Source: Arthonia radiata
Taxonomy: Eukaryota > Ascomycota > Arthoniomycetes > Arthoniales > Arthoniaceae
Assembly (NCBI GenBank): GCA_002989075.1
Contig: PSQN01000015.1
Span: 992,001 to 1,056,000, forward strand
DNA length: 64,000 nt
Direction: 5' to 3'
In this document: in pieces, positions 1 through 64,000 of the stretch
How positions within the stretch are numbered: the stretch's first letter is position 1
How the letters are laid out: each line of letters opens with the position of its first letter
Program-made: the position numbers and the translations under genes
The notes under the pieces: model-generated
What the model saw: the letters and a program-made list of their open reading frames with translations, nothing else
Told to the model about the DNA's origin: nothing
Databases searched by the model: none

Positions 1-1061
1 ACGATGTTGTTTCGAGGAGTCGCTTGATGCCATGTTCGACTTTATCCTGCTGCTCACTCAGAGGCATAGTCCAGGCGGCAGCGTAACCACGCCATGCCTC
101 GAATAGCTCCCGTGGCGGCAATGGATCAGTGGGCTGAATATCTTTCAACTCGCTCAGTGAGTGGATAAGAGAACCGGCATATCGCTGTGGCTTTCTCGTA
201 AATGCTTGTGCACGTACGGTGGGGACAGTAGAGCACATGATTCCACCCGTGAAGTGCCGACTGGAAAGAATTCAAAACGTTGTCAGAAACCGCGATCACG
301 TCGAAATCCTCGACGTTGTTACGCGAAGATTCAGGACGAGCTGAACTTGTGCGATTCGCCATCATCTTGTCAACGATATCGTTGGGGTGATCCCAAAATC
401 TTGCAATGTCTTGCGGTCCACCCGTTAGCGATGGGTAAATGCAATCTACATCGACAACGCTCCCAGGACTGTTCGTGTTCTCATTGAGTATATCGATATC
501 AAAATGCAGTCCATTTTGACTCAATAGATGCAGGCGACCTTGTTTCAGACTATCTTTATCGCAATGCGTCGGTGCTGGAAATGCCTGTGTAGCAACAATA
601 ATTCTTTGCCATGGCCATTCATGGGACTGTTGCTCCTGTGATTTGGCGAGCCTCAAGGAGTTGAATAAACGCTTGGCGTCTGGTGTAAGGTTGTGGTTCA
701 AAGGGTTCCGTAAATACTCATCACGTATCATGCAATGGACTTCTGTATGAAATTGCTCGCCACAGGCCCGAAACATTGCACCTACCTTGTCACTCTGTTG
801 CGACACGCTAGACATTGTTCTCGACCACTGCTCGCACTTGCGCGCCGCTACATCGGCTGCTGCACCAGAGATGAAATTCGTGGCTGCTGCGTTTTTCTGT
901 TCATAGAGGATTCTTTTGACATGTACGGCGTCTTTAAGTGTCATTTTGTTATTGTGTTTACCAACAAGATTGACGAGGCGCGGCACGATCTTGCGGGCGC
1001 TCAGAAGGCAGGCCTTTGTATCCAGTAACAGGAGCAGTCCTGGGCGACGAGGCCTTGACAT
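1..1061 (-). CDS. Unknown protein family, member A (partial, 3' end outside window)
   Basis: I do not recognise a known domain. The start is an ATG at 1061 and the frame runs to 218, where a GTACGT donor follows; the best acceptor is at 142, giving intron 142-217 and a second exon 141-<1 that stays open to the window edge. The exon 2 product has a coding character (it contains PPRELFEAWRGYAAAW). Without the intron the frame stops at 126. The protein resembles the gene at 16528-17592: both carry a W-x-W block followed by VIATxxxP (here WPWQRIIVATQAFPAP), then a GLxF segment, then a SALHGW/AVLSGW block near the C-terminus. It is probably a lineage-specific soluble protein; there is no signal peptide or membrane segment. 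The homology to the second copy is read by eye and function is unknown. Confidence 0.6.
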
Positions 1062-2825
1062 CTTTTTCGAGCACGAGCGAATGCCAGCTTCTTCAACGCA
1101 TAATCAATGAATTAAGTCAGTCAGCCGTATGGAGGGAGAAAGCCCAGGTTTGCAGATGGATCCGTTTCACGTTACACAAAACGGCGATCCTTGCTTTCTT
1201 CGCGAATCCTTGTCGCTTGGCTCTTCACTACTAGGCCAGAGTGTCGGGTGTATGGCAATATGTCGGCACAGGTCCGGTCTTCTGGTCGCTAAACGGCAGG
1301 CCATATTGCTCCGCTAATATGATGAGATGTTCTGTGACGAGACGGGTACTGCACTGCACTGTGCTCACTGGATCGGATGTTATTGGATCGAAGGCAGATG
1401 TCGAAGATTATGACTCCAATAGACATATAATAGACTTCGTAATCAACAAGGGCATGGACGTGCGCTTCTAACCACAACTTGGCCGTCAAAAGGCTGGCTG
1501 TGATCCCCCCAACGATGCAAGTCCGTGTCCACATGTACCTCATGCAAGATACATACGCTCTTTCGGGCTTCTGACACAGACGCTTTCTTGGCTCATCCGA
1601 TACAAAGCTCCATAGAGCAACAACAGCTGGCAGCCCTGTCTGCCCTTGATGGGGACATTGCAGCCGTCACTCTGTAGCATGTCAGTTCGCCTCGACCTTT
1701 TCATGAATCCGCGCTACTTACGTAGAAAGCCTGCATAGCAGTAACACAACCGCTCCCAATTCCGTGTGCCGCCCGCGCATCACACTTTTACAAGACTTGG
1801 ATGAGGCTTCGTCGCAAGCCGGGTGGAATGCAATGCTGTGCGTGAGTGAGGCACAATTGCATGCACTGTGGTGGCTCGGTGTTTCACAGCACTCGCGATG
1901 GTAGTTGTCAACTCACATGCTGGTGTGACCGCTTTACATATGGGTTTTCCTTCCAATCATTCGAATGGAGCTTACGGACATTATGCATACGGGTGCTGGC
2001 AAGGAGGCATCATGTATCAGAGAATATCACAGAAGCGGCTAGAGCGACAAAACCGTCTTCCACCAGAAGTATAGCACAAAGAGCTCCTTAGCGACAGTAC
2101 TTATGTCCATGTACTTTTGACAAGGCTTCACGCATGTTACTGGAGGGTCTTATCTGTGTCAATGATGCTCTTGGCTATTGAGCAGATTTCAGCCTACACT
2201 TGATATGCCGGACTCCAGGAGATTTTATTTAGCCTCAGAAAAGAAATTTTTGGTGCTCTATACTGCCTTATACGTTCAGAGGACTGATGTTTACGATCCT
2301 CCTCCTCTTCTCTTTTGCAGACGTCTTGGGGGCACCAGACCCTCGATTAGTGGTTCAAGGGGGGACCATTGCGGTTCAGAAGGGGACTCTCGAAGTGCGC
2401 ATAAGTTACTGCCTTCGAAAGTGATGTATTCGGGAAGTTCGAGGGGAAAAGAAGCGATAGCAGTGCAGGCAGCTGGGCCTCCTTATTGTCAAATGAAAGA
2501 GGGTTAGTGGGTGACGGGGCCGGCTAAACGCTTTGCCTGATATGGTATTTCCTGTTGACGATACTTTCACATGCAAATCCGTTTCCAGCCATCGTGCAAC
2601 AACCTGAGGCAGCCGTGGCAGCCCTCTGGAACGGTCATCCCAACACCATGCTGGCCTTCCAATTTCCACCTGTCCTTCTTTCAGGCTATTCTTCCCTGCA
2701 TCTTCCTGCGCAGCCATGTGATTGCGTCTGGCTAGATTCCGAAGAAGACATGCCTGTGGCTGCGGAAGGACGAGCTGAAAGCTCGTTGAAAGACCGTCTG
2801 AGCAGTCGGTGGCTTCCTTGACAGT
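1062..2825. other. Intergenic, no gene seen
   Basis: This stretch lies between the unknown gene on the minus strand and the CHY/RING ligase gene. Only short, unconvincing open frames occur on either strand. It presumably holds both divergent promoters; I see no repeat or RNA gene. Confidence 0.5.
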
Positions 2826-5573
2826 ATGCATTCGCCACAGCAGTCACACGAGGCTGACCATGGCTCACGCGATGACACTGGGCAATCTCCATCTAGACCA
2901 CGTCGATCAGAGGAAACTTACAACACTGACGGTTCCCCCAATCCATCGCCCTCCCCCGGTCTCTCCCGAGAAGGAGATGGCAACTCTCAGAGCAGCAGTA
3001 CCGCTTCAGTAGGCGGCCCTGTTGTTACGAGCCAGAATACTACAGCGAACAGCAATTATATTGCTACTGCAGCCGCTGGCGCGAGACCTATTCCAGCTCG
3101 GCCATCCGCGTCCAGCTTGAATACGATGACGCTGGACCATTCAGACACGAGCAGCGCCGGATGGATGCGAAATGGCACCAACCCTTTCCAGTCAATGCAA
3201 CGAGGAAATTCCTCGAGCCCTTTGCCGGCCGATGATGGTATGCAGCTGCTTCGCCAACAAATGCACCAGATTCGAGACATGGTCTTGTCCACAGAAGAGA
3301 AGGCTCAGAGGATGCACAGGCTCATGGTTGCAGAATACCAGAGATTGAGAATACGGCAGGTGCAAAAGGAGACGAATGACTATGAAGCCAGAGGGAGACC
3401 TCTCGCTCGCTCGTCGTCCTCACATGGTCTTGCTAGCTCTCGCGATCCAACTGTGTCTGCGTCGGGGCTTACACTCAGCAGATCTTTGAGATCGGAAGAG
3501 CTGGAGCCAACCTACCACCTCCACGACCGTCCATCCGGCACACAAGATGACACCACGGACAGCGACAGCGACAGTGAAGGGCCTCCACTTGGATGCGAAC
3601 ACTACATGCGAAATATCAAAGTCCAATGTCCGCAATGTGAGCGATTCTACACTTGCCGTCACTGCCATGATGCGGTCGAGGATCATACCTTGGTTCGAAA
3701 AAACATCCTCAATATTCTTTGCATGCTATGTGGTCTTCCGCAGAGGGCTGCCGAATATTGCCGGCAGTGCGAGGAGCAAACGGCTTGCTATTATTGCGAG
3801 GTTTGCAAGTTATGGGACAACGACCCGACGAAGACGATCTATCATTGCCCTGACTGTGGCATTTGCCGAAGAGGTGAGGGTATTGGCAAGGACTATATCC
3901 ACTGCATACGATGCAATGTATGTGTGAGCATCCAGCACGCCCAAGACCACCGGTGCGTGGAGCGCGCAACTGACTGCGATTGCCCGATCTGTGAGGAGTA
4001 CATGTTTTCCTCGTCGTCTGCGGTCGTAGCAATGAAGTGTGGTCATTACATCCATCGGAATTGTTATGACGATCTTATGAACACCACCTACAAGTGTCCA
4101 ATCTGCAATCGTAGCGCTGTCAACATGGAGCTGCAATGGCGGAAGATGGATGATTGTCTAGAGTCACAGCCTATGCCCGAGCAATATCGAGATACTCAAG
4201 CCTGGATCATTTGCAATGACTGTCACATGCGGAGCTGCGTTCCGTTTCATTGGCTGGGGAATAAGTGTCGGATGTGTGACAGCTATAACACGAATCAAGT
4301 AAGCTTGGTCAATGAGCCAAAAGAAAGCACCGTGATTGCATCCAACGTCGAAGCCGAGCAGCACCAGGTCGCTCAAGCCGCGGGTCTTCCTCATCCAAGT
4401 ACTGCTTCTTTGACAGGCAACAGATCTGGTACGCAATCTGGGCTTCTGACAGCCGGAGATGACATTGAACGTCCACACACTCCGCTTGGTGATTTAGCGT
4501 TATCAATCGATGATGATAATGCAGGTGAAGCCCCAGCTCAGCCAGCTCAAGGCGCCCCTCTGAATCATCGGCGGTTTCGTGCAGCCCTGCGATCACCTCC
4601 TTCGCCTCTTGATCCAGATCAATATATGGGCGCACCACGAGCCCGTCGACCTCGTCGCCATTCAGAGTCGTCTGCTTCAGCACCTGCAAGCATCTACTCC
4701 GAGGCTGATGACGAGATGGGATTCTGGGGCGCAGGCATCAATCCCGGTGATTACATGCCCAGTATGCCGCAGATGCCAAACATGCCCCAGATGCCCAGCA
4801 TGCCGAGTCTACCACGAATGCCTTCAGTATCCATTCCCAGCATGCCTGCCGGCTGGAGAAGCCCAAGTCTCTTCGCAACAGCCGAGCAGGATATTCAGCC
4901 TCCTCAAGACGGCGAACAGCGAGGTTGGGGGTTTGACCCTCGGCAGTGGAGACTAGGCAGTCCAACAGATTATTTCCGCACGCAATCACCCCTAGCTGAC
5001 ATCGCTCTTTCAGATGACGAATTGGCCCTGGAAGCAGACGTTGAGAACAGAGACCAATCTAGCTTTGCATCCCACATTGGTTGGGACCCTCGCCGCTGGC
5101 GACTACCTACGAGCCCGAGGTTCTTCAGTGATAGGGACGCGCTCCTGGACGATGCACCTGATGCTGCTGTCGCTGACGCCGAGGCTGGCAATGGTTGGGG
5201 CATCGATCCGAGGCAATGGAGTTTCGCCAATCAAGGTATATTCGGCAGGTCTCGAAGCGTGGACACAGCCATTCTTCACACTTCAACGGCCGGAGAGTGC
5301 TCTACAACGGGCACGAGTCCGTCCAGCATTTGGAATCTGCAGCCTCGCAGCTATCTGGCGAGGAGGTTTGGAAGCTTCAGTATTCATGGCAACTCGGACG
5401 GAGCCGAATCTAAAAGCGAGGATGAGGATAGTGAGGGCAGTGGAGAAGAAGAGGAAGACAGTCGAGATGTTTCTGACGATGATGAAGAAAGTGATGAAGC
5501 TGCCTCGAGCAGTAGTGAGCGAGGTGAGGGCGAGACAGACGAAGATCAGTGGGACCTGGTAGGACATCGATAA
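2826..5573 (+). CDS. CHY/CTCHY/RING zinc-finger E3 ubiquitin ligase (RCHY1/Pirh2-like)
   Basis: A single 915-residue frame. After a disordered Ser/Thr-rich N-terminus the Cys/His-rich core begins at about residue 257 with GCEHYMRN (CHY finger), continues through a CTCHY finger, then a RING from C386 (CPICEEYMF ... CGHYIHRNC ... CPIC), then a zinc ribbon (ICNDCHMRS ... CRMCDSYN) at about 455-490. This order is that of the Pirh2/RCHY1 family, whose members ubiquitinate substrates through the RING. The human protein is about 260 residues, so this is much longer: the extra C-terminal half has Met-Pro tandem repeats and three spaced WDPRxW-type motifs (residues 700, 752, 790), and ends in a strongly acidic tail. 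Start chosen at the first ATG of the frame; an upstream exon cannot be excluded. Substrates cannot be inferred. Confidence 0.9.
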   Translation: MHSPQQSHEADHGSRDDTGQSPSRPRRSEETYNTDGSPNPSPSPGLSREGDGNSQSSSTASVGGPVVTSQNTTANSNYIATAAAGARPIPARPSASSLNTMTLDHSDTSSAGWMRNGTNPFQSMQRGNSSSPLPADDGMQLLRQQMHQIRDMVLSTEEKAQRMHRLMVAEYQRLRIRQVQKETNDYEARGRPLARSSSSHGLASSRDPTVSASGLTLSRSLRSEELEPTYHLHDRPSGTQDDTTDSDSDSEGPPLGCEHYMRNIKVQCPQCERFYTCRHCHDAVEDHTLVRKNILNILCMLCGLPQRAAEYCRQCEEQTACYYCEVCKLWDNDPTKTIYHCPDCGICRRGEGIGKDYIHCIRCNVCVSIQHAQDHRCVERATDCDCPICEEYMFSSSSAVVAMKCGHYIHRNCYDDLMNTTYKCPICNRSAVNMELQWRKMDDCLESQPMPEQYRDTQAWIICNDCHMRSCVPFHWLGNKCRMCDSYNTNQVSLVNEPKESTVIASNVEAEQHQVAQAAGLPHPSTASLTGNRSGTQSGLLTAGDDIERPHTPLGDLALSIDDDNAGEAPAQPAQGAPLNHRRFRAALRSPPSPLDPDQYMGAPRARRPRRHSESSASAPASIYSEADDEMGFWGAGINPGDYMPSMPQMPNMPQMPSMPSLPRMPSVSIPSMPAGWRSPSLFATAEQDIQPPQDGEQRGWGFDPRQWRLGSPTDYFRTQSPLADIALSDDELALEADVENRDQSSFASHIGWDPRRWRLPTSPRFFSDRDALLDDAPDAAVADAEAGNGWGIDPRQWSFANQGIFGRSRSVDTAILHTSTAGECSTTGTSPSSIWNLQPRSYLARRFGSFSIHGNSDGAESKSEDEDSEGSGEEEEDSRDVSDDDEESDEAASSSSERGEGETDEDQWDLVGHR
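4755..4848 (+). repeat. Coding Met-Pro-x tandem repeats
   Basis: Inside the CHY/RING ligase, ATGCC(N) units of 9-12 bp encode a run of MPSM, MPQMP, MPNMP and MPSLP repeats. It is followed by the WDPRxW motif region at 4923-5230. Confidence 0.8.
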
Positions 5574-7090
<1,517 letters not shown>

Positions 7091-8023
7091 GGGGTTGCAG
7101 GGAAGGAGGAGGGGGTGAGAGGGTGGAAGTGTATGTGTAATGATCGTGTATGGGATATGAGATATGTCTGTATATGGTGTATGTGGCTCATGGAGGCAAA
7201 TGATCTTAAAGTCTTCTGCGACCATTGTTTTTGGCTTCTGAGTTGTATGTGGTGAGCATGCGGGACTACGTTGAGAGACACGCGGACAGCGATCCTCGAT
7301 GGCGATGGGTTACTATTGAGGCACCTGATCCGTCCTATTGACGGCAAGATAAATCCCAGGGCTTAGAGTCGAGCTCGTAAATGCTCAACTACAAGCCTAC
7401 TGGCCTACATACGTGACAGCACCATCTACTTCCTCTTCAAGATATTTCGAACAAGGAGTCATAGTCACCGAGAGGCATCAAGAAAGGGAAAGGCATAGTG
7501 ATGCTTTCGATGAGTTCGTATCTGCTAGTCTTGAGATCTGCTTGGCTCCACCAGGCGAGTATACCCAAAGACGTAGAATTATTTGTACATTTGGAAACTT
7601 TCGTGAAATCCACAGGGTCTTCTCAGCGGAGGTCCCATCCTGCCCTGGCCTCGACGTCGGGGGTTCATCGTGGCGTCGAAGCGGGTGCAACGAGAGCGTG
7701 CTCACCGGGATATATTGGTGTCGAACAGTGTGTTATAGTAGACAAGGCAATGGCATTGCCTGGGCGTGCGTGACGAGCTTTGTTGTGGGCATTGTTGAGC
7801 CGCTCTGCACAATGAGCCACTCTGCCGCGAAAGGGTAACACAGCAGCGCCGGCGTGTGAACGCGTGTAGGGTGCGCTTTGGGGGACATCATGATGCTGAC
7901 TCCACATAGATGGAAGATCGTGGCAGTGACACATACCAAGTGGTTCCGTTCAAGTCAGATTGACGGTGGTGTCCGAATGGAGGTCCTACATTGGTCGTGT
8001 TGCAATAGGTGATGCTGGAGTTT
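7091..8023. other. Convergent 3' intergenic region, nothing recognised
   Basis: Lies between the 3' ends of HEM2 (+) and the RGS gene (-). A 141-codon open frame (7413-7838) has no recognisable similarity and no coding character, so I do not call it. Confidence 0.5.
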
Positions 8024-10279
8024 TCAGGTAGTGACAGCAGGGATGCGGCTTGACTGTGTGACTGAGGAAGCATCCAGCCCACCGCCATGCTCGGCGTTGT
8101 ACTTCTGGATCTGCTTGTTGTAGCCAGGCTCGCGGATGAACTTGGGCACAGAGTCGCTGGCCATCAGCTTGAAGACTGACGTCTGCGCTTGGTCGTAGAG
8201 CTGGATGACCTCCTTGACTGTCTGCAATAGCTCGATGTCCGGGAGCTCGAACCTCGTCATGCGGCTGACAAGGGCGTTCCGGAGGTTGTGGTCGATGTTG
8301 AGCTCGCATGGCGATCCGGGTGCGAGGAAAGCGTTGTAAAGGTCTGCGGTCGGTCAGCAAGAAGATCATGTTAACGTCAGGAATGACAACAGGAGCTTAC
8401 CATAAGCTGCAGCCAACGTCTCGCGAACAGTGTCCAGAGGCGGTGAGTCCATGGACGCTTTCTGCCGGCGCAAGGTGGCAGTCCACCGGCCAAGAAAGTC
8501 CTTCACCTCGAGGTAGAAGATCAAGTTCTCCTCGCAGTGCGTCTCCTTCAGGTATTCTCTGAACAGCAGCCGGAGGTATGGAGTCTGCACGATGTATAGC
8601 ATGCGGTTGGTATTGGAGTCACGGAAGCCTGCTGGTGAGCGCTCGCGTGTGCCCGCTCCGTTCGGTGATTGCTTGCGATCAGGTATCCATCCAGCTAGGC
8701 TCTGGCCGCGCTCCGTCATCTTGTAGATGCTGCCGCGAGAATTGTTGGAGCGTCCGCTGGACCGACCGGACGGGGATGTCTTGTCTTCGTGGACAACGCG
8801 AATGTAGTCGTGGTCGTTGAGGAGGTTCAAGATCTCGTACGCCTCACGCACGTCGACCAGCGTGCAACAGTTCATGAGCCAGTCTATCGCCGCTCGCTGT
8901 GAAAATGTGTATTGATGGTATTTGTTGGCGATCTTGCGATCACGGTGCATCCGCACGCCAACATTGCCGTCCGAGTCGAACATATTTTCCGTATCTGAGC
9001 TTGAGTCTTTCGTCGGAATGTTGGGCGTTGGGCCAGTGAACCGGCGGAAGATGACCGTGATTGTCTCAGGGTCACGGTTGAGCTGGTCCGTTTCTGGCTC
9101 ACGTTCAAGAACGAGCAAGTTCATCTTGTTGCGTGGAGAGTCAAGCACGTCGAAGACATGCTTCTCTTGCACTCCGTTGCGGTGAGCAAAGCTTTCAAGA
9201 AGCTTGATGCCCTTCGACGTGAGCTGCCAAATCGAATCGGCTGTGGAGAACTCGACCTTTCCTTCGATCGACTCAACGAGCCTTGCTGCGAGGAACTTGT
9301 TGCACAGAGATCTGGCCATAGGGGCGACCATGGAGAAGGTGGTAGCGATCTTCGTTGTGACCATGACATTGGGATCATTTGGAGAGGGCCGGCGATTGGA
9401 CTGTGTGAATCTGAGGTTGCCAAGGTGATTGAGAGCTTCGCTGGTCGTGAACGTTTGCTGGTGTCTGGTCAAACGGTGACGATGCGGACCTAGCGGCAAA
9501 GCCACCATCAGGGTGCAGAAAAGATCCTGGAAGTCCTGCGCCTTGTTAGCATGGAATACAGTTTCCCAAATGAAGAAATCAGGTGCATGATGAGACAAGG
9601 AAACAGCGGAGTCTGGTCTTTGCGAGTCTTCAATATGGTCTTTGGTAAGTTGCTTCGAGACCTTGCTCTCGATCCTGTCTTTGATAAAGACTGATAGACG
9701 TTCCCTTCGCGACTTCGGGCTTTCTTCATCAACGTCGAGCAAGACTTCAGCGGTAGTCTGATGAGAGCACCCCAAGCTTCGTCCATGCTCGTTGGAGGCG
9801 GTCGCTCCTGACAGATCGATTTCTTCCAGGTATTCTGGTGGTATGTAAGATCGATGCTTCTTGTTATGCTGCGAACCGTCATTCGTGAACGATTGTGAGG
9901 AAAAGGGGCGTTTGCCAAGCTCTCTGAAGCTGAAAGAGGATGGTGGGCGACTTTCCTTGGAGAACAAGAGCCGTGCGGGAGTACTCTTGCGACGCCGCTT
10001 GCGAGCCTCTTGTGCGCTCTCTCCACGGGGAGCAAGACGTACGAATGGCCTTCTGTGTCTTTCGCGTTCATCATGGTTTTCATCTCTTGCGGGTTCACTT
10101 GCGTTGGCGCCGTTCGACGGAATTCGTTCTTCGTTGCAACCGATGCGGATCTCGCGTAACGCTGAGATGGGTGGGGCTGGATCTTTCGCGTAGAGCCTGT
10201 CTCGTGGTTGTGTCGTACGTGCTCCGCAGGTTGGTGGGCACCCACTTGGATGAGCAGGTACAGAATGTGGCTGCCCCAT
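8024..10279 (-). CDS. flbA: FlbA/Sst2-type regulator of G-protein signalling (DEP-DEP-RGS)
   Basis: RGS proteins accelerate GTP hydrolysis by G-alpha subunits; Aspergillus FlbA restrains the growth-promoting G-alpha FadA and so permits conidiation. Exons are 8401-10279 and 8024-8343 with a 57-bp intron (8344-8400) splitting the RGS domain at AAAY|DLYNAFLAPGSPC. The predicted protein is 732 residues, close to Aspergillus FlbA (about 720). Domains: disordered basic N-terminus (1-235); fungal DR/DEP domain about 275-370 with TFTTSEALNHLGNLRFTQSN; second DEP about 440-532 (FSQRAAIDWLM); RGS about 565-715 (LRLLFREYLKETHCEENL ... AQTSVFKLMASDSVPKF). The start is the first ATG of the domain frame; a spliced alternative N-terminus is possible because another frame is open over 9508-10422. 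The gene has about 3.4 kb of gene-free DNA upstream, consistent with a complex developmental promoter. Confidence 0.93.
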
Positions 10280-13200
10280 CTTGCTCGATGCACGTGGGAG
10301 ACGTGGGAAGAGATGGTCGTGAGCGGTGGAAGCAGCTGTGGGGATGAAGTCTTTGTATGTTTTGAATAGGTGGTGTCTCCCCGGCGACCCGTTGCCTGGG
10401 TCGTGGAGTGTTGTCGTCTCATGATGGCCTCACTTCCTCGCGCACCACTTTCTCCGGCTCCTTCTTAAGTGTGGGCTGTTTGCACGTCCACCCTTTTCCC
10501 ACTTATCCAACTCGTTTGGCGTAGATTCAAACACCTTATCTTGCGCATAGCTCCCAAAGACCAGACTTCAAATAGTTGTTGATCACGAACGGGGCGAGTG
10601 CGGGCAGAGTCACGCAGTCCTTGCTTACCTTTGTAAAAGGACGATCATCATCCGTCCACCGCAAGATTCTGAAGGATGACTGATGCATAATGTCTTTTGC
10701 TCCGAGCGCTCAGGCTCTCCGCTGGGCTTGTGTTGCCGGCCGCAAAGCAGAGATGCGTCGAGAGAGGAGGGTTGGTGGAAGCGATCTTGCGGGGCTTGGC
10801 TTGGCACCCGCAGCACGCGCTGGAGTCAATCCTTTTGACAGACAAAGCAGATGGTCTCAGCTGCCGTCTGATCAGACAGGCGATGTGGATTCAGAATGTA
10901 TGAGAATGGCGCAACGGTAAGGTCGTAAGCGTCGTGAGATGGCAAGAAATCAGCGTCGAAAGAAAGGACGAAAAGCGCTTCCGCAGAGACTCGAGATGCG
11001 GTGATGTCAGACGACTGCAGGGTGAATTGCGAGAAGAGCGCCCCTACGATTCCCTCAGGCGGTGCAGGCAGAAGATGAAGAAGATGATGTGCAAGTCATC
11101 AGAGTGACGGGGTGAAGTCGATGGTGGAAAGGGAGTAGCGCGGTGGGAGAAAAGGTGCGTCGACGATGAGGTGAGGGAATGTCTACATTTAAAACACGGC
11201 ATTAGCCCTCTGGCATTTGCGCGAAAACCCGAACGATCGGCCGGCGTGCGCTCAGACCAATCTGAATGGTGTGGCAGCCACGCGAGGGAGCGCTGCCGTG
11301 GCCTAGCGATTCGTTGCACCACCCTAATCGAACAGACTCATTCCTAACCTCCTTAGCGCCGGCACTCATCCTCCGTTCATCCTCTCCAGCAGCTCTGGCG
11401 GCCATGCAGACGAGAGAGCTCTGCACAGGCAAGCAATGAGATCGTCAGACGAACGTGGTGGACAGGCATTGTCATTCCACGTCGCTGACAAGGAAGGCCC
11501 CGTCCACGCCAACCACGCATTCCCCGAACCCCTGCACGCGCAGAATCTTGCCAAGCGGAGGCCTCGTGGGCGCACTGACGCTTATGCTAGCTAGGCGCCG
11601 GCCTTGCAAACTTGAAACTTGCCCGCATTCGGGCTCGTACTGTTTCTGAGAGTTTCATCTCTCCTATTGTCCAACCCTTCTCAGACTTCGCCATCGGAAG
11701 GCTGCACGTAGTCGTTGAACGTCTTCCAGAGAGTGTGCTGCTCCAACCGTTCCCGCAGATGCGTCCGGTGTTCCAGAGTCGTCTCAGTCGTAAAAGGACA
11801 AACACTCCGAGTATCTCGAGGGTTTCTGGAATGATCATGCGAGGATAGCGGCTGCTGACTGGGTTTGAGAGAACACAACATGCACACCCAACGCTTTGAT
11901 TGCAGCATATCCACAACCGGACCTCTCTTAATGCGCTCAGTTGCAGCTTACAAAACTTCGCCATCCAGTAAACCACGAGCCGTCTTGTATTCTGGCCCTT
12001 GTGAAGAGCTCAGCGCAAGCCCCATAGGCTTTGCAGCGACCTCTAAGACTGTCAGGCGACCGGACTTACCGTTTCTCGGTGTGACACTCCTCTCACCTAA
12101 CACCAACCCCCAAATCGCGGGCTTTCAAGTCTCACATCTTGAACCTTCTCGTTAGGCTTGACAGAGGCTCGCGTAAGTCGTTGCACTGACCGTGGACTAT
12201 TGACCATTGACAACAATGCCTTTTCAATTCAAATGCGCAACTATTGGCCGGCTCTGCTTGGAGTGGCTGTAGAGAGTGCTCCAGCCATCGTCCCGCACGC
12301 GGCTGCTCTAGTCAGTCGCGTCGTACGCACGCGAATGCCACGTGAGCTTCCTTCGGCAATTCTCTGCACGTCCATGACTTGTTCGATCGCTCCCGCAGGC
12401 TCGTGCAGACGGTCAGCTGAGCACAGCGATAGCAATGACGATAGATTTGTGTTTTCTTGAGGACCACTCGGCCACAGAGGACCACTCGGCCATAGCGGGC
12501 CACTCAGTTTACAGATTGAGTCTGTTGAGAAGCATGGCTGTGGATCTTGTCAATTGCAACGCTTGCATCCATATTCAAAGCACACACTTCCGCGATTACC
12601 GATCATCACCGGGTTAAGCAAATAATTGCTCCGATCTTTATAAGACGGTAAAGACCGGACAAATCACATTGCTCAACAGAATACAATGGGCCGTTACTGA
12701 CAACATTCATGACCATCATCACTGAAGTCAGGCATTAGGCAACCAGTTTGAACTTAAAGAACTGCCAAAAGTACTAAGGCAACTCATCCGGCTATTAAAC
12801 TAACCGCAGGCCCAGCAGATGGTTTTCAGGTCATGATCAGCGGCTAGAGAACCACGGAAGGTTCATCCATGCCCATTGAACCAGCATAGAGACCAGCATG
12901 CTGGTCGTCCCCTCAGACCCTCAACAAACCAGCACTCCGGCGTGCACAATCCCACCTCCACCCCGTCAAGGGTCCAGTTCTGCCCAGAGCTCGAGCGAGT
13001 CGCACGCACTCGTCACACAGCAGGCAGCACGCTCGAAGGATCGCCACGTGCTGCAGGCTTTCGGATTCGTGCTCGCGCTGCACCGTGGTCCGGTCCCCGT
13101 CTTAATCTGCACTAGGGTTTGCAGGTGGAGCAGGATGTCGAGACGACGCATGCACACGTCTTAGCAGAGTTTGCCCCTTGCTGTGCGACAAGCAAACGGC

Positions 13201-13649
13201 CAGCGCATCCTGTGCGATTCGGCAATTGTCGTGGTACTTGCGTGCATCCCTCCGTGTGCGCTGCTCTGGCGTTCCGAGAACGCAGCCAAAATAATTGGAG
13301 CCTTAATTTTGAGGCTCCATCATACGATCGATTTTGCCGAGGGCCGACGACGCGTGATATCGCGTAGTGACGCTGTGCAGAGGTTTTGCTGCAAGATCTT
13401 GCCGCTGAATCCGCAAATCCATGCTGTCGTCCAAGACCCACAGTTCCTGATACTCAAATCACCAGGCTTGGTCAGCTGCTCTCGTCCCTTCAAATCTATT
13501 CGACTCTTGGCGCTCTACTCCGTATCAGGCCAATTCTACTCGTGCATCGCGGACACCATAGATCCGTCAGTGGCCTGGCGAATTAAGGCGTTCCCGTTTT
13601 TAAAAACTAGACACGTTTTCGTGGGTGGCAGAACAAGTCTCACACGGTC
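10280..13649. promoter_or_regulatory. Long gene-free region upstream of flbA and of the thioesterase gene
   Basis: About 3.4 kb between divergent genes with only short, unsupported open frames. It contains one short tandem repeat (12461-12507) and probably the long leaders and promoters of both genes; untranslated exons of the flbA gene are likely but not traceable from sequence alone. Confidence 0.4.
12461..12507. repeat. 18-bp tandem repeat, about 2.6 copies
   Basis: The unit GGACCACTCGGCCAYAGM occurs at 12461-12478 and 12479-12496, and a partial third copy (GGGCCACTCAG) follows. It lies in the gene-free flbA upstream region. Confidence 0.8.
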
Positions 13650-14220
13650 ATGGCGTTTGATCTCGCCGAAGAGAACCCGCTAGAGCGCGTAAAGAAGTTC
13701 ATGGTCTTCGTCGACACCAAAGACGAAGAACGACCAGTGAGCCGTCCACCACCTCCCACAATGCATTTCACTGACCGAACGCGCACAGCTATTCACCGAT
13801 CCCTTCATCAATCAAATCACGCCCGTCTCCTGCAGCCTCCAACGCGATCCCTCTGGCCGCCCCACCGCCGCAACCACAATCTTCACCTTCACCGTACAGC
13901 CCAACATGCTCAACGCCATGGGCAATCTCCATGGCGGCGCAGCAGCGACTATCATTGACTTCCTCACGACCGTCGCGATCGCGCCGTTGGCGAGTAAAGG
14001 GAAGTTTGAGTACGGAGGCGTGAGCAGGACGCTGAATGTGGGATACCTGAAGCCGACGAAGAATGGGGAAGAGGTGGAGGTGGTGTGCGAGTGTGTGAAT
14101 GTTGGCAGGAGGGTTGCGGCGATACGATGTATGTTGAGGAGGGAGAGTGATGGGGAGGTGCTGGTGACGGGGGAGCATCATAAGATTAGTATTGATGAGC
14201 AGTTTAAGTCGAAGTTATAG
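13650..14220 (+). CDS. HotDog-fold acyl-CoA thioesterase (PaaI/ACOT13-like)
   Basis: Exons 13650-13736 and 13789-14220, joined across a 52-bp intron (GTGAGC donor, CACAG acceptor, phase 0), give 172 residues. The intron is required: the frame of the first exon otherwise leaves the domain, while the joined reading MAFDLAEENPLERVKKF ... LFTDPFINQITPVSCSL runs smoothly into the HotDog core. The family signature N-x-HGG-x(6)-D is seen as NLHGGAAATIID (H77, D86), followed by the sheet-forming VSRTLNVGYLKP. Members hydrolyse acyl-CoA thioesters; the acyl substrate here is unknown. No targeting peptide is evident. Confidence 0.85.
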
Positions 14221-15804
14221 CGACACTGAAGAACTCATTTTGAAGTCCGGTTCGACAAGAGGAGGACGGAGTGGTGATGCAACGGACAGTCTGAGGATGA
14301 GGTCGGATGTCTCAACAGCAGGCTTAAGGACTAGCGATCGTCCCGCAGACATCGCGAATGTGCCTTCATTTAATTAAATTTGTGCGCGCTTCGATCCGCC
14401 TAGTCAGTCAGCGTGGGGACGAGAAAAGAGGGCGAAGGACACGATAAAAAATGAAAGCCACCCGTCTGTCATCAACAGGGGTGTTGTGCCGCCCGAATTC
14501 GACTATCTGGCCCGCTTTTGCTTGAGGACCAAATACCGATGCATGTCCCAGTCACAACCAGCTATCAGTCTGCTCATTGCACCGCGCTCTATATCTGCTA
14601 CAAGCGAGACAACTTAGGTCTAACTTTGAGTTGGCATCACTCTGCATAATTGTTGTGGCAACGATCTGAAGTCTACCTGCGAAGATGCTCACTCGGGTTG
14701 GGGGCGTAGGAGAATGATGCCTTCGACGGGAGGCAGATGCCTTGTCCGCGCGAATAGCGTTCCGGATTTGGAGTCTAGGCAACTCCGTTGTGACTTTAGA
14801 CAGTAGTATTCCATCATGTCAAATGCCATCTTTCAGAATCACCTGGCACCCTGGTCAGAAAGGACGCCCTCCTGCCGCCAGCAACGTTGCCCTGTGGCCG
14901 CACCGGCAGAAGGACATGTCAGCCACACTGTGGTAGCTTCACTTGTCGGCAGGTCGCGACTACGGACAGCCAAAGCTCATGTTCGATCATGATAGCCACT
15001 GGACATGGCACGGGATGGTGAGAGTATCCCAGTCTTGAGTGGTGGACTCCAATAGCTTTCGGTTTTTTGCAACCCTTGCAGCATTCAAACTTACGCACCG
15101 CACTTGAAAGCTATCCTGCATGGCGCTTGTGTGTGCAGTGTTTTTGAGTAACAACACGGGGTCCAACATCGTCACAGATGTCAGCAAGACGGCTAGTTCC
15201 CGCACGTGCGGCGGTTTCACGCTTGTAACACTCTGCGATGACAGTGTTAGCTCTGGTCATTTAATACAGTGATCGATCCAATCAAGTCGCATGTCTATAC
15301 ACGCCACGTTGGCTACCACCAGCTCTTTAAGATGCGCACGCTGTTGCAGACGCACGGATGGTAGCTTAGAGGACTGCACGAGACACAGAAGGACCACCCA
15401 AACCACGACATTTAGCCACAACACGCGTAGTGGGTGTCTACTACTTGTCAGCAAGTTGTGAACACCTCCATAACAAGTCTTAGGCCTCAGGATCCATTGC
15501 TACGGTAGACATGCATGACTGTACGCTCTACGTGTCCAGTTCCATTTTTACTTCATTTCATATCCTGAGTTCGATACAAAAGTAGACGGGTTTCCACACT
15601 CCTCTACAGACAGATCAGACAGACTTACTATATCTCCTCAGACTCCAGATACAGCAGCCTCCCTATCAAGTACAGAACAAAGGTAAGCGAAGCTTAGATC
15701 TTTACTCGCCATACGAATGTATGTTGTTGACCCACTGTAGTCCCAATACAAATTTCCATAACTCCAACACTGACCCCGGTCCAATATCTACGACCGAGCT
15801 AAAC
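14221..15804. other. Intergenic, includes 5' leader of the small gene
   Basis: No gene is seen over the first 1.4 kb. At 15683-15740 a well-formed 58-bp intron (GTAAGC ... CTGTAG) sits in what looks like the 5' untranslated leader of the small gene that starts at 15805. Confidence 0.4.
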
Positions 15805-15974
15805 ATGCCCAATCATTCCAACAACCAGCAGTCCCAGCAGACCGAGGAACAGAGGAAGTTCGCCGATGAACAGATCAAGAAGGGCGCTGATGACGCAGAC
15901 CCCAGAGAAAGACAACCAAGGGTATGTTGGAAAAGCTGGACAGGGAAGTCAAGAAGGTCTTTGGGAAGAAATGA
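15805..15974 (+). pseudogene. Small hydrophilic protein gene with an apparent single-base frame disruption
   Basis: From ATG 15805 the frame encodes a small hydrophilic protein (QQTEEQRKFADEQIKKGADDADP). In the next frame, about 15903-15974, a clearly coding tail follows, TTKGMLEKLDREVKKVFGKK and a TGA stop. The two halves are out of register by one base at the C run at 15899-15903 (GACCCCAG). A 5' leader intron (15683-15740) supports a transcribed gene. The complete product would be about 56-57 residues, a small charged helical protein of the sort often stress-induced in moulds, but I cannot assign a family. Alternatives: a sequencing error in the homopolymer, a real mutation, or an intron starting at the GTATGT at 15922, which would discard the coding-like tail. 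Confidence 0.45.
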
Positions 15975-16527
15975 TGAGCACGATCTAAGCAGAGGCACCC
16001 AGACCGCTTCATGTTGTGCGAACTTAGTTACACTCGTTTACTCCTAAAAGCAGCAATAGAATCGTCCGTTATACACGATCGACAGTTTGTGAAGCATATG
16101 CTAGACCAATGAGTCAGAGCAGTAATGAGGGAAGGACAAGTTGACTCCCGACTGAGCGTACGCTGTAAAAGAAGCGCAATATGTCCAGGATTCCGTAAGT
16201 CGCTTTGGGCTGATGGAATTGTCAACGTGATCGATATGATCTCTTACCCTTCCAGTCGTTGTGCTACGCCAGGTGTACTTATCGAGTAGTCGTCTTGCTG
16301 GCTCAAGATTTGACGCACAAGAAAGGGGCAGTGGCGTTGTCACACATTCCGCTGAGCATTTCTCGTTCATGGATACCGCTAGATTCTCAAAACAGGCTCG
16401 TGTGCTTTAAGGTTGCTTTCCACACTGAAATGGCAAAAGCTGTTGTTGACTTCTGTATGTAGCTTACAGATTGAGACTACGGCCGTCACGCATAGCTCAC
16501 AACGACTCCCATCGAAGATCAATCTGC
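15975..16527. other. Intergenic, nothing recognised
   Basis: Spacer before the second unknown-family gene. The frame of that gene is open slightly upstream of its first ATG, so an upstream coding exon in this stretch is possible. Confidence 0.35.
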
Positions 16528-17592
16528 ATGGCTTTGTCGAGCAGCTCCGTGCCGGGTTTGAAGCGGGGCATGTTCCTGTACTTACAAAAAAAGTGTGCAG
16601 TCCTACCAAGATTTGGTACGATTCACGAGATCCAAGAACTGGCGCGCGCTCGCGATGCTGGCTTCGTCGGCTCAGAAAAGGAGCTCGGATCGGCCGTATT
16701 GACAACTAAAAACCAAGTCCGCCGTGGTAACACTGCCAATTTCGCAATACCACGCAACCATCGTTTTGTCTTCGACAAAGACCCATCGCTGCCTCCCGCC
16801 GAGAATATACACGCCATGAATCAAAGCCACATTTATGTTATAAAGGAGGCTATCAGGCATCGCCGTCCTCAGTCCTCGTTGTTTGAAGATAGCTTTTTCT
16901 GGCAGAATACGCTAGAAATACTTGACAAACAATCGCGGAGAAATTTCCTTGACTTCCATTCCATGACGGAAGAGTCACTCCGATTCTTCGAGCTGTTGCG
17001 ACAACAGCGTCAGCACGGGCACGTCAGTCCCGACTGGAGGTGGCACGACACAGTGATAGCAACGCGAACATACCCTCACCCAGAGCGTAGACCGGCACAC
17101 CTATCCTCAGAGTTCCTTGCGACACACGGACTGACGTTCAACGCAGAGCTATCGAATGACTTTCGAGGCCAGAAAAATGGCCCCTTCGATATTGACATGG
17201 TATCTGACGAGTATACGAAAGATTTTATCGACGCTCGAGCAGCGCGTCTTGAGGGGATTCCTGCCTGGAGACCCATCAATGGGCAGATGGATCCACTCTG
17301 TCGAAAGCCTGATGATTTTTTGCCGGTGTTTGCAGGCGCCACTGCTATTGACGGTTTCCTAGCAGTCCTGTCTGGGTGGCACTACGTTCATGTCGGCGGA
17401 GGCAACCCAACGCAGTGGCAACGTGCGCACATCCCGGGACCGTGTTTTAAGAATCTGATGAACCTCGTGAACTGGGAACCATCGCGACCACTTGAGCTAA
17501 TAGAGCTGAAAGCCATGTGGAGATCCGGCAAAGCAGCAGACAAACGTAAAGACGCCGTGCAAAGATTCCCACAGCTACAAGTCCTGCAATGA
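16528..17592 (+). CDS. Unknown protein family, member B (paralogue of the left-edge gene)
   Basis: From the first ATG at 16528 the product is 354 residues; the frame is open back to 16471 without an ATG. No known domain is recognised. Blocks shared with the gene at 1-1061, in the same order: a MTEESLRFFELLR helix, then WRWHDTVIATRTYPHP, then LATHGLTFNAEL, then DGFLAVLSGWHYVHV. The C-terminal PLELIELKAMWRSG also resembles PPRELFEAWRGY of the other copy. There is no signal peptide, membrane segment or Cys pattern. The two genes are in opposite orientation and 16 kb apart. An upstream exon is possible. Function unknown; I infer an expanded lineage-specific family. Confidence 0.7.
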   Translation: MALSSSSVPGLKRGMFLYLQKKCAVLPRFGTIHEIQELARARDAGFVGSEKELGSAVLTTKNQVRRGNTANFAIPRNHRFVFDKDPSLPPAENIHAMNQSHIYVIKEAIRHRRPQSSLFEDSFFWQNTLEILDKQSRRNFLDFHSMTEESLRFFELLRQQRQHGHVSPDWRWHDTVIATRTYPHPERRPAHLSSEFLATHGLTFNAELSNDFRGQKNGPFDIDMVSDEYTKDFIDARAARLEGIPAWRPINGQMDPLCRKPDDFLPVFAGATAIDGFLAVLSGWHYVHVGGGNPTQWQRAHIPGPCFKNLMNLVNWEPSRPLELIELKAMWRSGKAADKRKDAVQRFPQLQVLQ

Positions 17593-17965
17593 GTTTAGCA
17601 ACATCCGCCTGAACAAACCATCGATTGGAAACTGGTTCAGAGTTCTCAATATGGGCAATTCCGGAATTCAAGCGTCCACCGGAAGATCTGCCCTGTCACT
17701 GTATGCTGATCATGTACCAAGTACCAACTCACGATGCATATTAAAGTCCCCAAAGATTGTCGTTGATGCTCTTCAGGCAGCCCTGAGTGATGACAACAGA
17801 CGAACCACAAGGAGAGGAATGCATGGGAAACTACGTACTCAGCTGGACATGGTTCATTGATGCAGATAAGGGCAACGTGTGCGCACACCAGGGCGTACCG
17901 TAGCTTCACCGAACATGGGTACTTTAGAACATGGGTACTTTACTGCCAGACGACACACCGTTGGT
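17593..17965. other. Intergenic between convergent genes, nothing but a short repeat
   Basis: Contains a perfect 16-bp tandem duplication close to the ALG10 stop codon; otherwise featureless. Confidence 0.5.
17911..17942. repeat. Perfect 16-bp tandem duplication
   Basis: GAACATGGGTACTTTA occurs twice head to tail (17911-17926, 17927-17942), in the 3' flank of ALG10. Confidence 0.9.
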
Positions 17966-20213
17966 CTACCAGATGAATCGCTGCACTTTCCCTGACTCCT
18001 GCGTCCACTCGAAACCACGATAGAGGAACAAGTACCCAGTCACAGCGTTGATTAGGAGAAACCACGCAGTCTCCATCCACAGCCGCTGGTCTGTCTCGAA
18101 CATTAGGGACAGATACCCGGCGCTCTGCACAGCGCCTTCTTTCGCATCTGCCTTCTTGCTTTTGGCTTCTGAATTGGCAGGACTCAGCGATGACGGACTT
18201 GGTACTTGCAACCGCCACAGTATCCAAGGCAAGATGTAATACCTCGGCTCCACCAGTGGCGCAGTGATGAGACACAACGCGGTTGTCGCTACCCACACTA
18301 GCACGAATCCAGTACGTGTCTCGATCTGGTCGGCTGCTGGGTCCGCTGAATCGCCTATTTTAGAGTCATTGGAGGCTTGCTGAGGTGAAGCGCTCGAGGT
18401 TTCTTTGCCTGATGTCGATGTGGAAGCTTCCGATGCTGGCATGGCCTTCTCCGCGGTTGATGGCCGTCTAGGCATGCGTGGCGTTCCGAGCGTCCGGATT
18501 GCTAGCCATCCGCAAAAGAGGTACACAGGCGCTGCAACGTACTTCGTAGCGGGATGGCGCAGTACAAGCAGCCGAAAGACATAGAAGACGTAGTGGCGGT
18601 TGTCTGCTAGCGTGAAAGGATGTACGATCGTGTTGAGATGGATGATGGCAAGGGCACAAATCAAGGAAGCGAATGCTGCAGCGACATGCCAACGCTTGCG
18701 TAGCGGGAACAGTGTTCGATATGGCTGGAGAAAGCCGGGTAAAGGCCAGGTTTTGAGGTTGAGCTGTTTCAGCAAAGCAGCTATGGTCGTCAAAATGTAC
18801 GGGTACATCTGTGGCAACGAGAAGAACGTAATATAAGGCCAGATGTATAGCATTTGCGGAATATGCAAAGTTGCCACGTGGTTTGACTTGTCACCTGCAT
18901 CGAGCCATCAGCCGACAGATGATACAGCCAGGGACTGCTTCGCTCGAAAGCCGAAGGGGCCACTCACCAAGTACCACACCACCGTTCCAAATTACAAAGG
19001 CAGCAAAGCTTCCAATTAGGAGAGTGAACGGGAGGAACACCTTTGACATCAGCGGCATCGCAGACCTTGGATTTGGTGCGCACATGGTAAGACTGAAGGC
19101 AAGGGCAATGGCTGACGAGACCGCCGTGCGAATATAATCTGCGCTACATCAGTGTTCTGCAGCATAATTTTCACTAATTTCGCCCTACCTAGAAGACTTG
19201 CCTGCTCGACCGTCATATTGATAATCCTCGACCAATGCTCAAACCGCTTCGGCTTGCTGCTCAGCAGTCCCTCGCTCTCATCTATTGGGCGTCGAAGGCT
19301 ATGCGACAAGAACCGCCAGCCAACGGGGAACGCACCCACCCAAAACACATTAGTCTGGCGAAAGCTCAAAGCCAAGAGACCGAGCAAGACCAGCAGCCAC
19401 CATGGCATGCTTCTTTCGAGGCATACCGAACTAGGCCTAGATCGCAGACCTGAGCCTATAGTGACGAGCGTTTGGAACAACAGGCCCAGAGGGATCGTAG
19501 CAATGCCTGCCAGCCAGTAGCCATGCAGAGCGAGCCAGAAGCCGACGAGTGCGCAACTAGCCCTGATGAGATTTTGGCCCGCTTCACTGACGAACGATGC
19601 ACGGCCGTCAAGGAGGGCGATGAACAGCAATACCACGCCTGTGCTTCCGACGTCGGTGTAGTAGAGCGCTGTAAAGGTGAACAAGGGTGGGAAGAGGCAG
19701 ACATTGACAGCGGCATGCAGATCCGTTGCCAATCGTCGCTTCAAAGCGGCTTGAGGTATGTTGCCTACTGTCCCAGGAGCGAATGAGTTAGATGACGCAC
19801 GGATGAGGAAGCCGGCAGGCAGAATTAGTAGCATTGTCAGGACAGCATTTATGCCGCGAAGTCCTAATGGAGTGCAGGGCACGCCAAGAGCATGTGCAAG
19901 GCGAGTAAACAGGTAGATGCCTGGAGGCGTGGTGATCTTAGGGTCCCAGTCGAGATTGTTGACGCAGTAACGCAGGGCTTGGGGGATGTGGAAGACTTCG
20001 TCCTTCACTGATATCAGTCTGAGGACGGGTCGAATGCTGGGTACATAGCTGAATGATATTCACACATACGAGGTATGGCTCCGGCACTATCCTATCTACG
20101 AGTGTTTGCCAAGTGAGTAGAATCGTGCCTAATGCTGCGCTCCATACCAAGCACAGTAGGAGAAATTCCCTTCCTACCAAGCTTTTCTCTTTGGTGCGAT
20201 TCTGGGTCGACAT
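17966..20213 (-). CDS. ALG10: Dolichyl-phosphoglucose alpha-1,2-glucosyltransferase
   Basis: Alg10/Die2 adds the third and last glucose to the lipid-linked oligosaccharide in the ER membrane before N-glycan transfer. Exons: 20070-20213, 19189-20002, 18968-19138 and 17966-18894; introns of 67, 50 and 73 bp. Spliced length is 2058 nt, 685 residues. Each junction restores a conserved block: VPEPYL|DEVFHIPQA with the family motif, then WDPKITTPPG in exon 2; EQASLL|DYIRTA; NGGVVLG|DKSNHVATLH. The product is rich in membrane segments throughout. The first acceptor is the slightly unusual TGAAG at 20003, chosen because CAG six bases earlier would give a stop. The start is the ATG at 20213. The gene is divergent from eL31. 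Confidence 0.93.
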
Positions 20214-20576
20214 CGCGGCGTCGCTGAACGGAGACCTGCCCGACAAGCTAGCTTGCTGTCACGCAAAGGGAGCGGTGTCTTTCAACAACCCGTCCTCGGG
20301 AGCAGGAGCTTTGCGTTGGCCTGATGGCGTCAGAACCATCGTGTTGAAGGAGCATACAAGGAGGCTTTGCACTTCGAAGAAAGACAACACTCCTCTCGAT
20401 ACCAAAACTCTAGTCACTCATTCCCAAAACCCTTGACTCCGCTGTTCTTTGCGGCGGAAACTCCCGCCCTCCAGCAATTCTTGGCATCCACACACTCGCG
20501 CAAATTGACTACGAACAAACAAACGCCGTGGACAACTCATATTCCTCGCTCACCGCACATCTTTGACATATCGCCA

Positions 20577-21344
20577 GTGAGTCAGTCATACTCTGCGGCT
20601 CCATAGCCGGGTTTCACATCATCTGACGATTTCTTGCAGCCATGTCGTCCCAATCAAAAGCCAAGAAGCCTGGCACGAAGGGCGCCAGCGGCCGCAGCGC
20701 TATCCACGATCAAGTCGCACGCGAGTATACGATCCATTTGCACAAGAGGGTACGTTCACTATCTGTGTATATCCAGCGAGCTCCGGGAGAGGAAACGCCC
20801 CACAGCGAGGACAGGTTGAAGAGGCTGAGATGTGCTGGGATGACCATGAGCGTGGATGCACCTGAGACGACAAATGGAGCAAAACTCACAGCGGAAGAAC
20901 ATGAGAGTTATGAGCGTGATATCCGTGCTGACAACCACCGGCGCAGGTATACGGCATGCAATTCAAAAAGCGCGCACCCCGAGCGATCAAGGAAGTGAAG
21001 AAGTTCGCGACGAAGGCGATGGTACGCTGATCTCCCACCCTCCCTCACCCATATTCACCGATTCCCTACACAATACCAAAACGCGATCTCCATACACACC
21101 TCTAGGCCCAACAGCGAATACTAACACATCAAAGGGCACCAACGACGTCCGCCTCGACCCGCAACTGAACAAGAAAGTCTGGGAGAACGGCGTGAAGGGT
21201 GTACCATTCAGACTGCGTGTACGCATCTCACGGAAGCGCAACGATGAGGAGGGTGCGAAGGAGAGGCTGTACAGCTATGTGCAGGCCGTGAATGTGAAGA
21301 ATGCGCGGGGACTGCCGACGACCGTGGTGGAGAATGAGGAGTAG
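20577..21344 (+). CDS. RPL31: 60S ribosomal protein eL31
   Basis: A component of the large ribosomal subunit near the tunnel exit. CDS exons are 20642-20749, 20947-21021 and 21135-21344, giving 130 residues; the feature also includes a 5' untranslated intron (20577-20639) ending two bases before the ATG, a usual position in fungal ribosomal protein genes. The joined protein reads REYTIHLHKR|VYGMQFKKRAPRAIKEV ... KAM|GTNDVRLDPQLNKKVW ... LRVRISRKRNDEEG ... SYVQAVNVKN, which matches eL31 along its whole length. Introns of 197 and 113 bp are long for this window, again usual for ribosomal protein genes. It is divergent from ALG10 and convergent with CHK1. Confidence 0.97.
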
Positions 21345-21678
21345 ATGCAGCGTGGTGGTGTGATGGCCTGTGAAGTTGGGTCACATTCGAGCGGCCATGA
21401 GCAGCCCTACCACCATGCAGTAGTAGCGAGATGAGCGCTACGTGAAATATGAACTCGCAATCTGCGGTTGTTGCTCTTTGAATGGTTCAGATCTTCTGTG
21501 CATACGTCTTTGCTGACATACACGCAGAGTTCTTGTTGTTGCTTGCTAATATTCGTACAATGCTGCGATCATGCGTGGTTTTCCAAGCGCCTCGCCACAC
21601 CATACAACCAAACCTTCCCCGAACACCCTGCTATGCAATGCTTTTCGACGTAGTTTTTCACAATCCGTCTCCCTCCCT
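21345..21678. other. Convergent 3' spacer
   Basis: Lies between the 3' ends of eL31 (+) and CHK1 (-). No feature seen. Confidence 0.5.
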
Positions 21679-23341
21679 TCACTGGTCTGGCCTCAGGATA
21701 GCATCCTTACACAACACCGCCACCTTCTTGAACAACCGTCTCCACTCCAAAGGATCGCCGGTCGCCTTCAAGAACCGCACCTCCCTAACTTCTTCCTCCA
21801 CACCCTCCACAACAATCGTTCCCACCAGTCGGCACTTCCTCTGATCCCTCGTCTTGACCTGAATAATCGCTTTGCCATCTGCTGGCTCCGCTCTTGCCGG
21901 TATGCCTAGCCGCTGCAGCGCCTCACACAGCAATGGTAAAAGTAATGGGAAATCCATGAACGAAAGAAAGCGCGTCAGCGAATGATCAGGCAGAATGTCG
22001 CCAAAGCGTCGTGCTTGCTGCGTCACGCTCAATGGCACGCTCGGTGTGGCGCTGAACTGGCTGAGTGCCGGATCCTGGTTGAATCTGTCTGCTGTCGTGA
22101 AGCCCGTCGGTCCATGGAAGCCTGCGACAGGTTGGCTAGCGCTGACGCGGTCGTGTTGTGCGAGGTGTGCAGGCCGTTCCCAGTCGAATGACATTTCGGC
22201 AACTGGTGTTTCTGGCTGCGTAAGAGCTAGGCGGCCGCCATCGTCGTCGAGGTCCATCGCATCGGCGTTTCTTCGAGTAGAGGGTCGCTGTGAGGAGGCC
22301 ATAGGGTCGACATCGAAGTCGATCTTCAGGCTCTCGAGCATTTGAGTGGCGAGGCCTACGGGATTTGCTGCACGGCCGTCCTTGGCCATCAATGGGTTCG
22401 GTCGTGTGTACCAGGGATGCCGTCGGACGTCTTCGAGGGACATGCGCTGCTTTGGATCTGTTCTCAGCATGCCTCTGAGTAGACTCTTCGCTTGTGCGGG
22501 TATCTTCTGCCAGAGCTCATCCACTGAGCCATTCTCCACGTAATCTTTGAACTCGAAGCTGTTCATCGTCGGCTCATCCCACGGTGTGTTGCCCACTAGT
22601 AGCACGAATAGCACAATGCCCACGCTCCACACGTCCGCAACGTCACCTTTGTATTCCTCCGTCTTCCTCCCCGAGAACCCACCTTTTGGCACCACCTCCG
22701 GCGCCATGTATGGCGGGCTGCCGCACACCGTCTGGCACGGCTTCCGCTTCCCATTGTACTCGAATAGCACCGCCAATCCAAAGTCCGCCAGCTTCAGGTC
22801 TCCATCCGCCAGCAGAATGTTCTCCGGCTTGATATCTCGATGCGCGACTCCCCTACTGTGTACATACCCCACTGCGCTTACCAGCTGACTGAAATAGAAA
22901 TGTGCAATGTCCTCGCCTATTCCCACGTCCGCCTCGATCTTGTCGAACAAGTCGCCGCTCGCCAGCTCCATCGCGATCCATGTCCAACATGGATCTTCCC
23001 CAGAGCTGAGAAACTGGATGATGTTCTGATGCTTGCCAACATGGTTATGCAGGCCAATCTCGGCTTGTATCTGCTTGGGCTTCACGCGCCCAAGCTTGAA
23101 GGCGTGGTCTTTGTTTATGAACTTCACGGCGATGACGGGCGTGAAGGTACGGAGCGGGCAGGCTTTGCGGATGAAGGCATAGGCACCGCTGCCGACCGTG
23201 CCGGAGATGACGCGGAAAGGAAGGGAGGAGGGGAGAGGTTGCGCTTGGACCTGAGGTGAGGTGGTCAGCGTTATGGTCAACCAGGTGCAGATGGGTTTGG
23301 TAGGCTTGAGAGAGAAGGCTTACCTGTGAAGAGACAACCAT
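21679..23341 (-). CDS. CHK1: DNA-damage checkpoint kinase Chk1
   Basis: A serine/threonine kinase that stops mitotic entry after DNA damage or replication stress. Exon 1 is only six codons (23324-23341, MVVSSQ), followed by a 73-bp intron (23251-23323) and exon 2 (21679-23250); total 529 residues. Kinase landmarks: GTVGSGAYAFIRKA glycine loop, K49 in IAVKFINK, catalytic HRDIKPEN (D145), DFG (D163) and APE (E191). The insert GxxxxxPCQTVCGSPPYMAPEV is Chk1-like. After the kinase domain there is a linker with TQPETPVAEM and a C-terminal regulatory (KA1-like) domain about 405-520. Without the first exon the frame would start from a non-conserved in-frame ATG at 23280. Two ACGCGT boxes sit 82-97 bp upstream of the ATG. 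Confidence 0.93.
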
Positions 23342-23662
23342 TGCGAACACCACCCGCTATGCTATGCGAAATGAACCTTCCAATCTATTATTACTCTAGT
23401 TGCGCGGAGATGCTGGAAAATAACGCGTGAGGACGCGTTAATTGGTTCACTTAGCGCGTGCTGGTTGCTACGGTGACCGCAGGGCTGTTTACAGAGCCTG
23501 GACCTCGCGAGGAAAAGTGTGGTGAACTTCGATCAGCTGCAATTTCCCTGCTTCCATGTGAGAAAGTCTCGGACCAATATCGTTCAGATCAAAGACGGCG
23601 AATATATTCGAGCGAGCAAGCAACAAGCCGTACAGTCGCACGAGAGCTCCTGCCAGCTCGGA
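23342..23662. promoter_or_regulatory. CHK1/DUF3405 divergent promoter with paired MluI cell-cycle boxes
   Basis: The hexamer ACGCGT occurs at 23423-23428 and 23433-23438, ten bases apart (one helical turn), closer to CHK1. In yeasts this is the MBF (Mbp1/Swi6 or Cdc10) binding site of G1/S genes. Binding here is inferred. Confidence 0.5.
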
Positions 23663-25960
23663 ATGCCAAGAGTCAGATTCAAACCTCTGATCATCAGCAA
23701 GCGACGATGGCAAGGACCTTGGTTCCCGTCATACAACATCAGCGATAGTGATGCCGACTATGAGTCGCTCCCATTCGATTCCGAAAAGCAAGATGCATCC
23801 GAGTGGGAAGATGCCAGCCATGCGTCCACATCCGCCAACTCATCGCGAGTATCCTCCGGCGCCTACGACCAACAAGATTCCCTCTTAGACCGACGAAAAA
23901 GGCCAAAGAAGCCAGCATCGGCTTATGGACCTCGGAAAGACTTCAACATCTACTTTACCGTGATATTAGGGGCTGTGCTTGTGGCGTTTGTGCTTACGCT
24001 GGTGTCGCTGCAAAAGCGCTCGGCGGCGGAGGTGAGTAGTGGACTGCACAAACCAGAACCAAAGCCGCCGCCGTGGCATGAGTTTACGAGATTGGAAAGA
24101 TATTGGGGTGGACTGAAGAGCTTGGTCGCGGAGAATGAGTGGATACCTGAATACCCTGGTGAGGAAAAGGCGGTGAGAGAGGAGGCTGTCGAAGCATTGG
24201 AGGAAGCCTCCACAGATTCAGGGGATAGAATCAGGAGAAGATCTGCAGCACCTCAAGCGCGGTCGAAAGGTAGAGCGACATCACAAGTGGAGTGTTTTCT
24301 GGACGAAGAGAAAAGGATCAAAGTCCCGCAGTTGCGAAGCTACGAAGGCTTACCTCAAGGCTTTCCAGGCCACATAATGGGTATCAGCGATGTTCTGAAG
24401 AGCAACAATACACAATGCTTGGATAGATACAGACGTTTCGGACCTTACGGCTTTGGATACAGTCGGTCCCTAGGGGGTACAGGAGCAGGAGTGGGTGCGA
24501 CATTGGACGACGGCGAGGATCTTCGAAAGCGTGAGCCTGAAATTGACTACAGCGATATCATGTGGAGCAAAGCACAGAACCGCTGTGCAGCGGCGAATGC
24601 ACATCGTTTTCAAGCTTCCGATCCAGTCACGACTACAAAAAGTCCGCCAGCATCGATGCCTCGTACAGCCGTGGTTATACACAGTGACTCCAACCATGAG
24701 TTCGGCGCGGAGGAGAATCTGCAGCTTCGTGCTCTCATCTCAGAAGCCGCGCTGGCCACGGGCGGACTGTATGCGGTCCACTTCCTGATCCGTGTGGGTA
24801 ATGACAAGCCGGACATCTGGTCAGATAAGGAAGAGTATGAGGGCATAGTCAACGCATCGCTACCTACAGAGTTTCACGGTATGGGTGCGCTGTGGTCAAA
24901 GGAACAAATGCAAATGGTGTACGGTGACATTGCGGACGCGTCTGATACACTTTACAGCGCTGGACGGGGAGCCTACTTGCCTCTGCAGCATTTCGCACAT
25001 CAGCATGCCGAGTACGAACATTTCTGGGTCTGGGACGTGAACGCCCGATACACTGGACAGATTGGCGAGCTCTTCACTCAGATTCACAAATGGACGGAAG
25101 GACAACCTCGTAAAGAAATTTGGGAGCGGAGCGCGCGCTTCTATGTTCCAACAGAGCACGCCAGCTGGAACGAGTTCTCACAGATGGTTCATGTGCTCGC
25201 TGAGCACGGTCCACCTGATCCTTTCAGGGATGCCACGGATGACTCGATGTCCTCTAAGCCTGTCTGGGGCCCTCAGCCAGCAGACGATTCATCAGATCCA
25301 TCTCTGTTCATCAATCCACCTTCTTCTCCATCCTCTGACAACTACAATTGGGGAGTGGCTGAGGCTGCCGACTTCGTCAGCTTGTCACCAATCTTCAATC
25401 CCGGCCATGTCACCTCCTTTCCACCTGCTGGAGATGTCACTGGCTATAATGCTACGGCGCCTCAGCTTCCTCGACGAGCTACGACGAGTGGTATTGTTCG
25501 CCTCTCACGCCGCCTGTTACTAGCTATGGATGCCGAGTCTGTTCAGCGGAGCCGGCATATGGCACCAGAGCTGTGGCCTGCCAGTGTTGCCTTGCATTAC
25601 GGCTACAAAGCAGTCTATGCACCTCACACTACATATGTAGATAGGAAATGGCCGACCGACTATTTGGCCGCGGTCATGAACACAGGCGCGGACGGTGGCG
25701 TTGTGAGCGGACGATCAAGCGTCTTCGGCGACCCGCATCGCGGTGTTTTCGAGGGCCTGAGTTGGGGAGCTACTGCTGGTCAGAAGAGTTTTGGAAGGTC
25801 GCTGTGGAGAAGGTGGCTGGGCTACCGTGACGAGGAGACGGGAGAGGGAGGTGAGGAGTGGGAAGATGCCAACGAAGGCCGTATGTGCTTGCCGCCGATG
25901 CTGCTGGGTGGTGTAGGCAGGATTGATCTTGTTGTGGAGCAGGATGAATCTGCCGATTGA
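23663..25960 (+). CDS. DUF3405 family single-pass membrane protein
   Basis: The first ATG of the frame is at 23663, giving 765 residues with N-terminus MPRVRFKPLIISKRRW. A short cytosolic region is followed by one membrane segment at about residues 98-118 (FTVILGAVLVAFVLTLVSL), so a type II topology is likely. The lumenal part has the DUF3405 landmarks PRTAVVIHSDS, LQLRALISEAALATGGLYAVHFLI, GALWSKEQM, LPLQHFAHQH, YEHFWVWDVNARYTG and WERSARFYVPTEH, ending with the WP..YLAAVMNTGADGG segment. The family is fungal and looks like a Golgi/ER glycosyltransferase-type fold, but its reaction is not established. It is intronless and divergent from CHK1. Confidence 0.85.
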   Translation: MPRVRFKPLIISKRRWQGPWFPSYNISDSDADYESLPFDSEKQDASEWEDASHASTSANSSRVSSGAYDQQDSLLDRRKRPKKPASAYGPRKDFNIYFTVILGAVLVAFVLTLVSLQKRSAAEVSSGLHKPEPKPPPWHEFTRLERYWGGLKSLVAENEWIPEYPGEEKAVREEAVEALEEASTDSGDRIRRRSAAPQARSKGRATSQVECFLDEEKRIKVPQLRSYEGLPQGFPGHIMGISDVLKSNNTQCLDRYRRFGPYGFGYSRSLGGTGAGVGATLDDGEDLRKREPEIDYSDIMWSKAQNRCAAANAHRFQASDPVTTTKSPPASMPRTAVVIHSDSNHEFGAEENLQLRALISEAALATGGLYAVHFLIRVGNDKPDIWSDKEEYEGIVNASLPTEFHGMGALWSKEQMQMVYGDIADASDTLYSAGRGAYLPLQHFAHQHAEYEHFWVWDVNARYTGQIGELFTQIHKWTEGQPRKEIWERSARFYVPTEHASWNEFSQMVHVLAEHGPPDPFRDATDDSMSSKPVWGPQPADDSSDPSLFINPPSSPSSDNYNWGVAEAADFVSLSPIFNPGHVTSFPPAGDVTGYNATAPQLPRRATTSGIVRLSRRLLLAMDAESVQRSRHMAPELWPASVALHYGYKAVYAPHTTYVDRKWPTDYLAAVMNTGADGGVVSGRSSVFGDPHRGVFEGLSWGATAGQKSFGRSLWRRWLGYRDEETGEGGEEWEDANEGRMCLPPMLLGGVGRIDLVVEQDESAD

Positions 25961-27065
25961 CGGTGGGTCTTGTCAGTACATGCACATACTAATACTTCCA
26001 ACAAGATGGTGATACTCGTAGTTTTTGTATCTCAATTGTGACTGTGAGTCCTCTCCTCTTTCTGCATCCAAGACCTGAAGATGAACAGCACGGGTCGAGG
26101 TTCGTACAGACACTGGTGATCCATGATAGTATCGGTTCCTGTTACATGGTCTGCTGAGAAACGCGTGCACTGATGACGAGCATCGTAATTTGCCATGAGC
26201 TTGTGACAATGTAGAAGGGCAGAAGCACCGGTCTTTTCAGTCAGGCAAAAGCTCGTGTTTGAGGTCAAGATCAACAGATTGAGTCCAAAGCGTCCATACA
26301 ATCTGACGATGATTGAAGCTGACACTGTTTCGGATACGGTGATACGCTCGCTGAAGCTTTGAGAAGGACAATGGTATATGAAAAATCTGGTAAGTCACCA
26401 CAGCAGACAATCTTGCGAGCTTTGCATTAATCGCTCTCGTCCACCAATTAATGCAGGAGCATTCGAAAAATAGAGCAGCTATTTATATGACGACATTGAA
26501 TTGCTTCCCCAGAAAATTGTACACCAGGGGCGAATCAACTTCGACCAGCCATTCCAATGCCTTGCTCCGGTGGGCTTGCAAGCTGCTACATCCTTTGCGA
26601 GGCTGGGAAATCCGTTCTCTTGAGCAAACTGCTGTTTGACGTTCGCAAGCACTTGCCCAAATTGGGCCTCACTTCCCAGAGGGTTGCCTGGCCAGCACTA
26701 GCGCCAAGGCTTTTGATTGCTCGATGACAATGAAGTGATCTTGCCTGCACGCAGGCTCGGACACGTTGTCACCCAATTTAAGGTGGGAGCGCGTCCGTTG
26801 TCGCGGCAAACGAGTTCCACGATTTGTTGCTGAGGCGCTGCGTGAACGCGTCACCCTCAAAACTTCTACTTCTCTTCTTCCCCTTCCTCTCTTCTCTCTC
26901 TCCTTCTCCTCATGAGCAAGTTGATCAAGATTCTCTGCCCACCTATCAATTGAGCTTCGAGTCTTGACAACTTCTCATCGACACGACGACTTATTTTCCT
27001 TAACGTCTCTCAAACTTTCTTATCATCGTAGGCTGGAAACTTCGTAGACCAGAGCCACCTGATCC
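25961..27065. other. Intergenic, promoter of the Q/P-rich protein gene
   Basis: No gene is recognised. The last 200 bp before 27066 are strongly pyrimidine-rich (TTCTCTTCTTCC-type runs), as expected for a fungal promoter and leader; a possible leader intron ends in CGTAG at about 27031. Confidence 0.4.
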
Positions 27066-28912
27066 ATGGCGCCTTCAAAAGAAGAGAACTACAAAGCTCA
27101 GCGTGCACGCAAGGTTGCATTCACTAACAGACTTGCTCAGGAGGTCTTTCTCGGCTTCATTCTCATCCTCAACATCTTCGTTGAGTTCCAAGATGTCGGC
27201 CAGCACGCGGTCGCATATCTAAACCGCCGTGCCTACTTCTACAACGCCATGAGGGTCTTCTACAAGATTGGCGATCTACGTGCCAAGCTCCGCACACTCG
27301 ACAAGCTCATCAAGGAGCTCCAAGCAGACCTCATTCAATTTCCATGGCACGCAGCAGTTGCTGGTCAAGACATGCCAATACCGATGAAAATGCCACCTCC
27401 ATTTGGTCAAGAGGGCAGCGAGACAACGACCGCCGACAAGAGAGCCGCCGAGCTACCGAGCGGCGAGTGGGTTCTCGTTAATGTCAACAACCCATCAGAT
27501 GAGCACAAGGTCGCTTACATCCAAATCTCGACAAACACATACATGTGTCAATTGGTAAGTCACTCTTGTGAGCTCACTCTCGCTCTCACGGAGCTCCATC
27601 TCACTCTTACTTTCGTTCTTTACTGACCATCTTGCAACAGCCTCAAGGCCTCGCGGACGAAAAAGCAAAAGCCGAAGAAGAACTCGACAAGCAAGGAAGA
27701 TCGGTTGGCCATTCCCACCCTCAAGCTAGCCCTCGGCACCGAAGGGGGCACCAGCCGCTAGACGGTTCGATCGGTAGTGTGCTGGAGTTGTACGGCCCTG
27801 CAAGTCAGCCACAGACAAGCCAACCTGGATCTGCCGTTGCCAGCCAGCAACACTCACGACAGACAAGCTCACAGAGCACTGGCGGCGTCCAGATCCAGCA
27901 AGCACGCCACATGCAGTCACCGTTCAGCACCATGGGTGGCCCCGGCCCAGCGATTCAAGAACACAGCCAGCAGCGACCGAGCTGGGCGTCAGTAGCAGCA
28001 GGAAGGTCAACAATGCCCGGTGCAGGTAGGGGCGTCGGGACAATCGGTGATGGGCGGCCAGAGCCATCACCGGGCCCCGGCCGCACCGGTGCAACAAGCC
28101 AAGCACGACACCAAAAGACGCTCAGCGGGTCGTCTGGCGAGCTCCAAGCGCCGCAGCAGTACCAGCCGTTTCGACCTGCGCCGCCGCCGCCAGAGCGACC
28201 AGAGTCACGGATTGTCCGCCAGCCAAGCCCCGGGCAATATGCCGTGCACACCGCCACCGCTGACGAGCTGGAGAGCCTGTACTCACCGACGCCGGATCCA
28301 TACCGTCAAGAGTCAAGCTACATCGGCGAATCAGCTCGCACGCCAAGAGCGCGGTTGGCGGTGCCGCAGCCGTCGCAGGCACTGGTGCAGCGGCCCGCTG
28401 CGAGAGGACCAGAGTTCGAGCAGCAGGCAGCTCGCAACACGCTGATACAGTCGCCTGCACCGTTCGCGAGAGACCCGTGGCCGCCACGCGCAGAAGGTCA
28501 GTCTGTGCAGGAACCGAGGCCGCGCCCGCCACCTGGCTTCAGCGCTGACAGCGACATTCCTTGGCCTTGGATCGTCAACAGGAGGGGCCCGATGCCACCT
28601 GAGTACCGCGGATCCTGGTACCAAGATCAAGCCCAACTGTTTCAAGCAATGCCAGCGCGTCAAGCCAGCCAAGCACAGCAGCAAGCCCAGCGTCCGAGCC
28701 TGGTCCCAAACAGCGTCAACACCGCCAACACCAGGCCAGCCAACGAGCGCCCGCGCATCCAATTCATCCCGCGGCCCGTCGACGCCAGCACGGGGGCTCC
28801 TCCCCCATGGAATCCGCCGAGCGCTCCATGGGAGGAGCCCACCGGGCCGCGGATGGACGAGGATGAGCATGAGAGCCAGCAGCAGGGCCGTCAGCAGCAC
28901 CGTCGACGCTAG
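27066..28912 (+). CDS. Uncharacterised protein with long disordered Q/P-rich C-terminus
   Basis: Exons 27066-27554 and 27641-28912, joined across an 86-bp intron (GTAAGT donor, CAACAG acceptor, phase 0), encode 586 residues. Residues 1-165 look folded: a basic start, a hydrophobic stretch LAQEVFLGFILILNIFVEF (about 23-41) that may be a buried or membrane-associated helix, a helical region up to about 100, and a short block ending GEWVLVNVNNPSDEHKVAYIQIS. From about 165 onward the protein is disordered and rich in Q, P, S and R, and the GC content rises. No domain is recognised. The coding status is supported by length, the clean intron and the consistent frame across both exons. Confidence 0.65.
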
Positions 28913-29739
28913 GCTGGGTGACAAGTGCGGCGGCTGTGACTGTGGTCGCCTTTGGCACAAGCAACTACCACAGTCACAGCCGTCGCGCTGACCGATCTTC
29001 CGAGCCGATTTCACTACTCCACCACGCACACCAAGCGTTTAAAAGCTATGCAGTTTTCTTTTTTCTTTTGTTTGTTCTGGGGTGGTACGACATGATGGTC
29101 ACTGAAGGATCAAACTCATGATATGGAGGTTAACGTTCAAGCACATCCAGCGACTACAAACATAGATTTCCTTCATCGACTCGACAGACGCGAAACATAC
29201 ACTAGAATCAGAAAAGCCACAAAAAACTTTACGACGTTGATGATCAAGATGAAGGAACGGAATGGAAAAACTGACGAACAATGATTGTGACGAGTGATAC
29301 CCCAATGGCATCGGCGGCGTTGGAGGATTTGTGGTTTGCAATTGCTTTTGATTTTGCTATGGATGGTTTTTCATGGTTTCTTGCAATGTCGCAGCTTGCT
29401 GGGAGGACGGTATCCTGCGCACCCGACCACAGATGGTGACCGTTATCGATTTCACGCGCTCATCTTATCTGGTACAAGCAGGTTCATACTGAGGTGTCAC
29501 TCGGAGGGTACATGTGCATAGATGAACACAGACAGAGTCGTGAGTGGATACAGAATGAAGAAGTCTCGAGCTATGTTATATCTTTGCTCTTCACTTTTGA
29601 TCTGCGTTGATGATGCGATGAAGCTGGTGCTCACCTCAGAAGATTTTACGAGCGCTCCGCCTTCAACTGACTCCGCTTCCGTGCACTTCTTCGCTCAACT
29701 AAGCAGCACGCTACGACGCCGGCTCGATCGTCTTACCGC
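28913..29739. other. Intergenic between convergent genes, nothing seen
   Basis: AT-richer than the flanking genes; only short open frames. Holds the 3' flanks of the Q/P-rich gene and the AIG2-like gene. Confidence 0.5.
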
Positions 29740-30402
29740 TCACTCTTTTCCCTTCTCTGGGCCCTCCAGCATCTTGATCCCACACGGCGCAACTCGAGAT
29801 TTAGCACCGAAGAAGTCATGTAGCTTCTTCTGCTGTTCTTGGGTCTCAATCAAGACTGTAACACCCTTCAGGCTCCCTGTGCCGTCCTTGGTGTCCTTGA
29901 CTACATCACAAACCATGCCCTGCGGACAGTGGATCTGCGCTTCTTGATATCCTCCCACCTTGGCCCTAAACACCGTAGGCTCCGCTGTGAAGGTGCCTGT
30001 GAAGGTATTTGCAAGCAACCCTGGATCTCCAAGGTTGCCACGGAAGAAATAGTACTTCTCTTATTTTTGCGGAGAGGCTTCCGTTGGAGCGTTTTGCTGA
30101 TGATTGGCCGTGAACTTAGCGTTCCAAAGCGCCGTGATTTTAGCCTCGCGTTCCTTTCGGGCCTCCATCGCCTCACTGGGATTCAAACTAAAGGACTGAT
30201 TCAGTACGAGATGGGTGAGGTAGGAAGTCGTGTCAGCATGCAGTTAGGCAGATGAAGAAATGAAAACGCAGGAGGTGGTGTGGACCTACATGCCCTCGAT
30301 GAACCTGGATATACGCCCGTATGTCAACCTTCCATTCTACTCGTATCAATCTCGGACGTTCACACACGCATAAGACGCGCTTTCTGAACCGAATGAATGC
30401 AT
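29740..30402 (-). pseudogene. AIG2-like (gamma-glutamylcyclotransferase-fold) gene interrupted by an in-frame stop
   Basis: Proposed exons 30368-30402, 30290-30304 and 29740-30187 join as MHSFGSESASYA|FIEGI|LNPSEAMEARKEREAK and continue as one frame to 29740. Within it a TAA at 30061-30063 lies just before EKYYFFRGNLGDPGLL, the start of an AIG2-like domain (family consensus YFFYGTLxDPxxL), which then runs to CGIKMLEGPEKGKE. The domain downstream of the stop is open and looks conserved, so the lesion appears recent, or is a sequence error. An alternative is an extra intron from the GTGAGG at about 30173 to the TAAG just after the stop, which would keep the frame but delete about 37 coding-like codons. 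AIG2-fold enzymes act on gamma-glutamyl amines; the substrate here is unknown, and the YGTL loop reads RGNL. Confidence 0.6.
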
Positions 30403-33325
30403 ATTTGAGAAAATCGAGGCAGGTTTCACTTTAGGTGATTCTTGGTGGTGGTGATGATTTGGGGTTGGGGCGAAGAGTTTGAAGAGTTTAAATCTCCAAG
30501 TCAACCAGACTGGTTTTTCAACGTGCTTTAATCGAGACAAAAATTATACCGTTGGAAAGAGCGCGCGATTCTGTACATGTTGTGCTGTTTGTGAGGGTTT
30601 AGAGGCGAGTTTCAAAACTGGTGATTCTGGGAGATGGTGATGATTCGGGGTTGCAGTACGGAGGGCCCAGGCGGGGGCGGGAGAACCCTGCCACCCTGCG
30701 TTGAGGGGTTACAGAGGAAGAAATTAGGGATATTATCCCCCAAAGTTTATTCTTGGGGATACTACCCCACTGGTATTGCCCTGAGCCAGCCCGCTCTGAC
30801 ATTTCTTCTCACACTTCATCCCGTTCTTCATCTACTCGATATTTCTGGAAAAGCCGGCTTGCCGTTTTTTGGGAGTTAGAAAGGCCTTAATGTCAGGATG
30901 GCGGCCTTGCCGAGTTTCCTGGTGACGGCGCCGTCTCACCTTGATCGCGCGTCCGGCGACCACGTTCCGGTTCCCTCCAACAAGAGGATAGTACACAAGG
31001 CGTCTCCAGCCTCATTTCCTGTCAAGCCTGTGGGCCTTGACTACCTTTTGTATCCGATCCGCACACTCCCCTACTTCGCCGTCGCTATCTTCCAGCACAT
31101 CGATCGACGATCGTTACGCCTCGCGTAAGGCAATGTTTGCTACATCGTACCATACTGCCCTTGCCCTCTGCGTCAACGGAAGAGGGCGTAATGAACACTT
31201 CTCTGAATAATTCAGCAAGTATCTGAGGGTCGGGAAGGATGCTATAGAAGAAATAGGCTGTTCTAGTATTACCCTTCTTTGACGATGGACGCTTTCGGAC
31301 ACCGCGCTGTAGAGCTACTTTGGATGACTGGCAGCTGCGAATATCTCGCTTCACAGCTGCGTGACCTCATTTGTTGCGCTGCTGCAGTTGCTGCTCGACG
31401 GCGAGCTCGAGGCAGATATGAAGACTAAGAGTGGATGTGTGCCCTGGATAAGGTAAGACTGGATGCATACCTATGCTTACGAAACGGTGGGATGCTTGTC
31501 ATCTTGTCTGAGACGCTTAGAGCTATTGCGTAGTCAATACTGCACCTTTGCTCTCGGAGTTGAGGATTGCACAATTTGCAGAGACGTCTAGCTGCCATTG
31601 ACCGGCCACGATGTTCGTGAGAATCATCACCGGCAATGATAAAACATTACGCGTAGTGTCATGGCCCTCTGAATCACGATGCTGCAACAGAACCTTCTTT
31701 GCGCTAGGCAAATGTCAACATCTCTTGCGCGATAACAGAGAGAATGAGACTTGTGTCATGGCAACATGCTCACATGCGTCCTACAGACGACTTGAAGCGG
31801 ATCGCTCAAGCCATCAAAAGATAGATTTCACAACTTACACTCAATCTTTTACATAGCCTTTCTTGATACTCTAGTCAGCCCGCGCGCCCGCGTTAACTCA
31901 TAAGGCATGAACCTCGCCTAGAGATCGCTCGCGTAAATACTATCGAACAGACATCACGCCTTCTCTCGTTAGGTCCGAATCCGCACGATCTGACGCCCCC
32001 CGTATTAACGGCTACGCAACGAGCAAGAATATCGAAAATGAATGCTTTGTCCACGTCGCCTGGGCTGGGCGAGCAGCCAGCAGATGGCAAATCGCGCGAC
32101 GAAGTCATAGAAGAAGAGATTGAGCTATGCCTCGGCATTGAACGGTACTCGGTTGAAAAGGCTGCTAGGGGCTGCTGAAGGTCGTTCGGTATTAACGAAG
32201 CCAACGGCAATGCAAAGAACGTCTGTTTGGAGTCAAAGACAGCGCGCGACCGAATCATTCATTGCACAACGAGTGGGATGGATTTGACGAGAGCGAGGAG
32301 CGGAGACCGAGGGGGTTGAAGAAGCTGACGAGCAGATGAAGGGCCGGCGATGGCAGGTATGGAATAGCGGCTCTGTGTCTTTGGCTGCCTTAAGCATACG
32401 CGGTTGTTGCAATATTCCCTTGGTGATGTCTTCCTTTATTTTGGAGTAGTAGAGGTGAAAGAAGGCGAACGGAGGATGGTAGACAGATTCTTTTTCAGTC
32501 GTTTGTCCTGGCGGAGTATAGACCGGCAATTGCAATACTACATGTCCTTGCTTGCAATCTATGTCTGATGCTAGAAAGAACAAAAAAGAACTTTTCGAGA
32601 AACGTTGCACTAATTTAGGTGTGCCATTACGCGACCCAACCACATCATTTCAAACCCTGTCGTTCCACTTGTCGCTAAACACCCATCCAGCCCTTATTCT
32701 CCATCGTTGTAAAGGATGTGTCTCATGAAGTGGTGCAACCAATGCCAGCAGCCAGCATTCGGTATCGAATGCCCACGTCGGCCTTTCGCCGGCATGTGCA
32801 GGGACGTTCGGTGGTGCGATCGTCCCAGGTGTGGCCACTGCGTGGCGGTGGGTAAGCTAGACAAAAATCGATACAGCAATGCTGTGTGTGGCTGACTAGA
32901 GTGTCCAGATGCCGCGCTGGAGAACAGACTACCGCGAGGTAGGAAGAGGAAGCGGAGTGTAAGAGAACCGCACGGCTGGCTTGCGAAGGGGGAAGTTGGT
33001 CGTAGAAGGGCGCGTTTGCGGCGTCTTCAGGGCGATAATGAGGAGCGTACTTGAGATACGAGGCTGGACTCTTAGTCTGTCATTTCCTGATTGCGATCGC
33101 GTGGCAAATGTACTATGTTGCGCCCGCGAAGATGCGCCCGTTTCTGCTGACGAGGCCCTCAAGAGTGGAGCAATCGACCAGCTGTGCACCGCCACGAGCT
33201 CGAGGGCACTCAGCACCACACACGCGGAAGTGCTCCACTCGATGTACCGCTACATTTGATTGCTTTGGATGCGGATTCGCGCTCAAATCTGTCTGCCCGC
33301 AAGAAAGCGAGCATACCCTGAATGT
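30403..33325. other. 2.9-kb gene desert with a diverged local duplication
   Basis: No supported gene on either strand. A segment of about 60 bp at 30414-30482 is repeated in diverged form at 30598-30664 (shared core GGTGATTCT, then TGGTGATGATTYGGGGTT). A short inverted repeat (TATCCCC...GGGGATA) lies at 30734-30761. Several 60-130-codon open frames (31893-32258 and 32233-32643 on the minus strand, 30898-31128 on the plus strand) lack recognisable similarity. Confidence 0.45.
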
Positions 33326-35035
33326 TCAGCCGCCCATGACATAAGGTTTGGCGCCCTCGCCGAACAGTAGGTGTGGCCGTCTTTGAGCGATGTCGAGAAT
33401 TGTTTGCGCGTACATAGAATTCGCCCATGCAAACCAACTGCGTGTGTAATCGCGCAGAGAGTTCACGTTGACGCTTTCATGGACCAGACCCAAGGCGCTA
33501 GCCTTTTTGACGAGCGCGAGACTGTCCATGATGTCCTGGTCGTCCTCGGAGGTCATGGCTTCCACGAGCTTGCTCATAGGCCACGCATGACTGACGCCAA
33601 CATGTGGACCACCGATGCCTTGAAACGAGCGGCCTTCGAGATAGTAGGGGTTGCCTTCTCGTTCTAGTATCATCTTCCTAGTGTTTTTGTAGATCTCGTT
33701 GTCCCGCTCAACGAAGCCCATTACTGGCAGGGCAAGCAGAGAAGGCAAGTTTGCGTCGTCCATGAGGATTGACGAGCCATATCCGTCGACTTCGTACGCG
33801 AAGACCTTGCCGTATCGCTTATGTTCGATCACAGCATGCTCGTAGATTCCTGCCTCAATAGCCTCGCCTCGAGCACGCAGGGTGTGAGATAGATCGCCAT
33901 GACCCTCCTTCTTCAGCATGTCAGCAGCTCGTCTCAGCTCTACGGACATCATCGCGTTGCCTGGTATGAAGAAGCCCAGGTTGGTGGCATCATCCGAAGG
34001 CCTAAATGCAGAGCGAATAAGACCAGTGCCCGAATTGATTGGATTGCCGATGCCCCCGAGGCTCAGGGTTTCGGTGCCTGTGTTAGTGTCGCGCTGGAAT
34101 GTATACTCATTCTGAATGTATGCGCCTGTCTTATGATGGAAAGTGCCCTTTGATTGCTCATCCGTCACTGCCAGGACTGTCTCTAAGGCAGCGAACCAGC
34201 GTTTGGTTAGCATCTCAGACGATCCGGTGCTCTTGTAGAATTGATTGGTCAATGAGAGGAAGGATGCCAGCGAATCTATTTCGTACTTGCATTCAAACAC
34301 AAACGATGGCTCATACGTTGGGTGTACACTGTCTGCTTGCCCGTTGTTAGAGGGCGAGATGTTGCTTGGCGGAGGTGGTTGAAACGCGTTGCAGTAAGGC
34401 GAAGTGATCACGAACTCTACCTGGGTGTTGATGGCGCCCAAGATGAGGCTGTGAATGTTCTTGTCCTTCTTTGCTAGCGGCTGATATTGCGCCAACTGGT
34501 TGGTGGAGTCACGCAGCCACTCCGCATTGATGTCTCCTGTGACGATGAAGCTCTGCGCTCCGTTCCACCGTGCGTTCTTTTTATACTGGCGATTTTTCGT
34601 ATTGACATGCCACCGAACGGTCGTATCGAGAGTGTTAGGAAAAGCATTCTCGAATATGCGGGCTAGATCCTTATCCGCCATGCGATCTGTAAGGTCCTTG
34701 ATCACCTTCTCGACCTGGGGGGACTCGAACGTCCTGCATCGTCGGTGCGGCCGCTGAAATGGAAGGGCGAGAGGTCCTTCGCTGAAAGGCCCACTGCGTT
34801 GGTGCACTGATTAGTCAATGTACTAGCCACAGCGGCGGACGAGTACGTACTGCAGCGCGTATCGCGAATAATGCCCATAATCAGGACACGCGTGCTCGTA
34901 CTCTTGTTTCTCGGAAGCGCCTAGAGGTTCCTGCTCCAGTCGTGCATTCGCGCGTAGTGGAGGCTCGGCGATGATTGTTGGAGTGATAAGCGAGGAAAGC
35001 AAGTATATAGCGTAGGTCCAAGATAGGCGAGCCAT
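33326..35035 (-). CDS. Secreted/vacuolar GH125 exo-alpha-1,6-mannosidase
   Basis: GH125 (formerly DUF1237) enzymes remove non-reducing alpha-1,6-mannose from fungal mannans and N-glycans. Exons 34851-35035 and 33326-34793 (57-bp intron) give 550 residues. The intron acceptor was chosen so that RYAL|HGPFSEGPLALPFQRP continues the family N-terminus; a CAG 13 bases earlier would put the second exon out of frame. An N-terminal signal peptide is evident (YAIYLLSSLITPTIIA). Family blocks include TGDINAEWLRDSTNQ, YEPSFVFECKYEIDSLASFL, GFFIPGNAMMSVEL, YEVDGYGSSILMDDANLPSLL, and HVGVSHAWPMSKLVEAMTS near the C-terminus. There is no obvious membrane anchor or GPI signal. It is divergent from the mitochondrial RNA polymerase gene. 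Confidence 0.93.
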
Positions 35036-35664
35036 GGACAGCGCTGTGACGTGATATCGTCTGATCTGGACCCTCGTTTTTACGTGGGTGAAGACACAAG
35101 TCAGGATACTCCACCGCCACAGTGCCTTTTTCAGCGCGGGAGATCACGAAAACGAGGGTCAACGCTCGTGGTGCTGTTTGGCCAGGTTGCGCGAGAGTAC
35201 GGGTCGGAGAATAAGGTGATGCAGCAGGTTCATGGCGTCGCGCAGCAGCTGATGACACGTTGCACAGGTAAGGAGTTGCCACCTGGGTGAGGAACGAGCA
35301 TAAAAGGCTCCTGGCGAAGCGATGGGAACGCTGGAATCCTCAAGGAAATGCAACGCGTCGTCCTGAGTCCTCCTGCGGTCGTGCTGTGATCTGGTCGCAG
35401 ATAGGACGAGATGACCGGCGTTAGGGGTTAACCCTGATTCAATGTCTGAAGGGGCGAAGAGATCTTGCAGCTTCTAATGAGGTAATCTGCTTTTCGTGGC
35501 GATCATCCTTATACAATACTTTTGCTGGAGGCGTAAACCTTGTCATCATTCATTCCTTTTTGGCTATATCCCGGTGTCAAGAGTATCTCCAATCGCTCCA
35601 TAGCGGTTGCTGAATCGTTGCGCCGAACCACAGAGCTGGCGGCGGAGGTCAACGGGGGCAAGCA
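35036..35664. promoter_or_regulatory. Divergent promoter of the GH125 and RPO41 genes
   Basis: About 630 bp between the two start codons. No specific element is recognised. An open frame at 35540-35890 overlaps the start of RPO41 in another frame and is treated as a shadow. Confidence 0.4.
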
Positions 35665-38600
35665 ATGCTCACGCGAGCAGCTCGAGCGCAGAATCGAAGA
35701 CGTCTGCGCCAATACCTTCTCGCTGAGTACGCACAGCTCACCCTTCCCTGGCTCTGTCCTGCAGTACACACTCAACGACATTCTCGCCACCATGTCACCA
35801 ATACTCGATCAACAAGCCCGCGCCCAACGTCAACGCGTACCATCCGTACCCAGAATACCTCACGCCAGCCTGCCAGCACCCGGCAGCTAGCCACCGCGCT
35901 CGATCCGTACCGACCGGAGCCATATCCCGATTCCATACCTTTCGATGGCTCCTCCTTCCTTCCTCGCTCCTCACAACCCGCCCAGGGCCCGCCCGATCGA
36001 AGTCGAGGCCGTGAGCGGCTCGGAACGCTGCCCGACTATGATCCGTCCAAATTCCTCGTTCTCCCTCAACGGTCGACGCCGGCGCACCTGCAGTTTCACA
36101 CGAGCTGGCAGACGGGTGAATCGGGTGATCTGGCCGAGCTACAGCAAAACCTGTACGCCTGTGTCCAAGTCGGCCGCTTGGACCGGGCAGCAGTCATTGT
36201 TCAGCGCATTACCACCATGTTCGTCCCTACTGCTGCTCCAGTCGTTGATGCACATCAACGATACCTTTCCGGATGTCTGGATCAGCTGTTGCGGAGCCCG
36301 TCTCAAGAAAGACTGATGGAAATGCAAAAGTGGCTTGAGCTCGACATACGTGCAAGAGGTGTACCTGTCGATGGGGCTATTATCGCAATAATGCTGAAGG
36401 CATCTCTTGCAACCTTGACGAAGGGTCGTTTGGACCGTACCATCAGACGATACGCCAAATTCGCCCAGGAGATTGGAACGGACACGTATGAGCTTGCTCT
36501 TACCTCCAGCATTTTCACGAGGAAAGAAAGTGACAAAATCGCTCTTGTTTTACCAGATCAATTCAACCCTCCGAGCGAAGAACTGACAGAGCAAGACATC
36601 GCTGAATTAGACCAAGCCAATCGAGATGCGCAGGCTCATTCGGCCATTGGAGAGCACCCACAGGCCGAGCGATCGCAGGCGATACCAGCGCTCAAATCTG
36701 TGGAGCAGAAAGGTCTTGGACTCGAGGCTCTCAAGCGTTCTTTGGGCTCAATGGACACGAGCTTTCTAGACGAGGCCAACCATGCTGAAGATGAGGAGAG
36801 CAAGATGGAGCGACAGATCCGTTTGGAACAAGATGTTGCCCAGGCTGCTCTTGAAAGGTGGCGAATGGAACACGAAGACTTTGAGCAAATACGCGGCCAC
36901 GGCAAGATTCAGCAGGCACCACTCGGCTCGCAGATTCATCATTGGGTGGAGCAAATGGTACCGAAGCTTAAACAGGAACTCAAGAATGCTGAAGACCCTG
37001 GAGTGAAGCATGAAACCAAGGAAGAGTACGACATTGTCACCGCAGCGCCGTTTCTCAAGATGATGTCTCCAGACAGAGTTGCGGCAATTGCAATCTTGCA
37101 ATTCTTTGGTGGTATCATGGACCCACACCTTCACACACAATATCACTCCGACCGAGTCGCCGTAGTTCGTCTTTGTGAGCGAATGGGGCAGACCGTATTC
37201 AAGGAGGCCAGAATTGAGAAGATTCAAACACACTACCTGCAAAGCCTTTCAAACTTACCTTCCGCAGAGAAACACAAACGACTATCTCGATTATTGAAAG
37301 GCAAGAAATGGTCCGCCAAAAACCTCGAGGCCGAGTATGCTAAGATAGCACAAAAGGCATCAACCGCGGACATGGAGCCGTGGGAGCAAAATCACAGCAT
37401 GGCCATCAAGGTGGGCGCGGTCTTGCTTGGTATGATATTGAAGACAGCAAAAATTACAACACATCTTCCGGACCCTGAGACCGGGAAACCAGTCTCAAAG
37501 ACGCAGCCAGTGGCGACTCGAATCGTTGACTGGCAACGAGGCAAGCGGGTGGGCGCCGTTCGAGTACCTGAGGAGCTCCTGCACACCTTGAAGAAAGAGC
37601 CCGTGGCGAGTCTTGTCGCAAAGCATCTACCAATGATTGTCAAACCGAAGCCTTGGACCAACGTGAAAGACGGAGGGTATTACGCTTCACCTGTGCCGGT
37701 CATCCGATTTACTGACTTTCAAACAACTCAAAAGGCCTACGTGCAGCTTGCGCATCAGAGAGGTGATATGGACCGAGTCTATGCTGGCTTAGACGTAATT
37801 AGTAAGACGCCTTGGCGAGTTAATAGCGATCTATTTCGCGTCATGACTGATGTCTGGAATTCTGGCGAGAGGCTGGGCAAGATCGTTCCGGACAACCTTC
37901 ATATTGAGGAGCCTCCACGGCCCGACACTGACGACCCTGAAGTTCTCAGGCGATGGAAGAACATTATTCGCAACATCAACAACGACAAATCTTCCAACCA
38001 CAGTCAACGATGCTATCAAAACTTCCAGCTCGAAGTTGCGCGCGCATTTTCCAACACCACCTTTTATTGCCCGCAAAATGCCGACTACCGCGGACGGGCG
38101 TATCCCATTCCGCCATACTTCAACCATACGGGTGCTGACCATGTCCGCGCTCTCTTCAGCTTTGCCGAAGGCAAGGAGCTTGGGTCTGAAGGTCTTTACT
38201 GGCTCAAGATCCAACTTGCGAACGCCTTTGGTTACGACAAAGCCTCTCTTTCTGACCGAGTCAAGTTCGTTGATGACAACCTCAATGAAATTGTTGACGC
38301 CGCCGAGAATCCTTTGAGCGGCTCTCGATGGTGGACGAAGGCTTCGGATCCCTGGCAGACCCTTGCTGCGTGTCTTGACGTCAAGGCCGCTCTTGATCTT
38401 CCTGATCCGACCAAGCATGTCTCGCATCTCCCCATTCAGCAGGATGGCTCCTGCAACGGTCTTCAGCATTACGCCGCGCTTGGTGGGGATATGGTCGGTG
38501 CTCGGCAAGTCAATCTCGCGCCTGGCGACAAGCCTGCAGATGTTTATACCGCTGTCATGGAGCTCGTCAAGGACATTGTCCACGAAGACGCGCAAAACGG

Positions 38601-40143
38601 CGATGTTAGGGCAAAAAAGCTGGATGGTCGTGTGACTCGCAAGATGGTCAAGCAGCCCGTAATGACCAACGTCTACGGCGTGACTTACCACGGCGCCACT
38701 CACCAAGTCGTAAAACAACTTCGCGACATTCTTCCCGAAGCCGAGCGTTCCCTAGATCCCAACACCAGTCTTCACAAGTTGGGCGCTTACGTCGCCAACT
38801 GCATCTTCAAGGCCCTGTCGGAGATGTTTACTGGCGCGCAAGCCATCCAAATCTGGCTTGGCGAATGCGGCGCCCGCATCTCGTCCTCTGTCACTCCCGA
38901 ACAGATCCAGCGTATCCAAGCAAAGCGTGGCGGTCTCGTCGACCCAGAAGCCGAGGCCCGTAAGCTATACTCGAAGAAGTACTTTTCGAGCTACAACAAG
39001 CGCAACATCCACAGCGCAGACGACACATCCTTCAAGTCGACCATAGTCTGGACGACACCGCTGGGTCTACCAGTCGTGCAACCGTACCGCGACTATCGCA
39101 AGAAAGTTATCAAGACCCATCTGCAGGACATCATCATCCACACGCCGTCCGGCTCTGACCCCGTGAATAAACGCAAGCAGCTCCAAGGGTTTCCTCCGAA
39201 CTTCATCCACTCCCTCGACGCGACGCACATGATGCTCTCCGCGCTCAAGTGCGACGAAATCGGCCTTACATTTGGCTCCGTGCACGACTCCTTCTGGACG
39301 CATGCGGCTGACGTGCCGACTCTCAACAGAGTACTGAGAGATGCGTTCGTGAGCATGCACAAGGAAGACATCGTCCGCCGCCTAAAAGAGGAGTTCGAAG
39401 CGAGATACAAAGGCTGCTACCAGTGGACGTCCGTCAAACGCCATAGCCCGCTCGGCAAGGAGCTCGAAAAGTACTACAAAGAGACCAAAGCGCGAAAGCG
39501 GCATCAGTACACCAAGCGCTCTGTGACCGGCAGCGTTGAGATCGATGATCTACTTGAAGAGACGAAGCGAGCTGCTTTGCTAAGGGATGACGACCCCGAA
39601 AAGAGGGAAGAAGGCAAAGCCATGGTTACTGCCGCCAGCATCGTCGAAGCAGCGGAAGCAGGCGACGAAGAGGTCTACGCAACTGATGACTGGGGCGCTT
39701 GGATCGGGAAAGAGACGCACAAGACCGGCCTCCTCAAAACAGGTACCGCCGAAGCCGCTGCCGAAGCCACAGAAGCCGAAGATGGCCTCTCGCTAGCAGA
39801 AGCTGATCTTGAAGCCGCCGCGGACTCGGAAACGGGCATGTTCGACCCCGAAGACGAAGCCACGCTGGACGAATCATCCATCGAGGATCTTGAGGAGATG
39901 TCCGACGAAATGAAGCCCAAGAAGACAAAGTCAAACAATGCCGTGAAAGATGCAGAGGCTGAGACCAACGCCGAGAAGCCCAAACGCCAGAAAAGCGGCG
40001 GTCGCCCGACCTCCGAGGCCCGCAAGAAGCAGATGGCGGCCGAGCGCGTGCACTTCTGGATGCCGTTGACGTTTCCGGAGCCACCGCCGAAGGGAGGGTT
40101 CGATGTGACGTGTTTACGGGAGAGCAAGTATTTCTTCTCTTGA
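35665..40143 (+). CDS. RPO41: Mitochondrial DNA-directed RNA polymerase (T7-like)
   Basis: The single-subunit polymerase that transcribes mitochondrial DNA. The intronless 1492-residue frame begins with an Arg-rich, acid-free presequence (MLTRAARAQNRRRLRQYLLA) typical of mitochondrial import. A long N-terminal extension and a helical N-terminal domain precede the T7-like polymerase. Catalytic motifs: motif A with D927 in QDGSCNGLQHYAALGGD, motif B in RKMVKQPVMTNVYGVTYHG, and motif C with D1208 in VHDSFWTHA. The C-terminal region holds a disordered, acidic insertion of about 150 residues (Ala/Glu-rich, with a basic cluster KPKRQKSGGRP) before the conserved end WMPLTFPEPPPKGGFDV ... ESKYFFS. 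Length agrees with filamentous-fungal homologues. Confidence 0.96.
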   Translation: MLTRAARAQNRRRLRQYLLAEYAQLTLPWLCPAVHTQRHSRHHVTNTRSTSPRPTSTRTIRTQNTSRQPASTRQLATALDPYRPEPYPDSIPFDGSSFLPRSSQPAQGPPDRSRGRERLGTLPDYDPSKFLVLPQRSTPAHLQFHTSWQTGESGDLAELQQNLYACVQVGRLDRAAVIVQRITTMFVPTAAPVVDAHQRYLSGCLDQLLRSPSQERLMEMQKWLELDIRARGVPVDGAIIAIMLKASLATLTKGRLDRTIRRYAKFAQEIGTDTYELALTSSIFTRKESDKIALVLPDQFNPPSEELTEQDIAELDQANRDAQAHSAIGEHPQAERSQAIPALKSVEQKGLGLEALKRSLGSMDTSFLDEANHAEDEESKMERQIRLEQDVAQAALERWRMEHEDFEQIRGHGKIQQAPLGSQIHHWVEQMVPKLKQELKNAEDPGVKHETKEEYDIVTAAPFLKMMSPDRVAAIAILQFFGGIMDPHLHTQYHSDRVAVVRLCERMGQTVFKEARIEKIQTHYLQSLSNLPSAEKHKRLSRLLKGKKWSAKNLEAEYAKIAQKASTADMEPWEQNHSMAIKVGAVLLGMILKTAKITTHLPDPETGKPVSKTQPVATRIVDWQRGKRVGAVRVPEELLHTLKKEPVASLVAKHLPMIVKPKPWTNVKDGGYYASPVPVIRFTDFQTTQKAYVQLAHQRGDMDRVYAGLDVISKTPWRVNSDLFRVMTDVWNSGERLGKIVPDNLHIEEPPRPDTDDPEVLRRWKNIIRNINNDKSSNHSQRCYQNFQLEVARAFSNTTFYCPQNADYRGRAYPIPPYFNHTGADHVRALFSFAEGKELGSEGLYWLKIQLANAFGYDKASLSDRVKFVDDNLNEIVDAAENPLSGSRWWTKASDPWQTLAACLDVKAALDLPDPTKHVSHLPIQQDGSCNGLQHYAALGGDMVGARQVNLAPGDKPADVYTAVMELVKDIVHEDAQNGDVRAKKLDGRVTRKMVKQPVMTNVYGVTYHGATHQVVKQLRDILPEAERSLDPNTSLHKLGAYVANCIFKALSEMFTGAQAIQIWLGECGARISSSVTPEQIQRIQAKRGGLVDPEAEARKLYSKKYFSSYNKRNIHSADDTSFKSTIVWTTPLGLPVVQPYRDYRKKVIKTHLQDIIIHTPSGSDPVNKRKQLQGFPPNFIHSLDATHMMLSALKCDEIGLTFGSVHDSFWTHAADVPTLNRVLRDAFVSMHKEDIVRRLKEEFEARYKGCYQWTSVKRHSPLGKELEKYYKETKARKRHQYTKRSVTGSVEIDDLLEETKRAALLRDDDPEKREEGKAMVTAASIVEAAEAGDEEVYATDDWGAWIGKETHKTGLLKTGTAEAAAEATEAEDGLSLAEADLEAAADSETGMFDPEDEATLDESSIEDLEEMSDEMKPKKTKSNNAVKDAEAETNAEKPKRQKSGGRPTSEARKKQMAAERVHFWMPLTFPEPPPKGGFDVTCLRESKYFFS

Positions 40144-40860
40144 ATGTGCAGGCAGAGAGGGAATGGGTTTGCGGAGGGTGGTGAGAAGAGGTGGATCAGT
40201 GTGATGGGGTAGAGGGATGGCGCTGAACGTGTAGGATATGTATTTAGGTCAAATCTCGGCGGTTCAGCGAGGTGTTTGGGATGGTCACACCTGTGTAAGA
40301 GACGTTGTACATATGAAGTGAACTTATGCGACTACACATATTAACACCTTCTTTGTTATCTTAAAAGAGCTCTGCGTGGGTGAAACCTTGCGACACAAGA
40401 TTTGTTCGTAAACACGCTCTGAGATGAGTAAAGGGAGGCGGCGTGGCAAGATTGACGTACACACGAATCGAGCTATTGCATCAACGGTCTCAAACGGTAG
40501 CAGACGGCATGGAAGACGGCATGCAAAGGCAGGTGGGCAACCCACACGCCAAAGAAATGACCAAACAGCAAAGACTTCGGTCCCCTCGAGACATTCTCAA
40601 TTTCCCTCCTCACGCCACGCTAACCGCACGAACAGCTATTCCTACAATCGTAGAATTTGAGCTCGTCTGGCACCACAGCGGTGCCAGCATCAGCCTTCAA
40701 CAGGCATGACCACTTCGTCAGCCGTTTAAAAAAACTCAGCGAACAGCTGAGCAGCCCGCCTCCAAAAGTCCGCGTGAAAGTATTACAAATATGCCGAGAC
40801 CAATACCGCCCCAAAATCCCACCCAACACCAAACAAGGCCGTCAGTGTACCCCCAGCTCA
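40144..40860. other. Convergent 3' intergenic region
   Basis: Lies between the stop codons of RPO41 (+) and the Ca2+/H+ exchanger (-). Only short open frames; nothing recognised. Confidence 0.5.
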
Positions 40861-42770
40861 CTATTGCCCCTCCAGCCCCGGCGGATTCGGATAGAACCAC
40901 GAGGCGACAGCAATAATAATGTACGTCGTCATGAGCATGACGCCCTCCAGCCAGTGGCTCTTCCCATCTTGGATGAGGTAGTTGACAAGCAGAATGCTCA
41001 CGAAGAGGACAGCGATGATGAAGCCGTCGAAGTTGAGCGTCATGACACCCTGGTGCATCTCCGGCTTCTCGCCGACGATCCAGCCGATGATGACGGAGAG
41101 GGGAATAACGAGGAGGGCGATCTGCAGGGACGAGCCGACGGCGACGCCGATGGCGAGGTCCATTTTATCCTTGATGGCGACCGTGACGGCGGTGGCGTGC
41201 TCGGCGGCGTTGCCGACGATAGGCAGGAGGATGAGGCCGATGAATTCGAGGGGGACGTTGTTCTGCTCAGCGACGGCGGAGATGTTGTCGACGACGAACT
41301 CGGAGCAGACGCCGATGAGGGCGGTGGAGCCGGCGAGGGTGACGAGCGCGCCGATGAGGGAGAGGTTGGGGATCTCGCCTTCTTCTTCGTCTCCGTCTTC
41401 TTGGGAGGCGCGGGTCTCGGGGTTGGATTTCTCGTCGACGCTCTCGAGGTTGGTTTGGCGGCTGGTGCCTGCGGAGGGGCCTGCGCCGACCATGGAGATG
41501 CCCTTTTTGACGTCGTCCTCGGGCGGGGCGCCCGTCTTCCTGCGGACGAGGTTCTGCTTCTCGACCTTCTCAGAGGGCGCGTTGTAGGTGCTGATGTGGG
41601 TGCGAAGCTGGAAGAAGAGGTAGCACCCGTAGACGAAAAGTAGGATGATGGCTGTGCCACGAGATAATTGAGGCACGTTGCGTTCGACGACTGTGTTATC
41701 CGCGTTCGAAAATTGTGTGAATGCGGTGGGGATGATCAGACTTGCGCCGGCAAGGATGAGCAAGGAGCAGGCGGTTTGTGCGACAGTCACGTTGAAGTGT
41801 TGCTCGGGTCGATTGTAGCCTCCTAGTGCAAAAGACATGCCTGCGGTAGAATTAGCATTTGTGGCTCTTACCTCTCGTGAATGACGGGTGGGGGCAACGG
41901 ACCCATGACGAGAAGCAGATTTGACAGCATCGATCCAACCAAAGATGTTTGTACGATCACGATCTGTGCAACAATCAGCTTGAGTACAGCGGATATATGA
42001 AGCTAGTATCACATACCTCTCCTTTGACGAGGGCGATGATTGCAACGATCAATTCAGTGGCATTGCCGAATGAAGCGTTGAGTAGACCGCCGAGCGTCTC
42101 ACCTACACGTAGAGCAATCTCCTCAGTCGCATATGAAAGGGTACCAGCTAGGGGGACAATTGCGAGGAAGTTGATCTATCCCAAAGTCAACGTAAGTTTA
42201 GCAGCAGTATTTGCAACTGACGCTTACCAAGAATATTGCTAGTGGAGTGATACTCTTGTTGGTTTTACCGACCTCAGCCAGCGCAATACCGATAGGTACG
42301 CATATCAACAAGATGTTCGGCCAGGACCAGAAGATACACCTCAGTTGATGTTTGATCGGAATGTGCTGCTTCTGGTGTTTTCGCGACTTATGTGACTTGG
42401 TGGACCTTGTTGAGTTCGCCGTTGACAGCTCATTTGTGTTTCCGGCTTGACTCTCCTGGGTCTTCTTTTTAAAAAAGCGGTTCTTGAAAGTAGTGCCTGA
42501 ATTACCAGAGGATGAGCTACTGCCCACTACCGTTTCATCGCTCGCGCCGGTGTGCTTGCCTCTATCCTGGGGATGAAATGCTCTGTTGGGCTCTGTTGAC
42601 GATCTAGGCGGAGGATGAGCATCTTGTTCCTTTTCCCGGTCCAGTTCGCCCAGTGTTCGAACACAGTTCTCGGAGTGGACACGGCTGGTCTCGTACCCTT
42701 CTGGTTCAGTGCCTGTTCCAGGACCTGGCATTCCGCCTTCTTCCTCATCTCTAGGGATGCTACGAGACAT
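40861..42770 (-). CDS. Vacuolar Ca2+/H+ exchanger (CAX family, Vcx1-like)
   Basis: CAX antiporters load Ca2+ into the vacuole in exchange for protons. Exons 42228-42770, 42017-42175, 41903-41963 and 40861-41840 (introns of 52, 53 and 62 bp) give 580 residues. A cytosolic Ser/Glu-rich N-terminus of about 140 residues leads into the first membrane helices; both alpha-repeat signatures are present, [13 protein letters not shown] (end of exon 2) and [14 protein letters not shown] (exon 4). An acidic cytosolic loop (EDGDEEEGE) separates the two halves. The third intron uses a GTCCGT donor, chosen because only it yields the conserved [10 protein letters not shown]; a better-looking GTAAGA lies 37 bp downstream but is out of frame. 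The C-terminus is short after the last helix. A 328-codon frame on the opposite strand is a shadow. Confidence 0.92.
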
Positions 42771-43756
42771 TCCCCCAGACTGTGTTCGCGTATGTTGGCG
42801 TGGGGCCCTGGAGGCAGGGAAGAGACCTAAGCTTTTGCTGTCGGGGTCCCAAGCATGCTTTCTGGCTTGCGATTTGATGGAGTCTTGTGGTCACCATGTC
42901 AGCCAAGATTCTGGGCAAGAGCTTGTTGCAAAGCCAAGGGGACGCATTTGGGGAGAACGACTCACGCATGCTCAGTCGGCGGCGAATGCTTCACACAAAC
43001 GCGTGCTCGGAGTCGAAGAGTATGGATGGATACAGCTGCAGAAGCGTCGGGAGTGCAGCGCAAAGTACAGTTGTGATTGTTTGTTTGGAGAACTTGCGGT
43101 TGGCAGGGCCGCAACAGGGTCTTGAAATGGTTGTGGCAAATAGTCTCCGAAGTGACTCCACTAGGCTCAGCAGCGGCAGTGAAGGGCTGTTGGGGGTATG
43201 AATTTCAGGCGGAGCGCAGATGGAGTGAGGTGCGAAGGAAACCCCTTGCGAGGATGGGTGGCGCCGGTAATTTGGAGGGCTGCCAAGGTTAGCGGAGAGA
43301 ATTTCAGGATCGAGACGGCGGGGCAGCGTGTCGAGCGGAAGGGAGAGTCGTCATTTGGAAGCAGCGCTGTCGTCGCCGAGGTGGCGTCGCTTGTAGGAAA
43401 AGCAGGAATTCGTGGACATGTTTCCATCCATCGTCACGACCACATCCATCGATGCACACTTTTGAGGCTGTGTTCCGAGGCTGCGACCAATCAGATCCCC
43501 TGGTTGACCGGGTGCACGGAGCATATCCCGATACGTGCAGTCAAGCCCTGCCTTTCTGGGATACATCCTGGCTCTGGCTTTGCTGCAAACAATCATCTTT
43601 CTCGTGTCCTCCAGCAAATACCTTCCCTCTCACGCAATCCACTGCGCGACAATCAATCGGGCAAATATTGTCGAGACTATTTGACATCCTGGACAGCGCA
43701 GGTCTGACCGGCTGACCGCATCATGACCTGACCGCTCTCGGCGCGGGAGCATCCTA
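42771..43756. promoter_or_regulatory. Divergent promoter region of the CAX exchanger and IML1
   Basis: About 1 kb without a supported gene. Several short open frames on both strands lack coding character. Confidence 0.4.
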
Positions 43757-46700
43757 ATGCTCCCCTCTCCTCCCTTCGCTCACTCCTGCACCCTTTGGAT
43801 TCATGACAATTCAACTTTCCCTTCCAAAGCTGTTGTCTTCAATACCGGGCTATTGCCAGAAGGCTCGACTCGCATCGGCCGCGTTCTAAAAGTCATTCCT
43901 GCTGCCAATAGCACCGATCCTCTCACTAGAGATGCTACTGGGATTTCTGTCTCGGACGTTCGCGACTATGCTCCCGGCCACACTCATGACAGTAATCAGG
44001 CGCAGAATGCCTCTGTCGTAGGCACAGAGCCACAGCCTTTCGTTTTTGTCATTGTTGATGATGTCGACGCGGACGAGCGCGCAAAGTATCGCAACCTACA
44101 GATTTCTGTGTCCAAGGATGTTGCCGCTGCTCATGGCTTTTACAGCCGTATGCCCGTGTTGGTCACGGACGGCGATACGGATGAGCATGCTGCGTCCCAC
44201 GTTGAACTCAGCTTCTCCGACCCCTTGAACCGCGCCGACCTCTGGAAGACGACCATCAGTGAGCTCTCGCGCCGCAAGTGCATCTATCAAGGACAAGCGC
44301 TCCTTTTCCTGGGCAGTATTCGAATAGTGGTCAAGAAGCTGTTTGTCGATGGACGACGTGCTCCGTCTGGCCTCTTCACTAAGGATAGCAAGCCCATCTT
44401 TCGTAGCACGTCGGCCCGTTTCATCCTTGGCCTTCAGGTATCTCGGGAGATGCTCGAGTTTGACGATGAGCTTTCCACCGGTATACTGTGGACCAAAGCC
44501 GCCGATTTTGTTTCAACGCTGCTTGACAGATGGAAAGCAAAGGGCATGCGTCACATGCTTTCCATCGTACTCTTCACGCGCCTAAATGATACTCGCGAAG
44601 AAGACAATGGCGATGCTGAGCCTGTTGACATGTACCGCGTGGTTGCTAGCGACCTCCCTGATTTCAACAACGTGCGTATCATGCGAATCTTAACCCAAAG
44701 CTTTCGTTCATTCACTCATGAGATGCGCGTGCAACGTTTTGGTAACTCTAAACAAGAGGATCTGGTCAGCAAGACTGTCGCTACAGCTCGGCGAGGAAAT
44801 CTCCTTGAGGCCATCAATGTTGCCATATCTTCCTGTTGGCTTGATGAGCAGGATCTTGATTTTGAGCGGACCGGCACATCAATAGTTATGGTATCGCCAG
44901 GTACTGGATCGTTCCATGTGGACGAGAACCTGCTCAAAGTCACAAGCGAGAGACTGTCTGGACGCTCCATAGGTGTTGAGCTAGTCTGTTTGTCTGCCTT
45001 GCCTTTGCATATCGTGCCGCTATTCATATTACCAAACAAAAGCGGAAAAGAGCTACCCCTAGTTTCTGAACACAACAGTCGACAGCGTCCACCAACAGGT
45101 CGCCATAGGCTTGCGGAGCAGCATTCACAGTCACTCAGTCGACACGTTGCTCACGCCTCAGCACACAATGTCTTTGTCATGCCGACATGGATCGAAACAT
45201 CATTTTACAAATTCAGTGGGTTCGGATATGACTTGGCAAATTTTGACAGCGCTGCTGAAGCTCATCGGCTTGCAGACAGGCAGACTAGCAAGCGTTCGAA
45301 ATTGCCTCGGGTCACACGTACGCAACAAAACGCTAGGTAAGTCGACTCGTTGTTCTCGCGTTGATCTTTTTCAAGTCAGGCACTGCGCCGTCTGCTCACA
45401 CTTTCTGTAGCGCACCATTATTTCCAAGATGGGATGGCTTGCAAAACGGCACCTCTAGCAAAGAGCTTGTTGAGAAGATGGAAAGGCACGATGCTCGCCT
45501 ATTCTCAATTCCGAAGCAAAGCGATGATGACTCGGAGGGCTCTGGACAGTCTAGCCTGGGCATGCAATCCCGATACGCGCAGCATCCCTCAGATGAGTCA
45601 CCTGCGTCGTCGATCCGTCCCTCTAAACCAGAGCGGAGAATTTCATCCCGTTCAGGTAGCAGTACGACTGTTGACTTGACACGTAGTCAAGACGCGATAT
45701 CCAAGGGCAGGTTGAGCTCCTTGCTCGGCAGATCAGCTCTAGGTAAAGCAGGTCCTACCACTGGATCGTCGATTGAACAAGCAAGTTCCATACAGCGTCC
45801 AAAAAGCTCGCAGCAACCAAAAGCACACCCAAGGACGGTTTCCGGCCAGCTGCAACTATCGCTGGCGCGTACCACGTCGTCTTCTTTGGTCCACTCGTCT
45901 ACCTCATCTCTTCTGTCACTTGATCAGCTTTTCGAAGAGACCTCTGATCGTCAATCACTTAACAGCGTAAAGGCTATTGATGGCCAGCCAGATATTCTAA
46001 ACTCCAATTCCAGCGCATTGCCTCGCCAAAAAGAGGGCAGTCTAAGGTCGCACAAACGCAACAGTATGTCAGCAAGCTCAGCCGTTGCAATCCGTAATGC
46101 CCTGCCATGGCTCGTGATCAAGAACCCATGCAGGACAGAAATGGAAGCCCTCGATGCATTTGGAGAGTGGAACCACGCTTTCACGTCGGAGAGGAAAGCG
46201 CACGCTGTGAAATGGAAAGCTCTTTGCGCCCCTGCAAGCTTGCCTCTGACAACTGAACATTTTCCTTCGCAGTCGGAGCTTGAAGCCGCATTCACAGTCA
46301 ATCCCTACCGGATTTCTCTACATGCCACAAGCACTGGAGACCAAGCCATTGCGCAGAGGAGAGGTCATTTGGCCAGGGAGATGGTGCTGTATCGTATCTC
46401 CGAAGGCTTCCAAATAGCCGTTGGGCCTGTGGCCGATCGAGTTATTGGGCCTCAAGCCACCAGTGCCGCCGATTTCTGGGCTGACGATTTCATGTATGCT
46501 GATGGCGCTGCAGTAATGATGCTGAAGGGAGATGACGTGCATGTGTTATGTGCTACGGGTGACGAAGTGGCCGTGACGAGATATCATCGTCGAGCAGATC
46601 CAGCGACAGCAGTTCACAGTCAGCCTTTGATACGAACCTACATGGACGATGCGTACCATCAGCGGCCTTTGACGTTCAGCGTCCGTCCTACTCGCAACTG

Positions 46701-48558
46701 GAGCAAGATAGATAACGACACGGCCGAGACAGAGGCAGATTCTCACGAGCGTGCGAAAGCTATGCCTATTACTAGCTCAAACATGCGGCAGGCTCGCTTC
46801 GTACTCATTCCTGTAGATCCACCCAACATCGCCAAACAGAACAACCCGACAGGCGAAGAGAATGACGAAGAGCTCCGCTTGGATGGTATTCGCAAGCTTA
46901 CTACATTATGGCAGAACAATCGATATGTTCCGCCAGAGGACGAGAAATATCTTGCCCGATGGATTGGGCCCAAAGACGAACTCAATCCATTGGCAATTGA
47001 ATATCAGACCATGGACCCATCGGCTATCGTTGCCGCCGGCTTTGAAAGCCGCATTCTTACTGAGGGCGAAGGTACAACTGCCATCACACACCTTTTCGAC
47101 GAAGACGAGCAGTACAGCACCTCCCACGTTGACTTGCAAAAGCTTGCTGCTGAGCTGCAAGGAGATCGTGGGGTCAATGTACGTTCAAGGTCATGGCACA
47201 TTAAGAGGTATGAATACTGCTTTGTTGGGCATGATCTCATTGGCTTTCTGATGTTGCGGTTTCAAGATATTCCCAAGCGTGAAGAAGCTGTCGAGTTTGG
47301 CAACGTTCTCATGCGCAAAGGACTGTTCAACCACGTCAACAACAAGCATCAATTCCGAGATGGCAACTACTTCTTTTCAATTTGCAAGGAGTATCGCGCA
47401 CCAAAGGAGGAGCCGAAATCAACTTGGTTCAATGTGCGGAAGGCGCTAACCTCAGTACCTGCGACGCCCATGAGCGATGCACCCCGAGAGCCTGTGGATC
47501 TCTTTGCCGTCCATGCAAACAGTGGGCTACCCAGACGGCCCAAAGTGATCCTTAGTGGAACCATACAATACGAGGTTGATCCCAAGCACATCAGCACTAG
47601 GCCTGAGATAATCACAATCCACTACGATCGTCTCCACAATCCAGACAATGCATTTCATTTCATGCTTGAGTGGACCAATGCGACAGCAAAGCTTGTCGAA
47701 GATGCACTGAGCTCATGGGGAGGCACGGTCTCTCGGTACGGACTGAAGCTTGTTCGAGTCCCCATTGCTGAGGTTGTGAGAACACCCCAGGTTAATCCCT
47801 TGAGGACGCCGTATACAGTAGAGATGGCTCGCAAAGCAGCTCCAGCTCCGTCGATAAACGTCACTGACGGTCCGGCACTCAGGCCTATGAAGACTAGCAG
47901 CGCTAAGCACTTTCAGAAAGCGCTACTGAAAAAGTTCGATTTCGTGCTTGACTTTGAAGCATCCTCAAGCTTTCCTCTGGATGTTGATGTTACCTACTCC
48001 TACGGACAGGACGACTTTGAATACGATCAGTACGTTCATCGATCTGGCCTGCTCCTTGCGCAGATTGTTGATGACTGGAAATTCATCATCCTAGCCAATC
48101 GACTCTGCAGCAGTCGTATGGGCACGCATCGAGTGATCCGCACGGCAGCAAGTCACATTTTTGAACGGACCAAAGGCTCGTCGATGCCACGCCCAAGTAG
48201 CGTCGCAGCATTGTCGACGATGACTGAAGGCACATCGTCGCCCGTCACTTCCCCTCGTTCGGCGCGTGCGAGCCAGCCACATTCCGAGCGTCACAGCCAG
48301 AGTACAAGCAACACAGGGCGACGGATCTCTACTCGACCATTTGGCAATCCTGGCGAGCAGCTATTGATCGACTTTGAGGCTTTCTGCAGTGACGTAGATG
48401 CGCTACGCACATTCTACGAAGAAGTCAGCAAGCTCCCTCCGGAGAAACCAACACCGGCTCTGAGCGCTATCAGTGCTGCACAGACGCCAAGCTTGAGAGC
48501 CAGCATACCCAATCTAGACCTCCCTGAGGCATTCGACAGGGGGTCCACCGCGATCTGA
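43757..48558 (+). CDS. IML1: Iml1/DEPDC5-like GATOR1 (SEACIT) subunit, TORC1 inhibitor
   Basis: Iml1 is the GAP-bearing subunit of the vacuolar GATOR1/SEACIT complex that turns TORC1 off when amino acids are scarce. Exons 43757-45336 and 45411-48558 (74-bp intron, phase 2) give 1575 residues. The N-terminal region starts directly at the conserved CTLWIHD (residue 10), so a little N-terminal sequence may be missing or encoded by an upstream exon. Recognisable parts: the Iml1 N-terminal domain, the SABA-like region (LFLGSIRIVVKKLFVDG, FILGLQVSREML, WTKAADFV), a Ser-rich linker at about 540-720, a DEP domain at about 1114-1187 (YCFVGHDLIGFLM ... KGLFNHVNNKHQFRDG) and the C-terminal domain (HFMLEWTNATAKLVEDAL). 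No catalytic residue is assigned. Confidence 0.94.
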
Positions 48559-49050
48559 TGGACTACATTGTCCGTCTTCGGCGAGAATGAAAAGTTGAAT
48601 AAAACGAGCCGGGCCAGGGCACCACGCGTGCTCTAAATAGCCCACATCGACGTGGAATGGCTGACCAAACAAAGGTTACCTGAGACTCGGGAGTTCTGGT
48701 ATAAACTGTAGGCTCCGCAGAACCTCATTTGTTTCGGGAAAGAAGACTGTACTCGGCCATTTAATCTGACTTGGGCATTACTTAGCATCACTCGTATCGT
48801 AGATTGTGTGTGATCATCGTCAGATTATGTTCTCCTCCCCTTCTTTGTTAAGGACCGATTCCATGCTCGAGGGTCTACCCTGTCCCCTATCTCCACCATC
48901 AGGCGCGTCTTCAACATCTCTCCCACGGACTATGAGACATCACACACTCAGATATAGTACACAGATCATCTTCCGGCCATTGAGGCCCTTGAGAGCGATT
49001 CGCAGCAACCATGAACTGTTTCGATCACCCTCTCGCCGCCACATTCACCT
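48559..49050. other. Intergenic between IML1 and the decayed radical-SAM gene
   Basis: No gene is recognised; presumably the IML1 terminator and the former promoter of the pseudogene. Confidence 0.4.
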
Positions 49051-50104
49051 CGCCCCACCGTTCGTCCTCGAAGACCCTTACATCCCTCGCTATGCCTCGC
49101 TCCCCAGCATCGATGCCTCCCGCAAACGCTCCCCCGCCTTCCCGCATCTGCGCAATTGCAATCTCTCCCCGCGTCACTGCTCCGTAGACCGCCTCCAGCG
49201 CGCGGGCGCCTGTCTTATCCAAGGCACCGCCGCCCGCGCCAGCACCATAGCCCCGCACTTCGACGAGGAACCCTGCATATAAGGCCACCGCGGCTCCGGC
49301 GCCATCTTCTCCTTCGCCTGTAATTTGCGCTGCGTTTTCTGCTAAAATAACGACATTGCGCACACGGCTGCTGGACAGTCGCTGGAGCCGAAGAGCTAGC
49401 AGATTGGATGGTGAAGTTGCAAGATTTGGGGAATGTGCATAATATCAAGTTATCAACTTCGTGACGCCTGAGCATGTGGTTCCGCAGGTTGTGCTTGCAG
49501 TACTTGATGCAAAGGAGAAGGGGCTGAATGTGCCGGTTGTGTACAACACGAGCAGCTATGACAGTCTGGGGCGTCTGGAGCTGCTGGACGGACTGGCGGA
49601 TATGTATATGCCGGGCTTCAAGGTTTGGGAGGCAGGCACGGCAAAGCGGTTATTGAAGGCTGAGACTACAGGGAACATGCGGCCGATGAGATCGAAGCTA
49701 TGCATAAACAGGTGGGCGATCTGTGTTTCACTCCTGATGGGCTGGCGAAGAGTGGTGTGCTTGTGAGGCATTTGATCATGCCGGGCTTGGAAGACGAGGG
49801 CAGGGAGATCATGCCATGGATTTCGCAAGAGATGAGCCGGGATATGGTGGTGCACGTTATGGAGCAGTATTATCCAAGGGCGCATGTGGGTAAGGAGAAG
49901 AGGAGGCGGAAGGGGGAGGACCAGAGGGTTGTGGATCCCGGGGACGTACCGGTGAGCGCGGAGGCGGCGAGGAAGGAGGGCAGGTATGAGGAGGTTAATC
50001 GTGCGGTGAAAGAGAAGGAGGTTGGAAATGGGAAGAAGGCAGCGGAGGAGGCGGGATTGTGGAGGTTTATCGAGGCTGCGAAACATGGTGGCTTCAACAT
50101 TTGA
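49051..50104 (+). pseudogene. Decayed PflX-like radical-SAM protein gene
   Basis: Homology to the PflX/pyruvate-formate-lyase-activase-like radical-SAM family is spread over three frames. Segment 1: PPFVLEDPYIPRYASLPS, then PHLRNCNLSPRHC, TIAPHFDEEPCI, a stop (TAA 49280-49282), GHRGSGAIF, the cluster motif CNLRCVFC (C-x3-C-x2-C) and a second stop (TAA 49343-49345) where Q is expected. Segment 2 (frame change near 49389): EELADWMVKLQDLGNVHNI. Segment 3 (after an apparent 8-base insertion at about 49447): NFVTPEHVVPQVVLAVLDA ... YMPGFKVWEAGTAKRLL. Segment 4 (frame change near 49661): EAMHKQVGDLCFTPDGLAKSG to the natural end AAKHGGFNI. A cysteine of the N-terminal CxxxxC pair also reads Ser. Introns cannot explain these shifts. 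I infer a genuine, fairly recent pseudogene between intact neighbours. Confidence 0.8.
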
Positions 50105-51599
50105 CGTATATTCTGTCACGATAATTTCCAACGACGTAATACGAGACCTTGAAGCGAGAAAAACTCCCCTGCAACAAATGTATCCAGCTGGTCTTACACC
50201 TTTGCCCTGATAATGGTCGCCGCCGTCACAAACATGGGTATTCCCATGAGAGTCCATAATTAGGCTGATGGCACGCAATGACCGCTAAAACGCGTGTTTT
50301 TAGTTGCCTTGAAATGTGCTGACGCGTCCGGTCCGAGCGGTTCTTTTGCAGATTTCTTTGCTTTCTGCAGCTCCTCCTCTTTGCCATCCTCATCGACCGG
50401 CATCGACTTGTACCGTCAGACTTCGCGACTGCTTGGCCGGAGTCATATAGTCTGGGAAACGCGGGTTGACTCGAAGCCAGCCAAATTGGGACGACACGCT
50501 CAACAGCACTGCATCAATCAGCTCGGGAATGTTGTTTTGCTAACGTTGTCGAAAGTAGCGCCAAGAAACAAGATAAGACTATGCTGGGGGAAACCCAGCT
50601 GCATCTTCCGATCAACGTAGAACCACATGTGTCGAGCTTCTGAGCCAGCACGCCCGTTCTTCATCGAGTCAAAGCTCTAACGAAGCAGCAAGAGCGCAGA
50701 AATCGTTTGTGACTTCACACCACAGTGACGTGAACGCATATACCTTCAAGAATTGATAGAGCCTTCTCCGCTGTGCATGTAGGATGTCAGTCCCCCATCA
50801 TGCGTGCCTCAATCACATGTACGCGTCCGTCCCTTGGGATCCTGCACATAGCTACATCGCGAAGTCTACGCAGAGACGGTGCACGGATGGCATACACCCA
50901 CGGGTCTGCCATGGACGGGCTGTCACCAGCGTCGTCAATATCTTCTCGGATCCTCACCACTTCTCGGCTAGTCGCAAGCTGTCCGGCCGACGGCAACTTG
51001 ACCACGGCGTCCAAGCCGGCACCTGGTTGCTATAAGCGAATGCCTCCGTGCCTGGTGTTGCCGAGCAACGGTGGCAGCGGTGCGATGTGCGTACCTTCCA
51101 ACCTCGGACACGTGATGTTGGTTGACACTGTCACCATGCATCCTCACCTTGGGTATCATCAAGATGAGTACCCGTCTCACCCTTAGCGTCAGTCGCATGG
51201 GTTTTTAGTAGCGATCCTCTCTCCAGAGTCTCCCTCTCGATTTCTTCCCACACCGCAGACCCTTCTCTTCCTTTCTTGACTTCACTCTCCTATCCTACCA
51301 TCTCCTCTACCCTTCTTGAGCATTGGATCGCTTCAGCGATCACAAAACACACGGCTACGCATTTGCGACGCAGCAGCCAGCTATAAACCTCTGCACAATC
51401 TCAACTATCATCCACGTCCACTGACTTGGCCTCAACAAAGTTGTGCATCTCAATACAGCTGAAGGTACGTCATGCTAATGAGGGCTCTTTTCTAATGTTC
51501 TCTCAAGCTGACCATTTCATTCACTGTAGCTGCTTCGACGCTCCTACCTTGCCTCCTCTCCAAGCCACGCCCGGGGACGGCCGTTGAATTGCGTGCACC
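50105..51599. promoter_or_regulatory. Intergenic and leader of the SNF2-RING gene
   Basis: A 5' leader intron is likely at 51465-51529 (GTACGT donor, GCTGAC branch, TGTAG acceptor). The region 51190-51460 is pyrimidine-rich. Two ACGCGT hexamers lie at 50289 and 50320. The doubtful coding stretch at 50787-51029 is listed separately. Confidence 0.4.
50787..51029 (-). pseudogene. Possible coding relic or exon of unknown protein
   Basis: An 81-codon stop-free stretch on the minus strand with coding-like composition: LDAVVKLPSAGQLATSREVV, then DDAGDSPSMADPWVYAI, then LRRLRDVAMCRIPRDGRVHV and a stop after MMGD. It is closed upstream by a TAG at 51030-51032. No upstream exon joins convincingly (the obvious GTACGC...TATAG pairing gives no start). 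I do not recognise a family; it may be a gene remnant or chance. Confidence 0.25.
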
Positions 51600-54500
51600 A
51601 TGGTCGCGAGTGATGACGAGCGCGAAGAATCTCCCGAAGTCGCTGAGTCCCAGCAGCCAATTGGCGAAGATGGCGCTGCCGAATCGCAAGAGCGCACTGC
51701 TAGTCCAGAGCCGGAGGCTGAATTTCAAGCGTCATTGGCTGCGACGCACGATGATGAAGAAACTACTCAATCGCAACGAGCTTCAGCCGCGAATGCTGCA
51801 GCCGAGCCTGGCATGCAGCGTTCTCCTACGCCAGGCGCTCTGCCTGAAATCCACGTCAGCGAGTCACCCGCACCTGAACCCTCGCAAGAAGATGGTATCG
51901 CGAATGATGGGGCCTCAACGGCAGACCCAAGAGCGAGCGTAGCGCCAGAAGAGCACTCCTCTCCCGCGCCACGGCCAACTGAAGATGCTGACTCTAATGT
52001 TGAAGCTGCAGCTGCTCATGAAGATGCTCGCGACAAGCAGCCGACCGTCGAAGATGATCCTGATGATCCGGCCTTCGAGTTCACCCACCGCGCGGAACCA
52101 TCTCCTCCGCCTCAAGCTACCTCCACCCCTGCACATGCCGAGACAGCTCCACAACACGAAGAAGACGATGACCCACTCGGTGTTAACCAGATTGATGACG
52201 TTGTCATGCGGAATGCCTTCGACGTCGGTCGTGGATTCCAAGGCGGTGAACCTGACGTTGACATTGACTTCTTGATGAACGCATACAGTGCTTATATTGA
52301 CAACCCTGATTGTCCGGAGGCTAACGGTGTCGTCCCGAATGAGCCTGATGGCGATATGGATATGGACGACATCGGCCAGCAGGTACTCGAGCAAGAGCAA
52401 GCCGAAGACGAACACAAGAGACTGGAAGGCGAGTACAGCCGCAAGAAGAAGCGCGGTCGGAATACATTCGAAGATGATGTTGCCCACTTACAGCGCGAGC
52501 AGCAGTCAAAGAAGCGCATGTTGATGATGCAGCCTACCGTGGAGGACTACGACTCGGATGCTCCTGACGATGATGCTGAGGGCGAGGGCGTTTTCGTACC
52601 AATGATTCACGAAGATGACATCCAAGATCCGATCGTAGTAGATGACAGTATGGACGAGGATGCTGGAAGACCGAAGCGTCGTGGTAAAGCCTCAAAAGCA
52701 AAACCTGCGAAAGCACCAAGCAAGAAAGCGAAAGGCGGCCGTGGGAAGAAGCCACTTCAACAGCAAGCACCCAGGGGCAAGAGACAGACCAAACAGCAGC
52801 AGCAGGCACAGAACAACTTGATGAACGCGGACAGTCTTGGCACCACCAATGTATTTGCTGCAGCGCAGATGAACAAGGGTCGTGCGGAGCAGCCACTCTT
52901 GGGCGCTAGCAAGAACAAGGACACAGCCATGAAAGAGCTTATCGCTAGCATTCCTGAGGAGGCTCTGTCCACGGCAAAGATTGATAAGAATCTGCTTGCA
53001 ATAGCTTCAAGGAAATTTGGTCGCCCCGGTATGTGTGCAGTTGACGATGGTCAGTGGCGCGTCAAAGGCACGAAAAGCTTGTTGTCGCATTATCAAATGA
53101 TGGGTTCGTCGTTCATGTGTGAGCGCGAAGCGACTGATCAGGAGACCAATCGACCTCTGAACAAGCCACCTGGAGGCCTTCAGTGCGATGCCATGGGCTT
53201 GGGCAAGACGGTCATGTCGATCGCTACGATCATGGCGGACAGATTCATTCAGCTGAGACAGCCAGGTAAAAAGAGAACAAAATCGGTGGCTGGCCTGAAC
53301 ACATTAATCGTCGCGCCGGCCAGCATATTACATCAGTGGCGTGATGAAATACGCAAGCATGCGGACGAGGCGTACTCTGGTAGCTCTACAATCTACACAT
53401 CGTCCACCAATGAGGACGAATTCGGGCTTTCTCAGCATGGCGTCGTCCTCACCACTTACCAGCAGGTCCAAAAGTCATATCCAAAGAAGGAATATCCACC
53501 TGGCTTGGTCACAGCAGATGCAAAGGAAAGCTGGTGGAATGAATACTTCGACGAACACAAGGGCTTGCTGCACACCATTAAATGGCGACGCGTCATCCTC
53601 GACGAGGCTACGGCCATCAAGAACTGGAAATCGCGGACTTCTGCGGCTTGTGCAGAGCTTCCGGGACAGTTCAGGTGAGTAAATTTCACTGCTGCTTCCT
53701 CGAATCCATTCGCTGACACCAATAGGTGGATACTAACAGGGACACCTGCAATGAACTCGCTTGATGAGTTTTACGCCTATTTTCGCTTTCTGCGCGTCCC
53801 CAACACTACCTCTTTCAAGCTGTTCAAGCAGAACTTTCTTGACGATGTTGACGGCAAAGACCGTCTGATAGCATATCTGCGGCCGCTAATGCTGCGTCGC
53901 ACGCATCATCACACACTGTTTGGCTCAAAGCTCCTCAACTTGCCCGAGCCAACCCAAGATACGTATCGTGTCACTCTCGACCCCCTTCATTGGGAGGTCT
54001 ACAAAATCGTGAAGGAGCGATTTGTTGAAAACATCAACATCATCGCTCGACGCGGCGACCTCAAGGCGAAGTACAGCAGTGTGCTGACTCTCCTGCTACG
54101 TTTGAGACAGTTCGTAGCACATCCGCTTCTGATCCAGGACTCGATTCGTGATCTGCTCGAGGACAGCGATTTCGAAAAGATCAAGGACAAGCTTGACGAA
54201 TTGGAGGATAGACGAGACACCGACGAACACCAGAAGCAAATTGTTCAGCATCTACGTCTGATGTTAGCGAATAAGGATACTCTGTCAGTATTGGAACCCT
54301 TGACGCCTATGAGATCCCCATTCCGCAACTCGCAGCAAGACTCTCAAGGTGAAAGAGCGTCTTCGCAGCAGCCGACTGAGATTGACCTCACAGGCGAGGA
54401 AAGCTCTCAGCCAGCTGCGAATGGTTCTACTGCAGAACGAATTGGTGGTGGTGACAACGCCGCAGGGCCGGCACCAAAACAGGCGGATCCGAAAGGCAAA

Positions 54501-55680
54501 GGCAAGGCGGCTAACGCTGGCCTTGGAGCAGCCTTTGGACTTCGTGATGACTTCTTCAAATTCATCAGTGAGCTCCGACAAGAGGGAAAAGTTCGTGAGG
54601 TTGGCGAGCGCATTACTTGTGCCCGATGCAACCAGATCCCCCAGCGTCCAACTGTCACAAGCTGCCAGCACACCTACTGCTTTGACTGCCAAGTAGCTGA
54701 CACCCAGGAGGCTGCTGAGCGGGGCAAGATTAACAAGTGCAAGCGTTGCGGTCTGCCATACACAGGCACAGAGCGTTACCGGTTCGACGAGTGGGAGCGC
54801 GGCGACATGCCCAAACAGGCTCCGCAGAACTCGCTGACTGGCCACTTCAAGAAACCCAAACCGAAAGACATTGTCAATCAGTGGATCGACACCAATGGCA
54901 ACATGCTCCCTTCGGCAAAAACCCAAGCTTTCAAAGCTCAAGTCCTCAACTGGTTCGAGGAGAATCCGAAAGTCAAGATTATCGTGTATACGCAGTTCAT
55001 CACTATGATGGAAATTCTGGCGAAGATCTGCGAAATCGAGGGCTGGAGCTACCTCAAGTACCATGGCGGCATGAGCACGCATGCGCGCAACGTCACTGTC
55101 GGTAAATTTGAGAAGGAGTCCTTCAACATCTTCTTTGCGACTTTGACTACCGGCGGAGTTGGCCTCAACTTGACTATGGCCACAAGGGTGCTGATGATTG
55201 ATCCTTGGTGGAATCAGGCAGTTGAGCAGCAGGCGTTCTGCCGCACCTACCGCCGTGGACAGGAGCAAAAGACCGGCATGATGCGATTTGCGGCCCGGGA
55301 CACGGTCGATGAACACATCCTGAAGCTCCAGGTAAGTCCAGAAACGAGAGCCCCTACGGTGTCTGAAACTGGTTCAGCAACCGCCAGCCAGAGGAACGCT
55401 CCGCCGGCGCTGCCAATTTCGGCCCTTTTCTGACCCAGAAGCCTTTGCTGACATTTGCTGTTTGTAGGAGCGCAAAGAGAAAGAAATCACCTCAGTCATG
55501 GGCGAGGAGCAAATCAAGAAACAGTTGGGTATGGGCGATCTTATCCGCCTATTTGGCCCCGTTGGTGAGGATGAAACGGGCGAAGCCTTCATCTACCCCG
55601 AGCAGAGCCAGCGACGTGGTCCAGCTCGCTGGGTGGCGACTGATGAGACTGAAGCGATGGCGGATGCGACGGATCAGTGA
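51600..55680 (+). CDS. SNF2-family ATPase with embedded RING finger (Rad5/Rad16-type)
   Basis: A DNA-dependent ATPase, probably acting in DNA repair or chromatin. Exons 51600-53674, 53726-55331 and 55468-55680 (introns of 51 and 136 bp) give 1297 residues. Residues 1-420 are disordered and acidic with basic KKKRGR and KAKPAKAPSKKAKGG patches. Helicase lobe 1: AMGLGKT (K536), IVAPASILHQWRDEI, motif II DEAT (668-671) where most relatives have DEAH, and WILTGTPAMNSLDEFYAYF. A RING (CARCNQIP ... CQHTYCFDC ... CKRCG) sits between the lobes, as in Rad5, Rad16 and Uls1. Lobe 2: IIVYTQFITMMEIL, YHGGMS, TLTTGGVGLNLT, and WWNQAVEQQAFCRTYRRGQ. Exon 3 supplies the C-terminus ERKEKEITSVMGEEQIKKQL. Which of the three yeast proteins is orthologous cannot be decided by eye. 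Confidence 0.9.
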
Positions 55681-57108
55681 TCTGAGGTGGAAGTCATGAT
55701 GGGTAGTAGCTGGAGAGTGGACGATCGGGAGAGCAAGTGCATGGTGAGAGACAAGATGAATTGAATGGAAATTTGGGCAAGCGCTCTGGAATGGAGCGGG
55801 ATTGGGAGCCCTGCCAGCAATTTGTCTAAGTGAGGACTGCTCTTCCAGAGCAGCAAGTGTCTAGGATCCACCTTGCTGACTGTACAGAATGCGTCAGCTA
55901 TCGTGAGATGGTCTCCTTGCAGGCTTGATCTTCTAAGCGGCTGCTGCTTAACATCATCACGCTGCATTTCACTATGTATGGTAGCTATCATCCACTTTGT
56001 CATGCGGTCATAGCGCTCTCAATGTCAATCAGAGCACAAGCAATGCTTCAGTCACGTTTAAATTCTCTACCGTGGTAGCGCAAGTAGCGCCCGTTGTCAA
56101 GATTCGTCCCTTGGTTGTAACCGCTCGCCAGCTGTTCTTGCTCTTCATGCCACCTAATCGGAACCGCGAAGTGCTTTGCTCATTATCAGCGTCGAATTCC
56201 AGCTGCTGATACGACCGCCAGTCCACTCATCGCCTCCACTCTGTTCTACGTTCCTTCAGCTCAGGAGTCAAATCCCGAAGTGCAATGCCGCTGAATGTTC
56301 AGCAGGCTTTACTCTCTGTCTCCTCTCTCCGAGGCGGCGTAGACATCACGGCCGTCATCGTCGCCGTTTCGTTCGGACACACACAACCACCTCAACTCTC
56401 GTGATCACCTTTTGATGGCTCCACTTCTCCTGATTCGTCAAATATTAATCGTTGACTGCATCACTTGAGACCATGCATCTACTTCTTTCGCCTCCCATCA
56501 TGGGCCGAAAGCACGTCCCCTCTAAGTCTCTCGGCTGTCTACCACATATGCCACTTCTGTAGCATGCGTTGTTAGTCCTTCTTGCTGTCTTTACGCGCTG
56601 AGCTTGCCTGCTTCTCATTACACCTCATTGCGGAATACTTGGCTCAGAAACGTCTCGACTTTTTATAGCTTCGCCCCGGAAAGATCATGCTGCTTAGGCA
56701 TGTATGACTCCGTTCGCTTGCTACCGATTCAACACCTGCGCCAGAGCCTTACTTACACCGAGGACAATGCTCCTATTGCTGCTTCTGATGCCTACAATTG
56801 CTACCGCCGAGCGACTGTCAGGCCGGTACACCATCTTCTAGCCCCTGCGTGACTGAAGCACCATCAACATACAAGCACAACGGGGCCAAAAGCGGTCTTC
56901 CCCCACAGACCGCCACGCATTTGTCCACCTCATTCCCAACACAGGCAACGGTCATCCATATCACCACCTGTCAAACACCTCACATAACCCACCACCACAA
57001 CCACCCCAACATACTTCCATCCCATCCCATCCCTTCCTCCTCAAATACATCAAGCCATCACTCATCCCACCCTCCACACCCACCTCTCCGCCCTCAAAGC
57101 CGCGCACA
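55681..57108. other. Intergenic, nothing recognised
   Basis: About 1.4 kb with only short open frames. The last 200 bp are extremely C-rich (CCAACCCACCACCACAA-like), as in a fungal promoter/leader. Confidence 0.45.
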
Positions 57109-57620
57109 ATGGGCCAATACGGCTTCTTCTCCCCCCGCACAATGCGGCACAAAACAATCGACAACATCACCTACCAAGTCAGCCTCGACGACCTGCACAA
57201 TCTGCGCCCGGGCAAGTCGCGCCAAAGCCACAAGGACTTCTTCGACGCCATGCTCATCCCGCATCTCAGGGATGCGTGGTACGAGCGCCACACCGAGAAG
57301 TTCGAGCGCGTGAAGGTCGTGTGAGTGTCGCGTTCGTCTCCGCAATAATACAATTGGGTTGATAACCTGGAGGGGACACGGAGACGAGGGGATGTGGAGA
57401 CGAAGCTGCAGGGTGCTGACGCAGACGCAGGGACATCGAGACAGACGGGCGCGACAGAAGCACGCTGATGCACATGGTCCCGCCGGCGACGGAGGAGATG
57501 CGGCATGTGTTCTACGTGACCCCTCAGACGGATTACTATGGTGCGTGGAGACGGTATTTGGGGGGGATAGAGCTGAAGTTGAGCAATACAATTTTCGCTG
57601 AGGGGTATATGCGGTATTGA
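57109..57620 (+). CDS. Small uncharacterised protein
   Basis: Exons 57109-57320 and 57425-57620, joined at a phase-2 intron (GTGAGT donor), encode 135 residues. Both halves are charged and coding-like: SLDDLHNLRPGKSRQSHKDF, MLIPHLRDAWYERHTEKF, then RRDIETDGRDRSTLMHMV and VFYVTPQTDYYGAWRRYLGG, ending GYMRY. The acceptor is doubled (CAGACGCAG), so splicing six bases downstream would drop two residues (RR to V-type change) without shifting the frame. No signal peptide, membrane segment or known domain is visible. The continuation of a good frame over the intron is the main evidence. Confidence 0.6.
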
Positions 57621-57993
57621 GTGTATGTATGCAGAATATTAAGTACGTGTGTGCGGATCAACCAAGGATTCTGTGTGACTAACCCCGATGTGAGATGTGC
57701 TGCAGATGGAGAGCGTGGGACTACAAGGAGAGTGCCTGGAATCAATCTTGCCGGGGCTTGGCCAGATAAGGATAGGCTGCATCTGGCGGAGCGATAGCTC
57801 TGGCGCACAGACTGCTTACTGCGCTCAACACATGGTCAGAAGACCGTATGCGTATGAGTGATGCTTCGTGCAGCTGAGAAAACTCAGAGATGCTGATCTG
57901 TGTCTTGCTGATATGTACGAGCTCTGGTTGGGCATACAGAGCTATGTGTATTGCACGATATATACATACCTCATACTCACACTAAGCGAACCG
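57621..57993. other. Convergent 3' spacer
   Basis: Lies between the 3' ends of the small gene (+) and RAD18 (-). Nothing recognised. Confidence 0.5.
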
Positions 57994-59769
57994 CTATGTT
58001 ACGCCTGTACCATCGCCGTCACTGACTGGTCGACTAGGCACAGCGAACATCGGCACCTTCGTCGGAGTTTCTGGATCCCCACTACCACTTGGCTTCCGCT
58101 CTAGGCCAGCCAAGTCGCCGGTATTGTGGACGAGACTACCTCGCCTGTTTCGCGTGCCTCCCATTGCGTCCCTCTGTGCAGGACTGACATTGATGCCTGG
58201 CAGGTTAAATGTCGTCATGGTCGCACCGGGGGGACGACTGGTTGCACTTGCATTGTTCTGCACTTCCGCGGAGGAGGACGAATGCGTCCACATGAGGCTT
58301 GCTGCAGCTGGTGGATCGGGGTTACGTTTGTTGAGCAGGCCGCGGATCGGAATGCCTTGGGGCTCTGGCACAGATATCGTTTTGGTGAGTGAAGGAATGT
58401 GGCGTTCAGACGGATTCACGTTTGCAGACGTAGAATCCAGCCCTGAAGAAGGTATTGCGTCTGTCGAAGGCGGCGCAGTAAGCGGTCGAGCGATGGGCTC
58501 TGGCGGCGATGGCTCTGTGAGCGAGTGAGGTTGCGGATCAGTCGTCGAGGCGTCGGCTCGATCAGCAGGCTCATCAGCGGTTTCTTTGGCTTCCTCTGGG
58601 TCATTGTCGCCGTTCTGTTGGTTCTCCCTTGCTTTGCTTCTGCTCTCCCTAGCCTTGCGTATCAGCTCGTCAAAGTCTCCCTTGTTCTTGCGGGCCCATC
58701 CACTAGCATCGAAGTCTTTCTGCATGATCTCGCTTTTCGAAGGTTCTCCACCGTTTGCGCTTCGGCCACCTTGGCTTCGCTCCCATGCACCCAGTTCTTG
58801 CATCAACGCACGCTTGGACTTTGGCTCTCTAGCGTCGCAGTTGGCATTCCAAATGGCAAGCCATTCTGCGTGTCGTCGCTGGAGTAATTGTCGTGAGCCC
58901 CCGGAAGGTATGCCAAGATCTTGAAGCTTCTTCTTGAGTTTTGCGTCATTGAAGAGAGCATATGAAAGCTGAGGAAGGCGTTCCGGCGGTGGATCTGTGG
59001 GCTTCTTGCGTGTGCTGGACTGAAATGTCGACGAAGGCTTGGTTTGGGATGCCTTCCGCGGTCTTGGCGGAGAATCTTGTTGCGCAAACGAAGGTCCAGG
59101 ACACGAAGTGTCTAAATGTGACGAGACGTTGACTTCTTTCATGCGTCGTGAGCAGATGGGACAGGCGACAAGGCCGTCGTTTGGGCTATCCTCCAATTGC
59201 TGTGGTCGTTGAGCAGAAGACGCTGGTGTAAAGTCAGGGTCACGGTCGTTATCAGAGTCGATGACCATAGCCACGCCCGCGGTAGTCCCGTTCTGCCACG
59301 CCTCCACTTTACGCCGAGTTCTCAATCGTCGAGAAGGGGGCTCAACTGAAGGATCATCGCAGACTGGATCTCTCTTCCGCTTTCCCTGTTCGCGCATCGC
59401 TCTTGGCTCCGTGGGCACTCGCGCTTTATCTTGCTTCTTCTCCGATAGTTGCCTGGCCGCCTCCAGCAGGCTCTTTTTCGCGTCAATGAACGAGTCTACC
59501 ACCTCCATGATCGCTCCGTTCTTTCTCAATCGACTCTCCTGTTCAGAAGCTCGGCAGCATGGACATCGTCCTTCTGCGGCCAAGCATCGGCGGATGCAGA
59601 GACTGCAGAAGGTGTGACTGCAAGTTGTTATGACAGGGCTGGTGTAGATATCCTTGCAGATGTCGCATCTGAGAGCATTTTCTAGTTCCTCGAGTGCAGA
59701 AAACGCAGGCGGCAAAGAGCTCCACAGAGGCAGGTTTGCAATATCGTCGCGAGTGCGATCGGGCGACAT
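57994..59769 (-). CDS. RAD18: Post-replication repair E3 ubiquitin ligase Rad18
   Basis: Rad18 with Rad6 monoubiquitinates PCNA at stalled forks. The intronless 591-residue frame has an N-terminal RING (C35-C38 ... C72, CDICKDIYTSPVITTCSHTF), a Rad18-type UBZ4 zinc finger (C203, C206, H218, C223 in CPICSRRMKEVNVSSHLDTSC region), and a SAP DNA-binding domain at about 265-320 (LKKKLQDLGIPSGGSRQLLQ) followed by the Rad6-binding-type segment (WLAIWNANCDA). The C-terminal 200 residues are disordered. The order RING-UBZ4-SAP identifies it firmly. It is divergent from POLD3/CDC27 with two ACGCGT boxes between them. Confidence 0.95.
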   Translation of the reverse strand: MSPDRTRDDIANLPLWSSLPPAFSALEELENALRCDICKDIYTSPVITTCSHTFCSLCIRRCLAAEGRCPCCRASEQESRLRKNGAIMEVVDSFIDAKKSLLEAARQLSEKKQDKARVPTEPRAMREQGKRKRDPVCDDPSVEPPSRRLRTRRKVEAWQNGTTAGVAMVIDSDNDRDPDFTPASSAQRPQQLEDSPNDGLVACPICSRRMKEVNVSSHLDTSCPGPSFAQQDSPPRPRKASQTKPSSTFQSSTRKKPTDPPPERLPQLSYALFNDAKLKKKLQDLGIPSGGSRQLLQRRHAEWLAIWNANCDAREPKSKRALMQELGAWERSQGGRSANGGEPSKSEIMQKDFDASGWARKNKGDFDELIRKARESRSKARENQQNGDNDPEEAKETADEPADRADASTTDPQPHSLTEPSPPEPIARPLTAPPSTDAIPSSGLDSTSANVNPSERHIPSLTKTISVPEPQGIPIRGLLNKRNPDPPAAASLMWTHSSSSAEVQNNASATSRPPGATMTTFNLPGINVSPAQRDAMGGTRNRRGSLVHNTGDLAGLERKPSGSGDPETPTKVPMFAVPSRPVSDGDGTGVT

Positions 59770-60148
59770 GAGATCAATGGCTTCGCTCGGGGCTAGATCA
59801 GGGTTTCGTGTTCGACAGGTTCGCCCAGGCTGGCATGTAGGGAATCCCCGTAAGAGAAGCAGAAGGTAGGACAGTGTGCCTCGATTGAAGGTGCGGATCG
59901 ATCATCAATCAATGCAGACAAGTAATGTAGGAAGATCTATGACATAAGGCTGAATAGGGCTGAGACGCGTAAAGTGGGAGGAGCGACGCGTCTCATTCAT
60001 CCCAGCCATTGCGCCTCCCCTACTTTGTTTCTTCTACTCAACAGACATGTGATGATTCGACTTTGATCCTGGCTCGTTCAGGACGTTCGCGATCAGGTCG
60101 TAAATCAAAGTTTCGACAAGATCGAGAAGGACCCCCACACACGAAGTC
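59770..60148. promoter_or_regulatory. RAD18/CDC27 divergent promoter with paired MluI cell-cycle boxes
   Basis: ACGCGT occurs at 59965-59970 and 59986-59991, about midway between the two start codons (roughly 195 bp from RAD18 and 158 bp from CDC27). The layout suggests shared MBF-type G1/S control of the two replication genes; binding is inferred. Confidence 0.55.
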
Positions 60149-61504
60149 ATGACCACAAAATACCAAGATTACCTCGCTGGTCAGGTCTTGAGTGAAGGGC
60201 AGATTGTAAATTACCGCAATGTGAGTAGAGCATTGAAAGTGCATGTCAATGTTGCCAAACAGATGCTATTCGAATTCCATCGGATACAAAACAGAAAGAA
60301 GCCTGGAAGCATTCACGCGACCTATCTCGTGTGCGGTGTCAAGAAAGCTCCAGAATTGAAGACCAACGGTGTCCATGCCGCAGAAAATGGAGACATGGAG
60401 ATGTCGGACTCGCTCCCACCAAGCTCCATGCCAGGCCCAAGCAGCTCGCTGCCGGACCAAGACAGTGATCAGTCAGGCGACGATATTCCGATTATTTCTA
60501 TCACTCTCGCGCGGGTAGAGGAGCTTGACGCTGTGAAGCACCAGCATTCTCGAATTGATGCTATTCATGTGTACAGTCTCGAACCGGGGCCAGTAGAGCA
60601 CGTACAGCTGTTGTCAGACTGCACGAGACGAGTCGTTGAGGCACAAGCGAAAGAAGACCCACTTGAGACATGGAAACAATACGGCACCATTCACAACCCG
60701 AGAGCTAAGCGACGTACTGGTGTACGGCCGCCTCAACCCGCACCAGCCCCAGCTGTGCCGATGACAGCTGGAATGAGAGCGGCTGCGAAACCAGCAACAG
60801 CAGCACCTGTGGCAACGAAGAAGGATGAGAGCAGTCGGCCGTCCTCCTCTGGAAAGGAGAGTGGCAAAGAGGACAAATCATCAAAGCCCGCTTCGCTTAG
60901 ACGCGAAAGCTCCAGTCTATTCAAATCCTTTGCCAAGACAAAAGCACCGAAGAAGCAGGAAGAACGATCCAAAGCCGAAGATGAGGAAATGGCCGACCCG
61001 TCAGAAGACGAGGAGAGCGAGCTCCATGCACTGCCCGAGGCCAGCAAGGAAGCCAAGGAGAAAGCCGAAGCAGACCGCAAATTCAAAGCCGACCGTGAAG
61101 CGACGTTAAAGAAGATGATGGAGGATGACGATGAGGAGGCGACCAAACCAAGCGAGGAAGAAGATGCGGAAATGCAGGATCCCGCCATGGCGGAGGAGCA
61201 GGATGCTCCGCAGGAAGCCGAGCCACAAGCAGCAGCTTGTGAAACCAAAGAGGTGTCGACGTCTGGCGGTCGACGGCGTGGTCGACGGCGGATCATGAAG
61301 AAGAAGCATTTCAAAGACGCGGAAGGATACATGGTGACGAAAGAGGAGCCTGCCTGGGAGTCGTTCTCGGAAGATGAAGCGCCACCGCCGGCCAAAAAGG
61401 CTGCGATGAGCACGAGTTCTGTTAAATCTACCAAGGACGACAAGAAAAAGAAAGCTGGCAAAGCAGGTCAGGGAAATCTGATGAGCTTCTTCGGCAAAAA
61501 GTGA
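60149..61504 (+). CDS. cdc27: DNA polymerase delta subunit 3 (Cdc27/Pol32-like)
   Basis: A non-catalytic polymerase delta subunit linking the enzyme to PCNA. The intronless 451-residue protein begins with the conserved winged-helix segment YQDYLAGQVLSEGQIVNYRN ... LKVHVNVAKQMLFEF. The middle and C-terminal part is disordered with alternating Lys- and Glu-rich stretches. It ends in a textbook PIP box, QGNLMSFFGKK, at residues 441-451. Length is close to that of S. pombe Cdc27 (372) and human POLD3 (466). It is divergent from RAD18. Confidence 0.93.
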   Translation: MTTKYQDYLAGQVLSEGQIVNYRNVSRALKVHVNVAKQMLFEFHRIQNRKKPGSIHATYLVCGVKKAPELKTNGVHAAENGDMEMSDSLPPSSMPGPSSSLPDQDSDQSGDDIPIISITLARVEELDAVKHQHSRIDAIHVYSLEPGPVEHVQLLSDCTRRVVEAQAKEDPLETWKQYGTIHNPRAKRRTGVRPPQPAPAPAVPMTAGMRAAAKPATAAPVATKKDESSRPSSSGKESGKEDKSSKPASLRRESSSLFKSFAKTKAPKKQEERSKAEDEEMADPSEDEESELHALPEASKEAKEKAEADRKFKADREATLKKMMEDDDEEATKPSEEEDAEMQDPAMAEEQDAPQEAEPQAAACETKEVSTSGGRRRGRRRIMKKKHFKDAEGYMVTKEEPAWESFSEDEAPPPAKKAAMSTSSVKSTKDDKKKKAGKAGQGNLMSFFGKK

Positions 61505-62361
61505 GCTGGAGTCGCATTCAAGTGTACCAAGTGGCTAATGCTTCGCCGTTTCGATGTACCTGACAACAGTATCTCTACGAATCCGAAGTCGAGGGTGCTG
61601 CCGCGCTGTTGTCAACGACACTCTCACGATCAATTCATCCGCCAGACTATGCGTTAAGAGCGTTACAGAAATCCAACGGCTACCCAATACTCATTAGCAC
61701 ACTCAGTGTCGAAATTCCGATACCAACAGGTTGTCAGCCAGCAGTATCACATCTGATTGGACTTTTGCAAAGGTACGCCTCATGCTCGCAGCTCGGAACG
61801 TGGTACGTGCAATAGTCTTTGCTGACTGAAATTTCGACTTAGCGATATGCCGTCGGTGTTACGTGATCGCGAAGCAACAGGATTCCTCAACCTAAGCGAA
61901 GTTGACTGTGCATGCGGGCAAGAGGTCACTGCATTGTGGCTGCAGTACGTACTGTCAGCTTGCCTGTTTTGGCAATACTGGTCAATACGGACTTTGTAGG
62001 CGTCCAATTAGAGAACAGCGCCTTCCACTTATCTATACAAGTACAGAGCATTGGCTCACAGGCCGGTGACTGATAGCGCTCCCCTGTAGCCTCAATAGTG
62101 CTTGGTGACAGCATCGTCTCTCATAAACATGCCTTGCTACAGACCACCTCAGCTCGTCTTCAGGTATTTCTCGACCACATCCGAGACGGACATTGCGGAT
62201 CGTGCCCCCTGCGATTTCAGCAAGGATCGTGTTTAGGGGCAAGGGGCCCATCTCCGAGGCAATCTCGGTATCTCGATTTAAGGAGTTTATTGAGACTTCT
62301 GATGGCAAATTCGCTGGCACTACACTCTGAGCATCGAGCCACAGAAGTGCCGAGCGTTTCG
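61505..62361. other. Intergenic, promoter of the transcription-factor gene
   Basis: No gene is recognised. The frame of the downstream gene is open further upstream, with another in-frame ATG at 62302. Confidence 0.4.
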
Positions 62362-64000
62362 ATGGCCATACCCAGTGAAGGCCCAGCTCCGAAACGGCCG
62401 GGGAAACCGAAAAAGAATGCGAGACGCAGAGGCTCCATCGATGATGAGACCAAGAGAAGATGCGTAAGCAGTGCATGCACTGCCTGTCGAAGACGAAAGT
62501 CGAGTATGTGTGGTGACCTCTATCCAACCTGCACGAATCGAAACTAACGTGGAAACAGAGGTAGGTACGTTGATGCGAGTTGGCTGCTGCGCTCAGGACA
62601 ATCGAAAATGTTCGCTGACCATATCGTCAGTGCGATGGCAATCACCCTGCTTGTGCGGCGTGTTGGTTCGTGTCTAAGCTCATCTACTAGGGAAACCCTA
62701 CTGACTCCACTCAGCCAAGTATACCGCACGGAATGCGTGTACGATCTGGCGTCTGATCATCGAAGGAAGGGAGTTTATAAGCAGGACATCGACGACCTTC
62801 AGACTCGCAACTCTACCTTGACAACCCTGATCGAAGCTATTCTCAATTACCCGCAAGAGGATGTCCCAGACCTGGTGCGGCAGATCCGCACATGCGATAG
62901 CCTAGATCGCGTAGCAGAATCCATCAGCACGCAGGATTATGAAATTGACGATCTGATGGGTGATCCCGCAAGGTCTGACGTATCGCCTTTCGAAAGTCGT
63001 CTATCAAGTAAACTTGGGCAGCTAAGACTGCACGGCGAAGGCGGAGCACGCTATTATGGCGGCACTTCGAATCTGCTTTTCGTAGACGAAGATTCGGACT
63101 CATCTGCTTCACAGCATTCACATAGGTCGATTGCCGGCCCTGAATCGGACGACTCGCGCATCGCCTCCTGGACTACCGTTTCTGACGACCCCGAGCTCAT
63201 CATGCATCTGTTGAATATGTACTTTACCTGGCACTTCTCGTTCTTCGTCACGCTGTCGAGGCAAGCATTTAAGAAGCATTTTGTGTTGGGCAATCCAGCA
63301 CCCAATGCAGCTAAGAGACTGCAGTATTGTTCTCCGCTACTCGTCAACGCGATGCTCGCTCTTGGATGTCATTTCTCTTCCAGGATAGAGGCGCGAGATG
63401 ACGAGAACAGCTCGTCAACGGCTGGCGATCATTTTTTTCGGGAAGCCAAAAGACTTCTGATGGAAGGCGAAGAGTACGAGACGCCTAGGCTGACTACTGT
63501 TCAAGCTACTGCCTTGATGTCGGTCAGGGAAGCGGGTTGCGGCAGAGAGGCTCAGGGCTGGGCCTACTCGGTACGTTCGTCGTCGTGCTGCTTTGCTACG
63601 ACAGAATCAGCGTTTGCTAACAATCGCGAATAGGGCATAGCCTTTCGGATGGCATGTGACCTCGGACTGAACCTCGATCCAAAAGGTCTAATACGCAACG
63701 AAGCTCGTCTCAACGAAGAAGAGGAAGACGTGAGACGAATGACGTTCTGGGGATGTTTCTTGTTTGATAAGTGAGTGGATGCTCAGTCTAGCTATCAGGT
63801 CCTGATGCAGAGCTTTGGCACCTGGGCAGCGCTTGACAGACGCTGACATCCCTGCCCAGGTGTTGGTCCAATTACTTAGGGCGGCTGCCACAGTTTCAAA
63901 GGGAGCAGAATGTCACCGTTCCTATATTCGACGTATTACCGGACGAAGAAGCAACAACTTGGTCTCCGTATACAGACAGTGGATTCCAAGACAATCACTC
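62362..64000 (+). CDS. Zn2Cys6 fungal-specific transcription factor (partial, 3' end outside window)
   Basis: A DNA-binding regulator with an N-terminal binuclear zinc cluster and a fungal_trans middle domain. Proposed exons: 62362-62503, 62559-62560, 62631-62665, 62715-63570, 63634-63770 and 63860->64000. The cluster reads SACTACRRRKS|K|CDGNHPACAAC|CQVYRTECVYDL; all six Zn cysteines and the invariant Lys before the third Cys appear only if a 2-nt exon (AG, 62559-62560) lies between a 55-bp intron (CTAAC branch, AAACAG acceptor) and a 70-bp intron (GTAGGT donor, GTCAG acceptor). Skipping it shifts the frame. The middle domain has MYFTWHFSFFVTLSRQAF, YCSPLLVNAMLALGCHFSS and, over the later introns, AFRMACDLGLNLDP, FWGCFLFDK|CWSNYLGRLPQ and PYTDSG, typical of this family. 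The start could also be ATG 62302. The target genes are unknown. Confidence 0.85.

Follow-up and report, generated by a model that had tools for sequence, protein, structure and literature searches.

A predicted two-nucleotide exon within the zinc cluster of a NirA/NIT4-like regulator gene of Arthonia radiata

Gene content and exon-intron structure

In the genome of Arthonia radiata (33.5 Mb in 16 contigs) we examined a window of 64,000 nucleotides, contig positions C12:992001-1056000, which reaches at its downstream end into a gene for a Zn2Cys6 regulator. The gene extends from 62362 to 65377 on the forward strand and was modelled with seven exons and a reading frame of 876 codons. Coordinates past 64000 are extended ones, taken from the adjoining region, and introns 3 to 6 were positioned manually so as to maintain the reading frame. 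The gene model is as follows.

62362-62503, + strand: exon 1, ending with the codons for CTACRRRKS and the first base (A) of a Lys codon
62504-62558, + strand: intron 1, 55 nt, GTATGT...CTAAC...AACAG, with the CTAAC at 62544-62548, phase 1, within the Lys codon
62559-62560, + strand: predicted microexon AG, 2 nt, bases 2 and 3 of the Lys codon AAG that precedes the third Cys
62561-62630, + strand: intron 2, 70 nt, GTAGGT...CTGAC...GTCAG, phase 0, at the boundary between Lys and the third Cys
62631-62665, + strand: exon 3, starting TGC GAT GGC and encoding CDGNHPACAAC, plus two bases
62666-62714, + strand: intron 3, 49 nt, GTTCGT...CTGAC...CTCAG, likewise within the zinc cluster
62715-63570, + strand: exon 4, with the last Cys of the cluster, the linker, a segment resembling an export signal (62986-63036) and the start of the Fungal_trans domain
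63571-63633, + strand: intron 4, 63 nt
63634-63770, + strand: exon 5
63771-63859, + strand: intron 5, 89 nt
63860-64231, + strand: exon 6, crossing the window edge at 64000
64232-64290, + strand: intron 6, 59 nt, beyond the window
from after 64290 to the stop at 65377, + strand: exon 7, beyond the window

All six introns of the model, which range from 49 to 89 nt, carry a CTRAC branch site, and the 876-codon coding sequence that remains after their removal has no internal stop. With the microexon included, the joint reads AAG TGC and the cluster has the form CX2CX6CX6CX2CX7C. Compared with Pfam, the full 876-residue protein reached 32.6 bits for Zn_clus, where the cut-off is 21, and 161.3 bits for Fungal_trans, where it is 23. 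A search of the PDB gave nine matches, all weak and all to zinc-cluster proteins such as GAL4. The downstream neighbour on the same strand, lying just past the window (positions 4631-5893 of the adjoining region, L009), is presumably an ATPase resembling the NBP35/MRP-type P-loop iron-sulphur proteins.

Relationship to NirA and NIT4

Judged by its sequence, the gene appears to encode a Zn2Cys6 transcription factor related in type to NirA and NIT4. This assignment is based on the motifs around the zinc cluster, which we take to match the NirA sequence, on the export-like segment and on the presence of likely reductase genes. The protein has the Zn_clus and Fungal_trans domains in common with NirA and NIT4, and it carries a candidate export segment resembling that of NirA. 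The latter, PFESRLSSKLGQLRLHG (residues 151-167; 62986-63036), is identical to the published NirA peptide at 8 of its 17 residues; it has Ser at the position of G167 and differs in having Leu at the position of the redox-sensing Met169 of A. nidulans. One NirA study, covering 68 known or predicted orthologues, reports Met at this position in 57 of them and otherwise only Ile (PMC4488483), and the Leu counts against strict orthology with NirA.

Candidate reductase genes are located on another contig. The best of three Mo-co_dimer matches in the genome occurs at C13:280994, the other two being weaker and situated elsewhere, and the only Fer2_BFD match occurs at C13:284962. The two genes are direct neighbours in the same orientation, 4 kb apart (C13:280700-286839), and their domains, scores and adjacency indicate that they are likely to encode nitrate reductase and nitrite reductase, respectively. 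Three NirA-type CTCCGHGG sites are present in 14,000 bases around them versus 1.2 expected, and the one located between the two reductase frames (282999) carries little weight given that expectation. Introns of the A. nidulans nirA gene are said, in the title of a paper, to lie 'in highly conserved regions'.

Possible splicing solutions across the zinc cluster

The preliminary description of this DNA had exon 1 ending at 62503 with a single A left over, had the next conserved exon starting with TGC GAT GGC at 62631, and held that no single GT/AG intron would repair the frame between them. Both the letters and the coordinates proved correct, and the claim about single introns was borne out by an enumeration of every GT/GC-AG excision 35 nt or longer whose donor falls within 62440-62639. 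Twenty single excisions were in frame with 62631 and three of these were stop-free; none of the 20 yielded CX2CX6C, and the three stop-free ones all remove at least the second Cys. There were 98 stop-free solutions with two introns and only one of them restored CX2CX6C, namely the excision of 62504-62558 and 62561-62630 with retention of the AG between them. Nested excisions, of the kind found in stwintrons, produced no solution with CX2CX6C.

Fragments of 83-84 residues spanning the joint were then scored against Pfam. The 84-residue fragment with the AG gave a Zn_clus match of 36.8 bits, which upholds the earlier reading of the domain as a zinc cluster; the score fell to 25.3 bits when the Lys codon was omitted, and the fragment in which the AG was skipped gave no Zn_clus match. 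By the frame, Pfam and product tests, the microexon is required for both the frame and the conserved motif. It had also been stated that nearly all Zn2Cys6 proteins have Lys before the third Cys, and this is loosely right for the present genome, where a regular expression found 35 unsplit domains with Lys at this position in 23 and either Lys or Arg in 32.

When the end letters of the intron were left unrestricted, 11 single excisions of 125 nt gave the cluster spacing, none of them combining a GT or GC start with an AG end. A working cluster could, in principle, arise without a microexon through a non-canonical single splice, either GT-TC (62504-62628) or AT-AG (62506-62630), both of which keep CX2CX6C. 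The former generates the same protein from an mRNA identical to that of the microexon model, because intron 2 too ends in AG, and since the finished mRNA is the same either way, cDNA alone cannot decide for the microexon. The AT-AG excision reads KSSC, and its 84-residue fragment still scores 33.9 bits for Zn_clus, versus 36.8 for KSKC. Neither is, however, a standard splice-site pair, and the occurrence of two complete sets of branch site, acceptor and donor within the interval would have to be a coincidence. Moreover, the AT-AG intron would start with ATGTGT, presumably not of the U12 type, which counts against that splice. We consider the use of either non-canonical pair to be extremely unlikely.

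Splice signals and chance expectation

Both introns flanking the AG possess a donor, a CTRAC branch site and a CAG acceptor, and the arrangement that had been reported between the two exons, CTAAC...AACAG followed by AG (62559-62560) and GTAGGT, is present. A full-signal site was defined as CTRAY at a legal distance, HAG, AG or AA, and GTRNGT. It occurred once in 321,800 strand-bases of the genome, at 62559-62560 itself, and when any two middle bases were allowed the same scan yielded two sites. In a control for exons of 1-12 nt that could join zinc-cluster halves, which covered both strands of 64 loci (63 other genome regions and the whole window) and 83 first-half ends, the only full-signal solution was again the site at 62559-62560, and there were none lacking full signals.

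When the interval was shuffled 20,000 times with its dinucleotides preserved, one shuffle passed the full test, 11 passed it with the middle pair left free, and 186 contained the bare AG[AG/AA]GT at legal spacing. The signal criteria were set post hoc, with the site already known, and the conservative estimate of chance is the bare one, about 0.9%.

These figures bear on the simple explanation that a two-base sequencing or assembly error lies in or near the interval and that a single ordinary intron, about 129 nt long, is present in the true gene. An error of this kind would leave the full-signal site, found in 1 of 20,000 shuffles, unexplained, and the resulting intron would exceed the gene's other introns (49-89 nt). 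It also implies a phase-1 intron where the paralogues described below show phase 0, and overall we regard such an error as quite unlikely. A separate sample of 34 bridging introns required CTRAY and had a maximum length of 130 nt, such that it cannot show a length of 127 nt to be too long.

In that sample, which includes one mis-call at the microexon site itself, the distance from the branch A to the AG ranged from 6 to 29 nt, and for intron 1 it is 11 nt. Several features count against the microexon model. The intron 1 donor has A instead of G at position -1 (CGA/GTATGT), and there are two competing signals. The acceptor of intron 1 is part of a tandem AGAG, with a frame-breaking alternative AG located 2 nt downstream from the intron end, and a donor upstream within exon 1 (62464, GTAAGC) is in frame with the acceptor at 62630 and would drop the first half of the cluster.

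Paralogues and the origin of the intron pair

A comparison of the protein with its own genome gave eight matches, of which the best other than itself were at C12:2150667 (L018) and C6:697305-698562 (L019, two matches). In each of these paralogues the cluster is interrupted by one phase-0 intron, with ACCAAG/GTCCAT...TCTAG/TGC and 62 nt in the former and ACGAAG/GTACGT...GTTAG/TGC and 66 nt in the latter. Both introns are positioned exactly between the AAG (Lys) and TGC (third Cys) codons, which is the position of intron 2. Two further loci, L022 and L023, have a phase-0 intron immediately before the third Cys, where the preceding codon specifies Arg and Gly, respectively. The phase-0 intron right before the third Cys, common to these four loci, is possibly an old intron of the family. 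A scan for split domains across 64 loci classed 35 as unsplit and six as candidate splits after a filter for donor or branch site, leaving 23 unclassified including the window; two of the six candidates, L026 and L035, are at other positions and doubtful.

Since intron 2 occupies the paralogue position, the AG microexon would correspond to the final bases of the former exon 1. The two-nucleotide exon put forward in the preliminary description is strongly supported by the sequence, through the single solution among 98 with two introns, the shuffles and the control loci, together with the intron positions of the paralogues. We estimate at roughly 85% the probability that three introns interrupt the coding sequence of the zinc cluster, two of them flanking a 2-nt exon AG that is needed for a working cluster.

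Intron 1, which splits the Lys codon 2 nt upstream from the old intron, is probably the later addition. While the intron positions of the paralogues can be read directly, we infer the evolutionary route, and two routes fit. Intron 1 may have been gained beside the old intron, and this is favoured by the length of intron 2 (70 nt), which is close to those of the paralogues (62 and 66 nt). Alternatively, two bases may have been lost from the exon end and rescued by a cryptic AG exon, a course that resembles the scenario proposed for CYP621A by Nelson and Syed (PMC12940212).

Two possible sources of intron 1 were rejected. As an introner-like element it should have relatives, and the 127-bp interval matched only itself at E <= 0.001 in a search that passes over simple repeats and very common words. 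A derivation by duplication of intron 2 was not supported, the local alignment score of 16 being reached by 60 of 1000 shuffles. The exact pattern of a phase-1 donor in the Lys codon had one match in the genome, the present site, and a control pattern read backwards also had one. A pattern search for orthologues gave no matches in a viral contig collection and nine in a genome contig collection, none of them to a relative.

Proposed splicing and its consequences

From the signals and the frame, which are directly visible, we infer how splicing would proceed in cells and in what order. Introns 1 (55 nt) and 2 (70 nt) would each be recognised as a unit, by intron definition, because both are short and each has a full set of donor, branch-site and acceptor signals. 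The U1 footprint on the donor at 62561 (about 62558-62566) would overlap the acceptor of intron 1 and, therefore, the two introns are probably removed sequentially. Joining of 62503, the AG and 62631 would then produce AAG TGC and the complete cluster.

The preliminary description had also considered a recursive splice site. In the strict form, the distal AG (62560) ends intron 1, the donor CGA/GTAGGT is regenerated and 62561-62630 is then removed, with a zero exon. The sequence AG/GTAGGT at 62559-62566 does have the make-up of a ratchet point, and the AGAG tandem permits recursive use, but the computed product is a frameshifted one of 72 residues with no Zn_clus match. Furthermore, the distal acceptor is GAG whereas the proximal one is CAG and nearer to the branch site, and a CAG acceptor nearer to the branch site is usually preferred. 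The zero-exon route is, consequently, not a productive one, and we hold it to be highly improbable that the gene is spliced in this way.

Other departures from the two-intron splicing with retention of the AG are similarly damaging. Computed products are 72 residues long when the microexon is skipped, 61 when intron 1 is kept and 96 when intron 2 is kept, and mis-splicing at the microexon is costly. Joining of the donor at 62464 to 62631 leads to an in-frame form of 862 residues with a Zn_clus score of 17.1 bits, as against the cut-off of 21.

It could be that the locus yields mainly a protein deficient in DNA binding, either as a decaying pseudogene or through the 62464 to 62631 join, which would give the 862-residue form and remove the first cluster half. 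The product obtained by removing 62464-62630 is stop-free with Zn_clus under the cut-off and Xlr2 of Trichoderma virens is described as occurring in a version devoid of the zinc cluster (PMC11121469). On the other hand, the first half of the cluster, CX2C-RRRKS, is intact in exon 1, the 876 codons and six introns of ordinary make-up give no sign of internal stops, and at 167 nt the 62464-62630 intron would far exceed the gene's other introns. The probability of a mainly deficient product appears to us to be very small.

The built-in control suggested in the preliminary description is possible and has a precedent in Xlr2, and regulation could conceivably act via the tandem AGAG and the competing donor at 62464. 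A more specific proposal, that the microexon acts as a switch of nitrate use in which the AGAG and donor 62464 choose between full NirA, frameshifted products of 61-96 residues and the 862-residue form, seems unlikely, and we are equally doubtful of its component that splicing efficiency would set the amount of active regulator.

Translation continued into intron 1 (62504-62544) gives a peptide that ends with CGDLYPTCTNRN before a stop codon; its likeness to a CDGxxPxC half-cluster is probably due to chance. The sequence CGDLYPTC was rejected as a half-cluster, as a stop follows and the 61-residue product has no Pfam match.

Comparison with other very small exons

The site has the sequence features of an ultra-small microexon, a few nucleotides lying between two introns with complete signals. 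The closest counterpart is the 1-nt exon of the Fusarium CYP621A P450 genes, likewise a fungal case with two introns around an ultra-small exon in a conserved motif, which was deduced by the same phase argument (PMC12940212). It differs in its size, 1 nt versus 2, in belonging to a P450 rather than a transcription factor, and in being backed by an alignment across species and 18 SRA reads (PMC12940212). The same source mentions exons of 2-5 bp in Arabidopsis, Drosophila and human (PMC12940212).

A microexon of 20 nt in Trichoderma Xlr2 is also part of a Zn2Cys6 cluster, and no complete DNA-binding domain is formed without it; it differs in its length, in encoding PCRRCE with two Cys, and in residing in a different gene (PMC11121469). 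Its inclusion is reported there to depend on glucose, with expression in the absence of glucose and none in its presence (PMC11121469). The single-nucleotide exon of Arabidopsis APC11 is similarly ultra-small and, in that case, constitutive; it is from a plant, measures 1 nt and was tested with GFP fusions, and Guo and Liu judged simultaneous removal of the introns to be very unlikely and favoured removal one after the other (PMC4674806).

Fungal stwintrons, as portrayed in two reports, resemble the present pair in having adjoining short introns that require consecutive splicing (PMC5639578, PMC6616335), but here neither intron breaks a splice signal of the other and two exonic bases stay. Assignment to the stwintron class was rejected, as there were no nested solutions giving CX2CX6C, and so was the class of zero-exon recursive splice sites, as AG/GT without retained bases results in the 72-residue frameshift. 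None of the titles and abstract openings listed from openly licensed literature described a 2-nt exon for NirA or for any fungal zinc cluster; the one paper matched by a phrase for such an exon dealt with HLA-F.

Implications

The 2-nt exon would represent an extreme case of the rare tiny exons already known, well supported by the evidence given above if unproven. If real, it would be among the smallest exons of any fungal gene and its origin would still be visible, with the paralogues keeping the single old intron and a second boundary, 2 nt upstream, stranding two bases. It would also allow sequential splicing by intron definition to be tested in a compact setting. The AG exon is likely to escape gene finders, which would then annotate the regulator as broken or as devoid of a DNA-binding domain, and a spurious GT-TC junction may result when cDNA is aligned at this site.
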